A stretch of 64,000 nt of DNA from Bacteriovorax sp. MedPE-SWde (GTDB taxonomy: Bacteria > Bdellovibrionota > Bacteriovoracia > Bacteriovoracales > Bacteriovoracaceae). The stretch spans positions 124,001 to 188,000 of the forward strand of contig MPCU01000002.1 of NCBI GenBank assembly GCA_001874305.1, given 5' to 3'. Below the pieces are notes generated by a model. It was given only the letters and a program-made list of their open reading frames with translations. It was not told the DNA's origin and searched no databases. Made by a program: the position numbers and the translations under genes. Shown piece after piece: positions 1 through 64,000 of this stretch. How positions within the stretch are numbered: position 1 is the first letter of the stretch; the number at the start of each line of letters is the position of its first letter.

Positions 1-728
1 CAGCGACTAGAGATTATACAAAGACTTCAATTGATAGAACTCACAGATGGCTTGATCGTTGTATCGAGACATGGACTAACCCTAAGCAAGCGCTCTTTGG
101 TATCATTCAAGGTTCAACTTATGATGACTACAGAAAAGAATGTATTGACGAGCTAGTAAAGAGAGACCTACCAGGTTATGCAATTGGTGGAGTATCTGTT
201 GGTGAAGGTCATGACCTCATGGAGAAAATTGTAAAATACGCTGCTCCAAAAATGCCTGCAGACAAGCCTCGCTACGTAATGGGTGTTGGTAATCCAGAAG
301 ACTTACTTATGATCTGGGAAAATGGTGCAGACATGAGCGACTGTATAATACCGACCAAGTTTGGTAGAGGTGGAACACTCTTTACTAATAGAGGAAAAAT
401 CAGAATCAAGCATAAGAACTACAGAAGAGACTTCTTCCCTATTGAGCCAAACTGTAAGTGTTACTGTTGTAAGAATTTTACAAGAGCATATGTAAAACAC
501 TTATTTGATTCAAATGAAATTCTAGGGCAAATCCTAGCGACGATGCACAATATTGAATTCTATAAATCAATGGCAGAAGGTGCGAGAGAAGCAATCCTTG
601 AAGATCGCTACAGTGAGTGGAAGGAAGCTTTCCTTGCAAACTACACTAAGGATGAAGATAAAAGTCCTAAGGGCCCAAAAGGTTCTAAAGGTAAAGACGA
701 TAAAAAGAAAAGTAGAAGAAATAAATAA
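1..728 (+). CDS. tgt: Queuine tRNA-ribosyltransferase, 3' part
   Basis: Exchanges guanine-34 for a queuosine precursor in tRNAs with GUN anticodons. The gene runs in from the left edge; the reading frame is open from base 3, so only the C-terminal part is here. Visible family marks are the GIIQG loop, the GGVSVGE segment, the DCIIPTKFGRGG segment where bacterial enzymes usually read DC-x-x-PTR, and the zinc site C-x-C-x-x-C followed by a histidine (CKCYCC...H). The last 25 residues are a Lys/Gly/Ser-rich tail absent from the E. coli enzyme. It ends at a hairpin terminator shared with convergent serC. Identity is secure; the role of the tail is unknown. Confidence 0.96.
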   Translation, partial: ATRDYTKTSIDRTHRWLDRCIETWTNPKQALFGIIQGSTYDDYRKECIDELVKRDLPGYAIGGVSVGEGHDLMEKIVKYAAPKMPADKPRYVMGVGNPEDLLMIWENGADMSDCIIPTKFGRGGTLFTNRGKIRIKHKNYRRDFFPIEPNCKCYCCKNFTRAYVKHLFDSNEILGQILATMHNIEFYKSMAEGAREAILEDRYSEWKEAFLANYTKDEDKSPKGPKGSKGKDDKKKSRRNK

Positions 729-730
729 AA

Positions 731-758
731 AAAAGGCCCCGAAGATGGGGCCTTTTTT
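731..758. terminator. Bidirectional intrinsic terminator between tgt and serC
   Basis: The arms AAAAGGCCCC (731-740) and GGGGCCTTTT (747-756) pair perfectly around a six-base loop. T-runs follow on both strands, so it can end both convergent genes. Confidence 0.93.
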
Positions 759-759
759 A

Positions 760-1875
760 TTATGCTTGTTCTATTGCAAGATCAATTATTTTAGTTAGTT
801 TTTCTAAGTTTTCAAAACTAACATTATGAAAGAGAGAAATCCTAAACTGATTCTTTCCTAACTTTCTATAAGCATCAATTCCGTAAACGGCCTTTTGGGA
901 TTCAAGAACCTTGATTAAATCCCCTGCAGGATATTTATCATCAACATCAATACATGCTACCGCTGTAGATCTATCTGATTCACCTTTTACATAAGTATCG
1001 AGGTATGGTTTTTCTTGGGCCCAAGAATAAAGCATATCGGCCTTCTTCTGTGCATATTCAATTGCTGAAGAATAACCCCCCTGTGAGTTCATCAATTTTA
1101 CTTGTTCATTTAAGAAGAAGATCGTTGAGATACTTGGAGTATTATATGTTTGGTTTTTTATAGAGTTTGTAATTGCAAGATCCCAACTCATAATCGTTGG
1201 AATATATCTATCAAGCTCAGCAATTTCTTGAGATCTCTTAATGGCCTTTGGAGACATGATCGAAACGAAGAATCCACCTTCAGAAGCAAAAACTTTCTGT
1301 GGTGAAAAGAAGAACACATCTGTTTTTGAAATATCACATGGTATTTGACCTGCACCAGAAGTTGCATCAACAGCAAGAATCGTATCTGCATCAACCTCAG
1401 GAAGATCAATATTTTGAACACCTGTTGAAGTTTCATTTAAAGTCATTGCAATAAAGTCAGAACCATCAACATTTGATGCCTTACTTCCATGACCGTAGTC
1501 ACCTGCAATATTCTCTGATTCAATCCATGGAATATTAGCATGGGACTTATACCACTTAGAAGAGAACTCTCCACATGTAAAATGTGAACTCTTCTTTCTT
1601 ACAAGACCAAGTCCAATCATATCAAAAAGAAAGGTTGCTCCACCATTTCCAATAACAATTTCATAATCAGAAGGTACATTAAAGAATGTTCTAATCCCTT
1701 CTTGCATTTCCTTAACAAGGTTTTTAACAGCAGGTTTTCTGTGACTTGTTCCTAGTAGCTCTGTTCCAGTCTCTGCAAGTTTAGTCATAAACTCAACAGG
1801 AACTAAAGATGGACCACTTCCAAATCTTGGATCAGTTGGTCTAAGTTCTTGCGGGATGTTAAAATTTTCAAACAT
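760..1875 (-). CDS. serC: Phosphoserine aminotransferase (class V)
   Basis: PLP enzyme of serine biosynthesis that converts 3-phosphohydroxypyruvate and glutamate to phosphoserine; cytoplasmic. The 371-residue protein has the class V fold marks: GSGP-like start, T-S-H-R-K-P, IGNGGATFLFD, VDATSGAGQ, and the Schiff-base lysine K194 in SPQKVFASEGG. Overall it looks closer to the actinobacterial-type SerC subfamily than to the E. coli type; that is my reading of the motifs, not a search result. It stands alone and ends at a terminator shared with tgt. An alanine:glyoxylate-type aminotransferase is the main alternative. Confidence 0.9.
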   Translation of the reverse strand: MFENFNIPQELRPTDPRFGSGPSLVPVEFMTKLAETGTELLGTSHRKPAVKNLVKEMQEGIRTFFNVPSDYEIVIGNGGATFLFDMIGLGLVRKKSSHFTCGEFSSKWYKSHANIPWIESENIAGDYGHGSKASNVDGSDFIAMTLNETSTGVQNIDLPEVDADTILAVDATSGAGQIPCDISKTDVFFFSPQKVFASEGGFFVSIMSPKAIKRSQEIAELDRYIPTIMSWDLAITNSIKNQTYNTPSISTIFFLNEQVKLMNSQGGYSSAIEYAQKKADMLYSWAQEKPYLDTYVKGESDRSTAVACIDVDDKYPAGDLIKVLESQKAVYGIDAYRKLGKNQFRISLFHNVSFENLEKLTKIIDLAIEQA

Positions 1876-1980
1876 ATATCTTCCTTCTTTAAGTGTTTCA
1901 GTGACATTTTATGAAAAAAGGAGCTCTTTGCATATGTAAAAGTTGTTGCCACATCCAAGACATCTTGAAAATATATTGAG

Positions 1981-2559
1981 ATGAAAATATTCAAAATGAT
2001 TTTAGTCCTGGTGGTGACAATAAACGCCCACAGCGTATTTTTTAAAAGCTGGTCAATTGGAGGCGGGACTGTTTCCGAGCAAATTGGACAAGTACAAGAG
2101 GATCTTGATGGTGAAACAAATGGACTAGAATTTAATCCATTTGCAAGGATCACAACAATCTCAGATTCATTCTTTGGCCATGATCTTATTAGTGAGTTTG
2201 GTATAACAACTCCAAGAAGTAGTCGTGATAGTGATGTCACGACAATGAACTATTGGCTCAATTTTCTCTTTTCAAAAGACTATGGATTTATAAGACCTCA
2301 GTATGGTGCGGGAATGTACTTCACGAGACTCAGCATGGATGGAACTCCTCAGGACCTATCTAACGGTGGAGATCCTCAGACATTTCAAACACCAAACGGG
2401 TCGGCCATAGCAGGAAATATTACTCTTATCCTTGGTCTTGATATCGATCTCCCTCAAGAGCTATATTTTAACCTTCAAGCAATGGTTCTTAACCCAGAAG
2501 ATAGTGTCGAGCGTGCATTTAATATATTGGCCTCTATTAATTATGATCTAGGAATGTAA
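1981..2559 (+). CDS. Exported barrel-like protein of unknown function
   Basis: The 192-residue product starts with a short hydrophobic segment (about residues 4-18) that can serve as a signal peptide. The rest alternates polar and hydrophobic residues with many Gly, Tyr, Phe and Thr, and ends in strand-like segments (ILGLDIDLPQELYFNLQAM, ILASINYDLGM), as expected for a small outer-membrane beta-barrel. I recognise no family. The next gene, a secreted metalloprotease, starts two bases after its stop codon, so the pair is likely co-transcribed and may work together at the cell surface. Confidence 0.6.
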   Translation: MKIFKMILVLVVTINAHSVFFKSWSIGGGTVSEQIGQVQEDLDGETNGLEFNPFARITTISDSFFGHDLISEFGITTPRSSRDSDVTTMNYWLNFLFSKDYGFIRPQYGAGMYFTRLSMDGTPQDLSNGGDPQTFQTPNGSAIAGNITLILGLDIDLPQELYFNLQAMVLNPEDSVERAFNILASINYDLGM

Positions 2560-2560
2560 G

Positions 2561-3334
2561 ATGAAAAAAATATTACTACTTCTCTTAATCTCAAGTTACA
2601 CATATGCTTTCACACTAGTAGGAAGTTCAATTGCCGTTTTTGAAGAAGGTGACATTACTGTTAACGTTGGCGCCCAAGCGTGTACAAACGTTACAGATTC
2701 TCCTGACGAACTCCTCAATCTTGTCAGTGAAGCAACAGAGAAGTTTTGGAATAGGGTTTCTACGAGTGAGTTAGAGCTTCAAGTAGGATCACTGCAAACT
2801 ATTTCCGCTTCATTTTACACAGATCAAATTTGTAGCTCAGGTGCCGGTTGTGTTCCAGCAGTAAGCTCGGGAATCTTAATAGTCTGTAATAGTAATACAA
2901 CAACATTTAATTCCGCGTCTAAGCTTGCCGTTGCACTTCCTAACAATGTCTCGGGAAGTAATATAGTAGGTGCTATAGTTGCAATCAACGATGCTGCAGG
3001 TACTTCATTTAATACACAAACTAGAGAAGAGAAAATCTCTGTTCTCGCACATGAAATAGGACATGCGTTTGGACTTGGTCATTCTAAATTTAAAGACTCT
3101 CTTATGTTCCCGGCAAATCAATCAGGTAGAACAAATCTAGGTAGAGATGACTGGGATGGGGCCACTTTCCTCTATCCTAAAGAACAAGGGCCAATGGGAC
3201 TTTGCGGTACTACTACTGACGTAAGTAAGTCTGGGCCAGGTAATTATCCTACTGTACTACTTTTATTATTTGGATTATTTCTTATAGGTAACCAAATTAT
3301 GAGAGGTAAGAAGCTTTTTGTTAAAATAAATTAA
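2561..3334 (+). CDS. Secreted matrixin-like zinc metalloprotease (M10 type)
   Basis: The 257-residue protein has a clear signal peptide (MKKILLLLLISSYTYA) and the metzincin zinc site HEIGHAFGLGH with zinc ligands H164, H168 and H174 and catalytic E165. A Met-turn candidate follows (DSLMFP). Four cysteines in the mature domain suggest disulfides. A hydrophobic stretch near the C-terminus (TVLLLLFGLFLIG) followed by basic residues looks like a membrane anchor or sorting tail. It is coupled to the upstream barrel protein. In a predator such an enzyme could digest prey envelope or periplasmic protein, but that role is inferred only from context. Confidence 0.88.
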   Translation: MKKILLLLLISSYTYAFTLVGSSIAVFEEGDITVNVGAQACTNVTDSPDELLNLVSEATEKFWNRVSTSELELQVGSLQTISASFYTDQICSSGAGCVPAVSSGILIVCNSNTTTFNSASKLAVALPNNVSGSNIVGAIVAINDAAGTSFNTQTREEKISVLAHEIGHAFGLGHSKFKDSLMFPANQSGRTNLGRDDWDGATFLYPKEQGPMGLCGTTTDVSKSGPGNYPTVLLLLFGLFLIGNQIMRGKKLFVKIN

Positions 3335-3370
3335 TAATTATCAATTTATTTCCCTTAAGTTTTTGAAAAT

Positions 3371-3517
3371 ATGTCCGAAAAGGTAGTTGATATGAAAACT
3401 ACCGGAATGAAAGTTATATTTTTAATTATTGGACTCTTTATCTTTAAGATATCTGTTGCGGATACTGTAAGATTAAATCAAAATCAAAAGACGTCTTCAG
3501 TTAGAATTGGAAAATAG
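3371..3517 (+). CDS. Possible small exported protein
   Basis: A 48-codon frame, or 41 codons from the internal ATG at 3392, which has AGG about eight bases upstream. It encodes a signal-like hydrophobic segment (VIFLIIGLFIFKISVA) and a short polar tail. It lies after the metalloprotease and its 3' end overlaps the stop of convergent murD by about 20 bases. No family is recognised. Support is only the signal-peptide shape and the position, so it may be spurious. Confidence 0.3.
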   Translation: MSEKVVDMKTTGMKVIFLIIGLFIFKISVADTVRLNQNQKTSSVRIGK

Positions 3518-4831
3518 CCTCGAAAAGAGCTCACCTCTTTCAATATAATTTTTAAATTGATCAAATGATGGAAATGCTGGCGAAAACAGTAGCGTTCCTC
3601 CTTTATCCTTACTCATTTTATCTACTTCGACCTTGAGTTTCTCAAGGGTCTCTACATATTCACAATCATATGTTTTACTAAGTGTTGATAATAGTGCCTG
3701 TCCCGACTCTCCAATAAGAAATACTTTTTCTATATTTTCTTTAAAAGGATCAAGTACTTCTACTCTACTGTCTCCCTCTCCTCTTAGCTGACCACCAAGA
3801 ACTAAGGTAACACGACCTTCATCTTTTACACCGTTTAAAGCTGTTTCTGTCGCTTCCCAGTTAGTACTCTTTGCATCGTTAAAAACTTTTAATGATCTAT
3901 ATTCACCAATGAACTCTAATCGATACTCAACACCACTAAATGTATTTACTGCTGACTGTAGTGCTTTGTGAGATCCACCAAACTTTGTCCACATCTTATA
4001 GACCATATAGAGGTTCTTTAAATTATGTTCACCATAGATCTTTAACTGACTTAGGTCTAAAGTACTTTCAAGCTCTGACTTTATTTGAGAGATGTTTTCA
4101 AATGAAAGCTCTTCATAATCATTAACTTCAGGAGCAGGAAGCCCAAGCTCATCCCAAAGACCGATTGGCCAAAAAGAGAAGTCTCCATCGGACATATTCT
4201 TGAATATTTCTTTTTTAGCGTTAGCGTAGTCACTAAGAAGATTATATCTTTCACCATGGCTAAAAGTTATATTGAGAATTGATGCGACTTTAGGTCTAAA
4301 GTCACGAATCGACTCAAGTTGAAAACTTGAAAGTTCTAAGATAATTCCCCACGCTTGCTCACGGGAACCAGATAATCTCTCATATATATAATCACAAAAT
4401 GGTGTTCCAATATTTCCACCAACAAAGTAAGGCCTTCCTTCATGTTTAAAACACTCTTCAAGAAAACTAACTGTCGTAGTTTTACCATTTGTTCCTGTGA
4501 TTCCCATGACTGGCGCATCAGCGTATTGCCAGGCCAGCTCTATTTCGCACCAGATGGGAGCAGAGATACCTTCAAGTAGAGGTATTTCTCTAGCAATCCC
4601 CGGAGAGAGTATAATAAGGTCTGATGATTTAACCGCCTCAAAAGCGGCCGGATCATCTTGTGAAATAAGCTTATTTTCATCCATATGAGATAGAATTGGA
4701 TTCTTACCCCAAAAACTCTTATCCCCTTGGCTAATAACATGAACATCTTTTTTTAAATGATTTAACAATCTTACAGCAGATAGCCCAGACTTCCCCATTC
4801 CAATAACTGTAATCCTATTATATTTATCCAT
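3497..4831 (-). CDS. murD: UDP-N-acetylmuramoylalanine-D-glutamate ligase
   Basis: ATP-dependent ligase that adds D-glutamate to UDP-MurNAc-L-Ala in the cytoplasm during peptidoglycan synthesis. The N-terminal domain has a Rossmann-like VIGMGKSG loop, the central domain the Mur P-loop GTNGKTTT (about residues 113-120), and the C-terminal domain the usual FNDAKSTN and LFSPAFPSFD segments. A longer frame starts at 4855, but I chose the ATG at 4831 because GGGTGA precedes it at good spacing and the protein then begins normally. It is solitary here, not within an mra/mur cluster, and is divergent from the methyltransferase gene. Confidence 0.95.
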   Translation of the reverse strand: MDKYNRITVIGMGKSGLSAVRLLNHLKKDVHVISQGDKSFWGKNPILSHMDENKLISQDDPAAFEAVKSSDLIILSPGIAREIPLLEGISAPIWCEIELAWQYADAPVMGITGTNGKTTTVSFLEECFKHEGRPYFVGGNIGTPFCDYIYERLSGSREQAWGIILELSSFQLESIRDFRPKVASILNITFSHGERYNLLSDYANAKKEIFKNMSDGDFSFWPIGLWDELGLPAPEVNDYEELSFENISQIKSELESTLDLSQLKIYGEHNLKNLYMVYKMWTKFGGSHKALQSAVNTFSGVEYRLEFIGEYRSLKVFNDAKSTNWEATETALNGVKDEGRVTLVLGGQLRGEGDSRVEVLDPFKENIEKVFLIGESGQALLSTLSKTYDCEYVETLEKLKVEVDKMSKDKGGTLLFSPAFPSFDQFKNYIERGELFSRLFSNSN

Positions 4832-4892
4832 AATATCACCCAAATGTTCATTCAATTTGCATTATTTCTTTAATAAAGATATTAACATTATC

Positions 4893-6134
4893 ATGAACTA
4901 TAGGGAACAATTTGACCAGATTTCAACGTTTTTAGCACCTCTTAAAAAGATGTGGGAAAACGAGATCCTATGTCTATACCCTAACGACCTTGACTGCTTT
5001 AACACTGAATGGATGAGGCAGCTAGCAAGTCTCAATGAAGAAGAATTATGGCAAGTTGACTGTCATGCAAACTACTCAGTTTTAAAAGAGAGTGAGTTTG
5101 CAAAATGGATAGAAACAATCCAAGAACTCTCAATAATTGAACAATCACAAAAGAATAAAACAACTGACCTTCCCGACTGGGCCTTTAATAAAGTAAAGGG
5201 GAAGAAGAGACACGAGATACTAATTCTCGCAGAAGTTTTTAAGAAGATCCAAGACGCAAAACCATTTTCACATCTTGTTGATATAGGTGGCGGTGTAGGT
5301 CACCTCGCTAGAATCATGGCACACTATAAGGGCATCGAATGTATCAGCCTTGACATAAATGAAGAGTTTCAAAAATTCGGAACAAAACGAATGGAGAAAT
5401 ATCCAAGGCCAAGTGGTGCAAAGGAAGTCTCATTTATAACTCATGATTTTACTGAGGAACTTGAAGGTGACCTCACAAAGAAAATATTTTCTAAAGATTC
5501 GTTCTCTCTTGGACTTCATACTTGTGGCCCTCTAGCAAATAGACATATTGATTGTGCAATAAGAAATGAGACAAGGGGTCTATTAAACTTTGGATGTTGC
5601 TATAATAGACTCGATCCCAAAACCGATATCAATCTCAGCTCACATGCTCAGGAAAATGGACTAAGAGGCCTAAATCACTTTAGCTTTACTCTTGCTACAA
5701 GAGGACACTCATCAATGAATTTTGAGGATTTTAAGCATAAGAGACGTGTGAAGAATTATAGATATGCTCTTCATCTTTTCTTACATGATGAGATGGGTAT
5801 CAAAGGGTTAACACCAGTTGGTGATTCACATCAAAGAGATTACTGGGCAAGCTTCAGCTCTTACGCTCAAAAGAAACTTGATGGTAAAGAAATTAAGTAT
5901 GATTGGAGCAGTGATCAGTTTGATGAATTTTATAGTTCTAAAGAGACTCAAGAAACACTTGATAAGTTATTCTACGCAAATATTATTAGGTGGCAGTTAG
6001 GTCGTATACTTGAATTATACATTCTCTTAGACAGGGTTCTCTATATACAAGAGCAAGGTAAGACACCTCAACTTCTTAAGTTCTTCGATGAAGAACTATC
6101 TCCAAGAAATATTGGTGTCCTCTTTACTGAATAA
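4893..6134 (+). CDS. METTL25-like SAM-dependent methyltransferase
   Basis: The 413-residue protein has the class I SAM-binding loop VDIGGGVGHLARIM (about residues 130-145), LGLHTCGPLA and NFGCCYN. The last two match the signature of the Methyltransf_32 family, which includes eukaryotic METTL25/METTL25B. The basic segment KVKGKKRHEI just before the SAM loop is also typical. The substrate is unknown to me; an RNA or protein target is possible. The ATG at 4893 was preferred over an upstream TTG at 4857 although neither has a strong ribosome site. It is divergent from murD, 61 bases apart. Confidence 0.75.
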   Translation: MNYREQFDQISTFLAPLKKMWENEILCLYPNDLDCFNTEWMRQLASLNEEELWQVDCHANYSVLKESEFAKWIETIQELSIIEQSQKNKTTDLPDWAFNKVKGKKRHEILILAEVFKKIQDAKPFSHLVDIGGGVGHLARIMAHYKGIECISLDINEEFQKFGTKRMEKYPRPSGAKEVSFITHDFTEELEGDLTKKIFSKDSFSLGLHTCGPLANRHIDCAIRNETRGLLNFGCCYNRLDPKTDINLSSHAQENGLRGLNHFSFTLATRGHSSMNFEDFKHKRRVKNYRYALHLFLHDEMGIKGLTPVGDSHQRDYWASFSSYAQKKLDGKEIKYDWSSDQFDEFYSSKETQETLDKLFYANIIRWQLGRILELYILLDRVLYIQEQGKTPQLLKFFDEELSPRNIGVLFTE

Positions 6135-6138
6135 GAAA

Positions 6139-6498
6139 TTACTTTCTATTAGCTATATACTGACAAGATTGAAATACAATCTTTTCTATCGTGTCTTCTG
6201 AGTGATCTGCATCACATTCCCACTCTGCAGGAATTCTTTCAACAATTACTGTCGCGGCACCTTTAGAAATCAGCTTACATGTTAGAAAAGATTCAAATAT
6301 TGAAAGGTCACTACTAGGACATTTCTCTTCAATTTTTGTTACTTCTCTAAGGTCAGCTAAGATTGCTTCAGGATTCTCACATTTAAGAGATGTTGAAATT
6401 GTTTCTGTAGCAACTTCAATACCTTTTTCAGCAACAGTACACATTAGAGATGCCTGAGCTGAAAAAGTTAGAACACATGCTAAAATAATTTTCTTCAT
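6139..6498 (-). CDS. Small exported cysteine-containing protein
   Basis: A 119-residue protein with a signal peptide (MKKIILACVLTFSAQA) and, in the mature part, about six cysteines spread over a mostly acidic helical sequence, suggesting a disulfide-stabilised periplasmic protein. No family is recognised. It lies 4 bases from the convergent methyltransferase stop and downstream of the helicase gene on the same strand (34-base gap), so it may be read from the helicase promoter. Confidence 0.65.
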   Translation of the reverse strand: MKKIILACVLTFSAQASLMCTVAEKGIEVATETISTSLKCENPEAILADLREVTKIEEKCPSSDLSIFESFLTCKLISKGAATVIVERIPAEWECDADHSEDTIEKIVFQSCQYIANRK

Positions 6499-6532
6499 TA
6501 CTTCCTCCGTGAAATATATGAATTATTATGAT

Positions 6533-8569
6533 TTATTTAAAACTAAGTTCAATATTTTTAAATCTTCCCTCTCCAATTGAAGAAGAAGTAATTTCTTTAT
6601 CATCTTGGAAATACTGATGAATGATTCTTCTCTCTTTTGCATTAAGAGGCTTTAGTTTTACAGGTGCTTTCGAAGAGATAACTTTCTCTCTCATCTTCTT
6701 TGCAAGATTTCTAAGCTTACCTTCATCAAAGTTAGACTTTGGTTTACCACCTGGTTTTCCATTTCTACTACCAGGCCTTCCACCCTTACCAGCGTTATCT
6801 CTTTGAATAAAAGATTTAACCTGAATTTTAAGAGAGCTTGGAATTTCAATTTTAGAAGCTAGGTAGTCTCTAATAACTTTATCAAGGAACTTTAAGAGTT
6901 CTCCATTATTTGAGAGAAGTGCATCCTGATCCTTCCCACTAAAGCTAACCATAAGACTATCTGGTCTATAAGAAATTTTAATATAGAGATTTAATCCTGC
7001 ATTCTTAAGAGTCTTAATTAAAAATGGTAATAGAATTCTCTTATAGATTGGCTTAACAAAGAATTTATACTTATTCTTTCTAGCACCAAAGAAAATAAAT
7101 CTCTTAGAACCCTTTTTAACAAGGTCATGTCCAAGAAGAACATTATCTTCAATATTTAAGCTCTTCATCGCTGTTTTCTTCGAACTTGGAAGATCGTGTG
7201 TTGAAAGCTCAATATGTTTCGCGGCACTACTATTAGTATGCTCGATACCACTTTTCATTATTAGTTCTTTAAAGCTAGAAATATCAACTGCTGGGATTTC
7301 TTGTCTTCTTGGCTTCTTATCTCTGTCAGCATATTTAGAAGGTCTTACCTTAAGAGTCTTTCTCTCAATGAATGGCTTTCTACAAATATCCTTTGCAAAG
7401 TCCGCTTCAGTGATTTCGATTTTTTCAATTTCATCTTCAACAAGTTTTGTAATTGGATCTAAGTACTCACAGTCCTCATGTGCACAGAAACTAATTGCGT
7501 GACCTTTTTCACCGGCACGACCAGTTCTCCCTATACGGTGAACATAGTTAGCAGCTTCTTGAGGAAGGTCATAGTTAATAACTAGTTGAACATTCTTTAT
7601 ATCGAGACCTCTTGCCGCAACATCAGTACAAACAAGAATAGTCGTCTTCTTTTCTCTAAAGTCTTTAATAAGTTGAGTTCTCTTACCTTGAGCAAGCTTT
7701 CCAGAAATAGGCATTGCCTTGAAGTCCATCATCTTTAACCATTCTGCAACAGTATGCGTTTGCATCTGAGTGTTACAGAAAACAATCGCGTATGGATCTT
7801 CTTCTTTTCTAAGTATATTTACAAGAAGAGGAAACTTTTCTTCTCGTGTAATCATTGCAAGTTTATGATCAATATTCTCTACAAGTAAGCTGTCGACATT
7901 AAGACGTAGCTCTTCAGGCATAGAACCAAATTTATAAGCCGTTCCTAAAACGTCTTGGTTACTAGTTGCTGAAAGCATTACTAGTTGACGATTGTCTTTT
8001 ACTTTACCAAGCAGAAACTCAATATCTTTTTTGAAACCCATATCAAATAGTCTATCGGCTTCATCAAAAACAACACTATTACAGAAGTCGATGAAGACAG
8101 CTTCTTGTTTTACAAGGTCAACAAGACGGCCAGGAGTTGCAACAACTACATGAACACCATTATCAAGCTTCTCTTTTTGTTTTTCAATCGACTCACCACC
8201 GATAACACAGCAAGAGTCTACACCAAGGTCATAACCAATCTTTTCGATAATACTATGAGTTTGTTGTGCCAATTCCCTTGTAGGGCTTAAGATCACATAG
8301 TGTGCTTCTTTTGCATATATTTCATCTGAATCATTATCTCTCATGATTTGTTCAATCATTGGAATAACAAATGCCCCAGTTTTTCCACTACCTGTTTCGG
8401 CCTGTGCAAAAATATCTTTCCCATCTAATATTGGTGCTAGAGTTAGTTCTTGAATTTCAGAAATACTTTCAAATCCAATTTTATTTAATTGCTCTACGAG
8501 TCTTTGGTCGAGTCCAAGCTCGCTAAATTTCTTTGTTGTTTCGATTTTATAATCCTTTAAAAATGTCAT
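6533..8569 (-). CDS. DEAD-box RNA helicase fused to a Jag/KhpB-type KH-R3H module
   Basis: 678 residues. The first 390 are a complete DEAD-box core: AETGSGKT (57-64), PTREL, TPGRL, DEAD (169-172), SAT (200-202), ARGLD and HRIGRTGR (344-351). The remainder is not a simple basic tail. Residues about 485-505 carry the GSKRFIFFGARKNK linker typical of Jag. About 511-590 match a type II KH domain, with its GxxG loop changed to SNNG. After a Gly/Lys/Arg linker, about 617-678 form an R3H domain (KPLNAKERRIIHQ, DDKEITSSSIGEGR). Jag/KhpB is an RNA-binding protein normally encoded alone near yidC. The fusion suggests an RNA helicase targeted by its own KH-R3H arm. It is monocistronic or leads the small exported gene downstream. 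Confidence 0.93.
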   Translation of the reverse strand: MTFLKDYKIETTKKFSELGLDQRLVEQLNKIGFESISEIQELTLAPILDGKDIFAQAETGSGKTGAFVIPMIEQIMRDNDSDEIYAKEAHYVILSPTRELAQQTHSIIEKIGYDLGVDSCCVIGGESIEKQKEKLDNGVHVVVATPGRLVDLVKQEAVFIDFCNSVVFDEADRLFDMGFKKDIEFLLGKVKDNRQLVMLSATSNQDVLGTAYKFGSMPEELRLNVDSLLVENIDHKLAMITREEKFPLLVNILRKEEDPYAIVFCNTQMQTHTVAEWLKMMDFKAMPISGKLAQGKRTQLIKDFREKKTTILVCTDVAARGLDIKNVQLVINYDLPQEAANYVHRIGRTGRAGEKGHAISFCAHEDCEYLDPITKLVEDEIEKIEITEADFAKDICRKPFIERKTLKVRPSKYADRDKKPRRQEIPAVDISSFKELIMKSGIEHTNSSAAKHIELSTHDLPSSKKTAMKSLNIEDNVLLGHDLVKKGSKRFIFFGARKNKYKFFVKPIYKRILLPFLIKTLKNAGLNLYIKISYRPDSLMVSFSGKDQDALLSNNGELLKFLDKVIRDYLASKIEIPSSLKIQVKSFIQRDNAGKGGRPGSRNGKPGGKPKSNFDEGKLRNLAKKMREKVISSKAPVKLKPLNAKERRIIHQYFQDDKEITSSSIGEGRFKNIELSFK

Positions 8570-8808
8570 TTCTTTTATTGTATTATACGCTAGATGAGCT
8601 CATATGGCCTCGAATAGTTGATCTCAACGCTTAAAAACACCACAATTCCATCTTTATAGTCATAAAATATCAACATAAGACAAGTAGTCACAGCGCACAA
8701 CAAACCATGCGCTTTGCACAAGTCTCCCATGAAGAACTTTTTGCACATGACGAAGTGCTTCAAAAAAACTGTAGTAAAATTAATTAAACCATTACCAATA
8801 AGAGATAT
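8570..8808. promoter_or_regulatory. Divergent intergenic region with a direct repeat
   Basis: This 239-base gap separates the helicase gene from the divergent TIGR02147 gene, so both promoters should lie here. The octamer TTTGCACA occurs twice on the plus strand, at 8713-8720 and 8740-8747, start to start 27 bases apart. That may be a pair of regulator sites facing the TIGR02147 gene or chance in AT-rich DNA. No convincing coding frame or RNA gene is seen. Confidence 0.35.
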
Positions 8809-9669
8809 ATGGATTTATTACCACCAAGCAAATATAAGAATATTACATCTTACTTCAAAGACTTTTATACAAAAAATAAAGAGAAGCATTCATACTTTAG
8901 TTATCAGTATTTCTCGAAGGCCACACAATGGCCCAACTCTCTTTTAAACGACATAATAAATGAGAGAAGAAAGTTAACGATCGCACGTATTATACAATTT
9001 TCATCTGCTCTTAAAATGAATTCTAACGATACAGAGTATCTCATTCATTTATTAATGAAGGACTCAAAAGAAGATCATGTTAGAGACTATTATGAAAAGT
9101 CGATTAAGAAGAGCTTCAATGCTGATCATGTTAAAACGCTTGAAGTAGATGATGATGTTTTTGCAGATATTGACTATATCGTTATACACGAGCTTCTTGT
9201 CTGGGCGAAAAAGAAACTTGATCCTCAAGTCGTTACAGATCTTCTAGAGTTAAGCGACAGCATTAATCCAGAGAAAGTAAATGAAGTTTATCAAAAGCTA
9301 GAAGAAATTGGTGCAATAAAATTTCATGGTGATGAAATTGAAGTCCTCGCAGACAATCTCTTTCTTTCACAAAACTCTAATCACTCATTCATCGATATAA
9401 AAAAGTCTTATCTTGAGCAAACGAGAAAGTTTGTAGAAGGTAGCTACCCACCGGGACTTCTAAACTTTGTTCACCTTGAGCTTCCAAATGAGGCCATACC
9501 TGATGTTATCGATAGAATGACTATGTTAAGAAATTGGATAATGGAAACATCCCAAGAAACAAGAGAAAGAAGAAGAGAAGGAGAAGAACTTGAAACTCAA
9601 ATATTTCAAGTTGATCTGAACCTATTTCCTTTATTTAACAAAGAAAATATAAAGAATATAAACAATTAG
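8809..9669 (+). CDS. TIGR02147 family protein (DUF4423-type)
   Basis: The 286-residue cytoplasmic protein has the layout of the TIGR02147 family, which is known from paralogous sets in Fibrobacter and Bdellovibrio relatives. The N-terminal part reads like a helix-turn-helix region (FSKATQWPNSLLNDIINERRKLTIARIIQFSSAL). The middle part is winged-helix-like (LDPQVVTDLLELSD...VNEVYQKLEEIGAIKFHGDEIEVL). The C-terminus is helical and charged. The family is presumed to be regulatory, with no function I can state. It is followed 13 bases later by a secreted carboxypeptidase gene, so the two probably form an operon. Confidence 0.8.
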   Translation: MDLLPPSKYKNITSYFKDFYTKNKEKHSYFSYQYFSKATQWPNSLLNDIINERRKLTIARIIQFSSALKMNSNDTEYLIHLLMKDSKEDHVRDYYEKSIKKSFNADHVKTLEVDDDVFADIDYIVIHELLVWAKKKLDPQVVTDLLELSDSINPEKVNEVYQKLEEIGAIKFHGDEIEVLADNLFLSQNSNHSFIDIKKSYLEQTRKFVEGSYPPGLLNFVHLELPNEAIPDVIDRMTMLRNWIMETSQETRERRREGEELETQIFQVDLNLFPLFNKENIKNINN

Positions 9670-9682
9670 AAGGAGTCTAATT

Positions 9683-11032
9683 ATGAATATCAGAAGGATT
9701 ATTGCGATTGGAGCTATTCTGCCAACTATTGCGTTTTCACACGTTCATAAGAACGTATTAAACAAAGTTACAATTAAGGCAGGAAGTGACTATCAAGTCA
9801 TAATGAAAGAACTTCAACAAAGAGGAATTGATGTTCTTGGGGTAGACTTTAAAGAAAAGTTAATTGACGTAAATATATCAGATAGTGAATTTAATACTAT
9901 TAAATCATTTAAAAGACCTTTGATAAATATCCCTCACACTAAAGCTTCTCTTGATGAGAGATATCTAACTTCTACAGAAGTAGAAGCTCTGCTTAAGAAG
10001 ATTAATAATAAATATCCAGAAATAACGAAACTTGAAAAAGCTGGTGAGTCATTAGAAGGTAACCCTATTTGGGCAATCAAAATATCTGACAATGCAAAGA
10101 CTCGAGAGGTTGGAGAACCAACAGTGCTCTTTAATGGAATGCACCACTCTCGAGAGATAATGACGGCCGAAGTAACTACAGATATTGCGAGCTTTCTTAC
10201 AGAAAATTATGCGACAAATTCTGATGTAAAGAAATGGGTCGATAATAATGAGATCTGGGTTCTTCCAATGTTCAATGTAGATGGAAATAATAAAGTTTGG
10301 GCCGGATCAAAAATGTGGAGAAAGAATACCAGAGATGGTCATGGTGTTGATATCAACCGAAACTACCCTACTAACTGGAATGCGTGTAGAGGTTCTAGTG
10401 GTTGGAAATCTTCACAAACATATAGAGGGCCATCTCCTGCAAGTGAGCCAGAAACAAATGTCATGATGAACCTTGTTTCAAAAATAAAACCAGTATTTAA
10501 TATTTCTTATCATGCTTATAGTGAACTTATTATTTATCCATATGGATGTAAGGGACAAAGAACAGCTAATAAAGATGTTGTAGAAGGAATAGGAAAAAGA
10601 ATGGGAGAGATTCTAAACTATGTTCCAGGAACAGCATGGGAAACTCTCTACTCAGTAGACGGATCAGACATAGATTGGATGTATCAGGCAGAACAAGTAA
10701 TTCCTTATGTTATTGAAGTATCACCTAGAAGTGACGGATTTCAACCAGATTACTCAAAGAGAGATCCTACAGTAAAACTGAATAGAAAAGGCTGGCAATT
10801 CCTACTTGAAAGATTAGAAGGATCAGGAGTTCATGGTCATACAACAGAGTTTAATAAGATTGTTGTTTCAAAAATCGAAGACGACAAAGAAGTTAATTTA
10901 CAAACTTATAGAGTAAACCCTGATGGGACTTATCACATTATCTTAAATGACGGTAAATACAATCTTGAGTTCCAAGGAAATGAGACAGTAAGAAAGGTAA
11001 TAGAATTAAATGGTGAAAAAATAAAATTATAA
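9683..11032 (+). CDS. Secreted M14 zinc carboxypeptidase
   Basis: The 449-residue protein has a signal peptide, a propeptide-like N-terminal region (about 20-105), and an M14 catalytic domain with zinc ligands H155 and E158 (HSRE), H277 (SYHAY) and catalytic E345 (YVIEVSP). DINRNYP supplies the substrate-carboxylate-binding Asn-Arg. About 70 further residues form a small beta-rich C-terminal domain. A strong ribosome site (AGGAG) precedes the ATG. It likely removes C-terminal residues from peptides outside the cytoplasm. The TIGR02147 gene directly upstream is its probable operon partner. It ends at a bidirectional terminator. Confidence 0.93.
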   Translation: MNIRRIIAIGAILPTIAFSHVHKNVLNKVTIKAGSDYQVIMKELQQRGIDVLGVDFKEKLIDVNISDSEFNTIKSFKRPLINIPHTKASLDERYLTSTEVEALLKKINNKYPEITKLEKAGESLEGNPIWAIKISDNAKTREVGEPTVLFNGMHHSREIMTAEVTTDIASFLTENYATNSDVKKWVDNNEIWVLPMFNVDGNNKVWAGSKMWRKNTRDGHGVDINRNYPTNWNACRGSSGWKSSQTYRGPSPASEPETNVMMNLVSKIKPVFNISYHAYSELIIYPYGCKGQRTANKDVVEGIGKRMGEILNYVPGTAWETLYSVDGSDIDWMYQAEQVIPYVIEVSPRSDGFQPDYSKRDPTVKLNRKGWQFLLERLEGSGVHGHTTEFNKIVVSKIEDDKEVNLQTYRVNPDGTYHIILNDGKYNLEFQGNETVRKVIELNGEKIKL

Positions 11033-11036
11033 GAAC

Positions 11037-11067
11037 AAAAAAGGCACCATAAAGGTGCCTTTTTTTT
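11037..11067. terminator. Bidirectional intrinsic terminator
   Basis: AAAAAAGGCACC (11037-11048) pairs with GGTGCCTTTTTT (11054-11065) around a five-base loop. It serves the carboxypeptidase gene on the plus strand and the large convergent gene on the minus strand. Confidence 0.93.
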
Positions 11068-13492
11068 ATATGTCTCGATCGCGAGGTAAGAAATCTAGTT
11101 TGAATACATCTCCAGAAAGACTCCCCTTCAATGACTTATCCATTTCAACATTAAAGTTATCATCAGTTTTAAGCCTTTGAGACAAACTCATAACACTCTT
11201 TGAGAATCTGTCATTAAAAGCATCATCCGTCCAACAAGCTCCTTTCTCTCCTTCAAAGCATTGAGATAAATCAATAGCAACCTGATTTTTCATTTGATCG
11301 AAGTATTTAGAAAGTTCATTTTCTTTTTCACCGATTCTTCTTCTTAGATTACCAAGTTTAATAGGTCTCTCTTTCTTAAGTACACCTAATTGTCGATATG
11401 TAAGACTAGTCAGGTTCGTTAAATTATTATGGTAACTACCAATTCTAAATTTCTTATTTACTTGTTCAGCAAACCAAGTCGTCGCAACATCAACCTCAGA
11501 GAACATTGAATCCTTATTTGTGATTGAATCAGCAAGTAAGAATACTGAAGCTGTTTCATTATATACTCTAGTGTTTTGTTTCCAGTAACTTGAATTTTTT
11601 AGCTTCTTAAAACTCTTCGCAATATATGCTGAATCTTCAACCTTTCCGTGATCCCTATAGAAACTTACAAGTTCATCAAGAACTGGTCCGTCTTTAGAGT
11701 TTAATAACTCTTTTTGATATGACTTTAAGTATGTTTCAACTGTATCTATTTTAGTACTTCGCTCTAAAACTTGAAGGGCCATTTTTAATGAAGTAAGTTG
11801 GAACTGTTTACCTAGAATATTATTTCCATCTTTTTCTAGTAACTCCATTAACTTGTTTTGGATTTCATCTTCACAGTTAAATGGCACTTGAGCGACCTTT
11901 CTATTTTGATCAGTAATAACTTGTTCTTCTACACCATCAATCTTTACAGGTTCTATTGGTTTCCCTACAATAACTACTGGTTCTTTTGATTTTTCATAAT
12001 CAGCTATAAGTTTATCAAGTTCTGCATTCTTTAGCGCAAGATTTTCTTTTGCAACACGATCAAGACACTCTTGAGTTGGCTTTTCACCACATTCTTGTTT
12101 GATCTTCGTATCTAAGAATGATTGATACCTCTTATTGATTGCCGTTAACTTATCATTAAAATCTTTGTCATCAATAATTCCAATTTTCTCATCTCTTTTA
12201 TTTTGAAGATCAATTTCATCCTGAGTTAAGCTTACATTTGGAGTAAGAATAACCGGTTTTTCAACGACAGGTTCTTTCTTAGGCCCTACTTTAGGTGTCA
12301 CAACACCATTTGCCACTTGAGAAAGTTTCTTCTTCTTTTCTTCAAGTAAGCGAGCACGACAGATAGCAGGAGAGATGTCATCTGCACACTGTCTTATCTC
12401 TTCATCAGTAAGAGTAAATCCAGAATTATCTCCAGTCTTAGCTATACTTATAGTTGTAACTTCTTCTTTTGGTTTCTTTTCTACAACAGGTTTTTCAACA
12501 ACTACTTTCTTCTTTGGTTGAACTGTAGCTTCAACAATAGGTTTAACAACAGCAACAGGAGGTTTTTCCTTAGCAACAACAACCTTAGGCTTATCGTCGA
12601 TAATTAATCCCTCCGCATTCTTTCTTAAGAACTCTCTATAATTGATCATATCTGAGTTATTAAAGTCAGTTGTTTTTGCGGCCCCTATATAAAGCCTCAT
12701 AAGAAGATCCAAAGGAACATCAATATCAACTATCTCATCTTCATTTAAACCTTTATAGATATCAGCAAGGCTTAGGCCTTGAAGGTCCTTTGCAAGGGCC
12801 TTACATCTTCTAAGCTCTCTACTTGTTACGACTTTTTGTTTTGATACTTTATAAGTACATACCTTTTCAACAACAAGTGGAGTATCGTCTTCAAATCTTA
12901 TCTGATATTTATTTCTATCATTATTTACATCTGTATCGTATTCATCAATAGCGACATCTAAAACATCTAGCTTTCTAACCTCTGTCTTAATTGGTTTTAA
13001 AACAGGCTTCTTTTCAGGCTTTTCCTCTGGAAGCTTTGGAATTTCTGGGCCATTGTAAAAATATGCAGCATAGGCCTCATCACCATCATCAAAGTTTTCG
13101 TTATATGCTCTTTTAAACTTTTTTCCATCAATGACGATTCTTGGAATCTGTCTATTTCTCTTGTCTAGATTTCTAAATTCTTTATTGATACTTCTTAAAA
13201 TATCTTTAAAATTCTCACCTGTTATTCTTCTCGAATATGGAGCACAAAGCGCCTGTTTTCCATACTCAGGAAGTACTCCCATACAGATCTCAAAGAAAAC
13301 TCTTCTTCTATCTTCACGAATTCTTGTTAAATATGGGTTTTCAACATATTGGCCGCTGTCTGTTTGTACAACATCACTTCCACCTCTGACCCTAGATCTA
13401 GCAGTAGATCTACTCTCATCAGCAAACAGAGGGTTCATCATAAATGACAGGACTAATAACTTTGTAGTTAGTAACTTCAATTGGTTCTCCAT
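11066..13492 (-). CDS. Large exported K/P/V-rich protein of unknown function
   Basis: 808 residues from the ATG at 13492, which gives a clean signal peptide (LLVLSFMMNPLFA); a longer frame begins at 13516. The mature protein alternates helical charged regions with low-complexity linkers built from Lys, Pro, Val and Glu (KKVVVEKPVVEKKPKEE and similar). It has about twelve scattered cysteines, and the C-terminal 300 residues look globular and helical. No domain is recognised. Such proteins, long, exported and with flexible linkers, are common in predatory Bdellovibrionota. A structural role in the periplasm or a role toward prey are both possible. It ends at the terminator shared with the carboxypeptidase gene. 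Confidence 0.75.
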   Translation of the reverse strand: MENQLKLLTTKLLVLSFMMNPLFADESRSTARSRVRGGSDVVQTDSGQYVENPYLTRIREDRRRVFFEICMGVLPEYGKQALCAPYSRRITGENFKDILRSINKEFRNLDKRNRQIPRIVIDGKKFKRAYNENFDDGDEAYAAYFYNGPEIPKLPEEKPEKKPVLKPIKTEVRKLDVLDVAIDEYDTDVNNDRNKYQIRFEDDTPLVVEKVCTYKVSKQKVVTSRELRRCKALAKDLQGLSLADIYKGLNEDEIVDIDVPLDLLMRLYIGAAKTTDFNNSDMINYREFLRKNAEGLIIDDKPKVVVAKEKPPVAVVKPIVEATVQPKKKVVVEKPVVEKKPKEEVTTISIAKTGDNSGFTLTDEEIRQCADDISPAICRARLLEEKKKKLSQVANGVVTPKVGPKKEPVVEKPVILTPNVSLTQDEIDLQNKRDEKIGIIDDKDFNDKLTAINKRYQSFLDTKIKQECGEKPTQECLDRVAKENLALKNAELDKLIADYEKSKEPVVIVGKPIEPVKIDGVEEQVITDQNRKVAQVPFNCEDEIQNKLMELLEKDGNNILGKQFQLTSLKMALQVLERSTKIDTVETYLKSYQKELLNSKDGPVLDELVSFYRDHGKVEDSAYIAKSFKKLKNSSYWKQNTRVYNETASVFLLADSITNKDSMFSEVDVATTWFAEQVNKKFRIGSYHNNLTNLTSLTYRQLGVLKKERPIKLGNLRRRIGEKENELSKYFDQMKNQVAIDLSQCFEGEKGACWTDDAFNDRFSKSVMSLSQRLKTDDNFNVEMDKSLKGSLSGDVFKLDFLPRDRDI

Positions 13493-13640
13493 TGTTCTCA
13501 CAACAATACGCTTCAATTACATTTATCGGACAAATAAACTCAAATATTTAATTTTAAATAAATTCCTTTTTAAATCAATAACTTAAGTATTTCACTTCCA
13601 ACGATTTCTTCTCTATAATGAAGCAGCTAGGGAGTCATAA

Positions 13641-14411
13641 ATGGAAAAATGGGCGTTGATAACAGGATCGAGTTCAGGGATAGGAAAAGCTATTAGCTAT
13701 GAGTTAGCTAAGAAGAACTATTCAATCATTCTTCATGGTAGAAATACAGAAATACTCCACAGCATTGCTGCCGACATTGAAGATTGCTACAAGGTTCAAA
13801 CAAAGGTTATTAATGTTGACCTTAGTGAAGACAATGCAATTGAAACGATTCTCACTCTCACTGAATATCAAAATATAGAAGTCTTAGTTAATAATGCAGG
13901 TTTTGGAGTTGCAGGTGCATATAATGCCACAGATATAGAAGCTGAACTCAAGATGGTTAAGGTCCATGTCACGGCCCCCATGTATCTCATAAAGAGTTTT
14001 GCTAACAAAATGAAAAACAATGGCAAAGGACATATATTAAATGTATCAAGTCTCTACTCTTACTTTTCAGTACCAAAACAAGCAATCTATGGCGCATCAA
14101 AAGCTTTCCAACATTCATTCTCTAAGGCCTTAAATGAAGAGCTTAAAACTCAGGGAATCCATGTTAGTTCTCTATGTCCTGGCTTAACATATTCAAAGTT
14201 TAGAACGAGACAAGGAAAGAAAGAGAAGAAATACTTAATTGGAATGACTAGCGAAGAGGTCGCAAAAATCGCTGTTAAGGGACTCTTTAAAAAGAAAGTA
14301 TCAATTGTTCCAGGGATATTTAATAAATTCATGGCCTTTACAATACCTAAGCTTCCAGACAGATTGGCCTTGGTTATAATACATAAGATGAATAAGGGAC
14401 GAGGGTTTTAG
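13641..14411 (+). CDS. Short-chain dehydrogenase/reductase
   Basis: A classical SDR of 256 residues. It has the NAD(P)-binding TGSSSGIGKA loop near the N-terminus, NNAGFG, a catalytic serine in LNVSSLY and the Y-x-x-x-K pair in YGASKAF. HGRN after the second strand suggests NADP preference. The C-terminus is basic, and substrate specificity cannot be read from sequence. A ribosome site (AGGGAG) precedes the ATG. It is monocistronic and convergent with the ECF operon; the two stops are two bases apart. Confidence 0.93.
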   Translation: MEKWALITGSSSGIGKAISYELAKKNYSIILHGRNTEILHSIAADIEDCYKVQTKVINVDLSEDNAIETILTLTEYQNIEVLVNNAGFGVAGAYNATDIEAELKMVKVHVTAPMYLIKSFANKMKNNGKGHILNVSSLYSYFSVPKQAIYGASKAFQHSFSKALNEELKTQGIHVSSLCPGLTYSKFRTRQGKKEKKYLIGMTSEEVAKIAVKGLFKKKVSIVPGIFNKFMAFTIPKLPDRLALVIIHKMNKGRGF

Positions 14412-14412
14412 T

Positions 14413-15213
14413 TTAAAAGCTTAATGTTGAACTTAGCCCATAATAGAAAGAATCATTAAGGTTCTCATAGTCAATAAGCGCCGCTAGAGACAACTTTGAA
14501 GACAGATCATAGCTAAGTCTAGAAAAGTAATAAAACTCTTTTTCTGAGATATTTTGAAAATCACTGTGATCTAGCCCAATAAAGACATTAATAGACCTGT
14601 ACTTGTGATTTATAGAAATACTCTTAGTGCTTTGAATTAGACCATATGTTGAAATATTAGATAGTGCCCGAGAAAAACTTCCATTTAAAGTAACTTTAAT
14701 ATCAGAGTCATCTTTGTAGGAATATTGTTTGTAGCTGACTTTTACTTCAGACTGAGGAAGAAATAAGTATGCAAGAGCAATCTGTCCTTGGAACTTTTTA
14801 TAGTCCTCATCACCATTGAATTGAAGACTCTGAACTTCACTATCAATATCTTTTTTGAATCTTATATACCCTAAGCCAGAAGATAAGGTGATCTTAGAGC
14901 TGTGAAAAATACGCAATAGTATATCTGCCCCAAGACCTTTTCTATTCTTATTATCGCGAACAAATAGTAATGTTGGTGAAAAGCTATAGTCGTCAGATAT
15001 ATGATCTAGCCAAATTGCAGAACTCTTCTCTTTGCGGTTACGTTTTAATGAATCAATAGTTTGTGAAAATCCATAACTATAGCTTTCATTATACTCATTA
15101 GAAAAAGCGAAACTGTAGGACTCCGAGCCCTCTCCACCATTTCGAAAGGAGAGATCAAGACTTCCGGCAAGGCAAAGCTGAGTTGTCCAAAAAAGCAGAG
15201 CGAGAATTCGCAT
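14413..15213 (-). CDS. Outer-membrane barrel-like protein, last gene of the ECF operon
   Basis: 266 residues with a signal peptide (MRILALLFWTTQLCLAGS). The rest is repeated amphipathic strands rich in Ser, Tyr and Asp with short turns, ending in a strand with terminal Phe (YYGLSSTLSF), the usual last-strand signature for barrel assembly. No family is recognised. It starts one base after the stop of the DUF3106-type gene and is the fifth gene of an operon led by an ECF sigma factor, so an envelope role under sigma control is likely. Confidence 0.72.
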   Translation of the reverse strand: MRILALLFWTTQLCLAGSLDLSFRNGGEGSESYSFAFSNEYNESYSYGFSQTIDSLKRNRKEKSSAIWLDHISDDYSFSPTLLFVRDNKNRKGLGADILLRIFHSSKITLSSGLGYIRFKKDIDSEVQSLQFNGDEDYKKFQGQIALAYLFLPQSEVKVSYKQYSYKDDSDIKVTLNGSFSRALSNISTYGLIQSTKSISINHKYRSINVFIGLDHSDFQNISEKEFYYFSRLSYDLSSKLSLAALIDYENLNDSFYYGLSSTLSF

Positions 15214-15214
15214 A

Positions 15215-15598
15215 TTAACGACGACCGCTACGTCTATTAGTTCTCTTTTTAAACTTCTTAACTCTATTCTGTCTTTGTAGTTTAGTCATATTTCTAAATT
15301 TCTTCATTCTCTTTAGAAACTTAGCTCTCTTTTCAGGAGACATCTTCTGGATCTTGATCCATCTCTTTTTCATCTTCATTTTTTCATCTGAAGAGAGAGT
15401 ATTATATTTTTTGAATCTCTTTTTTAGTGTTTCCTTTTTCTCTGGAGAGAGCTTCTTCCACTTTGAAAAGTTCTTTTTCAAAACTTGTTTTTGTTGAGGT
15501 GAAAGAGAGTTCCACTTTTCAAGCTTCTCTTCTTTTGACAGGGCAAAAGCTCCAGAACTAAGTATTGTAAAAACTAATGACAGTATAATCGCCTTCAT
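15215..15598 (-). CDS. Exported very basic DUF3106-type protein
   Basis: 127 residues: a signal peptide (to about residue 19) and then four or five imperfect repeats of about 17-20 residues built on the pattern W-x-x-L-S-P-E-x-K (SPQQKQVL, SPEKKETL, SSDEKMKM, SPEKRAKF). Lys and Arg make up an exceptional share of the mature part. The repeat resembles DUF3106 proteins, which I recall occurring next to ECF sigma factors in other Proteobacteria. It is translationally coupled to the acidic small gene upstream (TAATG). It is probably a periplasmic helical protein that acts with the anti-sigma module. Confidence 0.78.
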   Translation of the reverse strand: MKAIILSLVFTILSSGAFALSKEEKLEKWNSLSPQQKQVLKKNFSKWKKLSPEKKETLKKRFKKYNTLSSDEKMKMKKRWIKIQKMSPEKRAKFLKRMKKFRNMTKLQRQNRVKKFKKRTNRRSGRR

Positions 15599-15798
15599 TA
15601 TTCAAACTCCATTTTAGATTCGTTATTTTCAGTATTAAGAGAGCGCTCGTCGATATTTATCACTTCCCAATTCGAATCTTCTAATAGCTCCATTGATTCC
15701 AGGAACTCAATATTTTCAATAATTTGTAACTCTTCACTTTCTGCATTTATAGATAAGCAAACTAGCGCTAATAAAAGAAAGTAACGTCTAACCTTCAT
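15598..15798 (-). CDS. Small exported acidic protein of the ECF operon
   Basis: 66 residues from the ATG at 15798, which has GAGGA upstream; the frame could extend to 15825. A signal peptide (RRYFLLLALVCLSINA) is followed by a strongly acidic tail containing QIIENIEFLESMELLED. That segment resembles DILENVELLANMD in the periplasmic tail of the anti-sigma candidate encoded just upstream, so it looks like a soluble copy of part of that tail. It overlaps both neighbours by a few bases and is clearly co-translated. No named family. Confidence 0.7.
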   Translation of the reverse strand: MKVRRYFLLLALVCLSINAESEELQIIENIEFLESMELLEDSNWEVINIDERSLNTENNESKMEFE

Positions 15799-16141
15799 CT
15801 GTCTTATCCTCAAGTTCTTCATCACTCATAAGAAGCTCAAACTCATCTTCTGTCAGCTCGTTAACTTCGTTTGCAACATCCATATTGGCCAACAGCTCAA
15901 CATTTTCGAGAATATCAATTTCAGCCACACGATCTAACTCTGGTGCTTCATATTGAATTGTATATACAAAGAGAGCTGTAACGAAAGAAAAGGCAAAAGC
16001 ACTCTTCCAAATAATTTGTCGAGAAGATCTTTGGTTAGATTTCAAATTTCTTGTGAAGGCATAGAAGCTAGAATCAAGCTCTTTAGGATAGTCTCTTTTT
16101 AGATTCTCTCTTAAAACCTCTTCAATATTTTTCTTACTCAT
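15788..16141 (-). CDS. Probable membrane anti-sigma factor
   Basis: 117 residues from the ATG at 16141, whose ribosome site GGGAG lies inside the end of the sigma gene. Residues 1-45 are cytoplasmic and charged, about 47-65 form one membrane segment (AFAFSFVTALFVYTI), and about 70-117 are an acidic tail predicted to be periplasmic. One membrane span plus direct overlap with an ECF sigma gene is the usual anti-sigma arrangement. No zinc-binding ZAS motif is visible, so it is not of the standard zinc anti-sigma type. Function is inferred from context. Confidence 0.68.
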   Translation of the reverse strand: MSKKNIEEVLRENLKRDYPKELDSSFYAFTRNLKSNQRSSRQIIWKSAFAFSFVTALFVYTIQYEAPELDRVAEIDILENVELLANMDVANEVNELTEDEFELLMSDEELEDKTDEG

Positions 16142-16757
16142 GGGACTCTCCCATACAGTTCTCAACACATTTTTTTAGTGCTGACTTGCCTTTGTTTATT
16201 AATGCTTTTATCGAACTCACAGTTTTATCCATAATTTCTGAAATTTCATCATAACTATTCTCACTAAATATTCTCAGGTTTAGTGCTTCTTTGTAGTTTG
16301 GATTTAGCTCTTCAAAACACTTTAATAGTATTTCCTTCTTGATTTTACCGTCAAGAAGCTCATCCATACTATCTCCCTCATCTGGAACAGAATTAAGTAG
16401 TTGTCCTTCATTGCGATCTTCGGAGTCTGAATACTTCAAAGGATCCTTCTTTCTTAAGAGGTCAATTGTTGTATTTCTGGCCAAAGTCCATATCCAAGTA
16501 CTGACTTTATATTCAGTACGATACATCTTTCTATTCTTATAAACCTTAACGAAGGTATCTTGAACAAGCTCCATAGCTTCATGATCAGTAGAAACGGTGT
16601 TTCTAACGTAGTTATAGAGAGAGTTCTTCAATCTTTCATAGAGAACCTCATATGCTTGGATATCATCTTCCTGAGTAAGTACCATTAGTTCCTCACTGGT
16701 CTTACCTTGGTATACGTGATCCGGTGCAATAAGTTTCTTAAAAAATGCAAATTTCAT
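16134..16757 (-). CDS. ECF-type RNA polymerase sigma factor
   Basis: A 207-residue sigma-70 family member with only regions 2 and 4. Region 2 includes MELVQDTFVKVYKN and the -10-recognising segment TWIWTLARNTTIDLLRKK. Region 4 carries the helix-turn-helix YDEISEIMDKTVSSIKALINKGKSALKK. An N-terminal extension of about 25 residues precedes region 2. It leads a tightly overlapping five-gene operon with a putative anti-sigma factor, so it probably responds to an envelope signal. The stimulus cannot be read from the sequence. Confidence 0.93.
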   Translation of the reverse strand: MKFAFFKKLIAPDHVYQGKTSEELMVLTQEDDIQAYEVLYERLKNSLYNYVRNTVSTDHEAMELVQDTFVKVYKNRKMYRTEYKVSTWIWTLARNTTIDLLRKKDPLKYSDSEDRNEGQLLNSVPDEGDSMDELLDGKIKKEILLKCFEELNPNYKEALNLRIFSENSYDEISEIMDKTVSSIKALINKGKSALKKCVENCMGESHE

Positions 16758-16786
16758 AGATTAATTAAAAGATATTAATCACCCTT

Positions 16787-16814
16787 TGGAAACTTATATT
16801 TGAATGCTGCGTAT
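16787..16814 (+). promoter_or_regulatory. Candidate ECF-type promoter upstream of the 69-residue gene
   Basis: GGAAAC at 16787-16792 and CGTATA starting at 16809 are 16 bases apart. This resembles ECF promoters with GGAAC -35 and CGT-containing -10 elements. It lies in the divergent gap between the sigma operon and the small plus-strand gene at 16853 and would fire toward the latter. The match is short and could be chance. Confidence 0.3.
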
Positions 16815-16852
16815 ATAGAAATAAGAAATCTGAATCAATAATTGGGGGTCAT

Positions 16853-17062
16853 ATGTATTGTAAGAACTTAGAAAGAAATATTGAAGATGCAAACGCTCTC
16901 ACCGGGCCACAAAAGGAATTTTTCTTTAAGAATGCAACATTAATTATAAAGACAAAAATAAATAATCATCCAATCGAAACAGAGGCCGACAAAGTCTACC
17001 TTTCCTATCTCTTCTCTCTTCTCTTATTATTGGGGTCACAAGAAATTCTCTCTAAATCATAA
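16853..17062 (+). CDS. Small protein of unknown function, divergent from the ECF operon
   Basis: 69 residues with a very good ribosome site (TTGGGGGTC) before the ATG. The first 45 residues are polar and helical; the last part is hydrophobic (YLSYLFSLLLLLGSQEIL), giving a possible C-terminal membrane tail. No family is recognised. Its promoter region is shared with the divergent ECF sigma operon, and a possible ECF promoter lies about 40 bases upstream. A strong inverted repeat follows the stop codon. Confidence 0.6.
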   Translation: MYCKNLERNIEDANALTGPQKEFFFKNATLIIKTKINNHPIETEADKVYLSYLFSLLLLLGSQEILSKS

Positions 17063-17068
17063 TGTCAC

Positions 17069-17102
17069 TGTATGGTCCCAATGACCTCAATGGGACCATA
17101 CA
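17069..17102. terminator. Perfect 12-bp inverted repeat, probable terminator
   Basis: TGTATGGTCCCA (17069-17080) pairs with TGGGACCATACA (17091-17102) across a ten-base loop. It lies between a plus-strand stop (17062) and a convergent stop (17108). No long T-run follows, so efficiency is uncertain; a protein-binding palindrome is the alternative. Confidence 0.6.
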
Positions 17103-17107
17103 TCACT

Positions 17108-19438
17108 CTAATAATTAACTACTGCATCATATGGAACTCTAACAGAATCATTACTAAAAGCAGAATCAAGCATTCCTGCAGAAGGATAGTTTCCTAAGTT
17201 TATATCTAAATATGACTTTAGGATATCTACTACTCCATGAGTACAATTTGTCGTTTGAATATGTAACTCACCATCTTTTTCTATAGCAGGTATTTTCACA
17301 TTTCCCTTCTTGAAGAACTTCTGTCCAGCTTCTTCTACTAACTCGGCCTTAATCGTTGCTTTATTCTTACTCTTGCCAACGATTTTATACCCAAAACGAG
17401 TTTTCTCCACCTGTTCAACACCGCCCCATACATCAAAAGGAGGGAAGTTATTATTACTAACAGACTTTATATACTCTGCGACTCTTTCATTCATCTCTTT
17501 AATCTTTGAGCGATCAAGTCTGTAGACGCGACCTACTCCCTTACCATCAATACCACTAAACTTTGATGAACTAGCAGAAGAGCTTCCTAGGAAGTAACCG
17601 TTAATTGAATATTTTTGACTACCAACTCTTAACTCAATATGGCCAGTATTTCCGATATCTCGATAAATTACCTCAATAGAGTTATCAAGGTAATTCTTAT
17701 ATTCACTATTCTTATGTGAGATATTCTTAAATTTATATGTTGGTATAACTCTTTCAGTTTTCTTTGCTATATAGTCATCAACTTTATTGAAGAAGTTTAG
17801 TTCAGGGAGATAACTGTATTTCACATCTCTCTTTGTCCCCTTTACTTCAGAGCTAAATTTATGAAAGAATTTTGAATAGTCTGCTTTTTGTGACCAAGAC
17901 GCTATAAGAACTTGTACACTCTTTAGCGCTTCTTCATTAACTTCTGTCACATCATACTTTGTCATTAATTTTAAAACTTCATCAATAAACTCTTCTTGAG
18001 CAACTTTAGTCTTGGTTTGATATTCTAAAAGCTCGGAATCGTTTAAAGCACTTTTAACAGGATGATTCATCCAGTCCCTTAAAGGATAGAGAAGTCTATT
18101 TTCAAGTGTGGCCCCACCTCTAGCGCCCTGAACTTTTTTAATATCTTTTGTAATCTCATCTCCTAGAGATATAAAGAAGAGCTCAAAATCATCTAGCTTA
18201 TCATCTGGTATTCCATACCCTGTTAGAACCTCACGCATAGTTGAAATAGATGTCTGAGGAGTTTCACTGAATTCCTTATAGTGAGCAAGGTTTCCATAGT
18301 TTTGAAGATCATTTGAGAGCTTTGCCGACGCATCAAACATTTGAGCACCACGCTTATGAAATTGTCTAAGCTCAAAGCCCATTTTCTTTTCTCCATATGG
18401 TGTACCGACTCTAAAGTTTGGTGCAAATACTGCTTTTGTTCCTTGAGATCTAAAATCTATATTTCCGCTTGCTAGATTTTCTTCATAGCTAACAATTTTT
18501 GAAGCAATTGTTTCATCAATTGGCCCTAGTGAATGATGTATAAGATTCTTTGCAGGTGTCCTACTTTCATCCTTTAGATAACTTCTATACCCGTTCTCTA
18601 GTGCTGCAATTTGAGCTCTATCGTATTCAAAAATAGTATAACCTGCTAACCCTTCAAGTTCTGAGCGGGCCTCAAAAACAACATGAGATTGAAATGATGC
18701 TGCTTCAAAGTGTTCAGTAAAATAAGTTAGTAGATCATGAAAATCTCCGAGATTATCAAAGACCATATCATTACCTTCGATCGTTCCGTGCGGCTCTACA
18801 AAGAGTCCCTCAGGGAGCTTTGGATTAGCATTGGATAATCTAAGGAGAAAGTGGTCAATATCGTCTTGACCTATTTGTGCTTTTTTAGCAATTACTAAAC
18901 GATCCTCTAAAGATAACTTATACCAGTCTTCTTCAGTATAACCTTTGACTCTGTAAGAGTTTAAGATTGCCGGGTTTTCTTTAAGTGTTAACTCAAATTC
19001 TAAACCGTACGAAATTGGCATTGACTCATCTCCACCAAAGAACTGTTTCTGATAGAGTTTCTTGTCAGTATTAGCGCCGAGAATAATATCACGTCCAATA
19101 AAGTTTCTTACTGTCTTTGACTCTTTTGAGCTAAGTGCTAGACCTGCTTCAAGCTTCTTTTCAATCGCTACCCTTTCATTAAGAAATGGAATTTCATGGA
19201 CCTTAGAAAGAAGTTTCTTTGCTTCACTCTTGCTAATTTCTTCGCCGCGACTGAGTTTATCAAGTACAAGCTTAATCTTAGGCTTAGTTGTTCCATTGAA
19301 TATATCACCAACAAGGCCCTTACAAGATTTTGCAAAACTCGAAAATGATGCAGTAGATCGATAATTACCTCTTCTATCCGTAAGACCAGTAGAGCAAGAG
19401 AAATTTAAAAGTAGCAATAGTAGTATTATTATTTTCAT
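17108..19438 (-). CDS. Large lipoprotein with amidoligase-like and permuted papain-like features
   Basis: 776 residues from the ATG at 19438. The lipobox LNFSC places the lipidated cysteine at residue 15. A middle region carries YGLEFEL (about 144-150), SHVVFEAR (about 251-258) and FELRQFHKR, spaced like the G-x-E-x-E, H-V-x-V and E-x-R motifs of carboxylate-amine ligases of the glutamine-synthetase-like amidoligase group. The C-terminal 180 residues have GHIELRVG (H near 600) and then TTNCTHGV (C near 732), the His-before-Cys order of circularly permuted NlpC/P60-like amidases. Neither assignment is certain. It is monocistronic with no clear neighbour link. The lipoprotein status is well supported; the enzymatic role is inference. 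Confidence 0.6.
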   Translation of the reverse strand: MKIIILLLLLLNFSCSTGLTDRRGNYRSTASFSSFAKSCKGLVGDIFNGTTKPKIKLVLDKLSRGEEISKSEAKKLLSKVHEIPFLNERVAIEKKLEAGLALSSKESKTVRNFIGRDIILGANTDKKLYQKQFFGGDESMPISYGLEFELTLKENPAILNSYRVKGYTEEDWYKLSLEDRLVIAKKAQIGQDDIDHFLLRLSNANPKLPEGLFVEPHGTIEGNDMVFDNLGDFHDLLTYFTEHFEAASFQSHVVFEARSELEGLAGYTIFEYDRAQIAALENGYRSYLKDESRTPAKNLIHHSLGPIDETIASKIVSYEENLASGNIDFRSQGTKAVFAPNFRVGTPYGEKKMGFELRQFHKRGAQMFDASAKLSNDLQNYGNLAHYKEFSETPQTSISTMREVLTGYGIPDDKLDDFELFFISLGDEITKDIKKVQGARGGATLENRLLYPLRDWMNHPVKSALNDSELLEYQTKTKVAQEEFIDEVLKLMTKYDVTEVNEEALKSVQVLIASWSQKADYSKFFHKFSSEVKGTKRDVKYSYLPELNFFNKVDDYIAKKTERVIPTYKFKNISHKNSEYKNYLDNSIEVIYRDIGNTGHIELRVGSQKYSINGYFLGSSSASSSKFSGIDGKGVGRVYRLDRSKIKEMNERVAEYIKSVSNNNFPPFDVWGGVEQVEKTRFGYKIVGKSKNKATIKAELVEEAGQKFFKKGNVKIPAIEKDGELHIQTTNCTHGVVDILKSYLDINLGNYPSAGMLDSAFSNDSVRVPYDAVVNY

Positions 19439-19615
19439 AGGTAACTTATCGGTAATTTCCAAAAGAATTTAATGACTTAGATAAAGAACATCGCATCACA
19501 AAAACAGTTATTTAAGTAATTATATTCTTACAAGCTATTACATTACGCAGCGAGTACCTATGCAAATTGCTCAAGCTTTCATATTATATGGCACACACAC
19601 AAACGGAGAACACAC

Positions 19616-20632
19616 GTGAAAACAACGACTATGAATCTTTCAGAGATCAAACTCTCAAGTGAATACCTTAGATTAGATACAGATGTAGAAACACTACAAA
19701 AGAGTATTGAAAATGTTGGTTTAATCAATCCTCTTACAATAAATAACGAAAATGAGCTTCTTGCTGGAGCAAGAAGATATCAAGCAGTAACAGCACTTGG
19801 TTGGACAGAAGTTCCAGTACATGTTGTTGATAGACAAACTCTTGAGCAAGAACTTATCTCTATTGATGAGAACCTAGTTCGCTCACCACTTGATAAGCTA
19901 GAGTTTGAAAAATGTCTTAATAGAGGAAGAGAAATTTTTGAAGAGCTAAACCCTTTAGTTAATAGAGTTGATCTTACAATTAAAGACCTTTCAACTGAAG
20001 AAAAGAAGGCCGAAAAAGAACTTGAAGAACAAGATCAAGATTCTTTTGCAGCAGTTACTGCTGAAAAGACAGGGCTTTCAAAGTCTGTGATAAAAGGAGC
20101 TATCAAAAGAGACGCTCTTGCATCAGAAGCAGTTAAGCAAGCAAGAAGAGTTGGTGATATCAATGCAAGTCAAACGAATGAAATCATTAAACTAGATAAA
20201 GATATTCAAGAAAGAATTCTTCCTGTTATTGCTGATAAGACAGTTAAGGAAGCCAAGAAGATTATTGCTGCTGCGAAAACTGGTGGTTTTGATGCTGCTA
20301 TCGAAGAATCAGATAACATCATCCCTCTTCCAAAAGAATTTGCTAACCTTAAGAACCTTTCTAAGAGAGTTAATAAGAACCTTTCAAGAATTCTTCTTGA
20401 AGAACTTGTTTATGAAGGTCCAGAGCTTAAGTCTATAAACAAAGAAATCTTTAAACTAAAAGAAAACTTAGATACATACTTTAGAATGATGAATCTTGAA
20501 GCTCCTGCTCCAAAAGCTGTTATGCCAACGGAAGAAATTATTGTAGAGAATACTGTTGAACTTGATGATACTTTCAATCCAGAATATATGTCACAGGACG
20601 AAAATCATACAGAAGAAAATACAACACTATAA
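19616..20632 (+). CDS. ParB/Spo0J-like nuclease-domain protein
   Basis: 338 residues with a ParB N-terminal domain: IKLSSEYLRLDTDVETLQKSI, a GLINPLTI segment, AGARRYQAV (the CTP/nucleotide-contacting box GxRR) and IDENLVRSPLD. A helical DNA-binding-like middle and a charged C-terminal region follow. GTG at 19616 with CGGAGAA upstream was kept as start; the ATG at 19631 is an alternative. No parA neighbour is present, so this is a solo ParB-like protein rather than the chromosome segregation pair, and it may regulate transcription or act on DNA elsewhere. It ends at a strong terminator. Confidence 0.85.
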   Translation: MKTTTMNLSEIKLSSEYLRLDTDVETLQKSIENVGLINPLTINNENELLAGARRYQAVTALGWTEVPVHVVDRQTLEQELISIDENLVRSPLDKLEFEKCLNRGREIFEELNPLVNRVDLTIKDLSTEEKKAEKELEEQDQDSFAAVTAEKTGLSKSVIKGAIKRDALASEAVKQARRVGDINASQTNEIIKLDKDIQERILPVIADKTVKEAKKIIAAAKTGGFDAAIEESDNIIPLPKEFANLKNLSKRVNKNLSRILLEELVYEGPELKSINKEIFKLKENLDTYFRMMNLEAPAPKAVMPTEEIIVENTVELDDTFNPEYMSQDENHTEENTTL

Positions 20633-20637
20633 AGATC

Positions 20638-20664
20638 AAAGGGCCTTAACTGGCCCTTTTCTTT
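20638..20664. terminator. Bidirectional terminator between the ParB-like gene and nnrS
   Basis: AAAGGGCC (20638-20645) pairs with GGCCCTTT (20652-20659) around TTAACT, followed by T-rich sequence. The nnrS stop lies inside the hairpin. Confidence 0.85.
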
Positions 20665-21779
20665 AAGTATATCGGCGTAAATTTAATCAGAAAGAATATA
20701 AATCCTAAAGTCCAAAATCCCATAGAAATATGTAATAACCAATTGAATACATTTCCTGTAAACATAGGCGTTAAGACACGTACTAAAGCACCAAATGTTA
20801 AAGATATAAAAGAGCAATTTATAAAGAAGCTCGATTCAATCTTTCTTCCACTGTGACCAAGACTTGCCCTAGCCATAATACCAATAGCGAATGTAGCTAG
20901 TGCTCCAGCAAAAAGAGCGTGAAAACTACTCTGCCCATCACTTATATCAGGATTCAAGATATTTATGATTCGCACACCAAAAAAGAGTACTAACCAGCTA
21001 TGTGCAACGACAAGAATTATGAGCATCTTCTCTTTGAAGACTTCTTTAGAGAATAGTTTTATCCCACGATAGATCATCAGCAATAGAGCAATAATACAAA
21101 AATATAATTCGGCCTTCTCATAATCAAAAATATAGAGAAGAAACGAACTTAAGATTGTAGTAAAAGTGATTATCTCAGCTCTACTATTAAGAGATACTAG
21201 CTCTTTTTTAAACCTGCTATTTGTAAAGAATGTTATTAATCTACCTGAGAAAATAAAGAGTAGAATATAAATCGCCATCGCAGCAATTTTATAACTCTTA
21301 GTAACAAGCTCAGAGTCATTAACCGAAGCGCCATAGAGCAACATTAATTCAGAACTTAATAGCACAGACAATATCAAAGTAATTGGTATAAAGTTTCGAC
21401 TTCCCTTTAAAATGATAAACATTTTTATCAGTAATAAGCATAAAGGAATTGGTACAATAAATAGTACCAAGAGCATATTAGGCTGAAAGAAAATTACAAC
21501 TCGTGCAATAACCCAACTCAAAACTAAAAGCGCCAACTCTCCATCTTTAAAAGTCGGCCGACCTGTCCACTTTGCAGATGCTGTCAGTAAAAAACCAGTA
21601 AGCAAAGCTGAGGTAAAGCCAAACACCATTTCATGCCCATGCCATGCAAAGGAGTTAATAAGCTCTCCTGGAAATGGATACTCATTTATAACGATACAAA
21701 CAAAGTACATCGGAATAAGCACAGCAGAAAGTGCGGTAAGAAAGAAGAATGGTCTAAAAGGTGCGCTAAAAAATGCCAT
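20646..21779 (-). CDS. nnrS: NnrS family membrane protein
   Basis: A polytopic inner-membrane protein of 377 residues with about 12 hydrophobic segments. N-terminal signatures are FRPFFFL, FAWHGHEMVFGF and GFLLTASAKWTGRP, all typical of NnrS. Family members bind heme and copper and protect against or respond to nitric oxide; that is family knowledge. No denitrification genes are seen in the window. It is 40 bases downstream of the CBS-domain gene on the same strand. Its G-rich ribosome site sits in a hairpin, suggesting translational control or uncoupling from the CBS gene. Confidence 0.92.
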   Translation of the reverse strand: MAFFSAPFRPFFFLTALSAVLIPMYFVCIVINEYPFPGELINSFAWHGHEMVFGFTSALLTGFLLTASAKWTGRPTFKDGELALLVLSWVIARVVIFFQPNMLLVLFIVPIPLCLLLIKMFIILKGSRNFIPITLILSVLLSSELMLLYGASVNDSELVTKSYKIAAMAIYILLFIFSGRLITFFTNSRFKKELVSLNSRAEIITFTTILSSFLLYIFDYEKAELYFCIIALLLMIYRGIKLFSKEVFKEKMLIILVVAHSWLVLFFGVRIINILNPDISDGQSSFHALFAGALATFAIGIMARASLGHSGRKIESSFFINCSFISLTFGALVRVLTPMFTGNVFNWLLHISMGFWTLGFIFFLIKFTPIYLKKRAS

Positions 21780-21786
21780 ATGAAAA

Positions 21787-21806
21787 TCCCCCCTAATAAA
21801 GGGGGG
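21787..21806 (-). promoter_or_regulatory. Hairpin enclosing the nnrS ribosome-binding site
   Basis: Read on the minus strand, CCCCCC, a seven-base loop and GGGGGG form a perfect six G-C-pair stem, and the 3' arm (GGGGGGA) is the only Shine-Dalgarno-like sequence before the nnrS ATG, about eight bases away. The stem would block ribosome access unless opened. It could also act as a weak terminator of the upstream CBS gene, since ATTTTC follows. Confidence 0.55.
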
Positions 21807-21818
21807 CCTAAGAAGTTT

Positions 21819-22202
21819 TTATTTCTGTGTCGCTAATAATTTTAGTGCATCTGTAGAAGTAAAGATACCAACAACCTTACCTTCCGAGTTATTAATAAGA
21901 ACTGAATTAACCTTCTTTCCAATCATTAGATCGGCAACATCAGTTAGAGGCGTCGTTGTATCAACGATAACTGGTGCTTCAGTCATTATGTCCTTACATT
22001 TAATATTTTGAGAGTTTCCAGCAAGGGTAACAAATTGAAGATCCCTATCACTAATAATCCCTATTGCCTCACCGTTTGCTACAACAGGTATATGATGAAT
22101 CTGATCTCTTTTCATTCTTTCATAAGCGTCAAATACTGTAGACTCTGGAGCTAAGAAAGTGAGGTTACTAATTACATACATATTGGCAGTCATATTTTCC
22201 AT
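21819..22202 (-). CDS. CBS-domain-pair protein
   Basis: 127 residues made entirely of two CBS motifs (a Bateman module): VFDAYERMKRDQIHHIPVV...GIISDRDL, and TPLTDVADLMIGKKVNSVLI...GIFTSTDAL. Such proteins bind adenosine nucleotides and usually act as sensors for a partner. A good ribosome site (AGGAAGG) precedes the ATG. It is encoded just upstream of nnrS, so it may sense energy or redox state for the same response. No enzyme domain is attached. Confidence 0.92.
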   Translation of the reverse strand: MENMTANMYVISNLTFLAPESTVFDAYERMKRDQIHHIPVVANGEAIGIISDRDLQFVTLAGNSQNIKCKDIMTEAPVIVDTTTPLTDVADLMIGKKVNSVLINNSEGKVVGIFTSTDALKLLATQK

Positions 22203-22298
22203 TTTTCCTTCCTTTAGGAGTTAAGGTTATGGATATATAATAATGTAAGTTAGAAATAAGAATATAATATAGATCAGTATTTGATGTGATTCTAAAAA

Positions 22299-22321
22299 AA
22301 GGCCCTTATTAAATAAGGGCC
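22299..22321 (-). terminator. Terminator of the trypsin-like protease gene's upstream neighbour region
   Basis: GGCCCTTATT (22301-22310) pairs with AATAAGGGCC (22312-22321). On the minus strand the stem is followed by a run of seven T, which places it as the terminator of the minus-strand protease gene that ends at 22335. Confidence 0.9.
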
Positions 22322-22334
22322 ATATATTTGAGTA

Positions 22335-23198
22335 TTATAGTTTACCAGCTTTTTTTAACTTCTTAAGAGACTTGATTTTATTTATTTTAAAAACCTTCTC
22401 CCCTTTACCTTTTGCATAACTACTTACATAGCAGAGTTCATCTTCTTTAGTTTCAAAATCATTCTTACCTTGAATGAGAATCCCCTCTACTTCAAGAGTT
22501 TTTAAGTTGAAGACTGGAGAACCAGAGTTTCCACCATAAGTATCAAGGTTAGCTTTAAATGTAAGACCATAAGTATTCTTAACTCTTCCATCATCAGCTG
22601 TTTTCATTGGAAGTCCAACAGGGTGACCAATTACAGCAAGCCTACTTCCTTTTGAAAGTTTCCCCTTTGATCTAAACTTTAAAGGAGCTCGTCCAACAAC
22701 TTCTCTATCAAGACGAATAACTGCAAAGTCTTTCGCGTAACCTAGAAGGTTATATTTTGCTTCTTGCTCAATAATTTCTGCACAAGAATAAACCTGATCC
22801 TGGCTAAATCTCTTACTATTATCATCAAACCCGAATACCCACTGATTTCTCTTACAATCAGACTTTGTCTCCATACAGTGACCAGCTGTCACAAGAATAT
22901 CTTTTCCAACTAGGAAACCTGTACAATCAGAGAGAGAGACTTGATCTTTAAATCTTTCTGACTCACATACATTCATTTTGTAGCTTAGTGATCTCGTTGG
23001 AAACGAATATTGATCGCCATCTTTATAGATATCATATTGCGATACTCTCGCAGCAACAGACTTTGCTAGTATTCTTAGATTTTTGTTTGGGTGTAATCTC
23101 GATTCAACTCTATTATCCTTTCCGTAAATTACCTTATTAATAGCAAACGTATTAACAGAAAGAAGTGTAGTTAAAGCTAATAGAATATTCTTTTTCAT
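22335..23198 (-). CDS. Exported trypsin-like serine protease
   Basis: 287 residues from the ATG at 23198, which has GGGGA at good spacing and starts a proper signal peptide (MKKNILLALTTLLSVNTFA). The mature domain has the S1/V8-type triad marks: GHC with catalytic His (LVTAGHCM), an Asp region (KDFAVIRLD), and GNSGSPVF with the nucleophile Ser. Several cysteines can form disulfides. It is secreted to the periplasm or outside. It is monocistronic with its own terminator. Together with the M10 and M14 enzymes it adds to a set of exported proteases in this window. Confidence 0.9.
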   Translation of the reverse strand: MKKNILLALTTLLSVNTFAINKVIYGKDNRVESRLHPNKNLRILAKSVAARVSQYDIYKDGDQYSFPTRSLSYKMNVCESERFKDQVSLSDCTGFLVGKDILVTAGHCMETKSDCKRNQWVFGFDDNSKRFSQDQVYSCAEIIEQEAKYNLLGYAKDFAVIRLDREVVGRAPLKFRSKGKLSKGSRLAVIGHPVGLPMKTADDGRVKNTYGLTFKANLDTYGGNSGSPVFNLKTLEVEGILIQGKNDFETKEDELCYVSSYAKGKGEKVFKINKIKSLKKLKKAGKL

Positions 23199-23298
23199 GG
23201 CAGTCCCCATATGTTTGTATAGGGCTTTATAGCAGATTTGTGGATATAATTGTGAAGTCAGGAAACATTTACACAGAGCACAATGTGAGTATAAACAA

Positions 23299-23685
23299 TT
23301 AGTTACCGATAATACTCACAAGATTTGTTAGCAGATTTGGTGATGAAGTCTCCTCCACTTTACCAATGACAACACTGTTTTTATTGACCTCAATTGTAGG
23401 TAAACAAGAGATCTCAAGTTGTCCTCGAGCTTTAAGTTCTTTATATTCTTCAATATTTTCATAGCTTTTTAATTCAAGCTTTGGGGACCTATCGATACCT
23501 AATTCATCACAAAGTGCCATTAACTCAGTAAGCTCTCGCTCACAATCAGGACACCAAGTCGCATTATGAACAATAAATGTGTAATCAGATAAGTCTAGGG
23601 TAACACCAGCGTAAGAGGATCTCTTAGAAATACTAAGATCCTCCCAACTAGGCGCTAATTTATAGAGTTCTTCTTTAAAGCTCAT
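23299..23685 (-). CDS. Thioredoxin-like family protein
   Basis: 128 residues with the redox motif W-C-P-D-C in NATWCPDCERELTEL (about residues 40-46) and a cis-Pro candidate in SCLPTIEV. There is no signal peptide, so it is cytoplasmic. The CPDC pair differs from the CGPC of thioredoxin and is seen in thioredoxin-like TrxA relatives annotated as thioredoxin family. It sits 9 bases downstream of the glutamine synthetase III stop and is probably co-transcribed with it. Confidence 0.82.
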   Translation of the reverse strand: MSFKEELYKLAPSWEDLSISKRSSYAGVTLDLSDYTFIVHNATWCPDCERELTELMALCDELGIDRSPKLELKSYENIEEYKELKARGQLEISCLPTIEVNKNSVVIGKVEETSSPNLLTNLVSIIGN

Positions 23686-23694
23686 TAAAAGTTA

Positions 23695-25887
23695 TTACCT
23701 TAGAAATAACATGTCATACAGAGATGGTAGAGGCCATTGCTCTGTCGGCATATGAGTTTCAAGTTGACCTACGAAAGTCGCAATTTGTTCACTCAAAGGC
23801 ATAAGCTGTTGAGCAATTTGTCTTGATCTCTCTGGCTCATCTTCAGGTAGTGCCTTAAGCATATTTGCAAGGTTTCTAGAATCTTCATATAAAGTTTCAA
23901 GAAGTAGATTTATTTTCTTATAAACATCAATTTCAACTGTTGATTCAATCTTGAGTTCTTTTTGAAGCTTCAATACTTCAGCAACATCTTTCTTAAATTT
24001 AATCCCAGCTGGAACAATATACTGATTGATCATATCGATCATAGTATGAAATTCAATTTCACGAAGAGAGCAGTATCTTTCAGTAAGAACATTGTAGCGA
24101 GTTAATATCTCACTCTCCCTATAAACTCCAAGATCAGTTAAGAAAGAAGTTTCTTGAGTATCTAGCATTACAGGAAGTGCGTCTGCTGTAGTTCTAAGAT
24201 TTGGAAGTCCTCTTGCTTCAGCTTCTACAAGCCACTCATCAGAGTAACCATCACCATTGAAAACGACATCCCATGAAGACTTCATCCATTTTTCACATAA
24301 TAGAAGTAGCGCCTTATCAACAGAGTTTCCAGATGCGATACTTTCTTCAAGAATATCATTTGATTCTTTTAAAACAGATGCAACTGCACCATTAAGAATG
24401 GTTAGAGGAAAACCAACCGCCTGAGAAGAACCAACTGCTCTAAACTCAAATTTATTTCCAGTAAACGCAAATGGAGATGTTCTATTTCTATCTGTATTAT
24501 CTTGAGGAAGTGATGCTAATTGATCAGCTCCAAGATCGAGAGTAATTTCACCTTCAGGTGTAAACTCTTTTCCATCTTTAATTGCTTCTAAAACTTTTCC
24601 AATAGTTGATCCTGTAAAAACAGAGATGATACTTGGAGGGGCTTCATTCGCCCCTAGTCTGTGATCATTTCCTTGAGAAGCAATAGAAACTCTTAACATT
24701 TTAGAGTGTCTCTTTACTGCTTCAATCACAACAGAAGTGAATGCTAGAAAACGTGAGTTCTGATGTACTTCATCCCCTGGACCTAGGAGATTAATTCCTG
24801 TGTCAGTCGCCATTGACCAATTTAAATGTTTACCAGAACCATTAATTCCAGCAAAAGGTTTTTCATGTAAGAGAGCAACAAAGTTATGTCTTCTTGCAAT
24901 CTCTTCTATTAGCGCCATAACAATCTGATTATTATCTGCCGCAATATTTGCATCTCTAAATATTTGTGCCAGCTCAAATTGTCCTGGAGCAACTTCATTA
25001 TGTCTTGTCTTTGCAGGGATACCTAATTTATGTAATTCAAGGTCTAGCTCTTCCATGAAAGAAAGTACTCTTTCAGGAATGGCCCCAAAGTAATGATCAT
25101 CGAGTTGTTGGTTTCTTGAAGATGGAGCACCAAAGAGTGCTCTTCCAGACATAACAAGGTCTGGTCTTTCAAAGTAAAAATTCTTATCAATTAGGAAGTA
25201 TTCCTGTTCAGCACCACAAGTAACATTAACCTTTTTAACGTCTTTGTGACCGACGAGATTCATAAATCTCGTCGCTTCATGACTCAGTGTTGATACTGAT
25301 CTTAGAAGTGGAGTTTTTATATCGAGTGCTTCACCATGGTATGAAACAAAGGCAGTTGGAATACAAAGAGTCGTTCCCTGTGCACCCTTCTTTAAGAACA
25401 TTGGAGAAGTTAAATCCCAAGCAGTATATCCACGGGCTTCAAATGTTGATCTTGATCCACCATTTGGAAATGAAGATGCATCTGGCTCACCTTGAATAAG
25501 CTGTGAAGCTGAGAGGGTTTCAATAGGTATTTCATTGCCATTAAAATCTAGAAAGGCATCATGCTTTTCAGCAGTTGAGCCAGTTAAAGGTTGAAACCAA
25601 TGGGTAAAGTGAGTTGCTCCTCTCTTTATCGCCCACTCTGTAACTGCCTCTGCTACGATCTTTGCATGCTCGCGGCTAATAATCGCGCCATCTTTAACGG
25701 CCTGATTAAGCTCATTTCTAATTTCAGAAGGAATCTCTTGAGCATCAGAGACATGGAAGATATTTTGACCGTAGTAGTCTGCAACACGTTGGAAGTTTCC
25801 AGAGTTATCTGTAGGGCGCTCAAATATGCGCTCAGGTCTATTTACTGCAATGTGTTTAGATTTCTGCCTACTTGATACAAAGCTCAT
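23695..25887 (-). CDS. glnN: Glutamine synthetase type III
   Basis: Makes glutamine from glutamate, ammonium and ATP. The 730-residue length and sequence are those of GSIII (GlnN), not the 470-residue GSI: HWFQPLTGSTAEKHDAF near the N-terminus, GAEQEYFLID, RHNEVAPGQFE, LLHEKPFAGINGSGKH and NRTSPFAFTGNKFEFR. The ATG at 25887 has AAGGAGAGAG upstream and was preferred over a frame beginning at 25920. It probably forms an operon with the thioredoxin-like gene. A small ORF lies upstream on the same strand. No PII or ammonium transporter gene is next to it. Confidence 0.95.
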   Translation of the reverse strand: MSFVSSRQKSKHIAVNRPERIFERPTDNSGNFQRVADYYGQNIFHVSDAQEIPSEIRNELNQAVKDGAIISREHAKIVAEAVTEWAIKRGATHFTHWFQPLTGSTAEKHDAFLDFNGNEIPIETLSASQLIQGEPDASSFPNGGSRSTFEARGYTAWDLTSPMFLKKGAQGTTLCIPTAFVSYHGEALDIKTPLLRSVSTLSHEATRFMNLVGHKDVKKVNVTCGAEQEYFLIDKNFYFERPDLVMSGRALFGAPSSRNQQLDDHYFGAIPERVLSFMEELDLELHKLGIPAKTRHNEVAPGQFELAQIFRDANIAADNNQIVMALIEEIARRHNFVALLHEKPFAGINGSGKHLNWSMATDTGINLLGPGDEVHQNSRFLAFTSVVIEAVKRHSKMLRVSIASQGNDHRLGANEAPPSIISVFTGSTIGKVLEAIKDGKEFTPEGEITLDLGADQLASLPQDNTDRNRTSPFAFTGNKFEFRAVGSSQAVGFPLTILNGAVASVLKESNDILEESIASGNSVDKALLLLCEKWMKSSWDVVFNGDGYSDEWLVEAEARGLPNLRTTADALPVMLDTQETSFLTDLGVYRESEILTRYNVLTERYCSLREIEFHTMIDMINQYIVPAGIKFKKDVAEVLKLQKELKIESTVEIDVYKKINLLLETLYEDSRNLANMLKALPEDEPERSRQIAQQLMPLSEQIATFVGQLETHMPTEQWPLPSLYDMLFLR

Positions 25888-26001
25888 GATTGTCTCTCTC
25901 CTTGAGATTTTAAATGTCATAGAGATTATAGAAAATGAGTCAGAGCATGTCTATTATATATAAATAGAATTTCGTCAGAAGTTTGAATTGTAGGAAATTG
26001 A

Positions 26002-26145
26002 TTATTTAGACTGAGAAGTGCTTATTGAGATTTCAATTACAGGTCTTAGTTCTTCAGCTCTAACCTTGGCCATTGTAAGTACACAAGCGGCAGAAAGGAC
26101 AAATAATACTTTAGCAATGATTGCATTAACTTCATGCGGCATCAT
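26002..26145 (-). CDS. Small exported or membrane protein upstream of glnN
   Basis: A 47-codon frame on the minus strand starting with two ATG codons (26145 and 26142). GGGAG lies about eight bases upstream. The product has a hydrophobic segment (IIAKVLFVLSAACVLTMA) and a short polar tail. It is 114 bases upstream of glnN on the same strand and fills part of an otherwise unexplained gap. No family is recognised; the ribosome site and signal-like segment are the support. Confidence 0.5.
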   Translation of the reverse strand: MMPHEVNAIIAKVLFVLSAACVLTMAKVRAEELRPVIEISISTSQSK

Positions 26146-26195
26146 AGAAAAACTCCCAAAATTAAAAAATTATTAAAACATTTATTGCAAAATTG

Positions 26196-26753
26196 ATGCT
26201 GATACGCAATAAAAAAAGCATGTCATGTTCATATCTCCTCATTTCTAAGGTTAGCGAAGACTTCTATCCCCAAAAGTCAGAAGGATTCCGTCTATCTCGA
26301 AGAGCACTTAAGGATTTAGTGGACTTAGAGAATCTCAATATTGTAAATCACCTCTACATGGAAGATCAGGAATCTACGAAAGTAAGTATCAGTCACACCA
26401 AAGGTCTTGGATGTGCCATGATTTCAAAAGACTCTAAGCTTCAAAGTATTGGAGTCGACATAGAGTGGTCAGATAGAAAGTACAAACCGGCCATAGAAAA
26501 ATACTTTATGAGAGATGAGGACCAAGAGTCATTGTCACTTATTCAGGTCTGGGCATGTAAAGAGGCCGCATATAAAGCACTCTCTCCACTGTATAAAGGA
26601 GAAAAACCACTTGTTCTCAAGGACTTTGTCATTAGAGATGAAAGAATGTTCTTTGAGGGTAGAGATATTGGAGAAGTTAAGGTTGAAGAGCTCTTCTTTG
26701 AAAAAAGAGCTCTCACATTGGCGCAAGCGACTATTTCTTTTTCAGATTACTAA
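26196..26753 (+). CDS. 4'-phosphopantetheinyl transferase superfamily protein
   Basis: Transfers phosphopantetheine from CoA to a carrier-protein serine. About 185 residues, with the two superfamily signatures: IGVDIEWSD (Mg-binding Asp and Glu) and VWACKEAAYKAL (the W/F-x-x-K-E-x-x-x-K motif). SISHTKGLGCAMIS matches the conserved SHT segment. It is most like the Sfp/AcpS-type enzymes used for fatty acid or secondary metabolism; the partner carrier is not encoded here. The start is uncertain (ATG 26196 or ATG 26220, neither with a clear ribosome site). Its end overlaps the convergent aminotransferase by 23 bases. Confidence 0.85.
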   Translation: MLIRNKKSMSCSYLLISKVSEDFYPQKSEGFRLSRRALKDLVDLENLNIVNHLYMEDQESTKVSISHTKGLGCAMISKDSKLQSIGVDIEWSDRKYKPAIEKYFMRDEDQESLSLIQVWACKEAAYKALSPLYKGEKPLVLKDFVIRDERMFFEGRDIGEVKVEELFFEKRALTLAQATISFSDY

Positions 26754-27888
26754 TCGCCTCATTTAAAACCTCATCAGTCTTAGCAAAGCAAAATCTAATA
26801 TACTTCTTTCCATCATCACTATTTAAATAGAATGAAGAAGGTGGAATTGTCGCGACTTTATGCTTTTCAATTAAATGTAAGCAATATGCAATATCATTCA
26901 TCCCATTATCAGGAATAGGACAAAGAACAAAGTATGTCCCCTCTGGAGATATAGGGTCAAAACCAGCATCTTTTAGCCCTTTAATTAGAAGATCCTTCTT
27001 TTTAGAATAGAGCTCTTTAAATTCAGGCAAGTATTCACTTAGTCTATTAAGTCCTTCGGCCATGGCAATCTGGATTGGATGACAAACACTGAAGGTATTG
27101 AATTGATGAATCATACGAAGAGCATGAGTGAGCTCTTTTGGAGCAATTGCCCAACCAATTTTCCATCCCGTATAGCCAAAGGTTTTTCCAGCACTAGAGA
27201 TTGTTATTGTTCTCTCTCTCATTCCTTCAAGTGAGGCAATTGGGATATGCTCTATTTCTCCAAAAGTTAGATGTTCGTAGACTTCATCACTTACAACATA
27301 GACATCCCACTTCTTACAAAGTGCTGCTATTTGCTCAAGCTCTTCTCTATTAAAGACAGTTCCGCTTGGGTTATGAGGCGAATTTAAATACATCATTTTA
27401 GTGTTCTTACTAAATGCTCTTTCCAGTTCTTCAAGTTTAAACCTAAAGCTAGGAGCATGAAGAGTAACGACTTTAGTCGTGGCCTTTGTAAGCTTAATAT
27501 TGGCCAAGTAAGAATCATAGAATGGCTCAAAGACAATAACTTCATCCTCAGGATTTAAAAGAGCAAAGGCAGCACAAAAGAGTGCTTCAGTCGCGCCATT
27601 AAAAACAGTCACCTCAGAATTAGCATCATAAGAGAGACCATAGAAATCTCTAGCATTAGAAGCAATCACCTCTCTTAGCTCAATTCTACCAGGAGAAGGT
27701 GCATATTGATTAATATTAGGAATATCAGAATCAAAGGCCTTAGCGCAGAGATCCTTTAACCAGTTTGGTCCATCAAAGTTTGGAAAACCTTGACCAAGGT
27801 TTACTGCATTGGCCTCGACTGCCTTATGACTAATAGTAGCAAAAATAGATTCTTTAAATGTCTTGAGTTCGTTATTTAATGATTTCAT
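26731..27888 (-). CDS. Class I/II aminotransferase (MtnE/kynurenine-type)
   Basis: 385-residue PLP enzyme with QGFPNFDGP near the N-terminus, LNSPHNPSGTVF, VSDEVYEHLTF and the Schiff-base lysine in SSAGKTFGYTGWKIGW. The QGFPNFD opening is shared with E. coli YbdL and kynurenine/glutamine transaminase K-like enzymes that prefer methionine or aromatic acceptors, so methionine salvage or aromatic transamination is likely. Substrate is not determined. Convergent overlap with the phosphopantetheinyl transferase gene. Upstream of its start is the terminator of the RND pump gene. Confidence 0.88.
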   Translation of the reverse strand: MKSLNNELKTFKESIFATISHKAVEANAVNLGQGFPNFDGPNWLKDLCAKAFDSDIPNINQYAPSPGRIELREVIASNARDFYGLSYDANSEVTVFNGATEALFCAAFALLNPEDEVIVFEPFYDSYLANIKLTKATTKVVTLHAPSFRFKLEELERAFSKNTKMMYLNSPHNPSGTVFNREELEQIAALCKKWDVYVVSDEVYEHLTFGEIEHIPIASLEGMRERTITISSAGKTFGYTGWKIGWAIAPKELTHALRMIHQFNTFSVCHPIQIAMAEGLNRLSEYLPEFKELYSKKKDLLIKGLKDAGFDPISPEGTYFVLCPIPDNGMNDIAYCLHLIEKHKVATIPPSSFYLNSDDGKKYIRFCFAKTDEVLNEAISNLKKK

Positions 27889-27914
27889 TAAATCATTCTT
27901 AGAGAAAGAGAGAA

Positions 27915-27941
27915 GCTCGTCAACCCAAATGGGCGACGAGC
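27915..27941 (-). terminator. Probable terminator of the heavy-metal efflux operon
   Basis: GCTCGTC (27915-27921) pairs with GACGAGC (27935-27941), with an inner CCC/GGG pairing. On the minus strand it follows the czcA stop, and a pyrimidine-rich TTCTCTCTTTCTC tract follows the stem. Confidence 0.65.
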
Positions 27942-27947
27942 AACAAA

Positions 27948-30900
27948 TTATTTACTTGCTTGAAAACCTTTAAAGAAGAAAAGGCGATAAAGACTTGGAA
28001 TAACAATTAATGTGAGAAGAGTTGCTGAAATCATTCCCCCAACAACAACTGTAGCTAATGGACGCTGTACTCCAGCACCTAAACCAGCAGAGAACATCAT
28101 TGGTAAGAATCCAAAGATATCAGTTAATGCCGTCATAAGAACTGGTCTCAGTCTACTCATTGCTCCCTCTTTAACAACTTCATCAGGTGTCTTACCTTCA
28201 GCTTTTAATTTGTTAAAATAGGTCACGAGCACTACTCCATTTAAAATGGATATACCCGATAGAGCAATGAAGCCAACCCCTGCAGAAATACTGAATGGTA
28301 AATCTAGAATCAAAAGAGAAAGAACACCACCAATTAAGGCCATTGGAGCACAAAGAAAAATCAGGGCCACTTGGGCAAAGCTTCTAAATGCAGCATATAG
28401 CATCGCAAGAATGATAATTAGAGAGAGAGGTACAAGAACACCTAGTCTCTTCTTAGCACTTTGAAGGTTTTTAAAAGTTCCACCCCACTCGATATAGTAT
28501 CCAGGAGGAAGCTTAATCTTTTCTTCAACTTTCTTTTGAGCTGTATTTACAAATGTTTCGATATCTCTAGTTTTTGGATTAATGAGAACAGCGATTCTTC
28601 TTGAAGAGTTTTCTCTACTAACAGCTGAAAATGTTTCGGTAAAAGAAATCTTTGCAATCTTATGAATTGGCAGAGTATGCCCTTCAGATATTGCAACAGG
28701 AAGATTTCTTACAATATCGATATCCTTTCTCTCATCTTCAGAAAGACGAGTTACAAGAGGATACTTCTTTACGCCTTCATAAATAAAGCCAACTTCTTTT
28801 CCACCAATTGCAGTTTCAATACTATCTAATACAGGTCTTGCCGTAACACCGAGCTCTGATAGAATTTCAAGCCTTGGCTCATACTGAAGTAAAGGTGATT
28901 TCCCCTTAGATTCAGACTCAACTTCTCCAGCTCCTTCAACAGAGCCAATGACCTCTGCGACTTCTTTGGAAATCTCTATAAGTTTATCAAGATCTTCACC
29001 AAAAACCTTTGCAGAAACACTTGCTCGTGTCCCCTCTAGAAGTTCATTAAACCTTAGCTCAACCGGTTGAGAAACCATCAGAACCTGACCAGGAACACTT
29101 TCATCAAGCTTTAGCTTAATCGCTTCAATCAGATCTTTCTTAGATTGAATCTTAGATTCTATAGGCCAATCCTCTCTATCTTTTAACATAACATAAGAAT
29201 CAGAAATATTAACACCCATTGGGTCTGTTGCAACTTCAGCTGCACCAGTTCTAGCAAAGACATTCTTTACTTGAGGAAATGTTAGAATCATTCGTTCAGA
29301 GATTTTTTGTAATTCAATTGAGTTGCTTGTACTGATATCTGCTGGTCTAATGAATTGAACAGCGATATCCCCTTCATCTAGCTGTGGAATAAATTCAGAA
29401 CCCATTTGAGTAAATAAAACTGCTCCAAGAACTATTGAAAAAACCCCAATTCCAAGAACAAAAGTTTTAAACTTCAATGCTAAATCAAGAACAGGAGCAA
29501 AACACTTTTCTGCAACTCTCATTAAGAATGGCTTAACATCTCTTGTCTCACCTGAAAGAAAAGTTGCCGCTAAGGCAGGAACAAGAGTAAACGAAAGCAC
29601 TAGTGCCGACACAAGCGCCATTATAAATGTAGTGGCCATTGGACCAAACATCTTACCTTCAACCCCTGTTAGAGCAAATAGAGGAATGAAAACGACAACA
29701 ACAATTAACTCTCCAAACCCTGCGGCCTGACGAATTTCAATTGCGGCACCTATAACCTCTTTAGTTATTTCTTCTCGTGTTAGTGCCCTACCAAGAGCTT
29801 CACCACGTTTTTGTATTCGATGCACACAGTTTTCAATAACAATAACTGCTCCATCAACAATGATACCAAAATCAAGTGCCCCTAAGCTCATTAGGTTACC
29901 TGAAACTCCCTGCCACTTCATAAGAATAAATGTGATAAGAAGAGAGATTGGAATAACGATTGAAGTAATTAGAGCAGCACGAGGGTTACCAACAAGGACA
30001 ACAAGAAAGAGAATAACAAGACCAGCACCCATTAGTAGATTATGCTCTACTGTAGCTAGGGTCTTATTTACCATATTGGATCTGTCGTAAAGAACCTTTA
30101 CCTTAACCCAGTCTGGAAGATCTTTTTTAATCGCCTCTAGTTTATCAGCTACGCTAATAGAAACTGAGCGACTATTGGCACCAAGTAGCATAAATGCAGT
30201 TCCAACAACAGACTCTTCACCATTTACTGTGGCAGCACCTGTTCGGTTATCCTTATCGATTCCAACTGAAGCAATATCCTTGATTTTAATAGTATCTAAA
30301 CTTGAAAGTTTCTTTACTACGACATGATTTACATCTTTTATATTTTTTAAAAGCCCTACACCACGAACAAGTAATTGCTCACCTGTTTGTTGAATGTATC
30401 CACCACCAACATTGGCGTTAGTTGATTCTATGGCATCCTTAATATCGTCAAAATCAATAGCGTACTTATTCATCTTAATAATATTGGGTCTTATGAAAAT
30501 CTTCTTTTCATGACCACCAATAGTATTAATCTCCGTAACACCTTTAACAGTTAGAAGCCTCGGTTTAATCGTCCACTCTTGAATTGAGCGCAACTCCATA
30601 AGCTGTAGAAGTCTTTTTTCATCATCAGTTTCAACATTCTTCGCTTCAACTGAATAATGAAAAATCTCCCCAAGACCTGTACTTATTGGCCCCATTTCAG
30701 GAGTCATCCCTGGTGGTAACTCGATATTTTGAAGCTTTTCAGAAACAAGCTGTCTCGCTTTAAAAATATCTGCACCATCTTGAAAGATAACTGTTACTTG
30801 CGAAATACCGTAGCGTGAAATTGAGCGTATATTTAAGACGTCAGGTAACCCATTCATTGATGACTCAATTGGATACGTTACCATTCTCTCAATTTCTTCA

Positions 30901-31073
30901 GGGACAAGCCCCTTAACAGGAGTATTGATTTGAACTTGAGTATTTGTAATATCAGGAACGGCATCAATAGATAGCTCCTGAAATGATTTTAAACCTGCAA
31001 TTATAAGTATTCCCGTCACAAGGAAGACGAAGAGTCTATTCCTCACTGAGAACTCGATTATTTTATTAATCAT
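27948..31073 (-). CDS. Heavy-metal efflux RND pump, CzcA/CusA family
   Basis: Inner-membrane proton-driven pump subunit of a tripartite metal exporter. At 1041 residues it has the family length and topology: one N-terminal membrane segment, a large periplasmic loop, membrane segments 2-6, a second loop and segments 8-12. The acidic proton-relay motif DFGIIVDGAVIVIEN is in segment 4. The opening sequence FSVRNRLFVFLV and LSIDAVPDITNTQVQINT are typical of the HME subfamily. It is the last gene of an operon with a short adaptor and an outer-membrane factor. Whether it exports Cu/Ag or Zn/Co/Cd is not clear. Confidence 0.95.
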   Translation of the reverse strand: MINKIIEFSVRNRLFVFLVTGILIIAGLKSFQELSIDAVPDITNTQVQINTPVKGLVPEEIERMVTYPIESSMNGLPDVLNIRSISRYGISQVTVIFQDGADIFKARQLVSEKLQNIELPPGMTPEMGPISTGLGEIFHYSVEAKNVETDDEKRLLQLMELRSIQEWTIKPRLLTVKGVTEINTIGGHEKKIFIRPNIIKMNKYAIDFDDIKDAIESTNANVGGGYIQQTGEQLLVRGVGLLKNIKDVNHVVVKKLSSLDTIKIKDIASVGIDKDNRTGAATVNGEESVVGTAFMLLGANSRSVSISVADKLEAIKKDLPDWVKVKVLYDRSNMVNKTLATVEHNLLMGAGLVILFLVVLVGNPRAALITSIVIPISLLITFILMKWQGVSGNLMSLGALDFGIIVDGAVIVIENCVHRIQKRGEALGRALTREEITKEVIGAAIEIRQAAGFGELIVVVVFIPLFALTGVEGKMFGPMATTFIMALVSALVLSFTLVPALAATFLSGETRDVKPFLMRVAEKCFAPVLDLALKFKTFVLGIGVFSIVLGAVLFTQMGSEFIPQLDEGDIAVQFIRPADISTSNSIELQKISERMILTFPQVKNVFARTGAAEVATDPMGVNISDSYVMLKDREDWPIESKIQSKKDLIEAIKLKLDESVPGQVLMVSQPVELRFNELLEGTRASVSAKVFGEDLDKLIEISKEVAEVIGSVEGAGEVESESKGKSPLLQYEPRLEILSELGVTARPVLDSIETAIGGKEVGFIYEGVKKYPLVTRLSEDERKDIDIVRNLPVAISEGHTLPIHKIAKISFTETFSAVSRENSSRRIAVLINPKTRDIETFVNTAQKKVEEKIKLPPGYYIEWGGTFKNLQSAKKRLGVLVPLSLIIILAMLYAAFRSFAQVALIFLCAPMALIGGVLSLLILDLPFSISAGVGFIALSGISILNGVVLVTYFNKLKAEGKTPDEVVKEGAMSRLRPVLMTALTDIFGFLPMMFSAGLGAGVQRPLATVVVGGMISATLLTLIVIPSLYRLFFFKGFQASK

Positions 31074-31083
31074 TTAATTCTCC

Positions 31084-31839
31084 TTAGTGAGAGTGTCCGT
31101 ATTCAGACTTATCAGTTGAGTAGACATCAGAAACTCTAAGTAGTGATACTCCTTTAGTAACAATCTGATCTCCAAAGTTAAGATCTTTTACAGAAATAAC
31201 CATAGTCTTAGACTTCTTGTTATTCTTGATTACTTTAGCGTTTAAGAACTTAAAGAAACCATCTTTAAACCTATATACGCCAACAAGGTTCTTTGACTTC
31301 ACTACTGTACTTGATGCTACTGTTAGCTTATTTCCCGAAACAGATTTGAGCTCAAGTTTGAGATTTTGGATTGCGATAGAAGATAACTTAAAACCTAGTT
31401 TCTCATCAACTTTTACAATGGCCTTACCAGCGCCAATTGCCTTTCCACCACCATGACCGTGGCCATGTCCGTGATCGTCTTCTCCTCCATGATCATCATG
31501 ACCTTTGTGGTCATCGTGCCCAGAGTGATCAGCATGCTTTTCTTTAGTTCCATGATCATGACCTTTATGTCCTTTATCATGATCATGACCCTTGTCTTCA
31601 TCGATACTTGCATGTCCATGATCTGAATGGTCATCATGTCCTTCATGACTACCGTGGGCATGCCCGTGAGAATCTTTCTTTTTCTTCTTCTTATTTTTTT
31701 TCTTTTTTACATCTTTCTTTTTATCTAAGGACTCATGAGCTTCATGGTCGTGATTATGTCCGGCTTCACCCGCAGCAAAACTAGCTGAAGAGATAAAAAG
31801 AGACATTATAACTGTCGTTACTATATTGCTTAATTTCAT
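31084..31839 (-). CDS. Short His-rich periplasmic adaptor-like protein of the metal efflux operon
   Basis: 251 residues: a signal peptide (to about 22), a Lys-rich patch (DVKKKKNKKKKKK), then about 90 residues dominated by His, Asp and Gly (GHDDHSDHGHAS and similar), and a beta-rich C-terminal domain (about 140-250) resembling the last domain of CzcB/CusB adaptors (VVKSKNLVGVYRFKDGFFKF, FGDQIVTKGVSLLRVSDVYS). It ends in GHSH. The alpha-hairpin and lipoyl domains of normal adaptors (usually 350-500 residues) are absent. It starts just before the OMF stop, so it is translationally coupled. It probably binds metal in the periplasm and contacts the pump. Confidence 0.75.
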   Translation of the reverse strand: MKLSNIVTTVIMSLFISSASFAAGEAGHNHDHEAHESLDKKKDVKKKKNKKKKKKDSHGHAHGSHEGHDDHSDHGHASIDEDKGHDHDKGHKGHDHGTKEKHADHSGHDDHKGHDDHGGEDDHGHGHGHGGGKAIGAGKAIVKVDEKLGFKLSSIAIQNLKLELKSVSGNKLTVASSTVVKSKNLVGVYRFKDGFFKFLNAKVIKNNKKSKTMVISVKDLNFGDQIVTKGVSLLRVSDVYSTDKSEYGHSH

Positions 31840-33065
31840 AGAATTTCCTTTTTCATTAGTTCACCAGAGAAGTTATAAATATTCCAAAGTGCTTCAACCG
31901 CACCAACTTCAAACTCATTTCGAGTCATAGAATATTCAATTAGCTGTCTGTGGGATTCAATTACCATTGCTGTAGAGATGATCCCTCTTTTAAAGAGAGA
32001 CTCTACTTTCTTATGTTTCATATCAAGAGACGTGTTATTCGCCATAACCTTTAGAGATGAAACATATTTATTATATTGTGCCTTCCAAGAATAGAGATCA
32101 AGATTTGCTTCTTTCTTTGCTTTATTAAAAGTAAATCTTGCAGATTCAAGAGCAACTCTTGCACGGGCCTTAGCAGCTCCGTTTCTATTAAATAAAGGCA
32201 GATCAAAGCTTATCGCTACTCCGGCCTTCTTAACCGTTTCATCTTCTTTATCCATTTCAAAAGTAGGACCGACTCTAAGATTTGTATACGCCTGGCCTCT
32301 TTCCTGCTCTAAACGAGCAACTTGAAGATCAGTTAACTTCTTAGCGTATCTCAGCTTAGAAAAGCTAAGCCCTTCTACAGAGTCTATCTTGGCGAGTTTG
32401 AGGTTTAGGTTTAATTTCTTTGGAAGCGCCGAGTTCGTAATTTCACAATCCCTACCAGAGAAGAAACCGAGGTGGTTTTTAAGATATGTTCTATCGACTT
32501 TGAGATTCGCCAGTTTCAATCTATAGTCACTTATAACTAACTCAAGAGTTTCTCTTTCAACCTGTTGCTCAGGAGATAATGAAGATCTCTTTGAGAGTTT
32601 CCTATGAATTCTCTTAAAAGCATCAAGAGATTCAACATAGAGAGGAATTACTTCGTTTAAATGTTTTAACTCATAGAGATTTTTAACTATTTTGATTATC
32701 AGCATTTCTGATTCATAAGCAGTTAGAGACTTCAAGGCCCCGACTTCTTCTTTCGCCGCTTTTACACGGGCACTTCTCTTTCCACCTAACTCTATTGTCT
32801 GCATGAGCTTAACAGAAGTAGTATAGTGTGAACCTTCATCAAGATTCGATATCCCCTCAATTTCAACTTCAGGGTTAATCAGCTTATTAGCTGCATCTAT
32901 ATTTAACTTGGCCATTTCCACTTCTCTTGCTTTCTTTATAAGAGAGGGATGATTTACTTTGATGGCGCTTAGAAGCTCATTAGCATTTCTATATGTGCAT
33001 TTTTGTGCTGCAAATACAGATGACGTAAGTAGGCTTAAGGCGACCATGCCCTTAAAAAAAGACAT
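31836..33065 (-). CDS. TolC-like outer-membrane factor, CzcC family
   Basis: Outer-membrane channel subunit of the metal efflux complex: 409 residues with signal peptide (MSFFKGMVALSLLTSSVFA) and two long helical repeats typical of the OEP family, with INPEVEIEG and FDLPLFNRNGAAKARARVALESA (the second-repeat signature region). It is somewhat shorter than TolC but normal for CzcC/CusC-like proteins in this group. The gene overlaps the adaptor gene by four bases and follows a small cysteine-containing exported protein gene. Confidence 0.9.
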   Translation of the reverse strand: MSFFKGMVALSLLTSSVFAAQKCTYRNANELLSAIKVNHPSLIKKAREVEMAKLNIDAANKLINPEVEIEGISNLDEGSHYTTSVKLMQTIELGGKRSARVKAAKEEVGALKSLTAYESEMLIIKIVKNLYELKHLNEVIPLYVESLDAFKRIHRKLSKRSSLSPEQQVERETLELVISDYRLKLANLKVDRTYLKNHLGFFSGRDCEITNSALPKKLNLNLKLAKIDSVEGLSFSKLRYAKKLTDLQVARLEQERGQAYTNLRVGPTFEMDKEDETVKKAGVAISFDLPLFNRNGAAKARARVALESARFTFNKAKKEANLDLYSWKAQYNKYVSSLKVMANNTSLDMKHKKVESLFKRGIISTAMVIESHRQLIEYSMTRNEFEVGAVEALWNIYNFSGELMKKEIL

Positions 33066-33111
33066 AACTTCTCCAGTTTTAGGATTTTAATTTTTACTTA
33101 ATTTGAATTTA

Positions 33112-33456
33112 CTATGAGTGTATTGGTGGTCGAAGACCAGGGTCAAGAGAAGGCATATTGTAGTGGTTATTAAAGATCCAAGAGATGGAACTTCTAGAAA
33201 CCATAGGCCCTTTAAGAGATATTTTTTGAGATACTTTTGTAAGATTATGTAAACCTACACAGAAATGTAGGCAATGCTCTTCATCAGAGCACTCTGTATC
33301 AGCACAACTATGTGTTTCATAGATTGTTGCTGTTTGAACTTCTTTAGTGATTGATTGCTCAGTATTAGAAACTTCGTGCAAAGACTCTTCTAGCTCCATA
33401 AACGACGAGCTAAAAAATGAGAATATAGCGAATGTTAATACTAGAGTTTTTAACAT
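33112..33456 (-). CDS. Small exported Cys-rich protein leading the metal efflux operon
   Basis: 114 residues with an N-terminal signal segment and a Cys/His-rich stretch (CADTECSDEEHCLHFCVGLH), which could bind metal. It ends with PSLDPGLRPPI. Its position as first gene before the outer-membrane factor, and its general shape, resemble small CzcI/DUF2946-like proteins found ahead of czcCBA genes, but I cannot assign the family. It is probably exported and metal-responsive or metal-buffering. Confidence 0.62.
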   Translation of the reverse strand: MLKTLVLTFAIFSFFSSSFMELEESLHEVSNTEQSITKEVQTATIYETHSCADTECSDEEHCLHFCVGLHNLTKVSQKISLKGPMVSRSSISWIFNNHYNMPSLDPGLRPPIHS

Positions 33457-33558
33457 AGGTTTAATTTAGCATATGAATATGTTCAAGGGTAGCTATTTTC
33501 TGTTAACTTTCTGTAAAGAAGATAGCTAACCCTCTAGATTTAGATAATTTAAGAGATC

Positions 33559-34017
33559 TTACTTCTTTGCAAGGTAGGCCTTAAGCTCACCTAGTCCACG
33601 CTGCTCTCTCTTTAAACGAGATGCTTTTTTAAGTTTATCTAGCTCTTTTGCGCTACAGATATCTTTCTTTGGTCCAGATTGTGAACCTGCAAATCTCTTA
33701 GTCGTCGTGTAATTAGTCTCAGCAGCTTCACTAGCTTTTAGAGTTCTACCGTCAACAACTCGCCCATCTAAATATGCAATTGCCTTATCAGCTTCTTTTG
33801 CTTTTAGCATTTTTACAAATGCGATTCCCTTGCTCTTTTCACTACCTGGCTCTGTAATAAGATTAACATCTCTTACTTTTCCAAACTTAGAGAAGATCCC
33901 GTGAAGGTCTTTCTTAGTTACTTTATAACGAAGGTTTCCAACGTAAACAGTCTTACCTTTTGGTTGGTAATTACTTTCACCTGGTCTTGTAAATCTTTGG
34001 ATTGGTTTTTTTTCCAT
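33559..34017 (-). CDS. Single-RRM RNA-binding protein
   Basis: 152 residues from the ATG at 34017, which has GAGGACAC upstream; a longer frame starts at 34071. One RNA-recognition motif occupies about residues 20-100, with RNP2 VYVGNL and RNP1-like KGIAFVKM. Basic flanks follow and the C-terminal 50 residues are Lys/Arg-rich. Bacterial RRM proteins are best known from cyanobacteria and some proteobacteria, where they bind RNA in the cytoplasm. It stands alone on this strand. A possible hairpin lies downstream at 33491-33527. Confidence 0.88.
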   Translation of the reverse strand: MEKKPIQRFTRPGESNYQPKGKTVYVGNLRYKVTKKDLHGIFSKFGKVRDVNLITEPGSEKSKGIAFVKMLKAKEADKAIAYLDGRVVDGRTLKASEAAETNYTTTKRFAGSQSGPKKDICSAKELDKLKKASRLKREQRGLGELKAYLAKK

Positions 34018-34132
34018 TTTCTGTGTCCTCAATAATGCGAATTTCGCCCCAACGTAACACCTTGTGCCCAAGATAGCTATGGCCCTAGTAAAAATTACTT
34101 CGAATTACCGAGAACAAGTTAATGAAAATGGC

Positions 34133-35866
34133 CTACTTAGGCATCCTTCCCTTAAGAAGCTCAGTTGAGAGCTCCTTATTAGTCGTTTTCAGAGCTTTTA
34201 ACTTCTTTTGCGTCTTACCTGTCACGATATTAATATCCGTCACATAACCAAGCCTAGACACGATGAGGGAGTATGTCTTATCAACGAGAAAATACTTATC
34301 TTTCTTTTCAAAATTGCCCTTGAGAAATCTGAGCCCATTTACAGAGAGTATCTCATCCCCAGCGTTTAGACCTGACTTATAAGCTGGTCCATCTAGCTCG
34401 ACAGACTTAACAAATACTCTGTCACCCTTAAACTCAGGATTAAATCCTAGATCCACCTTGCTCTTCTCATATTCAACTTCTACATTTACTTTATTTAGGA
34501 GAGCTTCAAAGTCGATATCCTCAGTGGACTTAATCATATGAACAAATTGGTCTCTGACTTCTTTGCCTGAAACCTCTTCAAGAAGATCAAAGACTTCATC
34601 TTCTTTAACACCCACTTCTGGATTTACAAGATAGCGCTGCCAAAGAAGCTCAACCAGATCAATCACCGATTTCTTTGACTCAAGCATTAAGATATTTAAA
34701 GCGAAGAAAACTAGCCCACCCTTTAAGTAGTAACTGATTGAAGAGTTATTATGGTTCTCATCTGGACGATAAAGCTTTATCCAAGAATTAAAAGAGCTGT
34801 CTTCAAGAGAGTGAAACTTTCTTCCCGGAACTGATAGGTAGCGGTTTATATTTTCTTTTATACAATCCAGATACTCATCAAGAGTGTAGAAATCAGTTCT
34901 AAAAATAAATAACTGATCCATGAAGCTAGTTAGCCCTTCTGTTAACCAGTGCATTTTAGTAAGCGCTTCTTTTGTATAATCAAAAGGTCCAAGCTCAATA
35001 GGTCTAATTCTTTTCACATTCCAAAGGTGGAAGTATTCATGAGCAACAAGTTCTAGCCATTCTTGGTAGCCCTTCTTATCTGTAATTGAATATGAGCAAA
35101 ATTGAAGAGCTGTTGAATTTAAATGTTCAAGACCTCCAAATAGTCCCGGAGCTAGATGTGTCATGAAGCAATATTTTTCATATGGGATTCCTCCCATGGT
35201 CTTTTGTATATGATCGACTATCTCGCGAATATCACCTTTCATATTATTGTTGTGAAGAATTGACTCTCCAAAGAATGCTAATTCATGAGGGATACCTTCA
35301 ACCATAAAACCATCTGTTTCATGACAACCTATTTCCAGTGGTGCATCAATGAAAGTGTCATAATCTTTTGCTGTATATAAGAAGATATCTCTCTTAGGAG
35401 ATATATCTGTCAGACCTGTTGAAATCTTTGACCAAAGAGGGTTTATAATCACCTCTAAAGTTGGATCTAGCATTTGCTTATCTAAAAATCCCATAAAGAC
35501 ACTTGGACCATGAATGAAAGCATGTGACTTATCGATATGAGACGTTCTCACAGTCAACTCATGACAATAAATTTCATACTCAACTGTAAACTCACTTTCA
35601 TTTGAATTTACTAAGTCACTCTTATCCCAATCAATTAGCCAAATACCTCTATCAAGTTGTTCATGATAAACTCGCTCACCTTTTGAGTTCTCGACCTTAA
35701 GCCAACGAACATTACGCCCATACTCTCTCATTAAATATGACCCAGGGGACCATGATGGAATGAATAGTTTTAATTGGTTCTCACCCTCTTCTCTCTTTGC
35801 TGTGATTTTCACATGCGCTAAGTGATTTTCGGGACTTGGAATAGATAATTTATATTGCAATTTCAT
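34133..35866 (-). CDS. M61-family aminopeptidase with PDZ domain
   Basis: 577 residues with the layout of glycyl-aminopeptidase-type M61 proteins: an N-terminal beta domain (1-170), GGLEH (244-248), the catalytic zinc site HEYFH (276-280) in VAHEYFHLWNVKRIRP, and a PDZ domain near 465-560 (GPAYKSGLNAGDEILSVNG). No signal peptide is visible, so it should be cytoplasmic, in contrast with the exported proteases nearby. It likely trims small N-terminal residues from peptides. It is divergent from the HesB-like gene. Confidence 0.92.
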   Translation of the reverse strand: MKLQYKLSIPSPENHLAHVKITAKREEGENQLKLFIPSWSPGSYLMREYGRNVRWLKVENSKGERVYHEQLDRGIWLIDWDKSDLVNSNESEFTVEYEIYCHELTVRTSHIDKSHAFIHGPSVFMGFLDKQMLDPTLEVIINPLWSKISTGLTDISPKRDIFLYTAKDYDTFIDAPLEIGCHETDGFMVEGIPHELAFFGESILHNNNMKGDIREIVDHIQKTMGGIPYEKYCFMTHLAPGLFGGLEHLNSTALQFCSYSITDKKGYQEWLELVAHEYFHLWNVKRIRPIELGPFDYTKEALTKMHWLTEGLTSFMDQLFIFRTDFYTLDEYLDCIKENINRYLSVPGRKFHSLEDSSFNSWIKLYRPDENHNNSSISYYLKGGLVFFALNILMLESKKSVIDLVELLWQRYLVNPEVGVKEDEVFDLLEEVSGKEVRDQFVHMIKSTEDIDFEALLNKVNVEVEYEKSKVDLGFNPEFKGDRVFVKSVELDGPAYKSGLNAGDEILSVNGLRFLKGNFEKKDKYFLVDKTYSLIVSRLGYVTDINIVTGKTQKKLKALKTTNKELSTELLKGRMPK

Positions 35867-36002
35867 TTAATGCTCTCCAACAAAAAAAGTTCTTGTAAAG
35901 GGCCCTAAGCTTGGGATAGATATTCTTAAATTTCAAACATAATACAATTTTAGCACATATTTCCACAAGGGAATACGAACGCATTTTTTAGGGGAAACGA
36001 AA

Positions 36003-36431
36003 ATGACGAGCAGTGCCACTACAATATCGGGGCCGAAGATCGAGCGTGAAAACATCGACCTTCCTACAGTTACATTTACACAAACAGCAATCGAGCAACT
36101 CACTCTTATGTTAGAGAACGACTTCACTCTTTCAGGTAAGTACTTTCGTATTTTAATCTCTGGAAAAGGATGTGATGGCTTTACTTACTCAATTGGTTTT
36201 ACTGATATTAAAGAAGAAGACTTCACTTTAAGAATTAGTAATGAAGAACCTCTTGAAATAATCATTGACCCTTTTGCTGCGTTTTATCTTGGTGAGACGA
36301 GAGTCGATTATGTACAAGATTTCCAGAACGACAGAGAAGGATTTGTCGTCTATAATAAAGATCAGAAGAAATTCCACGGGAAATTCTGGAGAGAGAATAA
36401 AGAGCTCGTACCTCCAATGTTAAATAATTAA
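36003..36431 (+). CDS. HesB/IscA-fold protein lacking the C-terminal Cys pair
   Basis: 142 residues, recognisable as the HesB/IscA/ErpA fold by VTFTQTAIEQLTLML, YFRILISGKGCDGFTYSIGF and DPFAAFYLGETRVDYV. The first conserved cysteine is C57 (GCDG), but the C-terminal C-x-C of iron-sulfur carriers is replaced by FHGKFWRENKEL, so normal cluster transfer with three Cys is not possible from one chain. It is followed 16 bases later by a LysR-type gene and likely shares its transcript. A cluster-binding dimer through C57, or a non-iron role, are both possible. Confidence 0.8.
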   Translation: MTSSATTISGPKIERENIDLPTVTFTQTAIEQLTLMLENDFTLSGKYFRILISGKGCDGFTYSIGFTDIKEEDFTLRISNEEPLEIIIDPFAAFYLGETRVDYVQDFQNDREGFVVYNKDQKKFHGKFWRENKELVPPMLNN

Positions 36432-36447
36432 AAAAGGAAAATAGATA

Positions 36448-37245
36448 ATGGATTATCGCTATATCAAGGCCTTCATGTTAACAGCTCGCCACCTGAGCTT
36501 TTCAAAGGCCGCCGATATACTTAAGATTGCCCAATCCGCAGTTAGCCGCCAGGTGAAACTTCTTGAAGAGTCACTTGGTATCGAACTCATTATCAGATCA
36601 AGTAAGAAAGTCGTTCTCACAGATAAAGGAAAAGAATTCTACGCCGCCTGTGAACACTTCGACAGAATGTCCCATGATATTTTTGAAAAAGAAGATGATC
36701 GACCACTAAAGGTTGGGATTCTAAACGGACTTCTTAAAACTTGGTTCAACCCTATCCTTATAAAGTATTACAAGAAATATAATCGCAATATGGAAATTCA
36801 TATTGCAGATCAGCCAGAACTTCACAAAGGTATCGAGCAAGGAAAGTATGATATTATTTTCTCTACCGATAATTTTCAATCAGAGCTTGTGAGTTCTCTT
36901 AAATTATTTGATGAGAAGCTTGTACTTATTAGCAAAGAAGAAGTTAATAGAAAGAAGCTACAAGACTATAGATGGATAGTTTACTCTGAGGGCGACAACC
37001 TCTTTAAAATGAGTAAGAAGAGAAGTCCAAACACTATAGTAGTTGAATCTCTTGCAACTATTGTAACTCTTGTTAAAAGTGGTGTTGGGATCGCAGTGGT
37101 TCCAGATCATGTTCTTAAGAAAACAGACTCTCTTATAATCCAAGATATCCCTAGTTTAAAAAGTCCTGGAATTTATATGACGACTTTAAACTTTAAAAAC
37201 CAACCACAGTTTTTAAAAGAAATTCTCAGCGTCATTAAGAAATAA
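36448..37245 (+). CDS. LysR-type transcriptional regulator
   Basis: 265 residues with a canonical N-terminal helix-turn-helix (FMLTARHLSFSKAADILKIAQSAVSRQVKLLEESLG) and a shortened substrate-binding domain from about residue 85 to the end. Typical LysR proteins have about 300 residues, so the effector domain is on the short side. The ligand is unknown. It lies 16 bases after the HesB-like gene; the usual divergent target gene is missing, so the partner may be the co-transcribed HesB-like gene. It ends at a hairpin terminator. Confidence 0.93.
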   Translation: MDYRYIKAFMLTARHLSFSKAADILKIAQSAVSRQVKLLEESLGIELIIRSSKKVVLTDKGKEFYAACEHFDRMSHDIFEKEDDRPLKVGILNGLLKTWFNPILIKYYKKYNRNMEIHIADQPELHKGIEQGKYDIIFSTDNFQSELVSSLKLFDEKLVLISKEEVNRKKLQDYRWIVYSEGDNLFKMSKKRSPNTIVVESLATIVTLVKSGVGIAVVPDHVLKKTDSLIIQDIPSLKSPGIYMTTLNFKNQPQFLKEILSVIKK

Positions 37246-37248
37246 AAA

Positions 37249-37275
37249 AGGCCACTACATGAGTGGCCTAGTCTT
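37249..37275. terminator. Terminator after the LysR gene
   Basis: AGGCCACT (37249-37256) pairs with AGTGGCCT (37262-37269) around a five-base loop, with an A-run before and TCTTT after, so it can also serve the convergent secreted-protein gene. Confidence 0.85.
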
Positions 37276-37294
37276 TATAAATTTATTAATTCTC

Positions 37295-37804
37295 TTATTT
37301 CTTTAGTTGAACATTCTTTATTCCAACCGTTCCAATTAGGAATTTCTTATTTGTTGTAAAGTGAAGCTTCTTAGCAACTTTGTTATCAAATAACATTTGC
37401 CACTTCTCGCCATTCTTCTCTACCTTTAAGTCGTATGTCTTAAAGTCTTTCTTTAGGGCATTAACAAGAGTCTTCATTGCAATGTCACCACCATAGTTAA
37501 CATCTACATTTGATGCTTTAAGATTTACAACATCACGGCCACTTCTTTTAACAATAGAAACTCCTGCTTCTAATTGCCCTGGAGTAAACTCAATCTTATT
37601 TAAAAGTTTACCTTTACCATCGAGTTCTTTCTTGTAAATTTTTGTAACGGCCTCGGTTTGGTCATCAGTCTTCAATCCCATAATGTAAATATTCTTGTCA
37701 TCATCATTGGTGATTGTCGATAGAACATGATCTTTAGCTTGAGCTGAATGCATTGTCCCCAATACCATCGACAGCAACAAACTAGTCTTGATTAAATTCT
37801 TCAT
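37295..37804 (-). CDS. Exported protein of unknown function
   Basis: 169 residues from the ATG at 37804, which has AGGAGAGGGGAAG just upstream and starts a clean signal peptide (MKNLIKTSLLLSMVLGTMHSAQA). A longer frame to 37885 lacks these features. The mature part is beta-rich, with alternating Lys and hydrophobic residues (IYIMGLKTDD, VVNLKASNVDVNY). No family is recognised. It is probably a periplasmic small globular protein. Confidence 0.75.
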   Translation of the reverse strand: MKNLIKTSLLLSMVLGTMHSAQAKDHVLSTITNDDDKNIYIMGLKTDDQTEAVTKIYKKELDGKGKLLNKIEFTPGQLEAGVSIVKRSGRDVVNLKASNVDVNYGGDIAMKTLVNALKKDFKTYDLKVEKNGEKWQMLFDNKVAKKLHFTTNKKFLIGTVGIKNVQLKK

Positions 37805-37913
37805 ACTTCCCCTCTCCTGTTGGCGTGAATTATACCTAGAGTAGGAAAATATACAAATGAGTGTGAAATTATTCCAGAATGCCAAAATGCACCCCCTAAA
37901 GGGTGCCCAAAAC

Positions 37914-39614
37914 CTAGCTTAAGGTATTGAAAATTATAGGTCCACCGACATGTTTGAACTCTTCATCAGAGAGAGTCCCATAGTCGTAATCTTCTAACTG
38001 TTGGATGAGAATATAAGAAATATAGTCCTCAATACCGTTAACTTCTGCCAATCCAAAGGCCTCAGTGAACCCTGTTATTTGAGGATTTATCTCTTCAGTG
38101 AACTTCATTTCGGCCATATATTTTGAACTAAATTCTCTCAGTTCATTTATAGTAACACCCATCTTTTGAGCATCTTCATGTCCAAACTTTCCAAGACTAA
38201 AGTTTACAAAGCTTGAAATTATAATAGCTTCAAAATCAATACTCGCAGTATCGTAGTTTAAATAGAAAGTATCTGAAAGTTTACCCTCTCCTGTAAGCAT
38301 AAGATAAGCATCTTTAAAGCTCTTTATAAAAGGAAGAGTTGCAACTAAGAGATTTGATTGAAAGTTAAGCTTCTGCCATGACTCAACATCATTAACAGCT
38401 ACTGCCTCACCTTTATGGTCTCTGATCTGGATTTGATAATTAAAGAGATCATCAAGAATTTGTTCAAAGTAAGATCCAAGAAATTTATCGTCAAATTCAT
38501 CCATTTCAAAGTTTGAAAGTTCTTTCTTAACTCTCTTTTGAATAATAGATACGAGAGAGTTACCAATCTGGTAAATATCTGCAAAATCAAAGTAGTCAAA
38601 GATACTCTCATCAGCAAAACCTCTCTTATCCTTAGCATAACTAAGACCAAGGTTAATAAGGTGTCTAACCTTCTTACCAACTCTTGTCATTGCTACAGGA
38701 CCGTCTTTTAAGACACCTGAGAACTCCATATTTCCGTTGAGTAAACGAATGAAGTTAAAGTGTAGATAGTGAAATCTATCTTGTTCAGATACCTTTGCGA
38801 GTTCATGAGAGATATCTTCCCTCTCCCCTTGAAAGGCAACAAGAGAGTTATGGTGAAGTGTTTGGGCCTTACCGAGATCATCAATATTGGCCTTGATCTT
38901 TTCTTTCTTAGCTATAAAGACATCAACATGTCCAACAGATGGAAGAGGATTAACAAGCTTAAGTGACTCAAAGTAATCTACAAAACCATAGTCCGCAAGA
39001 CGTCCTTTCTTTAAGCTATACTCTTCTTCAGAAAACGTCATAAAACATTCTGATACTATTTTAAAGAAGTGTTGATAACCTCTCTCAACTCCGATCTCAG
39101 TGTATACATCTTTAATAATCTGTTTAACTTCATCTACAACATCACACTTATCATCGTACTCAAAAAGAAGTTGATCATCTTCAGTGATGAAGTAGTAATC
39201 ATGATCTGGATATAGAGGTTCTTCTAAATCAAATGTCCAAATATTAAATCGTCCCTTAAGAAACAGTAGAAATTCTGGAGACTGAGCAAACTCAAGTCTA
39301 ATTCTATCATCAGGACACTTTGCAACTGCGACAACCCACTGTTCAAATTCAGGAGTGTCTAACTTGTCTTTCTTCCAAAGATCAAGATCGTAGAATACAG
39401 TTCTTTGCTCTTGAGATAATAATGGCAAAGAGTGAGTTCTCATTTCAAGAGGAAGTTGTCTCATTGTGACATAAAGTGGTTGAACAGGAAGTTGTGCAAG
39501 AGACTTACCTTCAGAAATATAGGACTCAATTAGGTCCATCGATGTGTAGGCCTGCGCCTCTTTTAGCACTAGCTCAATTACATCTGTCTCAGTTGGAGTC
39601 TTTTTCTCGCTCAT
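37914..39614 (-). CDS. DUF6178-like cytoplasmic protein
   Basis: 566 residues without signal peptide or membrane segments, largely helical and acidic. The N-terminal repeat-like region (SLAQLPVQPLYVTMRQLPLEMRTHSLPLLSQEQRTVFYDLDLW) is reminiscent of DUF6178 proteins from delta-proteobacteria and relatives, which have the same length; this is my recollection, not a search result. No catalytic motif is seen. It appears monocistronic with a good ribosome site (GAGGAAG) upstream of the ATG. Confidence 0.68.
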   Translation of the reverse strand: MSEKKTPTETDVIELVLKEAQAYTSMDLIESYISEGKSLAQLPVQPLYVTMRQLPLEMRTHSLPLLSQEQRTVFYDLDLWKKDKLDTPEFEQWVVAVAKCPDDRIRLEFAQSPEFLLFLKGRFNIWTFDLEEPLYPDHDYYFITEDDQLLFEYDDKCDVVDEVKQIIKDVYTEIGVERGYQHFFKIVSECFMTFSEEEYSLKKGRLADYGFVDYFESLKLVNPLPSVGHVDVFIAKKEKIKANIDDLGKAQTLHHNSLVAFQGEREDISHELAKVSEQDRFHYLHFNFIRLLNGNMEFSGVLKDGPVAMTRVGKKVRHLINLGLSYAKDKRGFADESIFDYFDFADIYQIGNSLVSIIQKRVKKELSNFEMDEFDDKFLGSYFEQILDDLFNYQIQIRDHKGEAVAVNDVESWQKLNFQSNLLVATLPFIKSFKDAYLMLTGEGKLSDTFYLNYDTASIDFEAIIISSFVNFSLGKFGHEDAQKMGVTINELREFSSKYMAEMKFTEEINPQITGFTEAFGLAEVNGIEDYISYILIQQLEDYDYGTLSDEEFKHVGGPIIFNTLS

Positions 39615-39836
39615 AATCTTCCTCTATTTCAAATTTGAAGTAAGTATATCTATTACAAAAACAACATCTTAGCAATGAAGCACTACTTTATTGTCGCTCA
39701 ATTTTTGAGCACAAATCGGCAACATATTGTTATTGCGTCATTAGGCCCAACACTTTTTATATATCAATGGTTTACATGTCATAATAGAGAGTGAATTACT
39801 CATGTATTAGACCAATTATGTCGAATAGCAGGCAAG

Positions 39837-42800
39837 ATGAATAAAATACTCTCTCACCTACTCTTATGTATGGTGTTACTTCCATTCACGACTATTGCCG
39901 AAACCGCCGAACAATTTAAAGGTGGGAGCTATAATAGAAAGCGCAATAGGGAAATTCGAAAAGTTAAAAATATTTATGGTCTTGAGTCCCATGAAGAATA
40001 TGACTTTGGTGCATGTCAAAAATATAAGAAAGAAGATGAAAAGCCTGACTACTTCATAAGCTGTGTTGAGGGAGAGCTAATCTACGATGACTCTTTTGAT
40101 AAGCTGACTTCGGCGACAATGGCTATCGAGTCTAAAGTTTACAAAGACAACCTTCTCAATGAACTCAAAGATCATTCAATTAAAGAACTCGATAAGAATA
40201 TAACAAACCTTGATATGATAAAGACATGTATCGAGATCAAAACTTCTGGCTTAACTCCCGGACAAAAGTGTAAGGAGCTACTTCCTAGTATTCTCAATGT
40301 AGTAAAAGTTCAGCTTCCACAGCTAAGAGCAACTATGTCATTGATGAATAAACCAAGAAGCTTCCAAAGAAGCAGAGTGAAGCCAAAAGACTATCAAGTT
40401 CAAATAAAGCATGAAGTACCAACGACAAAGGTTCCTTATCTTACAAAGAAAGAACAAGCTAAAATAAAAGAAGAGACCGAGGCCATACGCTTTGGTCTTC
40501 AACAAGACTGGTATGAAGAGAACTCAAAGAAGAATGGCTGTATTGAGCAGCTTTCTCCAAGGTCTTATAGATTTAAGCCCTCTAAAACACAATATAGTTG
40601 CGCCTCTGTTAATCAGGCAAAGCTAGATAGTTCTGTTAAAAGCAATATGGGTAAACTCAGATCAAAACTAAAAGAAAACTACTTTAAGTTAATCAGCACA
40701 AACCCTATCCTCGCTCATCTTAACCTCACAGGTGAAGAAGATAATGAGAAAATACTTTCAGAAGTTCAAACTGTTATATCAAAACTTCTAAGTGACGCGA
40801 ATAAGTCTAAGAAGAAACTCAATAGCTTAACAAAGGATGAGCTTCCTTCACTTATAACTAACGACAATATTGTAAATAGTTATCTTAAAAAGAAAGGCCC
40901 ATCGGAGGTTCTCTGTGATGTTTCACAAGACTTTAAAGACGATGAAGATTTCAATGAATTAAAAAATGACCTCTTCCTTGCTGGAGGGGCCTTAATAGGT
41001 GGTGGGATCTGTGCCTTTACTGCTGGTATTGGTTGTATCATTGGAGTTGGTCTAGCGACAGAAGTTGTCGGAGTGACTGTCGCACATGGTAGATATGAAG
41101 ATGCCGCAATTTCTTTTAATGCGGGACTTAGTTCAGCTGAACAATATAATGATAGAAAGTTTGAACGTGACTTCGCTCTCCTACTTGCACCTGTTTCTGT
41201 TGCAGGTGAATTCATTGGAAGTGGTGTAAGGATAGGAAGAAAGGCCTTTAAAAACTCTCCTTCAGGAAAGTCCTATGATACTGACATGGTTGGTATCTAT
41301 AAGAAAGAAGGATTTAGACAAAGAACTTCACTTCTTAAAGAGCCACCAAAGAATAAGAAAGATATGATTGGTAAGTATGAAAACTTCATACTTGTACCAC
41401 CAAAGCTTAACGCAAGATGGATAGATATTGCTAAGAGTGATAATGCCGGACTTTACCTTGATGTAGAAAACGCTGCACTTAAAAGGCTTAATGACACAAT
41501 TGGAGATAAGAGTTTTGTTACAGCGTTAACAAATGTACATAAAGATATACTCTCAACAAAAGTAAATAAACTCCTTACAAAATACCCTGGTGTCGACATT
41601 GAAGTTTATTCAGACTTTAAATCTGTTCGTTATGCATTCAAACCAAAGGACATGCCACCAGAGTTAAAAAGCAGACTACAAAAAGATCTTGATAGTACTT
41701 ACAAAGAAGCAAATACAGAGTTTGCAAATATGGTAAAGACTATGGATGGCGTCCCAGACACCGAGCACCCTGATCAATGGTTTCAAGGTGGACTAGGACT
41801 TACTGCTGATCAGGCAGGACAATCGGCGAAGAAAGCAAGGGATCTAAGTCGTCCCGCACAACTTACTTCCTTTGGTGAAATCAAAAATATCATTGAAGGC
41901 GAAGCAGAAACAATCACAAATTACTCAAGATCTCTAACTAAAGATCATCCTCTTGCTAAGGCAAACTTAATAGAAGCAATTCCTGGAACTGGTGAAAACA
42001 CTGTAGCACTTCCAGTCTTTGAAGTTATAAGAAAAGTTAAGTCTCCTAGTCGATCAGAGCTTGAAGTCTATCAAGCAACCTATCTATCTGACACTGGAGT
42101 ATCACTAACACATATTCAAGCAAGTGAAAGACTAATGAGTGTGCGACTTGCAAATGAACTAAATACAAAGTTTGGATCAGAACTATTACCGGGCCATGCT
42201 AAAGAGCTGCTCAAGTACTCTTCAAGTCTGGACTCATTAACTCCAGGTCTATGGGTAAAAGAAAGAGTTAGTGCCAATTTAAATGAAGCAAAGCTTGGCG
42301 GAATGTCAGGTGACGTCACGGGAATGGGTGCTAGAAATATAAGACAAGTTGCTTATGATATTGCAAAGACTACAAAAGCCAGTGCAGAAGAAGTTCTTAG
42401 TTCAACAAGAAAAGGTGAACAGGCCGTCACACAAACATTTGATGAAATAAAGAATAACTTTAAAGTAACTGTTAAAGATGTCCTAGATAAGAGAGGAATT
42501 AAATATAGTGACCCTTGTAGTGGTGATGATTGTGTTATGATCCCCTCTTCAAAGCTCAGCACAAAAGACGAAAATGCCTTGGTTAATGCTTTTGCTAAAC
42601 AAGACAACCCTTCTCAATACAGACTGAGTTTTATTCCAGAAGGAGTAAGCTCTGCGGACAGAACAAACCTTGCAGTACATGGCGAGCTGGTTGAAAAAGA
42701 ATTGAGAAAGAGATTAATAGGTGTTGGTGAAGGAAAAATCTCTTACGATAAATTATCACAAATTACAGTCGCAACGAAAATGCCAAAGCAAATTAAGAGT

Positions 42801-42977
42801 GGTGATGTTGGACTTATATTAGGGGTAGGAAAAGACTCTCCCCTATCTAAGGCAGAAAAAGAGCTATTAGAAAGTCATTTATCCTCGGCCGTAAAGAAAG
42901 TTAATGAAGCACTGGCCAAGGAATCTCCAAATACAAAATTTAGCTATGGAGCTGGAAAAGTAGACTGGCTAGATTAG
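39837..42977 (+). CDS. Very large exported protein with a central glycine-zipper segment
   Basis: 1046 residues with a signal peptide (HLLLCMVLLPFTTIAE, cleavage near 22). A region rich in Cys, Lys and Asp precedes a strongly hydrophobic glycine-rich stretch at about 380-410 (GGALIGGGICAFTAGIGCIIGVG) that could insert in a membrane. The C-terminal 500 residues are mixed alpha/beta and polar, without recognisable motif. It is solitary. The arrangement (exported, helical front, glycine-zipper hydrophobic centre, long polar C-terminal half) is like pore or effector proteins, but nothing proves this. Its stop overlaps the convergent SRAP gene by nine bases. Confidence 0.72.
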   Translation: MNKILSHLLLCMVLLPFTTIAETAEQFKGGSYNRKRNREIRKVKNIYGLESHEEYDFGACQKYKKEDEKPDYFISCVEGELIYDDSFDKLTSATMAIESKVYKDNLLNELKDHSIKELDKNITNLDMIKTCIEIKTSGLTPGQKCKELLPSILNVVKVQLPQLRATMSLMNKPRSFQRSRVKPKDYQVQIKHEVPTTKVPYLTKKEQAKIKEETEAIRFGLQQDWYEENSKKNGCIEQLSPRSYRFKPSKTQYSCASVNQAKLDSSVKSNMGKLRSKLKENYFKLISTNPILAHLNLTGEEDNEKILSEVQTVISKLLSDANKSKKKLNSLTKDELPSLITNDNIVNSYLKKKGPSEVLCDVSQDFKDDEDFNELKNDLFLAGGALIGGGICAFTAGIGCIIGVGLATEVVGVTVAHGRYEDAAISFNAGLSSAEQYNDRKFERDFALLLAPVSVAGEFIGSGVRIGRKAFKNSPSGKSYDTDMVGIYKKEGFRQRTSLLKEPPKNKKDMIGKYENFILVPPKLNARWIDIAKSDNAGLYLDVENAALKRLNDTIGDKSFVTALTNVHKDILSTKVNKLLTKYPGVDIEVYSDFKSVRYAFKPKDMPPELKSRLQKDLDSTYKEANTEFANMVKTMDGVPDTEHPDQWFQGGLGLTADQAGQSAKKARDLSRPAQLTSFGEIKNIIEGEAETITNYSRSLTKDHPLAKANLIEAIPGTGENTVALPVFEVIRKVKSPSRSELEVYQATYLSDTGVSLTHIQASERLMSVRLANELNTKFGSELLPGHAKELLKYSSSLDSLTPGLWVKERVSANLNEAKLGGMSGDVTGMGARNIRQVAYDIAKTTKASAEEVLSSTRKGEQAVTQTFDEIKNNFKVTVKDVLDKRGIKYSDPCSGDDCVMIPSSKLSTKDENALVNAFAKQDNPSQYRLSFIPEGVSSADRTNLAVHGELVEKELRKRLIGVGEGKISYDKLSQITVATKMPKQIKSGDVGLILGVGKDSPLSKAEKELLESHLSSAVKKVNEALAKESPNTKFSYGAGKVDWLD

Positions 42978-43709
42978 TCTAAGCTGCTTATCGTCTTGAG
43001 TTTTTTTCTTTCTCTCTATTTTATAGTCTTCGACATGTTCAAAGTATTCATCTGACTTATGATCCAAGATACTATCCCACTCTTTAAAGCTTCTTCTCTT
43101 AGAAGTATGTAACCATTCAGAGATATGATCCTTATCCAGATGAATCGGGCACCTATCGTGACCTGCTTCAAGAATTTCATCAGGAGGCCCATCTGTTAAT
43201 ACAGCAAATGAGTAAAAATATTCACCAGAAACTGGATCTCGCCACCTATCATAAAGGCATGGAACATACATGAGATCATTCTTTGTCGGATATATTCCAA
43301 TCAGCTTTCTCTTTGAGTTTTCACTACTTCCAGAACGTACCCATTCATAAAACTTCTTCATTACAAAGATGCCGTGATTCTTACCAACGAGTGGCGCCCA
43401 TGTTTTTCGTGTCAACAAAGAGTCTCTACGTGCATTAAATACGTTATACTTACTGGGCACTTCTTCTTGAGAATCATGGGGACGAAGTCTGTAGCGCATA
43501 GGCAGAATCAAGTTTTCTTTATTTTGCTCAATAGTTACTAGTGAGAAGGTGCCAGGAAAAGTCTTTCCATCAGTCTCCATTCTCTTATAAATTGAGCCAT
43601 CTTTCTCATTCAAGTCTTTGAAATTTAAGAATTCTTCACGTACCGGCCTGCCATTAACCGCTGCTGCCACCTCATTTAACTGAGAAAGTCCTTGAATCAA
43701 AAAACACAT
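42969..43709 (-). CDS. SRAP-domain protein (HMCES/YedK family)
   Basis: 246-residue protein that, by family, crosslinks to abasic sites in single-stranded DNA through Cys2 exposed after Met removal. C2 is present (MCF), together with NVFNARRDSLL (the N and AR residues of the active site), FYEW with the catalytic Glu, and HDRCPI with the conserved His. It is slightly longer than E. coli YedK (about 222). The upstream intergenic region contains an FNR-box-like site shared with the divergent fnr-like gene, so oxygen-dependent expression is possible but unproven. Confidence 0.92.
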   Translation of the reverse strand: MCFLIQGLSQLNEVAAAVNGRPVREEFLNFKDLNEKDGSIYKRMETDGKTFPGTFSLVTIEQNKENLILPMRYRLRPHDSQEEVPSKYNVFNARRDSLLTRKTWAPLVGKNHGIFVMKKFYEWVRSGSSENSKRKLIGIYPTKNDLMYVPCLYDRWRDPVSGEYFYSFAVLTDGPPDEILEAGHDRCPIHLDKDHISEWLHTSKRRSFKEWDSILDHKSDEYFEHVEDYKIERKKKTQDDKQLRLI

Positions 43710-43732
43710 AAAATTGGCCCTATACCCAAAAC

Positions 43733-43746
43733 CTGATCTAAATCAT
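43733..43746. promoter_or_regulatory. FNR-box-like site between SRAP and fnr-like genes
   Basis: CTGATCTAAATCAT deviates from TTGAT-N4-ATCAA by one base in each half. A TATACT -10 candidate for the fnr-like gene lies at 43779-43784, placing the box centre near -51, a little further than class II spacing. It suggests autoregulation. Confidence 0.55.
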
Positions 43747-43829
43747 GTAAAGATCATTGATGTATGTTAGATTGTAAATATACTTCTATTAGACTAATTA
43801 TAGCACACTAAGCATATTAAGGAATTTCA

Positions 43830-44546
43830 ATGAGAAGGGTTAAAGAACAAGAAAAATGTCAAAACTGTCCATCCAAAGGTCAAGGTGTCTTCTGTGATTT
43901 AGACAATCCTGATCTTGATGAAATCTCTCAACACAAAGTTACAAATACATATAAGAAAGGACAGACTCTATTTGTACAGGGTAATCACCCATTTGGTCTC
44001 TACTGTGTAAACTCAGGAAATATCAAAGTTACAAAAACTGGTACAGATGGAAAAGAGTCTATTGTGAGAATTGTAAAAGGTGGCGATGTTTTAGGACATA
44101 GAAGTCTTTTTACTTCTGACTACTATACTGCGACAGCAACGGCTATTGAAGAGACAAAGGTATGTTTCATCGACAAGAAATACATCCTTAGACTTATGCA
44201 AGAAAAGCCAAGTGTTTCTCTTAATATCATCAATAAACTAAGCCGTGATATGGGAGCAGCAGAAAATAAAGTAAGCTCATTTCACCAGAAAAATGTTCGT
44301 GAAAGATTAGCTGAACTACTACTTCTTTTAAAAGAGTCTCATGGACAAAAAATTGAAGGTGAAAAGTATAAGCTTGATATCAAATTAACGAGAGAAGAGA
44401 TGGCCACAATGATTGGTACAGCTAATGAGACACTTATTAGATTCATCTCAGAATTTAAAGACGAAGGTCTTATTGAGCAAGAAGGTAAAGCGATTATTAT
44501 CTGCAATGAGGAGAGATTAATCGACTGGGCCAATGTTAATTACTAA
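43830..44546 (+). CDS. fnr: FNR/CRP-family regulator with an iron-sulfur-type cysteine set
   Basis: 238 residues. Cys10, Cys13 and Cys22 (CQNC...FC) plus Cys112 in KVCFIDKK, the position of E. coli FNR Cys122 (VCEI), give a candidate [4Fe-4S] ligand set. The spacing C-x2-C-x8-C is wider than the C-x2-C-x5-C of E. coli. The cNMP-fold spans about 40-140 and the helix-turn-helix about 190-225, with ETLIR in the recognition helix (E and R kept, the Ser of E. coli FNR ETISR replaced by Ile). It sits at the head of the cbb3 region and very likely senses oxygen and controls it. Confidence 0.88.
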   Translation: MRRVKEQEKCQNCPSKGQGVFCDLDNPDLDEISQHKVTNTYKKGQTLFVQGNHPFGLYCVNSGNIKVTKTGTDGKESIVRIVKGGDVLGHRSLFTSDYYTATATAIEETKVCFIDKKYILRLMQEKPSVSLNIINKLSRDMGAAENKVSSFHQKNVRERLAELLLLLKESHGQKIEGEKYKLDIKLTREEMATMIGTANETLIRFISEFKDEGLIEQEGKAIIICNEERLIDWANVNY

Positions 44547-44587
44547 GAATTTAATTAAAAAAAACTGATCTATCGCATATTTAAAGC

Positions 44588-44606
44588 AGTGTAGTTTTAC
44601 TACACT
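44588..44606. promoter_or_regulatory. Perfect palindrome before the second cNMP-fold gene
   Basis: AGTGTAG (44588-44594) and CTACACT (44600-44606) flank TTTTA, six bases before the ATG at 44613. No Shine-Dalgarno is visible in the gap. It could be an operator or a hairpin at the start codon. Confidence 0.5.
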
Positions 44607-44612
44607 AGCTTT

Positions 44613-44978
44613 ATGAAAATAATAAAGAATATGGTTACAAGTATTGAAGAACAAATTATCGACAAGCTCTTAAGAAGAGGAGAAAGGATCACCTATTCGG
44701 CGACGTCCAATCTTTTTTACGAAGGACAAATTCCAGTCGTTGCCTACCTGATCCTTTCAGGAAATGTTCATCTCACAAAGAATAAGAAAATAAAGAGTAC
44801 TATTGGTCCAGGTTCATTAATTGGTGTAAAAGAGTTGATGAAAAATGACGCCGTAGAGTTCTCAGCAGTCATAATGCCAGAGACAGAAGTATGCTTCCTA
44901 TCTCGAAGTGATATCTTTGATATAATGGAAGAAAGATCTGACCTTTCTGAGCATATCAATCAACTACTAACAGCTTAA
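44613..44978 (+). CDS. Stand-alone cyclic-nucleotide-fold protein without DNA-binding domain
   Basis: 121 residues containing a single cNMP-binding beta-roll (NLFYEGQIPVVAYLILSGNVHLTK...GPGSLIGVKELM...VCFLSRSDIFDIM), similar to the sensor domain of the preceding FNR-like regulator but lacking the helix-turn-helix. One Cys (VCFL) lies at the position equivalent to the fourth cluster Cys of FNR; the N-terminal cysteines are absent. Possibly a partner or decoy for the FNR-like protein. Its start has no clear ribosome site. Confidence 0.8.
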   Translation: MKIIKNMVTSIEEQIIDKLLRRGERITYSATSNLFYEGQIPVVAYLILSGNVHLTKNKKIKSTIGPGSLIGVKELMKNDAVEFSAVIMPETEVCFLSRSDIFDIMEERSDLSEHINQLLTA

Positions 44979-44993
44979 AATTCACCTCTTTTC

Positions 44994-45038
44994 CTGATCT
45001 AGATCATGTAAACTTGCCCAATAGCTAGTTACTATACT
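44994..45038 (+). promoter_or_regulatory. FNR-box promoter of the usp-ccoISNOQP operon
   Basis: CTGATCTAGATCAT (44994-45007) is a near-consensus FNR box. A -10-like TATACT follows at 45033-45038, so the box centre is near -44 from the predicted start, close to the class II activating position. Confidence 0.65.
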
Positions 45039-45059
45039 TAAGTAACAAGGGATACTATT

Positions 45060-45494
45060 ATGAAAAAAATCGTTTTATTTTCACAACTTGAGGAAGAATC
45101 CTTAAATCAACTTAAGAAAATTGGCACACATATGAATGTAGCTGATTTTGAGTTTCACCTTGTGCATTGCCACAAGATTCAAGTCTATATGAATGAGCTT
45201 TCACTCTACTCATATCCAAGTGAAGAACAGTTTGAAGAAATGAAGAAAGCGACAGATAATATCTTAAAACAATTTGCAAATGAGATGGGACTTAAGCACT
45301 TCCATGTTCACTCTTTCTTAGATTCTGATCCGAAGGATAGATGCTCGACTTTCTTAGAGGATATCGATGCTAATCTCTGTGTCGTAGCGACTCGAGGAAA
45401 GAAGGGACTTGATGGCGTATTTGAAAGTTCATTTGCAAATCATATGAATAAGTATGCTCCATGTGATGTACTAGCTCTAAGACCAGCGAAGTAA
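45060..45494 (+). CDS. Universal stress protein, UspA family
   Basis: 144-residue single-domain Usp fold: VLFSQLEEESL at the N-terminus, a central helix pair, and the C-terminal VVATRGKKGLDG...ANHMNKYAPCDVLAL signature. The ATP loop G-x2-G-x9-G-S/T is altered (GKKGLDGVFESSF), so nucleotide binding is uncertain. It is the first gene after the FNR-box promoter and 13 bases upstream of ccoI, so it is expected to be made together with the cbb3 oxidase at low oxygen, a common pairing of Usp proteins with FNR-type regulation. Confidence 0.85.
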   Translation: MKKIVLFSQLEEESLNQLKKIGTHMNVADFEFHLVHCHKIQVYMNELSLYSYPSEEQFEEMKKATDNILKQFANEMGLKHFHVHSFLDSDPKDRCSTFLEDIDANLCVVATRGKKGLDGVFESSFANHMNKYAPCDVLALRPAK

Positions 45495-45507
45495 GGAACG
45501 GATAACG

Positions 45508-47943
45508 ATGCACCTAGATAGCGAAGCAGACATTGAGCTAAAGTGTGATCACTGCGATGAATCCATAGATAAAGGTATGGAAATTCTAAGTAGTGAGCAC
45601 GTGTTCTGCTGTCACGGGTGCAAGACTGTTTATCAGATTCTTGGAAAGAATGGCCTCACGGACTTTTATAAAATTAGAGACGATGAGGGAGTTAAAAGTA
45701 ATCCAGTAACTAAGAAGAAAATAGATTACTCATATATGGATGATGATTCATTCATTAAAGAATTTACTCAGGTTAAGAAACAAAACAAACAAATAAAATT
45801 CTACCTTGAAGGCATTCACTGCATGGCGTGTCTTTGGCTAATAGAAAAGACTCCATCTTTTATACAAGGTCTCATTAGTGCACGTCTTAATATAAGTGAT
45901 AGTACAGCAACATTTGATTTTTCAGATGAGTTAAATATCTCAGACTTAGCTCAGGATCTATCGAGACTTGGCTATATCCCTCACCCACTTAAAATGAATG
46001 AGAGCTCATCGAGACTTCAAAAGAAAGAAGAGAGAAGAGAGCTCCTTCGTATTGGAGTTGCTGGTGCAGCGATGGGAAATATCATGCTCTATGCAATTTC
46101 AAATTATGCGGGAGCAGATGGTTACTTTAGAACAATATTTAACTGGATCAATCTAGTGATCGCTATTCCAGTGATTTTCTATAGTGCTCTTCCATTTTAT
46201 AAGACATCAATTCAAGCAATTAAGATGCGTACACTCTCAATTGATATTCCACTTTCAATTGCAATGCTAGGAGGGTTTCTCTTCTCTGCATTCTCAATGT
46301 TTACTGGTGGAGAAGCGCTATATTTTGACTCTATTACAGCACTTGTCTTCTTAATTCTACTAAGTCGCTACTTTGTAAAGAAGGCCACTCAATCAGGACT
46401 CTCAACTAAAGGACTACAAACATTCTTTACTAACAAAGGTGTCCTAAAAAGAGATGAGCAAGGGAACTTCTCCTCTGTTCACGGGAAGTATATACAACAA
46501 GCCGACACTGTTAAGATACTTACAGGTGAAAAGATCATTTTTGACATTGAACTTGAATCTGTTAAGGCAGTTGTAGATAATTCAATAATAACTGGTGAAA
46601 GTAAACCTCAAGAGGTCACTCAAAGCGAAACTCTATTTGCAGGTGCAATAAATATTGGTCCAGAAATTATAGCGAGAGTGAAAACAATTGGAGACAACAC
46701 TCGAATTGGGAAAATAATCAAAGAAATCGAATCGAGTTCTCAAGGCCAAGGAAGAACTGTTCTCAAGGCCGACAAAATTGCAAAGTATTTCATTGCACTA
46801 GTACTTGTTCTCACAACTCTTATCTTCGCTTACTCTTATGTAACGTATGGACTACAAGAGGCCATTGCACGAGCACTTGCAGTTATAATTATTAGTTGCC
46901 CATGTGCCCTAGCTATGGCGACGCCACTTTCTTTTATCAAGTCACTTGGTCAACTTAAGGCAAGAGGTGTTCTTGTAAAAAACGAGAGTGTGCTTGAAAA
47001 GATAAATGAAGTTAAACATATTATCCTAGATAAGACAGGGACTCTTACAGCTGGAAAATTTGAAGTTCTATCTTTTAAAAATGATTCTCAACTGGCAGAT
47101 ATAGAGATTCATTCAATTGTTAATGCAATCGAATCAAGATCTATACATCCAATAGCACTCTCTCTAAAATCATTTCTTCAAAGATATGATCTAAAAACAA
47201 TTGAGACTAAGAACTTTGTAACAATCAACGGCATGGGGATAAAGTCTCAGTGCAATGATGTTAACTACTTCTTAGGTAAGATTAAGATTTCTCAAAGAGA
47301 TGAAAAGTTTCACAACCTAACTCAAGTAGGTCTTTATAACGAAGACACACAAGAGCTACTTGCAACTTATGCTCTTGGCGATAAGTTAAAAGATGGTGCA
47401 AAAGAAAATATCCAAAAGCTTATTAAGAAGAACTTCATAGTCCATATTGCAAGTGGAGACAATACTGGAGTGGTTAGCGAACTTGGAAGCGAGCTTGGAA
47501 TCCAAGCTGAGTACTTACATGCTGAGCAATCCCCTGAAGATAAAGCTGAGCTGATCGCAAATATCAAGGCCCAAGGCGAAAAAGTTTTAATGGTTGGAGA
47601 TGGAGCGAATGATGCCCTAGCACTTCAAAAAGCAAATATTGGTATTGCCGTTGGCGGAGCTGTTGATCTCTCTCTTAGAGCGAGTGATATCTTCTTATCA
47701 ACTTCTAATATATCAGTAATCAATGATCTTATAACAACAGCTAAAGAAACAAATAACGTTATCGTGAGAAACTTTATTTTCTCAATCAGCTATAACACTG
47801 TCGGGGTTCTACTTGCTCTTAATGGGTTTGTATCACCTCTTCTTGCAGCGATATTTATGCCGGCAAGTTCTTTAACAGTAGTCCTCTCTAGCTACCTAGG
47901 GACGCGTAAACTAAATAGATGCTTTAAAGGAGAAGTCTTATGA
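45508..47943 (+). CDS. ccoI: Copper P1B-type ATPase of the cbb3 assembly (CcoI/FixI)
   Basis: 811 residues. The N-terminal extension has C13/C16 and C34, C35 and C38 (CDHC, CCHGC), as usual for CcoI, then a heavy-metal domain with C105/C108 (GIHCMACLW). The membrane ion site is C464-P-C466, the phosphorylated Asp is D508 (DKTGT), and GDGAND closes the hinge region. It exports copper for cbb3 oxidase assembly. The ccoS gene starts inside its stop codon (ATGA), and usp is upstream. Confidence 0.95.
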   Translation: MHLDSEADIELKCDHCDESIDKGMEILSSEHVFCCHGCKTVYQILGKNGLTDFYKIRDDEGVKSNPVTKKKIDYSYMDDDSFIKEFTQVKKQNKQIKFYLEGIHCMACLWLIEKTPSFIQGLISARLNISDSTATFDFSDELNISDLAQDLSRLGYIPHPLKMNESSSRLQKKEERRELLRIGVAGAAMGNIMLYAISNYAGADGYFRTIFNWINLVIAIPVIFYSALPFYKTSIQAIKMRTLSIDIPLSIAMLGGFLFSAFSMFTGGEALYFDSITALVFLILLSRYFVKKATQSGLSTKGLQTFFTNKGVLKRDEQGNFSSVHGKYIQQADTVKILTGEKIIFDIELESVKAVVDNSIITGESKPQEVTQSETLFAGAINIGPEIIARVKTIGDNTRIGKIIKEIESSSQGQGRTVLKADKIAKYFIALVLVLTTLIFAYSYVTYGLQEAIARALAVIIISCPCALAMATPLSFIKSLGQLKARGVLVKNESVLEKINEVKHIILDKTGTLTAGKFEVLSFKNDSQLADIEIHSIVNAIESRSIHPIALSLKSFLQRYDLKTIETKNFVTINGMGIKSQCNDVNYFLGKIKISQRDEKFHNLTQVGLYNEDTQELLATYALGDKLKDGAKENIQKLIKKNFIVHIASGDNTGVVSELGSELGIQAEYLHAEQSPEDKAELIANIKAQGEKVLMVGDGANDALALQKANIGIAVGGAVDLSLRASDIFLSTSNISVINDLITTAKETNNVIVRNFIFSISYNTVGVLLALNGFVSPLLAAIFMPASSLTVVLSSYLGTRKLNRCFKGEVL

Positions 47944-48092
47944 ATATTATATATTTCTTACTTCCTCTAGCTCTATTACTAGGAGGCATGTTTGTTGCCT
48001 TCTTTATCTGGGCAACAAAGAGTGGTCAATATGATGACCTTGAAACCCCAGCACAAAGAATATTATTTGATGACGATAGGAATATTAAATAG
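47940..48092 (+). CDS. ccoS: cbb3 oxidase assembly protein CcoS
   Basis: 50 residues, one N-terminal membrane segment (FLLPLALLLGGMFVAFFIW) and the family-typical tail SGQYDDLETPAQRILFDDD. It is needed with CcoI for cbb3 oxidase maturation. Overlaps the ccoI stop by four bases and lies 25 bases before ccoNO. Too short for a simple ORF cutoff but unambiguous by motif and position. Confidence 0.93.
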   Translation: MNIIYFLLPLALLLGGMFVAFFIWATKSGQYDDLETPAQRILFDDDRNIK

Positions 48093-48117
48093 TCTCATAA
48101 AAAAGGAAGGGAAGATT

Positions 48118-50292
48118 ATGAGTACAGACTCTACTAACACAGGTCATTTGGAGGAATTCTCTTATAATGACAGAATCACAAAGTGGTTTGTTGGTGCCAC
48201 TATGCTTTGGGGATGCGTTGCTCTACTCTTAGGAGTTATCATTGCATTTCAATTAGCTTATTGGAAGTTCAACCTTGGTCTAGAATGGACAACATTCGGA
48301 CGACTAAGACCACTTCACACCAACGCAGCAATCTTTGCTTTTATTGGTAATGCCATTTTCGCAGGTATTTACTATTCAACGGAAAGATTATGTAAAACAA
48401 GAATGTTTAGCGACACTCTTGGATGGCTCCACTTTTGGGGTTGGCAGCTAATTATTGTTGCAGCAGCAATATCTCTACCTCTTGGTTTAACAACAGGTAA
48501 AGAGTATGCAGAACTTGAATGGCCAATTGATATTTCAATTGCTGTTATTTGGGTAATTTTCGCAATTAACTTTTTCGGAACGTTAGTTAAGAGAAGAGAA
48601 AAGCATATTTATGTGGCACTTTGGTTCTACATTGCTACAATTCTAACAGTTGCAGTACTACACATTGTAAACTCTATTTCACTACCAGTTAGTTTAATGA
48701 AGTCTTACCCTATTTACGCTGGTGTACAAGATGCACTCGTACAATGGTGGTATGGTCACAATGCCGTAGCATTCTTCTTAACAACACCATTCTTAGGTTT
48801 GATGTACTACTTCATTCCAAAAGCTGCGAAGAGACCTGTTTATTCTTATAGACTGTCTATCATTCACTTTTGGTCATTAGTATTTATCTATATCTGGGCC
48901 GGTCCTCACCACCTTCTTTACTCTTCTGTTCCAGACTGGGTACAAACTGTTGGTATGACTTTCTCAATTATTCTTTGGATGCCTTCATGGGGTGGGATGA
49001 TCAATGGTCTTCTAACTTTAAGAGGTGTTTGGGATAAAGTAAGAACAGAGCCAGTACTTAAGTTCATGGCGACAGCTGTTACATTCTACGGTATGGCAAC
49101 ATTTGAAGGTCCACTACTTTCAATCAAGTCAGTTAACTACCTTGGACACTTTACAGACTGGATCGTTGGTCACGTTCATGCCGGAACAATCGGTTGGAAC
49201 TATATGATGACTGCCGGTATGTTATATTTCCTAGTTCCAAAACTTTGGAAAACACACTTATTCTCTAAGAAATTAGCGAACCTTCAATTCTGGACTGCGA
49301 CTATTGGTCTTGTTCTTTACATGATGTCTATGTGGGCAGCAGGTATTACTCAAGGTCTTATGTGGAGAGCAGTAGATGCGAGTGGTCGTCTTGTTTACCC
49401 TAACTTCATTGAAACAGTTGTAAAAATTGTTCCTATGTACTGGGTAAGAGCATTTGGTGGAGTACTAGTACTTCTAGGTTTCTTCATCATGGTTTACAAC
49501 CTTGTTAAAACAATTCAATTTGCTAACAAGAATAATAAAGATCAAGCAGAAGATGTATATGCAGCTCCTCCACTTAGCGCAGCTAAAGAAGAGCACGGTG
49601 CTTCAGCTCACAGAAAGCTTGAAGGTCTACCAATGCTATTCTCTGTTTTAACACTTCTAGCAGTTCTAGTTGGTGGTATTGTAGAAATCGCACCTTCTCT
49701 ACTGTCTGATAAGTTCGTAGAAAAAGCACCACATATTAAGCCATATACTGGTCTTGAACTTGCTGGTCGTGACATCTACATCAAAGAAGGTTGTTACGTT
49801 TGTCACTCTCAACAAGTAAGACCTACACCGTCTGAAAAGCTGAGATATGGTGATCCATCAACTGCAGCAGAATCAGTATACGACCATCCATTCCAGTGGG
49901 GTTCTAGAAGAATTGGACCAGACTTAGCAAGAGTTGGTGGAAAATATAATGATATGTGGCACTTCAGACATATGATTAACCCAAGAGATGTGACTCCAAA
50001 GTCAATCATGCCTAACTACGGTTGGCTAACTAAGAATAAAACAAACTTCAAAGTTATCCAGAAGAAACTAAAAGTTATGAAGGCACTTGGTGTTCCATAT
50101 ACTGACGAACAAATTGCTAACGCTTTCAATGATGCACAAATGCAAGCAGAAAAGATCACTAAAGGTCTAACTGAACATGGTGTACCAATGAAAATGCAAA
50201 GCAAAGAAATCATTCCTCTAATCGCTTATCTACAACGCCTTGGTATGGATTCTGCCAACGCGAAGAAGGCCATTGAAGAAGGACAGGAGTAA
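48118..50292 (+). CDS. ccoNO: Fused cbb3 oxidase subunits I and II (CcoN-CcoO)
   Basis: 724 residues from the ATG at 48118, which has AAGGAAGGGA upstream; a longer frame starts at 47992. Residues about 20-470 are CcoN, with heme ligand H67 (LRPLHTN), copper-site His in YGHNAV and GPHHLLY, and heme ligands in GHVHAG. After a linker and a membrane segment (about 506-525), the CcoO part carries one heme-c site C559-x-x-C562-H563 (GCYVCHSQQ) and a Met ligand candidate in SIMPNYGW. CcoN and CcoO are usually separate genes; the fusion is a known variant in some groups. Confidence 0.95.
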   Translation: MSTDSTNTGHLEEFSYNDRITKWFVGATMLWGCVALLLGVIIAFQLAYWKFNLGLEWTTFGRLRPLHTNAAIFAFIGNAIFAGIYYSTERLCKTRMFSDTLGWLHFWGWQLIIVAAAISLPLGLTTGKEYAELEWPIDISIAVIWVIFAINFFGTLVKRREKHIYVALWFYIATILTVAVLHIVNSISLPVSLMKSYPIYAGVQDALVQWWYGHNAVAFFLTTPFLGLMYYFIPKAAKRPVYSYRLSIIHFWSLVFIYIWAGPHHLLYSSVPDWVQTVGMTFSIILWMPSWGGMINGLLTLRGVWDKVRTEPVLKFMATAVTFYGMATFEGPLLSIKSVNYLGHFTDWIVGHVHAGTIGWNYMMTAGMLYFLVPKLWKTHLFSKKLANLQFWTATIGLVLYMMSMWAAGITQGLMWRAVDASGRLVYPNFIETVVKIVPMYWVRAFGGVLVLLGFFIMVYNLVKTIQFANKNNKDQAEDVYAAPPLSAAKEEHGASAHRKLEGLPMLFSVLTLLAVLVGGIVEIAPSLLSDKFVEKAPHIKPYTGLELAGRDIYIKEGCYVCHSQQVRPTPSEKLRYGDPSTAAESVYDHPFQWGSRRIGPDLARVGGKYNDMWHFRHMINPRDVTPKSIMPNYGWLTKNKTNFKVIQKKLKVMKALGVPYTDEQIANAFNDAQMQAEKITKGLTEHGVPMKMQSKEIIPLIAYLQRLGMDSANAKKAIEEGQE

Positions 50293-50295
50293 GAA

Positions 50296-50487
50296 ATGAA
50301 AAAAGAAGTAATAGCAAGTATGGATATGAGTATATTGCCAACAATTGGACTTCTATTATTTCTGGCCGTCTTCATAGGAGTATTTCTTTGGAGCTTCAGA
50401 AAAGGTAGTGATCTAACTTATGATGAGGCCGGTAAGGCCGCTCTAGAGGACGGGAATATTGTAAGTAAGAAAGGAGAATTGCAATGA
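50296..50487 (+). CDS. ccoQ: cbb3 oxidase small subunit CcoQ
   Basis: 63 residues with one membrane segment (ILPTIGLLLFLAVFIGVFLWSF), a polar tail, and KGSDLTYDEAGKAAL. Position between ccoNO and ccoP, with the ccoP ATG overlapping its stop, and the size support CcoQ, which stabilises the oxidase complex. Confidence 0.85.
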   Translation: MKKEVIASMDMSILPTIGLLLFLAVFIGVFLWSFRKGSDLTYDEAGKAALEDGNIVSKKGELQ

Positions 50488-51074
50488 GCGATAAAAAAGA
50501 TCTAATCTTGCAAGAGGACGAGAAGCATCTTGTTCTTGACCATGATTACGATGGTATTCATGAACTGAACCACCCGCTTCCAAGCTGGTGGACAGGGTCT
50601 TGGATCCTATCATTTGTATTTTGTGTACCATACTTTATGTACTACGTTCTCATGGACGGACCTACACTACTAGATGAGTACAATACAGATATGGCAAAGA
50701 TTAATAAAGTTATTGAAGCAGAGCTTGCTAATAGCTCAAAGTTTGACATGAACCAGTACAGTACTTGGGTTAAAGCAAATGATGGAGTAGCTAAAGGTAA
50801 AGTAGTATATGAAGATAACTGTCTTTCTTGTCATAGCGACGGTGGTGCTGGTGATATTGGTCCAAACTTAACAGATAAGTATTGGCTCAATGCTAAAGGT
50901 GACGCAAAAACAATCTACCCTGTTGTTGTTAACGGTGTTGAGGATAACGGAATGCCAGCTTGGGGAGAAGTACTCTCTAAGAATGAGCTTATGTCTGTTG
51001 TTTCATACATAATTACTCTTCAAGGTACTAACCCTGCGAACGCTAAAGAAGCGCAAGGTGAATTAATCGAGTAA
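50484..51074 (+). CDS. ccoP: Monoheme cytochrome c subunit III (CcoP-like)
   Basis: 196 residues. The N-terminus is CcoP-like (HDYDGIHELNHPLPSWW), followed by one membrane segment (about 40-60). The cytochrome domain has a single heme-c site C113-x-x-C116-H117 (CLSCHSDGG) and Met in GMPAWGEVLS. Typical CcoP has two heme-binding motifs and about 300 residues, so one cytochrome domain is missing. The gene ends before an FNR-type promoter of ccoG. Confidence 0.92.
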   Translation: MSDKKDLILQEDEKHLVLDHDYDGIHELNHPLPSWWTGSWILSFVFCVPYFMYYVLMDGPTLLDEYNTDMAKINKVIEAELANSSKFDMNQYSTWVKANDGVAKGKVVYEDNCLSCHSDGGAGDIGPNLTDKYWLNAKGDAKTIYPVVVNGVEDNGMPAWGEVLSKNELMSVVSYIITLQGTNPANAKEAQGELIE

Positions 51075-51076
51075 AT

Positions 51077-51119
51077 TTGATCGGGATCAATCTTTTATCA
51101 CTCAGAATCGAGTTATAAT
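51077..51119 (+). promoter_or_regulatory. Perfect FNR box and -10 of ccoG
   Basis: TTGATCGGGATCAA (51077-51090) is a perfect TTGAT-N4-ATCAA site. TATAAT follows at 51114-51119, so the box centre is about 42 bases before the predicted start, the standard class II activation position. It strongly suggests activation of ccoG by the FNR-like protein. Confidence 0.85.
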
Positions 51120-51153
51120 AGATTGATCCCATATTTTTCTCGAAGGTAAAGAA

Positions 51154-52572
51154 ATGAGTAAAAAAAATAAATTTGATCTACATGATTCAAGACTAGCAAC
51201 AACTGACGAATCGGGGCATAGAGTTTTCATGTTCCCTGAAGACGTTAAGGGTTTCTGGCGAACTAAGAGAACACAATTCTACTGGTTTCTCATCGTCGTT
51301 TACCTTGTTCTACCCTGGATAAATATTGGAGGAAAGCAATCAATCCTTCTTAATATTGCAGATAGAGAATTTACTTTTTTTAGTCATACATTCTTTGCAC
51401 ATAATGCTCCCCTAGTTCTATTTTTCTTACTAGCATTTGTCTTCACAATAGGCTTTGTTACAAGTCTTTGGGGAAGAGTATGGTGTGGATGGGCATGCCC
51501 TCAGACAGTCTTCATAGACGCCCTTTACAGAAAAGTAGAATCACTTGTTGAAGGAAAACCAAGAGCAAGACAAAGACTAGATGAGGGACCTTGGAATTTT
51601 GAAAAGGTATGGAAACGATCTACAAAGTGGTTTCTCTATACAGTCGTTTCACTTCATATTACTCATACATTTATTGGATACTTTGTTGGAACAAGACGAC
51701 TATTTTGGATTACGATGGAGAATCCTAATTCCAATCTCACTCTATTTTTTACGACAATATCCATTACGGTTTTATTTCTTCTTAACTTTGGTTGGTTTAG
51801 AGAACAATTCTGTTTAATAGCATGCCCATATGGAAGATTTCAAAGTGTTATGATGGATGACCACTCTATGAATGTTGTCTATGATGACAGACGTGGAGAA
51901 CCTAGGCGTCAGCCAGGTCAAGATAAGACAGAGCACGCAGACTGTGTCGATTGTTATGCATGTGTAAAGGCCTGTCCTACGGGAATTGATATTCGAAGAG
52001 GAATGCAGTTGGAATGTATTGCATGTACAAACTGTATTGATGCCTGTGATGATATTATGACTAAAACAGGTCGAGAAAAGGGGCTTATTAGGTATGACAC
52101 TCTTGCTAATTTAAGAGGTGAAAAAACTAATTACTTTAAGCCAAGAAATATCATCTACTTTACGGCGATTATTGCTATATTTGTCGCATTTGGATTTACT
52201 GTTAATTACTCGACTGGTTTATCAGCTGAAGTTTTAAGAGGACTTGGTTCTCCTTATAGGATTACAAAGACGGTTACGGGAAAGAAGCACATTCTCAATC
52301 ACTTTCAAATTACTTTAGATCAGAGTGGCTCAGTTGAAGATAAAATGATCAAGATTGAAATACTAGAAGAAAGTGTTAATTCTAAAGTTGAATTAAAGGT
52401 TCCAAGGAATCCATACAATCTTAAAAAAAACCATGCTCGTGTAAATGTATTTGTTAAGTTTAATAAAGAGATATTAAAGAGTGGAAGCCTTCCATTTAGC
52501 TTTAAGATAATAGACTTAAAAACAGGCAAAGAACTTATAAAAGAGGTAAGTCTTGTTGGACCAATTAACTGA
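51154..52572 (+). CDS. ccoG: CcoG/FixG/RdxA iron-sulfur membrane protein
   Basis: 472 residues with about five membrane segments and a ferredoxin-like region holding two [4Fe-4S] sites (C264-x-x-C267-x-x-C270-x3-C274P and the following ECIACTNCIDAC). WGRVWCGWACPQTVF is the family signature (CxxxCP type). The C-terminal 100 residues are a periplasmic beta domain (IgD-like in FixG). It supports copper reduction and insertion during cbb3 assembly. It has its own FNR-type promoter and overlaps the next gene by 20 bases. Confidence 0.95.
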   Translation: MSKKNKFDLHDSRLATTDESGHRVFMFPEDVKGFWRTKRTQFYWFLIVVYLVLPWINIGGKQSILLNIADREFTFFSHTFFAHNAPLVLFFLLAFVFTIGFVTSLWGRVWCGWACPQTVFIDALYRKVESLVEGKPRARQRLDEGPWNFEKVWKRSTKWFLYTVVSLHITHTFIGYFVGTRRLFWITMENPNSNLTLFFTTISITVLFLLNFGWFREQFCLIACPYGRFQSVMMDDHSMNVVYDDRRGEPRRQPGQDKTEHADCVDCYACVKACPTGIDIRRGMQLECIACTNCIDACDDIMTKTGREKGLIRYDTLANLRGEKTNYFKPRNIIYFTAIIAIFVAFGFTVNYSTGLSAEVLRGLGSPYRITKTVTGKKHILNHFQITLDQSGSVEDKMIKIEILEESVNSKVELKVPRNPYNLKKNHARVNVFVKFNKEILKSGSLPFSFKIIDLKTGKELIKEVSLVGPIN

Positions 52573-53263
52573 ATTAAATAATGTACCGCTATACTTAATT
52601 GTATTTGCTGGACTTATCACTGGGCTTACAGGCTCAGTTCACTGCACAGGAATGTGTGGAGGTTTAGTTACGGCCCTAACAAGATCCAAGATGGGGATTA
52701 TGAGCTATCACACGGGTAGACTCTTAGGATATGTCTCACTTGGAGTTATTATTCCCCTACTTGGAATTGAAGCTCTTGGAATAAGAAATAATCAGTACCT
52801 TTCAATGTTTGCAGCTGCTTCACTTGGGCTGACTTTCATATTCATAGGTCTTAAAAGCATTTTTAAGTGGCAAATGAGTTTCTCTTTCCATAAGAAACTT
52901 GAAGGTCTTAACCAAAGTATATGGAGAACACTCTTTGAAAAATTAAAGAGAAAAGATCTGCTTAGAAGTTTTCTAGGAGGAAGTGCAAGCGTTCTTCTAC
53001 CATGTGGACTTTTATGGACTGTAATAATTCTCTCTTTAACAGCAACTAGCCCCCTCACCGCTTTGACATTTATCATTAGCTTTTGGGTGGGTACAACTCC
53101 TGCGTTGAGTTTTGCACCAGGACTAATTCAAAAGTTTCTATTACCATTACAGAAGAAATTACCAAGAACAGTTCCTATATTCTTTATACTCATAGGAATT
53201 ATAACAATATCAACTCGTGTATACGCACTAATTGCTCAGACAGGGGCCCCAGCATGTCATTAG
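52553..53263 (+). CDS. TauE/SafE-like membrane protein, COG2836 type, of the cbb3 cluster
   Basis: 236 residues with about six membrane segments, an N-terminal motif SVHCTGMCGGLV with two Cys and a His, and a second VLLPCGLLW segment, typical of the cytochrome-c-biogenesis-like COG2836 proteins that often accompany ccoNOQP/ccoGHIS. A TTG start is used, with AGAGG at good spacing, inside the end of ccoG (20-base overlap). It is likely involved in copper or heme delivery to the oxidase; the exact substrate is unknown. Confidence 0.88.
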   Translation: MLDQLTELNNVPLYLIVFAGLITGLTGSVHCTGMCGGLVTALTRSKMGIMSYHTGRLLGYVSLGVIIPLLGIEALGIRNNQYLSMFAAASLGLTFIFIGLKSIFKWQMSFSFHKKLEGLNQSIWRTLFEKLKRKDLLRSFLGGSASVLLPCGLLWTVIILSLTATSPLTALTFIISFWVGTTPALSFAPGLIQKFLLPLQKKLPRTVPIFFILIGIITISTRVYALIAQTGAPACH

Positions 53264-53424
53264 ATAATAAATATAACGTAGATAACGAAACACCAGTAGA
53301 GAAGAGAAAAGTAGCATCACCTAAGTCTGATCTTGACGGATTCTTCTTTCATTTACTACTCGTTACAGTCGTTTTTATATTTCCATTAACATTAGTTATT
53401 CTCACTGTGATGTTTTGGAGTTAA
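53254..53424 (+). CDS. Small single-span membrane protein ending the cbb3 cluster
   Basis: 56 residues; its ATG overlaps the stop of the TauE/SafE-like gene. The first 30 residues are polar and charged, followed by one membrane segment (FFFHLLLVTVVFIFPLTLVILTV) and a short end. No family is recognised. Its overlap and position argue for a role in oxidase assembly or stability. It is not CcoH, which is longer and has a periplasmic domain. Confidence 0.65.
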   Translation: MSLDNKYNVDNETPVEKRKVASPKSDLDGFFFHLLLVTVVFIFPLTLVILTVMFWS

Positions 53425-53433
53425 ACTAGTGCT

Positions 53434-54060
53434 ATGAAAGCACTAATCATTGGCGCAACAGGCCTTGTTGGCTCAAAGCTACTTAGAATACTCAAAGAAG
53501 ATTCATACTATGAATCAATTACTGCCTACGGAAGAAATCTAAGCGCCATTGAAGACTTATCAGACAAGAATATATTTATTAAGTCCTACACCAATGCCCA
53601 AGATATAAACTTCTCACAATTTGATCATGTTTACTGCTGTGTTGGCACTACTATTAAAAAGGCGGGATCAAAGGACAACTTTCAAAGTGTCGATTTGAAA
53701 ATACCCTATGAAGTAGCAAAGCATTGTGAAAAACAAAGTATTAAAAAGCTCGTTATTATTTCCGCTCTTGGAAGTAATTCAAACTCCCGAATATTTTATA
53801 ATAGAGTTAAAGGCCAGATGGAAGAGTCATGTAGTGCGGCCTTTCCCAAAGTTAATTTTGTAAGACCATCCCTCCTACTCGGAGAAAGGGATGAAGGCCG
53901 AATAGCGGAAGGGCTAGGACAATTCCTTATGCCTCTACTTAATCCACTAATGCAAGGTCCTATTAAAAAGTTTAGAGCTATTGATGCGCGTGATGTTGCC
54001 AGGGCCATGTTTGAAATTGCCAAGTATGGAAAAACTCATACTGATATCGAATATATTTAA
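53434..54060 (+). CDS. NAD(P)-binding Rossmann protein, TIP30/HTATIP2-like
   Basis: 208 residues with GATGLVGSKLL (cofactor loop), a Y-C-C-V-G-T segment and the Y-x3-K pair in FYNRVKGQMEE, as in atypical SDR proteins of the TIP30/HTATIP2 group. Function is unknown; members bind NADPH and may act as reductases or chaperone-like factors. It begins nine bases after the small membrane-protein gene, so it may be on the same transcript, but the function seems unrelated. Confidence 0.85.
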   Translation: MKALIIGATGLVGSKLLRILKEDSYYESITAYGRNLSAIEDLSDKNIFIKSYTNAQDINFSQFDHVYCCVGTTIKKAGSKDNFQSVDLKIPYEVAKHCEKQSIKKLVIISALGSNSNSRIFYNRVKGQMEESCSAAFPKVNFVRPSLLLGERDEGRIAEGLGQFLMPLLNPLMQGPIKKFRAIDARDVARAMFEIAKYGKTHTDIEYI

Positions 54061-54149
54061 ATAATACTCCTTTATCTATTTAAAGTTCTCTCTTAGAATA
54101 AATATAAACAATTTATAAGAAATAGCTATTCATAAACCAGGGAGGGACA

Positions 54150-54914
54150 ATGAATTGGAGAAGTATTCTCATAGCTTCTGCTATAGGTCTGAGCATATCG
54201 GCCAATGCTGCAACTTGGAGCGAAACAACAATCTCTTATTTAAGAGGAAGTAACTTCGCAAACTCTTTTGAAGACAATAATAGAAGTGAGCTTTCATTTG
54301 AACATGCCAGTGGATTTAAATATGGCGATAACTTTTTCTGGTTAGATGTATCGGATTCTCAATCCTCAAGTCGATCTACAGATACCGAATTATATGGAGA
54401 ATGGTCTCCCCGCTTCAGTGCAGGTAAAGTTCTAGGTTTTTATAATAAAGATAGATTAGTACAGGATGTTCTCTTATCCGGTACTTTAGAGTTTGGTAGA
54501 AGTGCCGTAGTATCTAGAGCAAGGCTCTATGGTTTTGGACTAGACTTTAATATTCCTCATTTTAGCTATTTTCAATACAATCTCTATATAAGAGATAATA
54601 TGGATAAAACAGGGACAACTTTTCAATCTACATTCGCCTATAAAGTACCATTCTCTATATCTAAGAAAATCAAAATTAATTACTCTGCTTACGTTGATAT
54701 TGTTCACGGCGAAGAAGGGACAGACTCAGACTCAACAATTGTCGAAGCTTATTGGCATACTGGTCAAGTTGTAACTCTAGATCTTGGCGCTCTTTGGGGT
54801 GTAGAAAACGTAATTCATACAGGATTTAAGTACCAATATTGGAATAGAAAATACGGCGCAAAGAGTGGACCAGTAGAAAACAACTTAAAATGGATGATCA
54901 AATGGGTATTATAA
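54150..54914 (+). CDS. Tsx/OmpK-like outer-membrane nucleoside channel
   Basis: 254 residues with signal peptide (MNWRSILIASAIGLSISANA) and strand-rich body; LSFEHASGFKYGDNFFWLDVSDS is the characteristic segment of the Tsx/OmpK (DUF5020-like) family, whose members pass nucleosides across the outer membrane. The C-terminal strand ends in KWVL rather than Phe. It has a strong ribosome site (AGGGAGG). Its end overlaps the start of a periplasmic binding protein gene, suggesting a linked uptake role. Confidence 0.88.
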   Translation: MNWRSILIASAIGLSISANAATWSETTISYLRGSNFANSFEDNNRSELSFEHASGFKYGDNFFWLDVSDSQSSSRSTDTELYGEWSPRFSAGKVLGFYNKDRLVQDVLLSGTLEFGRSAVVSRARLYGFGLDFNIPHFSYFQYNLYIRDNMDKTGTTFQSTFAYKVPFSISKKIKINYSAYVDIVHGEEGTDSDSTIVEAYWHTGQVVTLDLGALWGVENVIHTGFKYQYWNRKYGAKSGPVENNLKWMIKWVL

Positions 54915-55630
54915 TAAATAAAGTAGTTAAATTATGTCTATCTCTCACACTGGCCTTAACCATTACTTCGACCCAAGCAGATACTTTCTCTGTTGGAGTA
55001 GAAGTTCTAGACTACTCACCTTTTTATTCAGGTAAAGGTAGGGCATACAATGGAATGAGTAGAGAAATACTTGATGCGTACTCTAGCGACAAAGGTCACT
55101 CATTCAGCTACGCTCCTACTAAAATTGAAAAACTCTATGACAACTACTTCACAGGTGTCGTTGATTTCAAGTTTCCTGACAATCCAAACTGGAAAGCAGA
55201 TAAGAAAAAAGGAAAAGATATCATATATTCTTCTCCAGTTATTATCACAAAAGTTGGTGTCATAGTTTTAAAGGGTAATGAAGCTGCAACTTTAAAAAAG
55301 GTTGGAACAGTAACAGGTTTTACTCCATGGTCACTTCTTGGAGATATTAAAGCTGGAAAGTTGAAGTTAGTAAAAGCTACAGCAATGAGAAAGTTATTAA
55401 AAATGTTATCTACAGGTAAAATTGACGGAATATACGGAAGTATTGATGTTGTTAACTTTCACAGTAAGAAGCTTGGAAAGGAGTTTAAATTTTCTAATAA
55501 GTATACTCCAAGTGAAGATAAGTTCCACTTTTCATCATTCAGTAAAAAGAATGTTATAAAAGATTTTAACGCTTGGCTAGAAGCGAATAAATCAAAAGTT
55601 CAAAGTATAAAAGATAAGTATTTTAAATAA
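54902..55630 (+). CDS. Periplasmic solute-binding-like protein (SBP_bac_3 type)
   Basis: 242 residues from the ATG at 54902; the frame can begin at 54890, but GGATGA lies at better spacing before 54902 and the signal peptide (VVKLCLSLTLALTITSTQA) then has normal length. The body has the small-binding-protein pattern (SREILDAYSSDKGHSFSYAPTKIEKLYDNYF, VVDFKFPDNPNW, VGTVTGFTPWSLL, LLKMLSTGKIDGIYGSIDVVN). No ABC permease or ATPase is adjacent. It overlaps the Tsx-like gene by 13 bases and may be an orphan receptor. Ligand unknown. Confidence 0.78.
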   Translation: MGIIINKVVKLCLSLTLALTITSTQADTFSVGVEVLDYSPFYSGKGRAYNGMSREILDAYSSDKGHSFSYAPTKIEKLYDNYFTGVVDFKFPDNPNWKADKKKGKDIIYSSPVIITKVGVIVLKGNEAATLKKVGTVTGFTPWSLLGDIKAGKLKLVKATAMRKLLKMLSTGKIDGIYGSIDVVNFHSKKLGKEFKFSNKYTPSEDKFHFSSFSKKNVIKDFNAWLEANKSKVQSIKDKYFK

Positions 55631-55636
55631 GCCATT

Positions 55637-55666
55637 TACCAGAAGTGTTAATCATCACTTCTGGTA
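55637..55666. terminator. Terminator-like perfect inverted repeat after the binding-protein gene
   Basis: TACCAGAAGTG (55637-55647) pairs with CACTTCTGGTA (55656-55666) around an eight-base loop, followed by a pyrimidine-rich stretch (CTCCTCTATCTCTTTTT). Confidence 0.78.
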
Positions 55667-55732
55667 CTCCTCTATCTCTTTTTACATTTCATAAAGCTAT
55701 GCTAATATCTTGAAAAAACATTGGGATATACT

Positions 55733-56410
55733 ATGCTACTTTCTAAAATTATATACTACTTCGTACGTCTACTTAACTCGACATATAGGTATCGCTACGC
55801 TGGTGTTGAAAACTTAAATAATGCCAAGAAACTTGGACCTAATGGGAACTACCTTCTTGGCGTCTGGCACCAAAATCTTTTACATGGAATAATGGCACAA
55901 ATAGGACAAAGGCATGTTTGTATTGTTTCCAAATCTAAAGATGCTGATCCTGTAAATTACACATTAGAGTGCTTAGGCCAAAAAGTTGTTCGCGGTAGCT
56001 CGAAGAATAAAGCAGGTGTCGACAAAGGTGGAAAGGCCGCAAAAGAAGAAATGATTACTGAGCTATCTAGTGGACTTCCAGGTGCAGTAACTATTGATGG
56101 GCCAAAGGGTCCTGCTCGAGAAGTTAAGCCAGGTATCGTAGATATGGCCAGAAAATCACAGACACCTCTTATACCATTCATACCGGTTCCGGAAAGCTAC
56201 TGGAGTTTTAAGAGTTGGGATAGATTCAAGTTACCAAAACCTTTTTCAAGAATTGTTGTCTATTACGGCGAACCAATTATTGTGACGAATAAAACAGAAG
56301 CATGTTTTGAAGACGCAAGAGTGAAGCTAGAAACGGGCCTTATTGATCTTGAGCCTAAGGCCTATGCAGAGTTCTCAAATTGGAAGAAACTTGAAAAAAT
56401 GTACTACTAG
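55733..56410 (+). CDS. DUF374 lysophospholipid acyltransferase family protein
   Basis: 225 residues from the ATG at 55733, with GGGA upstream; a TTG at 55721 is the longer option. It has WHQN (acyltransferase HX4D region variant), VSKSKDADP, VRGSSKNKAGVDKGG and TIDGPKGPAREVKPG, the ordered DUF374 signatures. Such proteins are related to LpxL-type acyltransferases and act in lipid or lipid A metabolism at the inner membrane. Substrate unknown. Its stop overlaps the convergent exporter gene by four bases. Confidence 0.9.
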   Translation: MLLSKIIYYFVRLLNSTYRYRYAGVENLNNAKKLGPNGNYLLGVWHQNLLHGIMAQIGQRHVCIVSKSKDADPVNYTLECLGQKVVRGSSKNKAGVDKGGKAAKEEMITELSSGLPGAVTIDGPKGPAREVKPGIVDMARKSQTPLIPFIPVPESYWSFKSWDRFKLPKPFSRIVVYYGEPIIVTNKTEACFEDARVKLETGLIDLEPKAYAEFSNWKKLEKMYY

Positions 56411-57621
56411 AGACTTCTTCTAGGGTTCACAAGAACATTGGCCAAGAATAATCCCGCTACAATAGTTATAGCGATAATAAACATTTGAAAGCCAATTCCT
56501 AGACCTTGCGAATATTTAGTTTCAAAGATTAAGTTAACTCCACGAAAACCAATTGAGCCAGGAACTAAGAAAATGATTCCAGGCAATAATGGAATCATTG
56601 CAGGTCTATTATAAATTCTAGCAAAGATATTACTTCCAGCACCAACAACAAGTCCTGCAATAAAAATTGATAAGACCCCTGAGAGAAACCATCCTGATAC
56701 TTTTATCGCAAAGATAGCACTCAGACCACTTAAGAGAATCCACTTAAAGTCTTTCGGTCTCGCTTTAAAAATTATAGTAAATGCGAGAGAGCCCACAACG
56801 ATCGCAGGAATAATCCAAAAGTCAGGAAGTGGAAAAGACATATCTGGAGCAAGAGATGAAAAGAAGAACTTTCCAGTCTGTATACCGGCCATAACACCGA
56901 AGGAAATTTTAAAAAAATCGACAATAGCACCCATAAAACGAGCAGTACCTGAAACAAGATTCTTTGCTGCAAGTTCAACCATTGCAATCGTTAAACTAAG
57001 ACCAGGAATAATGACAATTAAAGAGGCCATCAAAACAATTTGAAAATGCGTTGAAGGAAATGCGTACTTCATAATATAGGCCAAGACTGTACAAACAAAT
57101 GCCGCAACAAATTCAAAGATATTCGAAAAGTCCTCAGACTTAGAAGTTAACATCCCCACAAGGCCCAGCACTGAACCTACAGTAAACGCAAAACTTGCAT
57201 CAATAAAGCTTCCACCAAAAATGATTGCCAGAGCAAGCGAAGTAAGCCCAAAGGCAATAGTTGTAATTGTTTTATTATAGCGATCAGAAGATAATTTTAC
57301 TTTATCAAGAAACTTAATCCCCTTGTCTATACTAAGTTTTCCATCACAAACCTCATCAGCAATGTGGTCAACGGCACTAAGTTTAGCAAGATTTACTTCA
57401 CCTGGTGAGACTCGAATATGACGTGTCACTTGACCATCTTCAGTATCTATTGAGACCGCTAAATATGTCGGAGTAGAAAAGAAGTTTCCAGTAATACCAA
57501 GAGAGTTAGCAATATTTGTTAGGGCCAATTCGAGACGAGGAGCATTTGTTCCGTAGCGATGAAATGCGCTACCTAGTTTCATTATAAAATCAACTTTATT
57601 ACTTAACTCAACGTCTTTCAT
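56407..57621 (-). CDS. Threonine/serine exporter family protein (ThrE)
   Basis: 404 residues in one chain: an N-terminal soluble DUF1212-type domain (1-125; HRYGTNAPRLELALTNIANSLGI, FFSTPTYLAVSI) followed by five membrane segments, then a second ThrE_2/DUF3815-like set of five (from about 265; FWIIPAIVVGSLAFTIIF, IFLVPGSIGFRG). In many bacteria the two parts are separate genes (YjjP/YjjB); here they are fused as in corynebacterial ThrE. It exports small neutral amino acids or dicarboxylates. Transcription likely continues from the preceding gene at 58098. Confidence 0.92.
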   Translation of the reverse strand: MKDVELSNKVDFIMKLGSAFHRYGTNAPRLELALTNIANSLGITGNFFSTPTYLAVSIDTEDGQVTRHIRVSPGEVNLAKLSAVDHIADEVCDGKLSIDKGIKFLDKVKLSSDRYNKTITTIAFGLTSLALAIIFGGSFIDASFAFTVGSVLGLVGMLTSKSEDFSNIFEFVAAFVCTVLAYIMKYAFPSTHFQIVLMASLIVIIPGLSLTIAMVELAAKNLVSGTARFMGAIVDFFKISFGVMAGIQTGKFFFSSLAPDMSFPLPDFWIIPAIVVGSLAFTIIFKARPKDFKWILLSGLSAIFAIKVSGWFLSGVLSIFIAGLVVGAGSNIFARIYNRPAMIPLLPGIIFLVPGSIGFRGVNLIFETKYSQGLGIGFQMFIIAITIVAGLFLANVLVNPRRSL

Positions 57622-57627
57622 AACAAC

Positions 57628-58098
57628 CTACTTCTGGCATGCTCTGATTTTCTTTAATAATTCAGTGTCTTCTTTTTCTAATAATGGTCTTAAATAGTTC
57701 ACGATAGAGGAATTCGATCTCATGATATCAACAAGACGGCAGAGATAGTTTAAATCGTTAGACTCTCCAACGAGTGACCAACCTTCAACGTCGTACTTAG
57801 TGCCAAAAAAGAGTTTATATAGAAGTTCTCTATACTCTAGTCTTACAGTTTGTCCCGTCTGCTTAACAAGCTGTTCTCCTAAAGCATCATCATGAATTGA
57901 GAATTGCCAAGTCAGCTCATCCCCACTTCCTAAGTCCAGAGTTCCCTCATAGGTTTTAAATAGAACACCTTTTTGAGATAGCTTTACGAGCTTTCCTGAT
58001 CGCACACCATGCGAAAAGCTGTATTGGACAACACCATATGAAATAGCACCGAGAATAATAAAAATAACGACAAAAGCGCCAATAATCTTACGCTTCAT
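57628..58098 (-). CDS. Small membrane-anchored protein of unknown function
   Basis: 156 residues from the ATG at 58098, preceded by GGAG; a longer frame starts at 58110. One N-terminal membrane segment (IIGAFVVIFIILGAISYGVVQYSF) and a beta-rich domain containing HGVRSGKLVKLSQKGVLFKTYEGTLDL, a segment I recall from a conserved hypothetical family sometimes mislabelled 6-phosphogluconate dehydrogenase. It is not a dehydrogenase. Precedes the exporter gene by six bases in the same orientation. Confidence 0.72.
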   Translation of the reverse strand: MKRKIIGAFVVIFIILGAISYGVVQYSFSHGVRSGKLVKLSQKGVLFKTYEGTLDLGSGDELTWQFSIHDDALGEQLVKQTGQTVRLEYRELLYKLFFGTKYDVEGWSLVGESNDLNYLCRLVDIMRSNSSIVNYLRPLLEKEDTELLKKIRACQK

Positions 58099-58110
58099 GC
58101 GCAACTCCAT

Positions 58111-58312
58111 GGAAAATTAGTTAGATACCTATGAAATTTTAAATAATAAACAAAGTTTTGTAAAAGGTATTAGTGACTAACTATATTATTAATAACTTAT
58201 ACCCGACCCCTCCAGTCCGTCTTAAGACGATTCTACTTTATCAATACTTCTAAATAATTTACTCTTAGAATAGGTAGAACTCTTTTTAGTAACCTGTAAT
58301 ATCGAGGATTTA
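58111..58312. other. Intergenic region with a 12-base palindrome
   Basis: This 202-base gap separates the divergent anchored-protein gene and the antiporter gene and should carry both promoters. It contains CGTCTTAAGACG at 58218-58229, a perfect palindrome that could be an operator. No other structure or coding frame is seen. Confidence 0.4.
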
Positions 58313-60046
58313 TTGCAAACAACTGATATGCTCAACGCTCTAAGTGAAACAGTTCCTGTTCTTGGAGTCACATTACTACTTTGCTTGATGGTCGGAAAGA
58401 TCTCTAAGAAGCTTGGGATACCAAAGGTATCAGGATATATCGTTCTAGGTGCCATTCTAGGGCCAGGTGTATTTGATTTTCTCACACATAGCTTTACTAA
58501 CTCGTTTAGTTTCTTCAATGAGCTGGCACTTGGGCTCATTCTCTTTAATATTGGTGGCGAATTTAATAAGAAATTAATATCTAGTATGAAGAGAGATCAA
58601 ATCCTCTACTCGATCTTCTCTGTTCAGCTTGTCGTTGCTTTTGTATTTGTTTTCTTCTTTATATTACTCTTTTTAACGACCAATATGCCGTTAATGCATC
58701 AGCTCATACTTTCCTTATTTCTAGGGCTAGTGGCGGTTGAGGCCGCTCCTCCGACCACCTTACTTGTAATAAAAGAATATAATGCCAAAGGTCTCTTAAC
58801 ACTCTCTATAAAAGTTTACTTAGCATTCGCGACAATCACTGCAGTTGTCGGTACATTAGTTCTCACAAAGTTTTTAGAGTTCTATAGTTTCTGGGAAGTT
58901 GCTAATAGTGGATCCTACATGCTCTTTGCTGAAGCAGCATGGAATATTCTAGGCTCAGTAATCTTTGGTATAGCAATCGGCTTTCTTCTTAGTTACTTTG
59001 AAAGGTTTGAAACTAAAGTTGGAAATATTCTCTTTGCAATTATCGCCGCAATTCTATTTGGTCAATCTCTTGCTTATTACTTAAAAGTAGACTCCCTTCT
59101 AATCAGTCTCTTTCTTGGATTTACTGTCGCCAATGCTTCAAGTGTTGGTGAAAAAATTCATGAGTCTATTAAAGATATTGGAGGCTCTATTTATGCCCTC
59201 TTCTTTGTTCTTGCCGGTACACATATCGAATTTGGAAAGCTTGTTTCTGGAGTAGGACTTCTTGGAGTATTCTATGTTGTGGCACGTATTGGTGGAATTT
59301 TTATGGCCTCATTTACCGCCAGCTACATATTAAGAATTAAAGATAAGAGCATAAAGTATTATCACGGATTCGGAGTTATCTCTCACGCCGGTGCTGCCCT
59401 AGCAATAGTTAGTAAAGTTAAACTACATAACGAAGAATCGGCGCAAATGATTTTCAATATCGTTGTTGCAAGTATCTTTGTCTTCGAATTACTCGGACCA
59501 TTTCTCTTAAAGCTAGCTCTCTATAAATCTGAAGAAATTCCCTCTTGGAACCCAATGAAGGATAAGACAAGTAAACTGAAGCTAGAGTTTAGGGATATTC
59601 TTCAACACTTCAGGCAAAATATAGCTCCAGTTAAGAAAGAAGAAGCTAAGAAAGATTCCATACAGAGTTTAATTAATACAGACATTATTGCAATTCAAGC
59701 AGATGCCAACCTTGAAAGTATCAAAACATATATTGATGACCATCTTGTTCTCTACCCTGTTGTTGATAAGGACCATTGTTACTTAGGTACTCTTAACAAT
59801 AATTCAATCAAGAGAATCCTTGAAAAGAAAGAGGATGACCCTCTCGTTACGGCCCACTCTCTTATAGGTGAATCTGTATTTATTCCATCAAATAGTACAA
59901 CAAGAGGGGCCAAGGATATTTTCTCTATGACGCAGAAGGAAGTATTGCCAGTCGTAAACCCTGTAAATCGCGTTCTGGTTGGTATAATCTTTCAAAAAGA
60001 TGTTCTTGTCTCACTTAGTCATGGTGAAAAACACTTTGATGAATGA
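58313..60046 (+). CDS. CPA2 cation:proton antiporter with C-terminal CBS domains
   Basis: 577 residues. The first 390 form a Kef/CPA2-type membrane domain with about 12 segments (LGIPKVSGYIVLGAILGPGVFD, LILFNIGGEF, GVISHAGAALAIV). A cytosolic part follows with two CBS motifs (about 455-575; DIIAIQADANLESIKTYI, GESVFIPSNSTTRGAKDIF), replacing the usual RCK/TrkA-N domain of Kef. TTG at 58313 was kept as start because GAGG lies 5-7 bases upstream; an ATG at 58328 has no such site. It probably exchanges K+ or Na+ for H+, with adenine-nucleotide control through CBS. Confidence 0.88.
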   Translation: MQTTDMLNALSETVPVLGVTLLLCLMVGKISKKLGIPKVSGYIVLGAILGPGVFDFLTHSFTNSFSFFNELALGLILFNIGGEFNKKLISSMKRDQILYSIFSVQLVVAFVFVFFFILLFLTTNMPLMHQLILSLFLGLVAVEAAPPTTLLVIKEYNAKGLLTLSIKVYLAFATITAVVGTLVLTKFLEFYSFWEVANSGSYMLFAEAAWNILGSVIFGIAIGFLLSYFERFETKVGNILFAIIAAILFGQSLAYYLKVDSLLISLFLGFTVANASSVGEKIHESIKDIGGSIYALFFVLAGTHIEFGKLVSGVGLLGVFYVVARIGGIFMASFTASYILRIKDKSIKYYHGFGVISHAGAALAIVSKVKLHNEESAQMIFNIVVASIFVFELLGPFLLKLALYKSEEIPSWNPMKDKTSKLKLEFRDILQHFRQNIAPVKKEEAKKDSIQSLINTDIIAIQADANLESIKTYIDDHLVLYPVVDKDHCYLGTLNNNSIKRILEKKEDDPLVTAHSLIGESVFIPSNSTTRGAKDIFSMTQKEVLPVVNPVNRVLVGIIFQKDVLVSLSHGEKHFDE

Positions 60047-60070
60047 TGTCATTTCATCTAGTATGCCCCT

Positions 60071-60706
60071 ATGACAGAAACCAATACGACAACTAAGACA
60101 CGCGCGGATCTCCACCTTCCAAGAAGGTTCTTTCACCTAAGTATGGGGATGTCCTGTGGACTTATATATAAGCACTATTTAACTCACCAGCAGGCGATTC
60201 ATATACTTGGAATTGCGACATGTATATTCTATGTCTATGAACAAATAAGAATTAAGTACCCAGAGTTTAGAAGTATCTTTTCGAAGGTTTCAAACTACCT
60301 TTTAAGAGCTGAGGAACAACTAAAAGAATCAGCATCAATCCCTTTTCTCATGGGTATTCTTCTAACGATTCTAACTTTTCCAAAATATATGGCGCTTGTC
60401 GCAATTTTCACTCTAGCGATTAGTGACCCATTTTCAGCTGTTATAGGAATAATGTTTGGAAAGACTAAGATCAAAGAACATAGATCTCTAGAAGGTTGTA
60501 TAGCATTCTTTGGATCAACATTTGTAGTTCACATTCTTGTTCTTTTTAGCCTCTACCCAGAAAGTAATATAAAGCTATTTTTCATATCTCTATTTAGTTC
60601 AATCATTGTCACTTGGTTTGATTACCTGGCACTTAAGATTGACGATAACCTTACAATTCCAATTGTAACGGCTTTATCACTTTGGATTATTACAGCGCTA
60701 TTTTAA
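60071..60706 (+). CDS. Polyprenol/dolichol kinase-like membrane protein (SEC59/COG0170 type)
   Basis: 211 residues with about six membrane segments and the CTP-transfer family marks: RRFFHLSMG near the start, DPFSAVIGIMFGKTKI and the SLEGCIAFF signature (HRSLEG). Related to dolichol, phytol and diacylglycerol kinases. It probably phosphorylates an isoprenoid or lipid alcohol with CTP. It follows the antiporter gene by 24 bases on the same strand. The 3' end overlaps the convergent small gene by nine bases. Confidence 0.85.
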   Translation: MTETNTTTKTRADLHLPRRFFHLSMGMSCGLIYKHYLTHQQAIHILGIATCIFYVYEQIRIKYPEFRSIFSKVSNYLLRAEEQLKESASIPFLMGILLTILTFPKYMALVAIFTLAISDPFSAVIGIMFGKTKIKEHRSLEGCIAFFGSTFVVHILVLFSLYPESNIKLFFISLFSSIIVTWFDYLALKIDDNLTIPIVTALSLWIITALF

Positions 60707-60958
60707 GAAACGTAACACCTTAGACTTAAGGGTTTTCTTATGAATACGTTTAAATTGAGGCTCTCCATCAATATCACTCTTTTCGACATGACCCTTCTTA
60801 CAAAGTTGGGTCAATATTGACTTAAGCTCATCCATCGTAAGATTTTCAATGAGAACTAAGTCCTTACTATCAATTGATATGAGAATATTTTCAATATTCA
60901 TCCATTCATAGAAAGAAAGATTTTCTAATAAAATATCTTGTGCGAGTTCTTTATCCAC
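60698..60958 (-). CDS. Small winged-helix-like protein of unknown function
   Basis: 86 residues, acidic N-terminal half, then LTMDELKSILTQLCKKGHVEKS, which looks like the recognition part of a winged helix, followed by a basic C-terminus (KRIHKKTLKSKVLRFLK). No family is recognised. Convergent overlap with the polyprenol-kinase-like gene and divergent from the hydrolase gene. A small DNA- or RNA-binding role is possible but unproven. Confidence 0.55.
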   Translation of the reverse strand: MDKELAQDILLENLSFYEWMNIENILISIDSKDLVLIENLTMDELKSILTQLCKKGHVEKSDIDGEPQFKRIHKKTLKSKVLRFLK

Positions 60959-60982
60959 TTTTCAATAGTATCCTTTTAAAAT

Positions 60983-61642
60983 ATGATAGGCCCCATGATA
61001 GATAAATGTAAAAGAGTTTTTGTTCAGGCGCCTGCACTCGTTGATTTCCAAACAGTTGGAAACCCCGATGCGGACAAAATTGCCATCCTACTTCATGGTT
61101 TTGGCCAAAATAGTGAGATTATTATTAATGATCTCAAATCTGGACTTAACCAAGATTATTTATGGATTGTTCCCAATGGTGTATTTCCAATGCCTAAAAA
61201 GAGAGCTGACGGTATCTCATACAAGTTTGCTTGGTACTTCTACAACACTCAAGAACAGTCCTACTATATAGACTTTACTTATCCATGTGGCGTCCTTAGC
61301 TCATTCTTAGACAGTATCGATGATAAGAAGCGTCCTATTACGGTAGTTGGTTACTCTCAAGGTGGATACTTAGCACCATTCTTAGGTCAGGCGCTAGAGC
61401 GAACAGAAAAAGTTATAGGGATTAATTGTAACTATCGAACTGACATGCTGAAAGACGAATTCAACTTCGATCTCTTTTCAATTCACGGCGACACAGATCC
61501 AATAGTTGACTATGAAAATAGTAAGAGCTCTTTTACTTCCCTAATTCCAAAAATCTCTAAGGATAGTAAATTTATCTCAGTAAAAGATGGCACACATAGT
61601 TTAAGTGATGAGTTCATTAAAGAGCTAACAAATATCCTATAG
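60983..61642 (+). CDS. Alpha/beta-hydrolase (carboxylesterase/phospholipase type)
   Basis: 219 residues. An early oxyanion segment LLHGFGQNSE, nucleophile serine in GYSQGG (about residue 125), catalytic Asp in GDTDPIVDYE and His in DGTHSLSDEF match the YpfH/carboxylesterase family of small esterases. Substrate is unknown. There are two close ATG codons (60983 and 60995) without a decisive ribosome site. Stop overlaps the convergent YdjM-like gene by six bases. Confidence 0.88.
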   Translation: MIGPMIDKCKRVFVQAPALVDFQTVGNPDADKIAILLHGFGQNSEIIINDLKSGLNQDYLWIVPNGVFPMPKKRADGISYKFAWYFYNTQEQSYYIDFTYPCGVLSSFLDSIDDKKRPITVVGYSQGGYLAPFLGQALERTEKVIGINCNYRTDMLKDEFNFDLFSIHGDTDPIVDYENSKSSFTSLIPKISKDSKFISVKDGTHSLSDEFIKELTNIL

Positions 61643-62623
61643 ATTGTTTCCACTCCAGTAATTCTTAAGAGCGCTCTTAATCTTAGGTGTTACTTTCCTA
61701 TCAACAATGAACTCTGCATGTTTATCTTGGGAATCTCTTGAGAACTTTAAAGACCAAATGGGCCAATCTCCATGGGGAAGAAAACTGTAGCGAGCATCAG
61801 CAATTGTATTATCGTCGACCCAAAAGAGGTAATTACCGGTAAAGAATTTAAATCTCTTATAATCTGAAACCTGTAGATTATTACCATTCACAAGGTTTAG
61901 TAACTCAATATCAAATACTTTTTTTACAGATTTTCCTATAACTACTTTATCCTTAGAAAGTAATCCAAGTCTAACTCCTAAAAACTTAAACTCTTCTCCT
62001 CTTTCAATAATAACTCTCCAAATAAAGTTATTACCGAGAGTGGGTTTAATTATATAGCGCTCATTTGATGAATCTAATAGCTTTTTAGAAACTAATAAAT
62101 TCTCAACTCGAGTTCGTTGAAAGTATCCATAAGTCATATAGAAACAAAAGTAGGTCCAACCAAGTATTGAGAATATTCTTTTCTTATACTTAAAACCTAA
62201 GCAAAGAAGTATCAACAATGGAGCTGTTACCAAAGGATCTATTACCGAAACACAACCCCAAGCTTCTCTCTTTGTTGAAAATGGCCACCACAACTGCGTG
62301 CCATAACTTGTAAAAGCATCCAAGAAACCATGTGTTCCATATCCCAGGAGTGTATAAGGATAACTCTTCTTAATTGGTACTTTAAATAGCTTCAAAAATA
62401 ATGAAACAATCAAAGCTCCGATTGGAATAAAAATGAGAGAATGTGAAAATTGTCTATGATATTGAATATTCAGTAGAGGGTCTGATGAAGACTTGATTAA
62501 AATATCAAGGTCTGCTGCCATTCCTGCGATTGCACCCCAAATAGATATTTTGAGTAAATCTTTCTTAGAATATTTTAACTGAGCACCCATAGCACCCAGA
62601 GTTGCCTGCGATAACGGGTCCAT
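61637..62623 (-). CDS. YdjM/DUF457-like membrane-bound metal-dependent hydrolase
   Basis: 328 residues with about four or five membrane segments. The N-terminal half carries MDPLSQATLGAM, AADLDIL, HRQFSHSLIF and HGFLDAFTSYGTQLW, the His/Asp-rich motifs of the YdjM (LexA-regulated, inner-membrane) family. The C-terminal 150 residues form a soluble domain that I cannot assign. Function of the family is not established. Convergent overlap with the hydrolase gene; divergent from cobB. Confidence 0.87.
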   Translation of the reverse strand: MDPLSQATLGAMGAQLKYSKKDLLKISIWGAIAGMAADLDILIKSSSDPLLNIQYHRQFSHSLIFIPIGALIVSLFLKLFKVPIKKSYPYTLLGYGTHGFLDAFTSYGTQLWWPFSTKREAWGCVSVIDPLVTAPLLILLCLGFKYKKRIFSILGWTYFCFYMTYGYFQRTRVENLLVSKKLLDSSNERYIIKPTLGNNFIWRVIIERGEEFKFLGVRLGLLSKDKVVIGKSVKKVFDIELLNLVNGNNLQVSDYKRFKFFTGNYLFWVDDNTIADARYSFLPHGDWPIWSLKFSRDSQDKHAEFIVDRKVTPKIKSALKNYWSGNNL

Positions 62624-62669
62624 CTCTCATCCTTTTGCTGTAATTCATTATATTTGTTAATATGTATAT

Positions 62670-63392
62670 GTGAACATAAATTTTTCGCCAAAACACATTG
62701 TTATACTCACCGGAGCAGGAATATCAGCAGAATCCGGTATAAAGACCTTTAGAGATGCGAATGGTCTTTGGGAAGAGCATGATATTATGGATGTTGCCTC
62801 CCCACAGGGTTTTCAAAGAGATCCTAAGCTTGTTCATCGCTTTTACAACCTGAGAAGGCAGCAACTCCTCAGCGATGAAGTTCATCCAAACCAGGCGCAT
62901 ATTGCCCTGGCCGAATTAGAAGAGAAATTTCAAGGAAAGATTACTATTGTAACTCAAAACGTTGATAATCTTCATGAGAGTGCAGGCTCAAAGAATATCC
63001 TTCATATGCATGGAGAGCTATTAAAGATGAAGTGTATTGATACTGGAAAGTCTCTTTCTAATAAGAGAGACATTACAATAGATAGTCCTTGTCCATGTTG
63101 TTTAAAGAAAGGAAATCTGAGACCAGACATCGTATGGTTTGGTGAATATCCAATGCACATGGACCAGATAACGAAAGAACTTGAAGAATGTGACCTCTTT
63201 GTCTCTATTGGAACATCGGGTGTCGTCTATCCTGCTGCGATGTTTGTTGAAATTGCAAAATCATTTAATACTTTCTGCGTAGAAATAAATATGGAAGAAA
63301 CACAAGTTTCTGATAATTTCGACATGCATATCCAAGGTCCTGCAACAGAAACCGTAACCAACTTTGTTCAACTTCTCATTGATAAAGAATAA
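62670..63392 (+). CDS. cobB: Sirtuin deacylase, CobB class III
   Basis: 240 residues, NAD-dependent. GAGISAESGIKTFRD binds NAD, TQNVDNLH and the catalytic His in HMHGEL follow. Y59-x-x-R62 (FYNLRR) is the class III pair that recognises succinyl/malonyl lysine, as in E. coli CobB. In the zinc region the first C-x-x-C is reduced to one Cys (MKCIDTG) with CPCC later, much as in E. coli CobB. The start is GTG at 62670. It lies divergent from the YdjM-like gene. Confidence 0.93.
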   Translation: MNINFSPKHIVILTGAGISAESGIKTFRDANGLWEEHDIMDVASPQGFQRDPKLVHRFYNLRRQQLLSDEVHPNQAHIALAELEEKFQGKITIVTQNVDNLHESAGSKNILHMHGELLKMKCIDTGKSLSNKRDITIDSPCPCCLKKGNLRPDIVWFGEYPMHMDQITKELEECDLFVSIGTSGVVYPAAMFVEIAKSFNTFCVEINMEETQVSDNFDMHIQGPATETVTNFVQLLIDKE

Positions 63393-63397
63393 TTACC

Positions 63398-64000
63398 TTA
63401 AAAGAATTTTAAAACGTTTCTAAGCCCAAGTTCATTTGATAAGAACATTAGTAATTCTAGAAGACTGATATTTCCAACTGGATAACCTTCTTGGTTAACA
63501 ATTGGAATATTACGATAGCCGTATTGGAACATATTGGAGAGAGCATTTCCGAATTGATGGTTTTGCGAAAGAACATGCGGATTCTTAGTCATTATATGAG
63601 ATATGGGTAAGTTCAAATCTATATTATCAGCAAAGACTTTATAGAGAATATCTCTCTCAGTTATCACCCCTACTAACTCTGTTTCAAAATCCATGACTAG
63701 AGCGAGGGCTTCTTTCTTCTTATGTAGAGTAAGAATAGCTTCCTTAATTTTAACTGATGGATCTAGCCTCGTTATATTCTTATTAACAATTCTCTTTAAA
63801 GGAATATCAAAAACATCTTCAGACAATGTTCCCTTTTCTTTATGAAAGTCATAGAGGATTGCCTGCTCTTGAAGATTAACTCCACTCTTAGTCCAATCAC
63901 TAACAGGCTCATATATCGACATATGCTCTTCAAAAAGTCCTGTTACAAACTTAAGAACATCTTTGATAGAAATCATTTTTGAAACAGTAGAATCATCTTT
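63398..64000 (-). CDS. CBS-domain protein, 5' end outside the window
   Basis: An ATG at 63976 begins a 192-residue frame, but the codons upstream to the right edge stay open, and the first residues (STVSKMISIKDVLKFV) look like the end of a CBS motif, so the real start is probably beyond the window. The visible part contains a pair of CBS motifs (NITRLDPSVKIKEAILTL...VGVITERDIL and SHIMTKNPHVLSQNHQFGNALSN...VGNISLLELL). No output domain is seen so far. Confidence 0.85.
   Translation of the reverse strand, partial: KDDSTVSKMISIKDVLKFVTGLFEEHMSIYEPVSDWTKSGVNLQEQAILYDFHKEKGTLSEDVFDIPLKRIVNKNITRLDPSVKIKEAILTLHKKKEALALVMDFETELVGVITERDILYKVFADNIDLNLPISHIMTKNPHVLSQNHQFGNALSNMFQYGYRNIPIVNQEGYPVGNISLLELLMFLSNELGLRNVLKFF

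Follow-up and report, generated by a model that had tools for sequence, protein, structure and literature searches.

The locus and its helicase half

We analysed a window of 64,000 nucleotides from Bacteriovorax sp. MedPE-SWde (contig MPCU01000002.1, positions 124,001 to 188,000). One ORF on its reverse strand has no internal stop and encodes a DEAD-box helicase followed by a KhpB-type module. Its features, in the order of the protein and with the coordinates of the window, are as follows.

6533..8569 (-): whole ORF, DEAD-box helicase-KhpB fusion, 678 aa; single open frame, conserved across >30 family genomes
7952..8458 (-): RecA-like domain 1 (Pfam DEAD, residues 38-206); AETGSGKT and DEAD intact, invariant in the alignment
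8378..8401 (-): Walker A / motif I AETGSGKT, residues 57-64, from motif positions
8054..8065 (-): motif II DEAD, residues 169-172, from motif positions
7511..7837 (-): RecA-like domain 2 (Pfam Helicase_C, residues 245-353); motif V ARGLD and motif VI HRIGRTGR intact
7223..7330 (-): linker 1, predicted disordered, Lys/Arg-rich, residues 414-449; pLDDT <50 in the full-length model, variable and charged among the family
7052..7219 (-): Jag-N domain, residues ~451-506, which takes in GSKRFIFFGARKNK; supported by the fold, by the profile alignment with the N-terminal part of 3gku and by Pfam Jag_N hits in 12 of 26 relatives
6806..7048 (-): type II KH domain, residues ~508-588; profile and structure matches to 3gku, 9lrg/9lri and the ribosomal S3 KH
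6902..6913 (-): degenerate GxxG loop SNNG, residues 553-556; aligned to GKRG of 3gku
6875..6877 (-): Val565, equivalent of EloR L239, which contacts KhpA; the role of L239 being from PMC6403258
6737..6805 (-): linker 2 (KH to R3H), disordered, Gly/Lys/Arg-rich, residues 589-611; pLDDT <50 at 589-613
6536..6736 (-): R3H domain, residues 612-678 (Pfam 619-673); Pfam, profile and fold
6617..6631 (-): R3H motif RRIIH (R647-x3-H651); R and H invariant across the family

The Pfam search of the ORF gave three matches, namely DEAD (E 1.3e-44), Helicase_C (E 3e-31) and R3H (E 2.3e-13). Helicase motifs Q, I, Ia, Ib, II, III, V and VI were all found (Q-motif region, AETGSGKT, PTRELAQQ, TPGRL, DEAD, SAT, ARGLD and HRIGRTGR), and nearly all of them were invariant in an alignment of 20 fused relatives. 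By its motifs, the helicase half is an intact DEAD-box helicase, and ATPase and unwinding activities are predicted for it. In addition, the ORF scored below the NCBIfam equivalog cut-offs for CshA, RhlE and DbpA (best score 358 bits vs 646 for CshA).

Among the other genes of the window, a DUF4423 gene (8809-9669, +) is the divergent neighbour of the fusion, and it is not adjacent to the fused gene in relatives. A murD-like Mur ligase gene (3497-4855, -) lies near the fusion, outside any visible cell-wall gene cluster. Farther away, a 766-aa ORF (47992-50292, +) contains COX1/CcoN (residues 61-492) and FixO/CcoO (residues 540-753) and represents a fused CcoN-CcoO of a cbb3 oxidase. No conserved gene neighbourhood of the fused gene was found among the family relatives compared.

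The C-terminal module

Searching with the 678-aa sequence alone gave no match to the Pfam KH and Jag_N models, and an NCBIfam single-sequence scan also saw neither. Detection of these two domains required a family profile, which was an alignment of 26 family C-termini. Positions 6-215 of the 216 in this profile matched the crystallised Jag protein of Clostridium symbiosum, 3gku (E 1e-28), and the profile also matched the Thermus thermophilus KhpB (9lrg) with an E value of 2e-15. Furthermore, 12 of the 26 C-termini matched Pfam Jag_N singly. The score of the ORF against the NCBIfam Jag_EloR model (NF041568) was 57.9 bits, below the cut-off of 145.

The AlphaFold model of residues 447-678 (pLDDT 89.5) contained strands and helices in the order of Jag-N, KH-II and R3H. 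When this predicted fold was used in Foldseek, 3gku was the first match (E 9.5e-16), followed by 9lrg/9lri, and the VIA-align Z was 11.9 against both 3gku and 9lrg. The large whole-chain rmsd probably reflects a differing relative placement of the domains. Residues 414-449 and 589-613 came out as disordered tethers when the full-length chain was modelled. The C-terminus is a complete three-domain KhpB/Jag module (Jag-N, type II KH and R3H).

An earlier sequence-only reading of this DNA had proposed a DEAD-box helicase and a KhpB-type module in one chain, and this is borne out by Pfam, the profile, the fold and the single frame; the match of the C-terminus to KhpB that it anticipated is significant both by profile and by structure. 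Its C-terminal layout (Jag linker, KH, R3H) stands for the KH and R3H domains. However, the linker does not stand, and GSKRFIFFGARKNK is instead the end of Jag-N. The degenerate SNNG loop that it placed in a type II KH domain was located at residues 553-556, and the R3H motif is present as R647 and H651.

Conservation differed among the parts of the chain. The first position of GxxG is G in no fused member, and the KH loop is degenerate in all of them; thus, RNA binding by the KH domain is doubtful. All of 32 fused members have a hydrophobic residue (L, I or V) at the position equivalent to L239. Within the genus, the identity of the C-terminus is about 32-37% vs about 62-64% for the helicase core, and the C-terminus is therefore diverging faster.

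Distribution of the fusion

To describe the distribution, 242 genomes of the phylum Bdellovibrionota, each at least 90% complete, were surveyed. A KhpB module was present in 36 genomes of the same family, and in 34 of them it was fused to the helicase in one frame of 649-718 aa; among the more than 30 family genomes compared overall, the fused frame is 649-778 aa long. The two exceptions were G042, which has a standalone protein of 253 aa, and G046, in which the gene is cut by contig ends. We rejected G046 as a separated pair, since its helicase runs to base 22482 of a contig of 22483 bases, and its KhpB begins on a different contig, at base 40. Outside this family, all 109 genomes of the phylum with a KhpB match carry short standalone frames (148-331 aa). 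One copy is present per genome, except for a duplicated copy in G009.

Standalone KhpB was also found in two less complete family genomes, G030 and G031. That of G031 (L139, 5597-6612) is apparently broken into overlapping frames of 195 and 178 aa, owing to a frameshift or an assembly error.

Named relatives bearing the fusion include Bacteriovoracaceae, Halobacteriovoraceae and Halobacteriovorax MAGs. A scan of genome contigs, whose reach is limited to close relatives, returned 13 records, and the titled ones were Bacteriovoracaceae or Halobacteriovoraceae. The domain combination first noticed in a single protein recurs family-wide, and it was unseen in the other sampled families of the phylum.

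An assembly or frameshift artefact was rejected because more than 30 independent genomes have one uninterrupted frame, and chance is excluded by the conservation of the whole architecture in these genomes. The fusion is a genuine trait of the lineage of Bacteriovoracaceae and relatives. Roughly half of the near-complete genomes of the family lack the fusion gene, which indicates that it is dispensable. We found no published description of a helicase-KhpB fusion in the open-access literature searched, in agreement with the sequence-only reading, which knew of no such characterised protein.

Origin of the fusion

In the outgroups, the gene order is rnpA-yidD-yidC-jag-trmE-mnmG. In the genome of the fusion, yidC and trmE abut, and the normal jag that was sought beside yidC is absent; no second R3H domain was found in this genome beyond that of the ORF. 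The same closed slot was seen in every one of the 16 family relatives whose yidC-trmE pair could be scored; there, the gap is 3-50 nt and holds no jag match, whereas the gap is 582 and 728 nt in two outgroups, with jag inside. The slot is closed in the fusion carriers and also in relatives without any KhpB. These results are most simply read as a single event of relocation and fusion close to the base of the family, with later losses.

The result of phylogenetic analysis of the helicases showed that the fused ones formed one clade (100/98), separate from the six other DEAD-box proteins of the fusion's own genome that were placed in the tree. The sister of this clade (100/99) was an RhlE-like helicase of 557-612 aa, which is found phylum-wide in other families. 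The fused helicase clade has a single origin. In addition, the orthologous helicases of the outgroups have a long Arg/Gly-rich tail with a conserved short amphipathic end, and the KhpB module sits in place of this tail.

In the tree of the KhpB module, the outgroup standalone proteins formed one clade (96/96). The standalone protein of G030 was nested inside the fused group, beside the fused G074 (99/93), which suggests that its helicase half was lost. The base of this tree and the placement of G031 and G042 lack resolution, and the latter two may represent the standalone state before fusion. The outgroup standalone proteins (L132-L137) are about 190-200 aa long, with no recognisable Jag-N and a partly degenerate GxxG. 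Probably, Jag-N was lost in them or was kept only in the fused family.

We also looked for the helicase half in family genomes that have no KhpB module. A helicase match above 40% identity was found in 0 of 27 such genomes, and family orthologues scored 49-64%; thus, the two halves are lost together, and their coupling is near-universal. KhpB stands alone, with no helicase half detected, in three family genomes (G030, G031 and G042), and so the halves can act apart. These three are the only separations seen, and in all of them it is the KhpB part that survives.

KhpA and Hfq

The genome of the fusion encodes a KhpA of 87 aa with an intact loop (VIGKQG), and its RTI sequence corresponds to R59-T60-I61. 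The pneumococcal KhpA forms a heterodimer with EloR, in which I61 of KhpA and L239 of EloR mediate binding to the EloR KH domain (PMC6403258). KhpB of other bacteria binds sRNAs, tRNAs and UTRs, KhpA co-precipitates with it, and KhpB may play a greater part in the absence of Hfq and ProQ (PMC10117718).

A search with the Pfam model PF17209 did not find Hfq in the genome of the fusion. This genome (G000) has KhpA but no Hfq match, which bears on sRNA handling in the lineage. Of 77 family genomes, 74 have KhpA. We tested whether KhpA was lost along with the fusion and rejected this idea, for KhpA is retained even where a family genome lacks KhpB; its presence is thus not specific evidence for a partnership.

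Possible function

We propose that the fusion is a helicase that is targeted by the relocated KhpB arm, probably paired with KhpA, and that remodels structured RNAs; we give this reading a probability of about 0.58. The arm would bind RNA mainly via R3H, in which R-x3-H is invariant, and would recruit KhpA through the third helix of KH. The pairing is proposed because of the hydrophobic L239-equivalent position and the KhpA with its GKQG loop and RTI. The intact GxxG loop of KhpA would substitute for the degenerate loop of the arm, and R3H would be a second RNA contact beside the KH loop of KhpA. By analogy, the RNA held by the arm would be structured UTRs, sRNAs or tRNA precursors, and the flexibly tethered helicase core would bind ATP and unwind the adjacent duplex locally. 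The covalent chain would in this way bring unwinding activity to KhpB-type RNA targets, as the sequence-only reading had suggested, and the fusion would act as an ATP-driven RNA chaperone or remodeller that replaces the job of free KhpB in the family.

Several other explanations should be considered. The KhpB module might anchor RNA nonspecifically, having taken over from the basic RG-rich tail of the ancestral RhlE-like helicase; the protein would then have an ordinary helicase role (ribosome assembly or unwinding of cold-shock mRNAs), and the original KhpB function would have been lost. The location of the module where the orthologues carry the Arg/Gly-rich tail with its amphipathic end agrees with this, as do the degenerate GxxG, the quickly diverging C-terminus and the many relatives without any KhpB. 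However, Jag-N, which is not known as an RNA-binding domain, is retained, the KhpA-contact position stays hydrophobic, and the invariance of the R3H residues points to a specific role that was kept. Furthermore, no tested family genome has the helicase half without the module, whereas the module occurs without the helicase in three. We therefore regard such an anchor as possible but rather unlikely.

The fusion might also be a regulator of envelope synthesis and cell elongation whose helicase modulates the mRNAs concerned. The three EloR domains and KhpA are all present, the EloR/KhpA complex controls cell elongation in pneumococcus (PMC6403258), and the murD-like gene lies 1.7 kb from the fusion. 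However, the neighbourhood is unconserved in the family and the proximity of murD is probably a coincidence, the gene is absent from many relatives that presumably elongate, and the pneumococcal wiring may not transfer. A role of this kind seems improbable. Finally, it is very improbable that the fusion is only an expression arrangement from which free KhpB is also made by internal initiation or linker proteolysis, because, although linker 1 is disordered and an in-frame ATG lies at residue 438 behind a weak purine-rich stretch, Met438 is unconserved in relatives, a second promoter or start is without support, and more than 30 genomes hold the uninterrupted frame.

KhpB is widespread in bacteria, and the fusion offers one protein on which KhpB targeting and RNA unwinding could both be assayed. 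KhpB welded to a helicase, with its ancestral locus emptied, gives a strong natural hint at the class of enzyme partner of KhpB. A broader idea, which we offer tentatively and hold to be unlikely, is that KhpA/KhpB ordinarily has a DEAD-box helicase as its partner on the same RNAs, and that this partnership became a single protein here, where Hfq was not found, into an ATP-powered RNA matchmaker. Were this true, the fusion would reveal a general functional link between a helicase and KhpA/KhpB, a broadly conserved, little-understood pair of RNA-binding proteins.

Relation to known proteins

The fusion has Jag-N, KH-II and R3H in the identical order to KhpB/Jag/EloR proteins (S. pneumoniae EloR, E. 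faecalis KhpB, 3gku and T. thermophilus 9lrg/9lri), and in both cases KhpA is encoded elsewhere in the genome. However, KhpB/Jag/EloR is a separate small protein with a canonical GxxG, and its gene lies between yidC and trmE/mnmE, whereas here the module is covalently placed behind a DEAD-box helicase in a chain of 678 aa, its KH loop is SNNG, and the gene is outside that locus. The heterodimer with KhpA known for KhpB/Jag/EloR is predicted here from the KhpA gene and the hydrophobic contact position.

The two-RecA core with all motifs is common to the fusion, the RhlE/CshA-type helicases and the 557-612-aa orthologue of other families. At the C-terminus, the orthologues have a basic, Arg/Gly-rich tail that closes with a short amphipathic stretch, where the fusion has a KhpB module. 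In the DEAD-box helicases DbpA/YxiN and Hera, targeting comes from a folded C-terminal domain that binds RNA and is tethered to the helicase core; this domain is RRM-like, whereas the fusion carries Jag-N/KH/R3H. The eukaryotic IGHMBP2/SMUBP-2 and YTHDC2 have a helicase and R3H in a single chain, and the R3H of SMUBP-2 (1msz) gave a marginal match to the C-terminal family profile. However, these proteins are SF1 or DExH helicases without KH/Jag-N, and their architecture is unrelated to that of the fusion. The fusion is a variant of two known kinds, the DEAD-box helicases with RNA-binding C-termini and KhpB, rather than a new category.

Follow-up and report, generated by a model that had tools for sequence, protein, structure and literature searches.

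An ECF sigma factor operon encoding a basic DUF3106 protein and a small acidic protein that repeats the outer-tail motif of the candidate anti-sigma factor

Introduction

The metal-sensing CnrH-CnrY-CnrX system consists of an ECF sigma factor, a membrane anti-sigma factor and a helical periplasmic partner. Periplasmic proteins of the Spy/CpxP (LTXXQ) type contain helices that begin with L-S/T-P-x-Q-like turns. In the RpoE-RseA-RseB system, RseB binds to the outer domain of RseA and protects RseA from proteolysis, as described in passages of PMC8103513. According to parts of PMC4273604, the complexes PaoABC and HybOC carry a Tat signal on one partner only and are exported together, PaoB and PaoC riding with PaoA.

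The operon described here lies in a 64-kb stretch of DNA (hereafter the window), and like the CnrH-CnrY-CnrX operon it encodes an ECF sigma factor, a membrane anti-sigma candidate and a predicted helical periplasmic partner, in this case a DUF3106 protein that gave no Pfam match to the CnrX or LTXXQ families at E values up to 1. The DUF3106 helices begin with L-S/T-P-x-Q-like turns, as in Spy/CpxP, whereas the LTXXQ profile does not match and the structural match to Spy is weak. The combination of ECF sigma factor, membrane anti-sigma factor and periplasmic protein also resembles the RpoE-RseA-RseB operon as passages of PMC8103513 present it, and binding of the periplasmic protein to the anti-sigma tail is proposed here as well. 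In contrast to that system, the DUF3106 protein is a predicted helical repeat, the operon additionally encodes the tail motif in soluble form, and the window proteins showed no Pfam or NCBIfam match to RseA-type or RseB-type domains at E values up to 1. Finally, Tat-type operons of this phylum resemble the hitchhiker pairs in having the signal on the DUF3106 protein only (24/24), for which joint export is proposed; unlike the pairs in the relevant parts of PMC4273604, the pairing here was read from sequence, and the window operon belongs to the Sec class.

As far as the sequence tells, the soluble copy of the anti-sigma tail is an unusual addition to the scheme of ECF sigma factor, anti-sigma factor and periplasmic partner. 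No publication naming DUF3106, PF11304 or DUF3619 was found in open-licence PMC; mentions may still exist in tables or in subscription papers. Titles and abstract openings of the open-licence PMC literature on Bdellovibrio with ECF and anti-sigma factors contained nothing evidently related, and the open-licence PMC listings on peptide mimics that compete with anti-sigma factors contained nothing resembling this system.

Results

Layout of the operon

Open reading frames and Pfam searches of the window yielded a compact five-gene operon, as the first-pass annotation had described, entirely on the minus strand and in the order ECF sigma factor, anti-sigma candidate, small acidic protein, DUF3106 protein and barrel-like protein:

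16134..16757, minus strand: ECF-type sigma factor, 207 aa (Sigma70_r2, 56.6 bits; Sigma70_r4_2, 39.5 bits; TIGR02937, 98.8 bits)
15788..16168, minus strand: anti-sigma candidate with a cytoplasmic N-terminal part, one membrane helix and a 58-aa acidic outer tail (position after sigma in homologous operons)
15863..15922, minus strand: motif A of the anti-sigma tail, EIDILENVELLANMDVANEV (small-protein PSSM with own operon excluded, p 0.006; hhalign)
15830..15856, minus strand: second acidic-aromatic box of the anti-sigma tail, LTEDEFELL (aligns with conserved L-S/T-D/E-E-D-W boxes of relatives)
15598..15825, minus strand: small exported acidic protein (signal-peptide-like N-terminus; relatives at 52 phylum-set loci, window counted)
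15673..15732, minus strand: motif A of the small protein, ELQIIENIEFLESMELLEDS (motif discovery on 52 small proteins)
15658..15678, minus strand: second box of the small protein, DSNWEVI (such a box in 14/52 small proteins, shuffled mean 4.0)
15215..15598, minus strand: DUF3106 protein (PF11304), basic, with five 18-residue helical repeats (Pfam, 56.1 bits; AlphaFold2)
14413..15213, minus strand: exported outer-membrane barrel-like protein, 266 aa, C-terminal F (position and C-terminal aromatic residue common to relatives)

By its domain content the first product is an ECF sigma factor, with sigma-70 regions 2 and 4 both above the Pfam cut-offs, no other sigma region, and TIGR02937 over its cut-off. 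The second gene likely encodes a membrane anti-sigma factor, given its short cytoplasmic part, its single helix, called from hydropathy alone, and its place directly after the sigma gene. Translation of this candidate likely starts at ATG 16141, overlapping the sigma stop, and that of the small acidic protein at ATG 15798, overlapping the anti-sigma stop. The DUF3106 gene overlaps the small gene by one base and is separated from the barrel-like gene by a 1-base gap, so that the coordinates bear out the tight arrangement reported earlier, with overlaps or one-base contacts and gaps throughout. A short-chain dehydrogenase gene on the opposite strand ends at 14411.

The DUF3106 match, PF11304, lies well over its cut-off of 24.3 bits; no Pfam family passed its cut-off for the anti-sigma candidate, the small protein or the barrel-like protein. 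The contrast of charges that had drawn attention to the locus is present in all three proteins: the anti-sigma tail carries a net charge of -19 over 58 aa, the small protein -14 over 47 aa from residue 29, and the DUF3106 protein +35 over 107 aa from residue 21. The module is single-copy in the source genome, and a search of that genome for second copies of the small protein gave none that was convincing.

Distribution of the module

DUF3106 matches were found in 25/129 genomes of the family and 62/368 of the phylum. Of six genomes of the genus, the source genome counted, one has a match, and 3 of the other five are <90% complete. Removal of three of the 62 phylum loci with a DUF3106 call, in which the DUF3106 gene was unclear (L099, L113 and L146), left 59; L095, cut by a contig end, had no DUF3106 call. 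A sigma gene was recognised in the fetched stretch at 55 of the 59, the four others being L087, whose contig starts there, L116, L130 and L136. The small acidic gene precedes the DUF3106 gene in 52 of the 59 loci. For the set of small proteins, L113, L130 and L146 were dropped and L092, L137 and L145 added by hand.

A scan of named genomes supplied 69 further loci, 7 of Bdellovibrionota type and 62 from other groups, among them Gammaproteobacteria, Rokubacteria, Desulfobacterota-type and Myxococcota-type bacteria and Burkholderiales. A sigma gene lies upstream in 58 of these 62 non-phylum loci, and a small acidic gene was read by eye in 32 of the 58, a slight undercount, as at least L162 and L165 have the small gene and were scored absent. 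Because the module recurs across the phylum and in other groups, the window operon is one instance of a widespread module.

An acidic motif shared by the small protein and the anti-sigma tail

Motif discovery on the 52 small proteins gave, roughly, D-x-E-[IM]-[IL]-K-[ND]-L-[DE]-[FL]-[FLY]-x-[SN]-[ML]-[ED]-[LV]-[LI]-x-x-E. When a profile of this motif was run against the anti-sigma tails of the phylum DUF3106 operons, with the small protein of each operon excluded and p values taken from shuffles of the same tail, 43/54 tails matched at p<0.05 and 32/54 at p<0.01, 11/54 missing the p<0.05 level; the cytoplasmic parts of the same proteins, used as the control, matched in 2/54 (p<0.05). Conservation of the motif across orthologous operons, on which the first-pass annotation had staked its proposal, thus holds in most DUF3106 operons of the phylum. 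Among nine related sigma loci with no DUF3106 gene in the fetched stretch, two tails matched (L109 and L151); one of the nine, L086, lies at a contig end, and the DUF3106 gene of its genome is on another contig. Motif-bearing tails in the phylum therefore mostly sit in DUF3106 operons.

Aligning the profile of 24 small proteins to that of 17 anti-sigma proteins (hhalign) gave a probability of 75 and an E value of 2.5e-5 over 22 columns, and the aligned segments, LQIIENIEFLESMELLEDSNWE and IDILENVELLANMDVANEVN, are precisely the pair flagged in the first-pass annotation, whose claim that the small protein repeats the anti-sigma tail motif is thereby upheld. On rerunning the same alignments the score was 32.9, and the highest of the column-shuffled controls was 18.9 (0/200 as high). 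Since the two segments of the window taken alone are only modestly alike (p 0.020, 5000 shuffles), the case for the likeness rests on the families.

A second box, acidic and with a tryptophan, is present in 28/54 tails (shuffled mean 8.4, maximum 16) and in 14/52 small proteins (shuffled mean 4.0, maximum 11); the window tail is outside the 28 because it has F where most relatives have W. Chance or composition as the source of the likeness was ruled out by the leave-one-out profile, second-box and column-shuffle controls. Outside the phylum, where 26 of the 28 small proteins listed and 33 anti-sigma candidates entered the test, the result was weak: 7/13 tails matched in loci with the small gene and 4/20 in loci without it, with controls at 1/13 and 7/20.

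Charge, repeat number and predicted fold of the DUF3106 protein

Median net charges in the phylum are +21 for the DUF3106 protein, -11 for the small protein from the motif onward and -14 for the tails, with extremes that approach zero (DUF3106 minimum, -1). Repeat number varies with the small gene: where this gene is present in the phylum, the DUF3106 protein has 4-6 repeats (50/50), and where it is absent, 2-3 repeats (6/6, in the three lineages g49, g16 and g115), a count that leaves out L088 (cut), L092 (internal stop) and L130. Outside the phylum, the 32 loci with and the 26 without the small gene have medians of 6 and 6 repeats (p 0.24); most Xanthomonadaceae and Burkholderiales loci without the small gene have few repeats.

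AlphaFold2, given the window DUF3106 protein and 31 relatives, returned a model with a mean pLDDT of 88.3, and of 93-97 across most of the mature part, in which helices of ~15 residues are separated by 3-residue turns, giving a repeat of 18. The protein is thus predicted to be an alpha-helical repeat rod. Searches for solved relatives yielded none that was convincing by sequence (best E 0.02), and Foldseek against the PDB nothing convincing for this protein (best E 2.2 for any chain). Among 22 aligned chains, Spy (5wo1) matched the model weakly, with a Z of 2.8 over 36 residues.

Export signals and the arrival of the small protein

In the phylum, DUF3106 proteins with a Tat signal are accompanied by small proteins without a signal peptide (24/24), and those with a Sec signal by small proteins with a signal of their own (27/27), with no mixed case among 51 classifiable operons (52 rows, L092 being unclassifiable). 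These classes, and the non-phylum tally, come from simple patterns rather than from a trained signal-peptide predictor, and the Tat/Sec rule was revised after its exceptions had been inspected. The first version gave 3 Sec/no-signal cases and 1 Tat/signal case, which by eye were faults of the rule: RR just beyond a narrow window in L131 and L144, a hydrophobic run after the motif in L135, and a wrong start in L145. On the sigma tree the signal type changes three times, in one large clade, in L144 and in L175, the last falling in Desulfobacterota-type bacteria, another phylum. With about three independent switches a sign test cannot reach 0.05, and no significance is claimed for the pairing. 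L216, from the Gammaproteobacteria, has the opposite pattern, a Tat-like DUF3106 protein with a signal-bearing small protein, and a further five loci outside the phylum were classed as Tat/signal.

The pairing is most simply explained if, in the Tat lineages, the small protein associates with the DUF3106 protein ahead of export and is carried along with it; lacking its own signal, it would, if periplasmic, presumably arrive already DUF3106-bound. The window operon is of the Sec type, with both the small protein and the DUF3106 protein exported by prediction. The signal region of its small protein contains RR and then Y-F-L, so that Tat export of this protein is possible; for small proteins the rule scored signal presence only.

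These patterns bear on two other ways of placing the small protein. In the titration sensor proposed in the first-pass annotation, the DUF3106 protein would have one site, from which the free small protein displaces the tail, setting the threshold of sigma release. The same motif stands in register in both proteins, by hhalign and shuffles, and the export of small protein and DUF3106 protein in the window makes such competition possible for Sec-type operons. However, the small protein cannot arrive free where it lacks its own signal, as in all 24 Tat-type operons, and in the phylum its loss accompanies repeat loss in the DUF3106 protein, and we therefore regard titration as unlikely. Alternatively, the small protein might merely be an escort, offsetting the charge of the basic DUF3106 protein while the latter is made and exported; its likeness to the tail would then reflect use of the same surface, and it would take no part in signalling. 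Signal-less small proteins in Tat-type operons would suit this role, as would the small gene/DUF3106 pairs of L116 and L136, where no sigma or anti-sigma gene was recognised in the fetched stretch. In Sec lineages, including the window, the small protein nevertheless carries a signal peptide of its own and, by prediction, functions once exported, which makes an escort function quite improbable. The L116 pair (2858-3495, minus strand) adjoins a gene for an uncharacterised exported product with many K, D and Q residues.

Neighbouring genes, upstream regions and a sister species

In a related operon (L160), the barrel-like protein was predicted from six sequences to have 14 strands, with a pLDDT of 82.4 for the best model and 41.9-74.4 for the other four, and the model matches OmpG and FadL-type barrels; the window barrel-like protein is 18% identical to it in that alignment. 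An ORF of 240-380 aa follows the DUF3106 gene in 30/58 loci with room for one, and in 23 of these 30 ORFs the last residue is F, W, Y or H, or the penultimate one is F or W.

In a sister species of the same genus (G004), whose sigma factor is 54% identical to that of the window and whose genome is 78% complete, no small gene, DUF3106 gene or barrel gene was seen at the corresponding locus (L109). The anti-sigma tail of this species (L109 2695-3045) resembles the window small protein (score 63, p 0.0005), and is less like the window's own tail (score 39, p 0.023), which could reflect fusion or plain divergence.

The frequent barrel-like ORF and the motif-like tail that G004 retains, with no DUF3106 gene found, would be expected if the shared helix bound the barrel protein, a site-1 protease or the Bam machinery, the DUF3106 protein being a separate element. 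On the other hand, the barrel-like ORF is absent in 28/58 loci, tails with the motif occur mainly in DUF3106 operons and DUF3106 repeat number is linked to the small gene, so that we give such a partner the least credence of the readings considered.

Upstream of sigma, 16/26 Sec-type loci (shuffled mean 0.3) and 0/23 Tat-type loci contain a AAAGTTTC-like element. In a search for signs of autoregulation it could not be fitted to an ECF promoter, and one guessed promoter pattern had no match in the source genome. Upstream of related sigma genes without DUF3106 (L149-L154), GAAACTTTT-like and then CGTATAA-like boxes were seen by eye in several cases; these look like ECF promoters. In many Tat-type operons (L112, L114, L115, L120-L122, L124-L129 and L132), the gene directly upstream of sigma encodes an exported lipoprotein-like protein of ~300 aa that ends in SYCE or a close variant, and this gene may belong to the operon at those loci. 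A small exported R/Q-rich protein takes its place before sigma in L117, L118, L119 and L133.

Discussion

We propose that the operon encodes an ECF sigma/membrane anti-sigma pair whose periplasmic partner has two parts. The basic-surfaced DUF3106 rod would bind acidic leucine-rich helices with the pattern L-E-N-x-E-F/L-L-x-x-M-E/D. The small protein, taken to be a permanent DUF3106 subunit, would supply one of them and the anti-sigma outer tail another, DUF3106 being an adaptor in the periplasm that accommodates this acidic helix twice, at distinct positions. While DUF3106 and its small subunit hold the tail, the anti-sigma factor would remain in a single state, probably shielded from a site-1 protease much as RseB shields RseA, and an envelope disturbance that alters the contact between DUF3106 and the tail would lead to sigma release. 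We put the probability of this two-site scaffold, with the small protein built in and the tail held at another place, at roughly 0.55.

The operon, the sharing of the motif, the predicted fold and the co-variation of export signals and repeat number were computed here. DUF3106 is the likely common partner of the two acidic helices because of the opposite charges, the export co-variation and the repeat number. The location of motif-bearing tails in DUF3106 operons, the small gene/DUF3106 pairs of L116 and L136 and the occurrence of the module far beyond the phylum also speak for the proposal. As evidence of binding, the opposite net charges are weak, and the patterns related to binding are weaker outside the phylum. 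That DUF3106 is the common receptor of small protein and tail seems to us, on these sequence patterns, rather probable. Given such binding, the small protein would with comparable probability be a permanent subunit rather than a free competitor: signal-less small proteins in Tat lineages and the loss of repeats with the small gene fit a subunit better. Of the earlier interpretation, the tail motif copied in the small protein and conserved has stood, whereas titration by a free competitor is now less favoured in view of the Tat signals and the repeat loss. More tentatively, receptor, decoy and anchor tail might form one ternary switch in several phyla, with cytoplasmic pre-assembly and Tat co-export in some lineages.

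ECF sigma factors are a main route by which envelope damage is sensed, and many have unknown sensors. The module described here is a widely distributed candidate sensor that combines a domain of unknown function, a defined motif and a predicted fold, and its signal-type switches and its gene losses accompanied by repeat losses are natural experiments. If our proposal is correct, a function would be assigned to DUF3106, and secreting a copy of the anti-sigma factor's tail would be a new trick in this kind of signalling.
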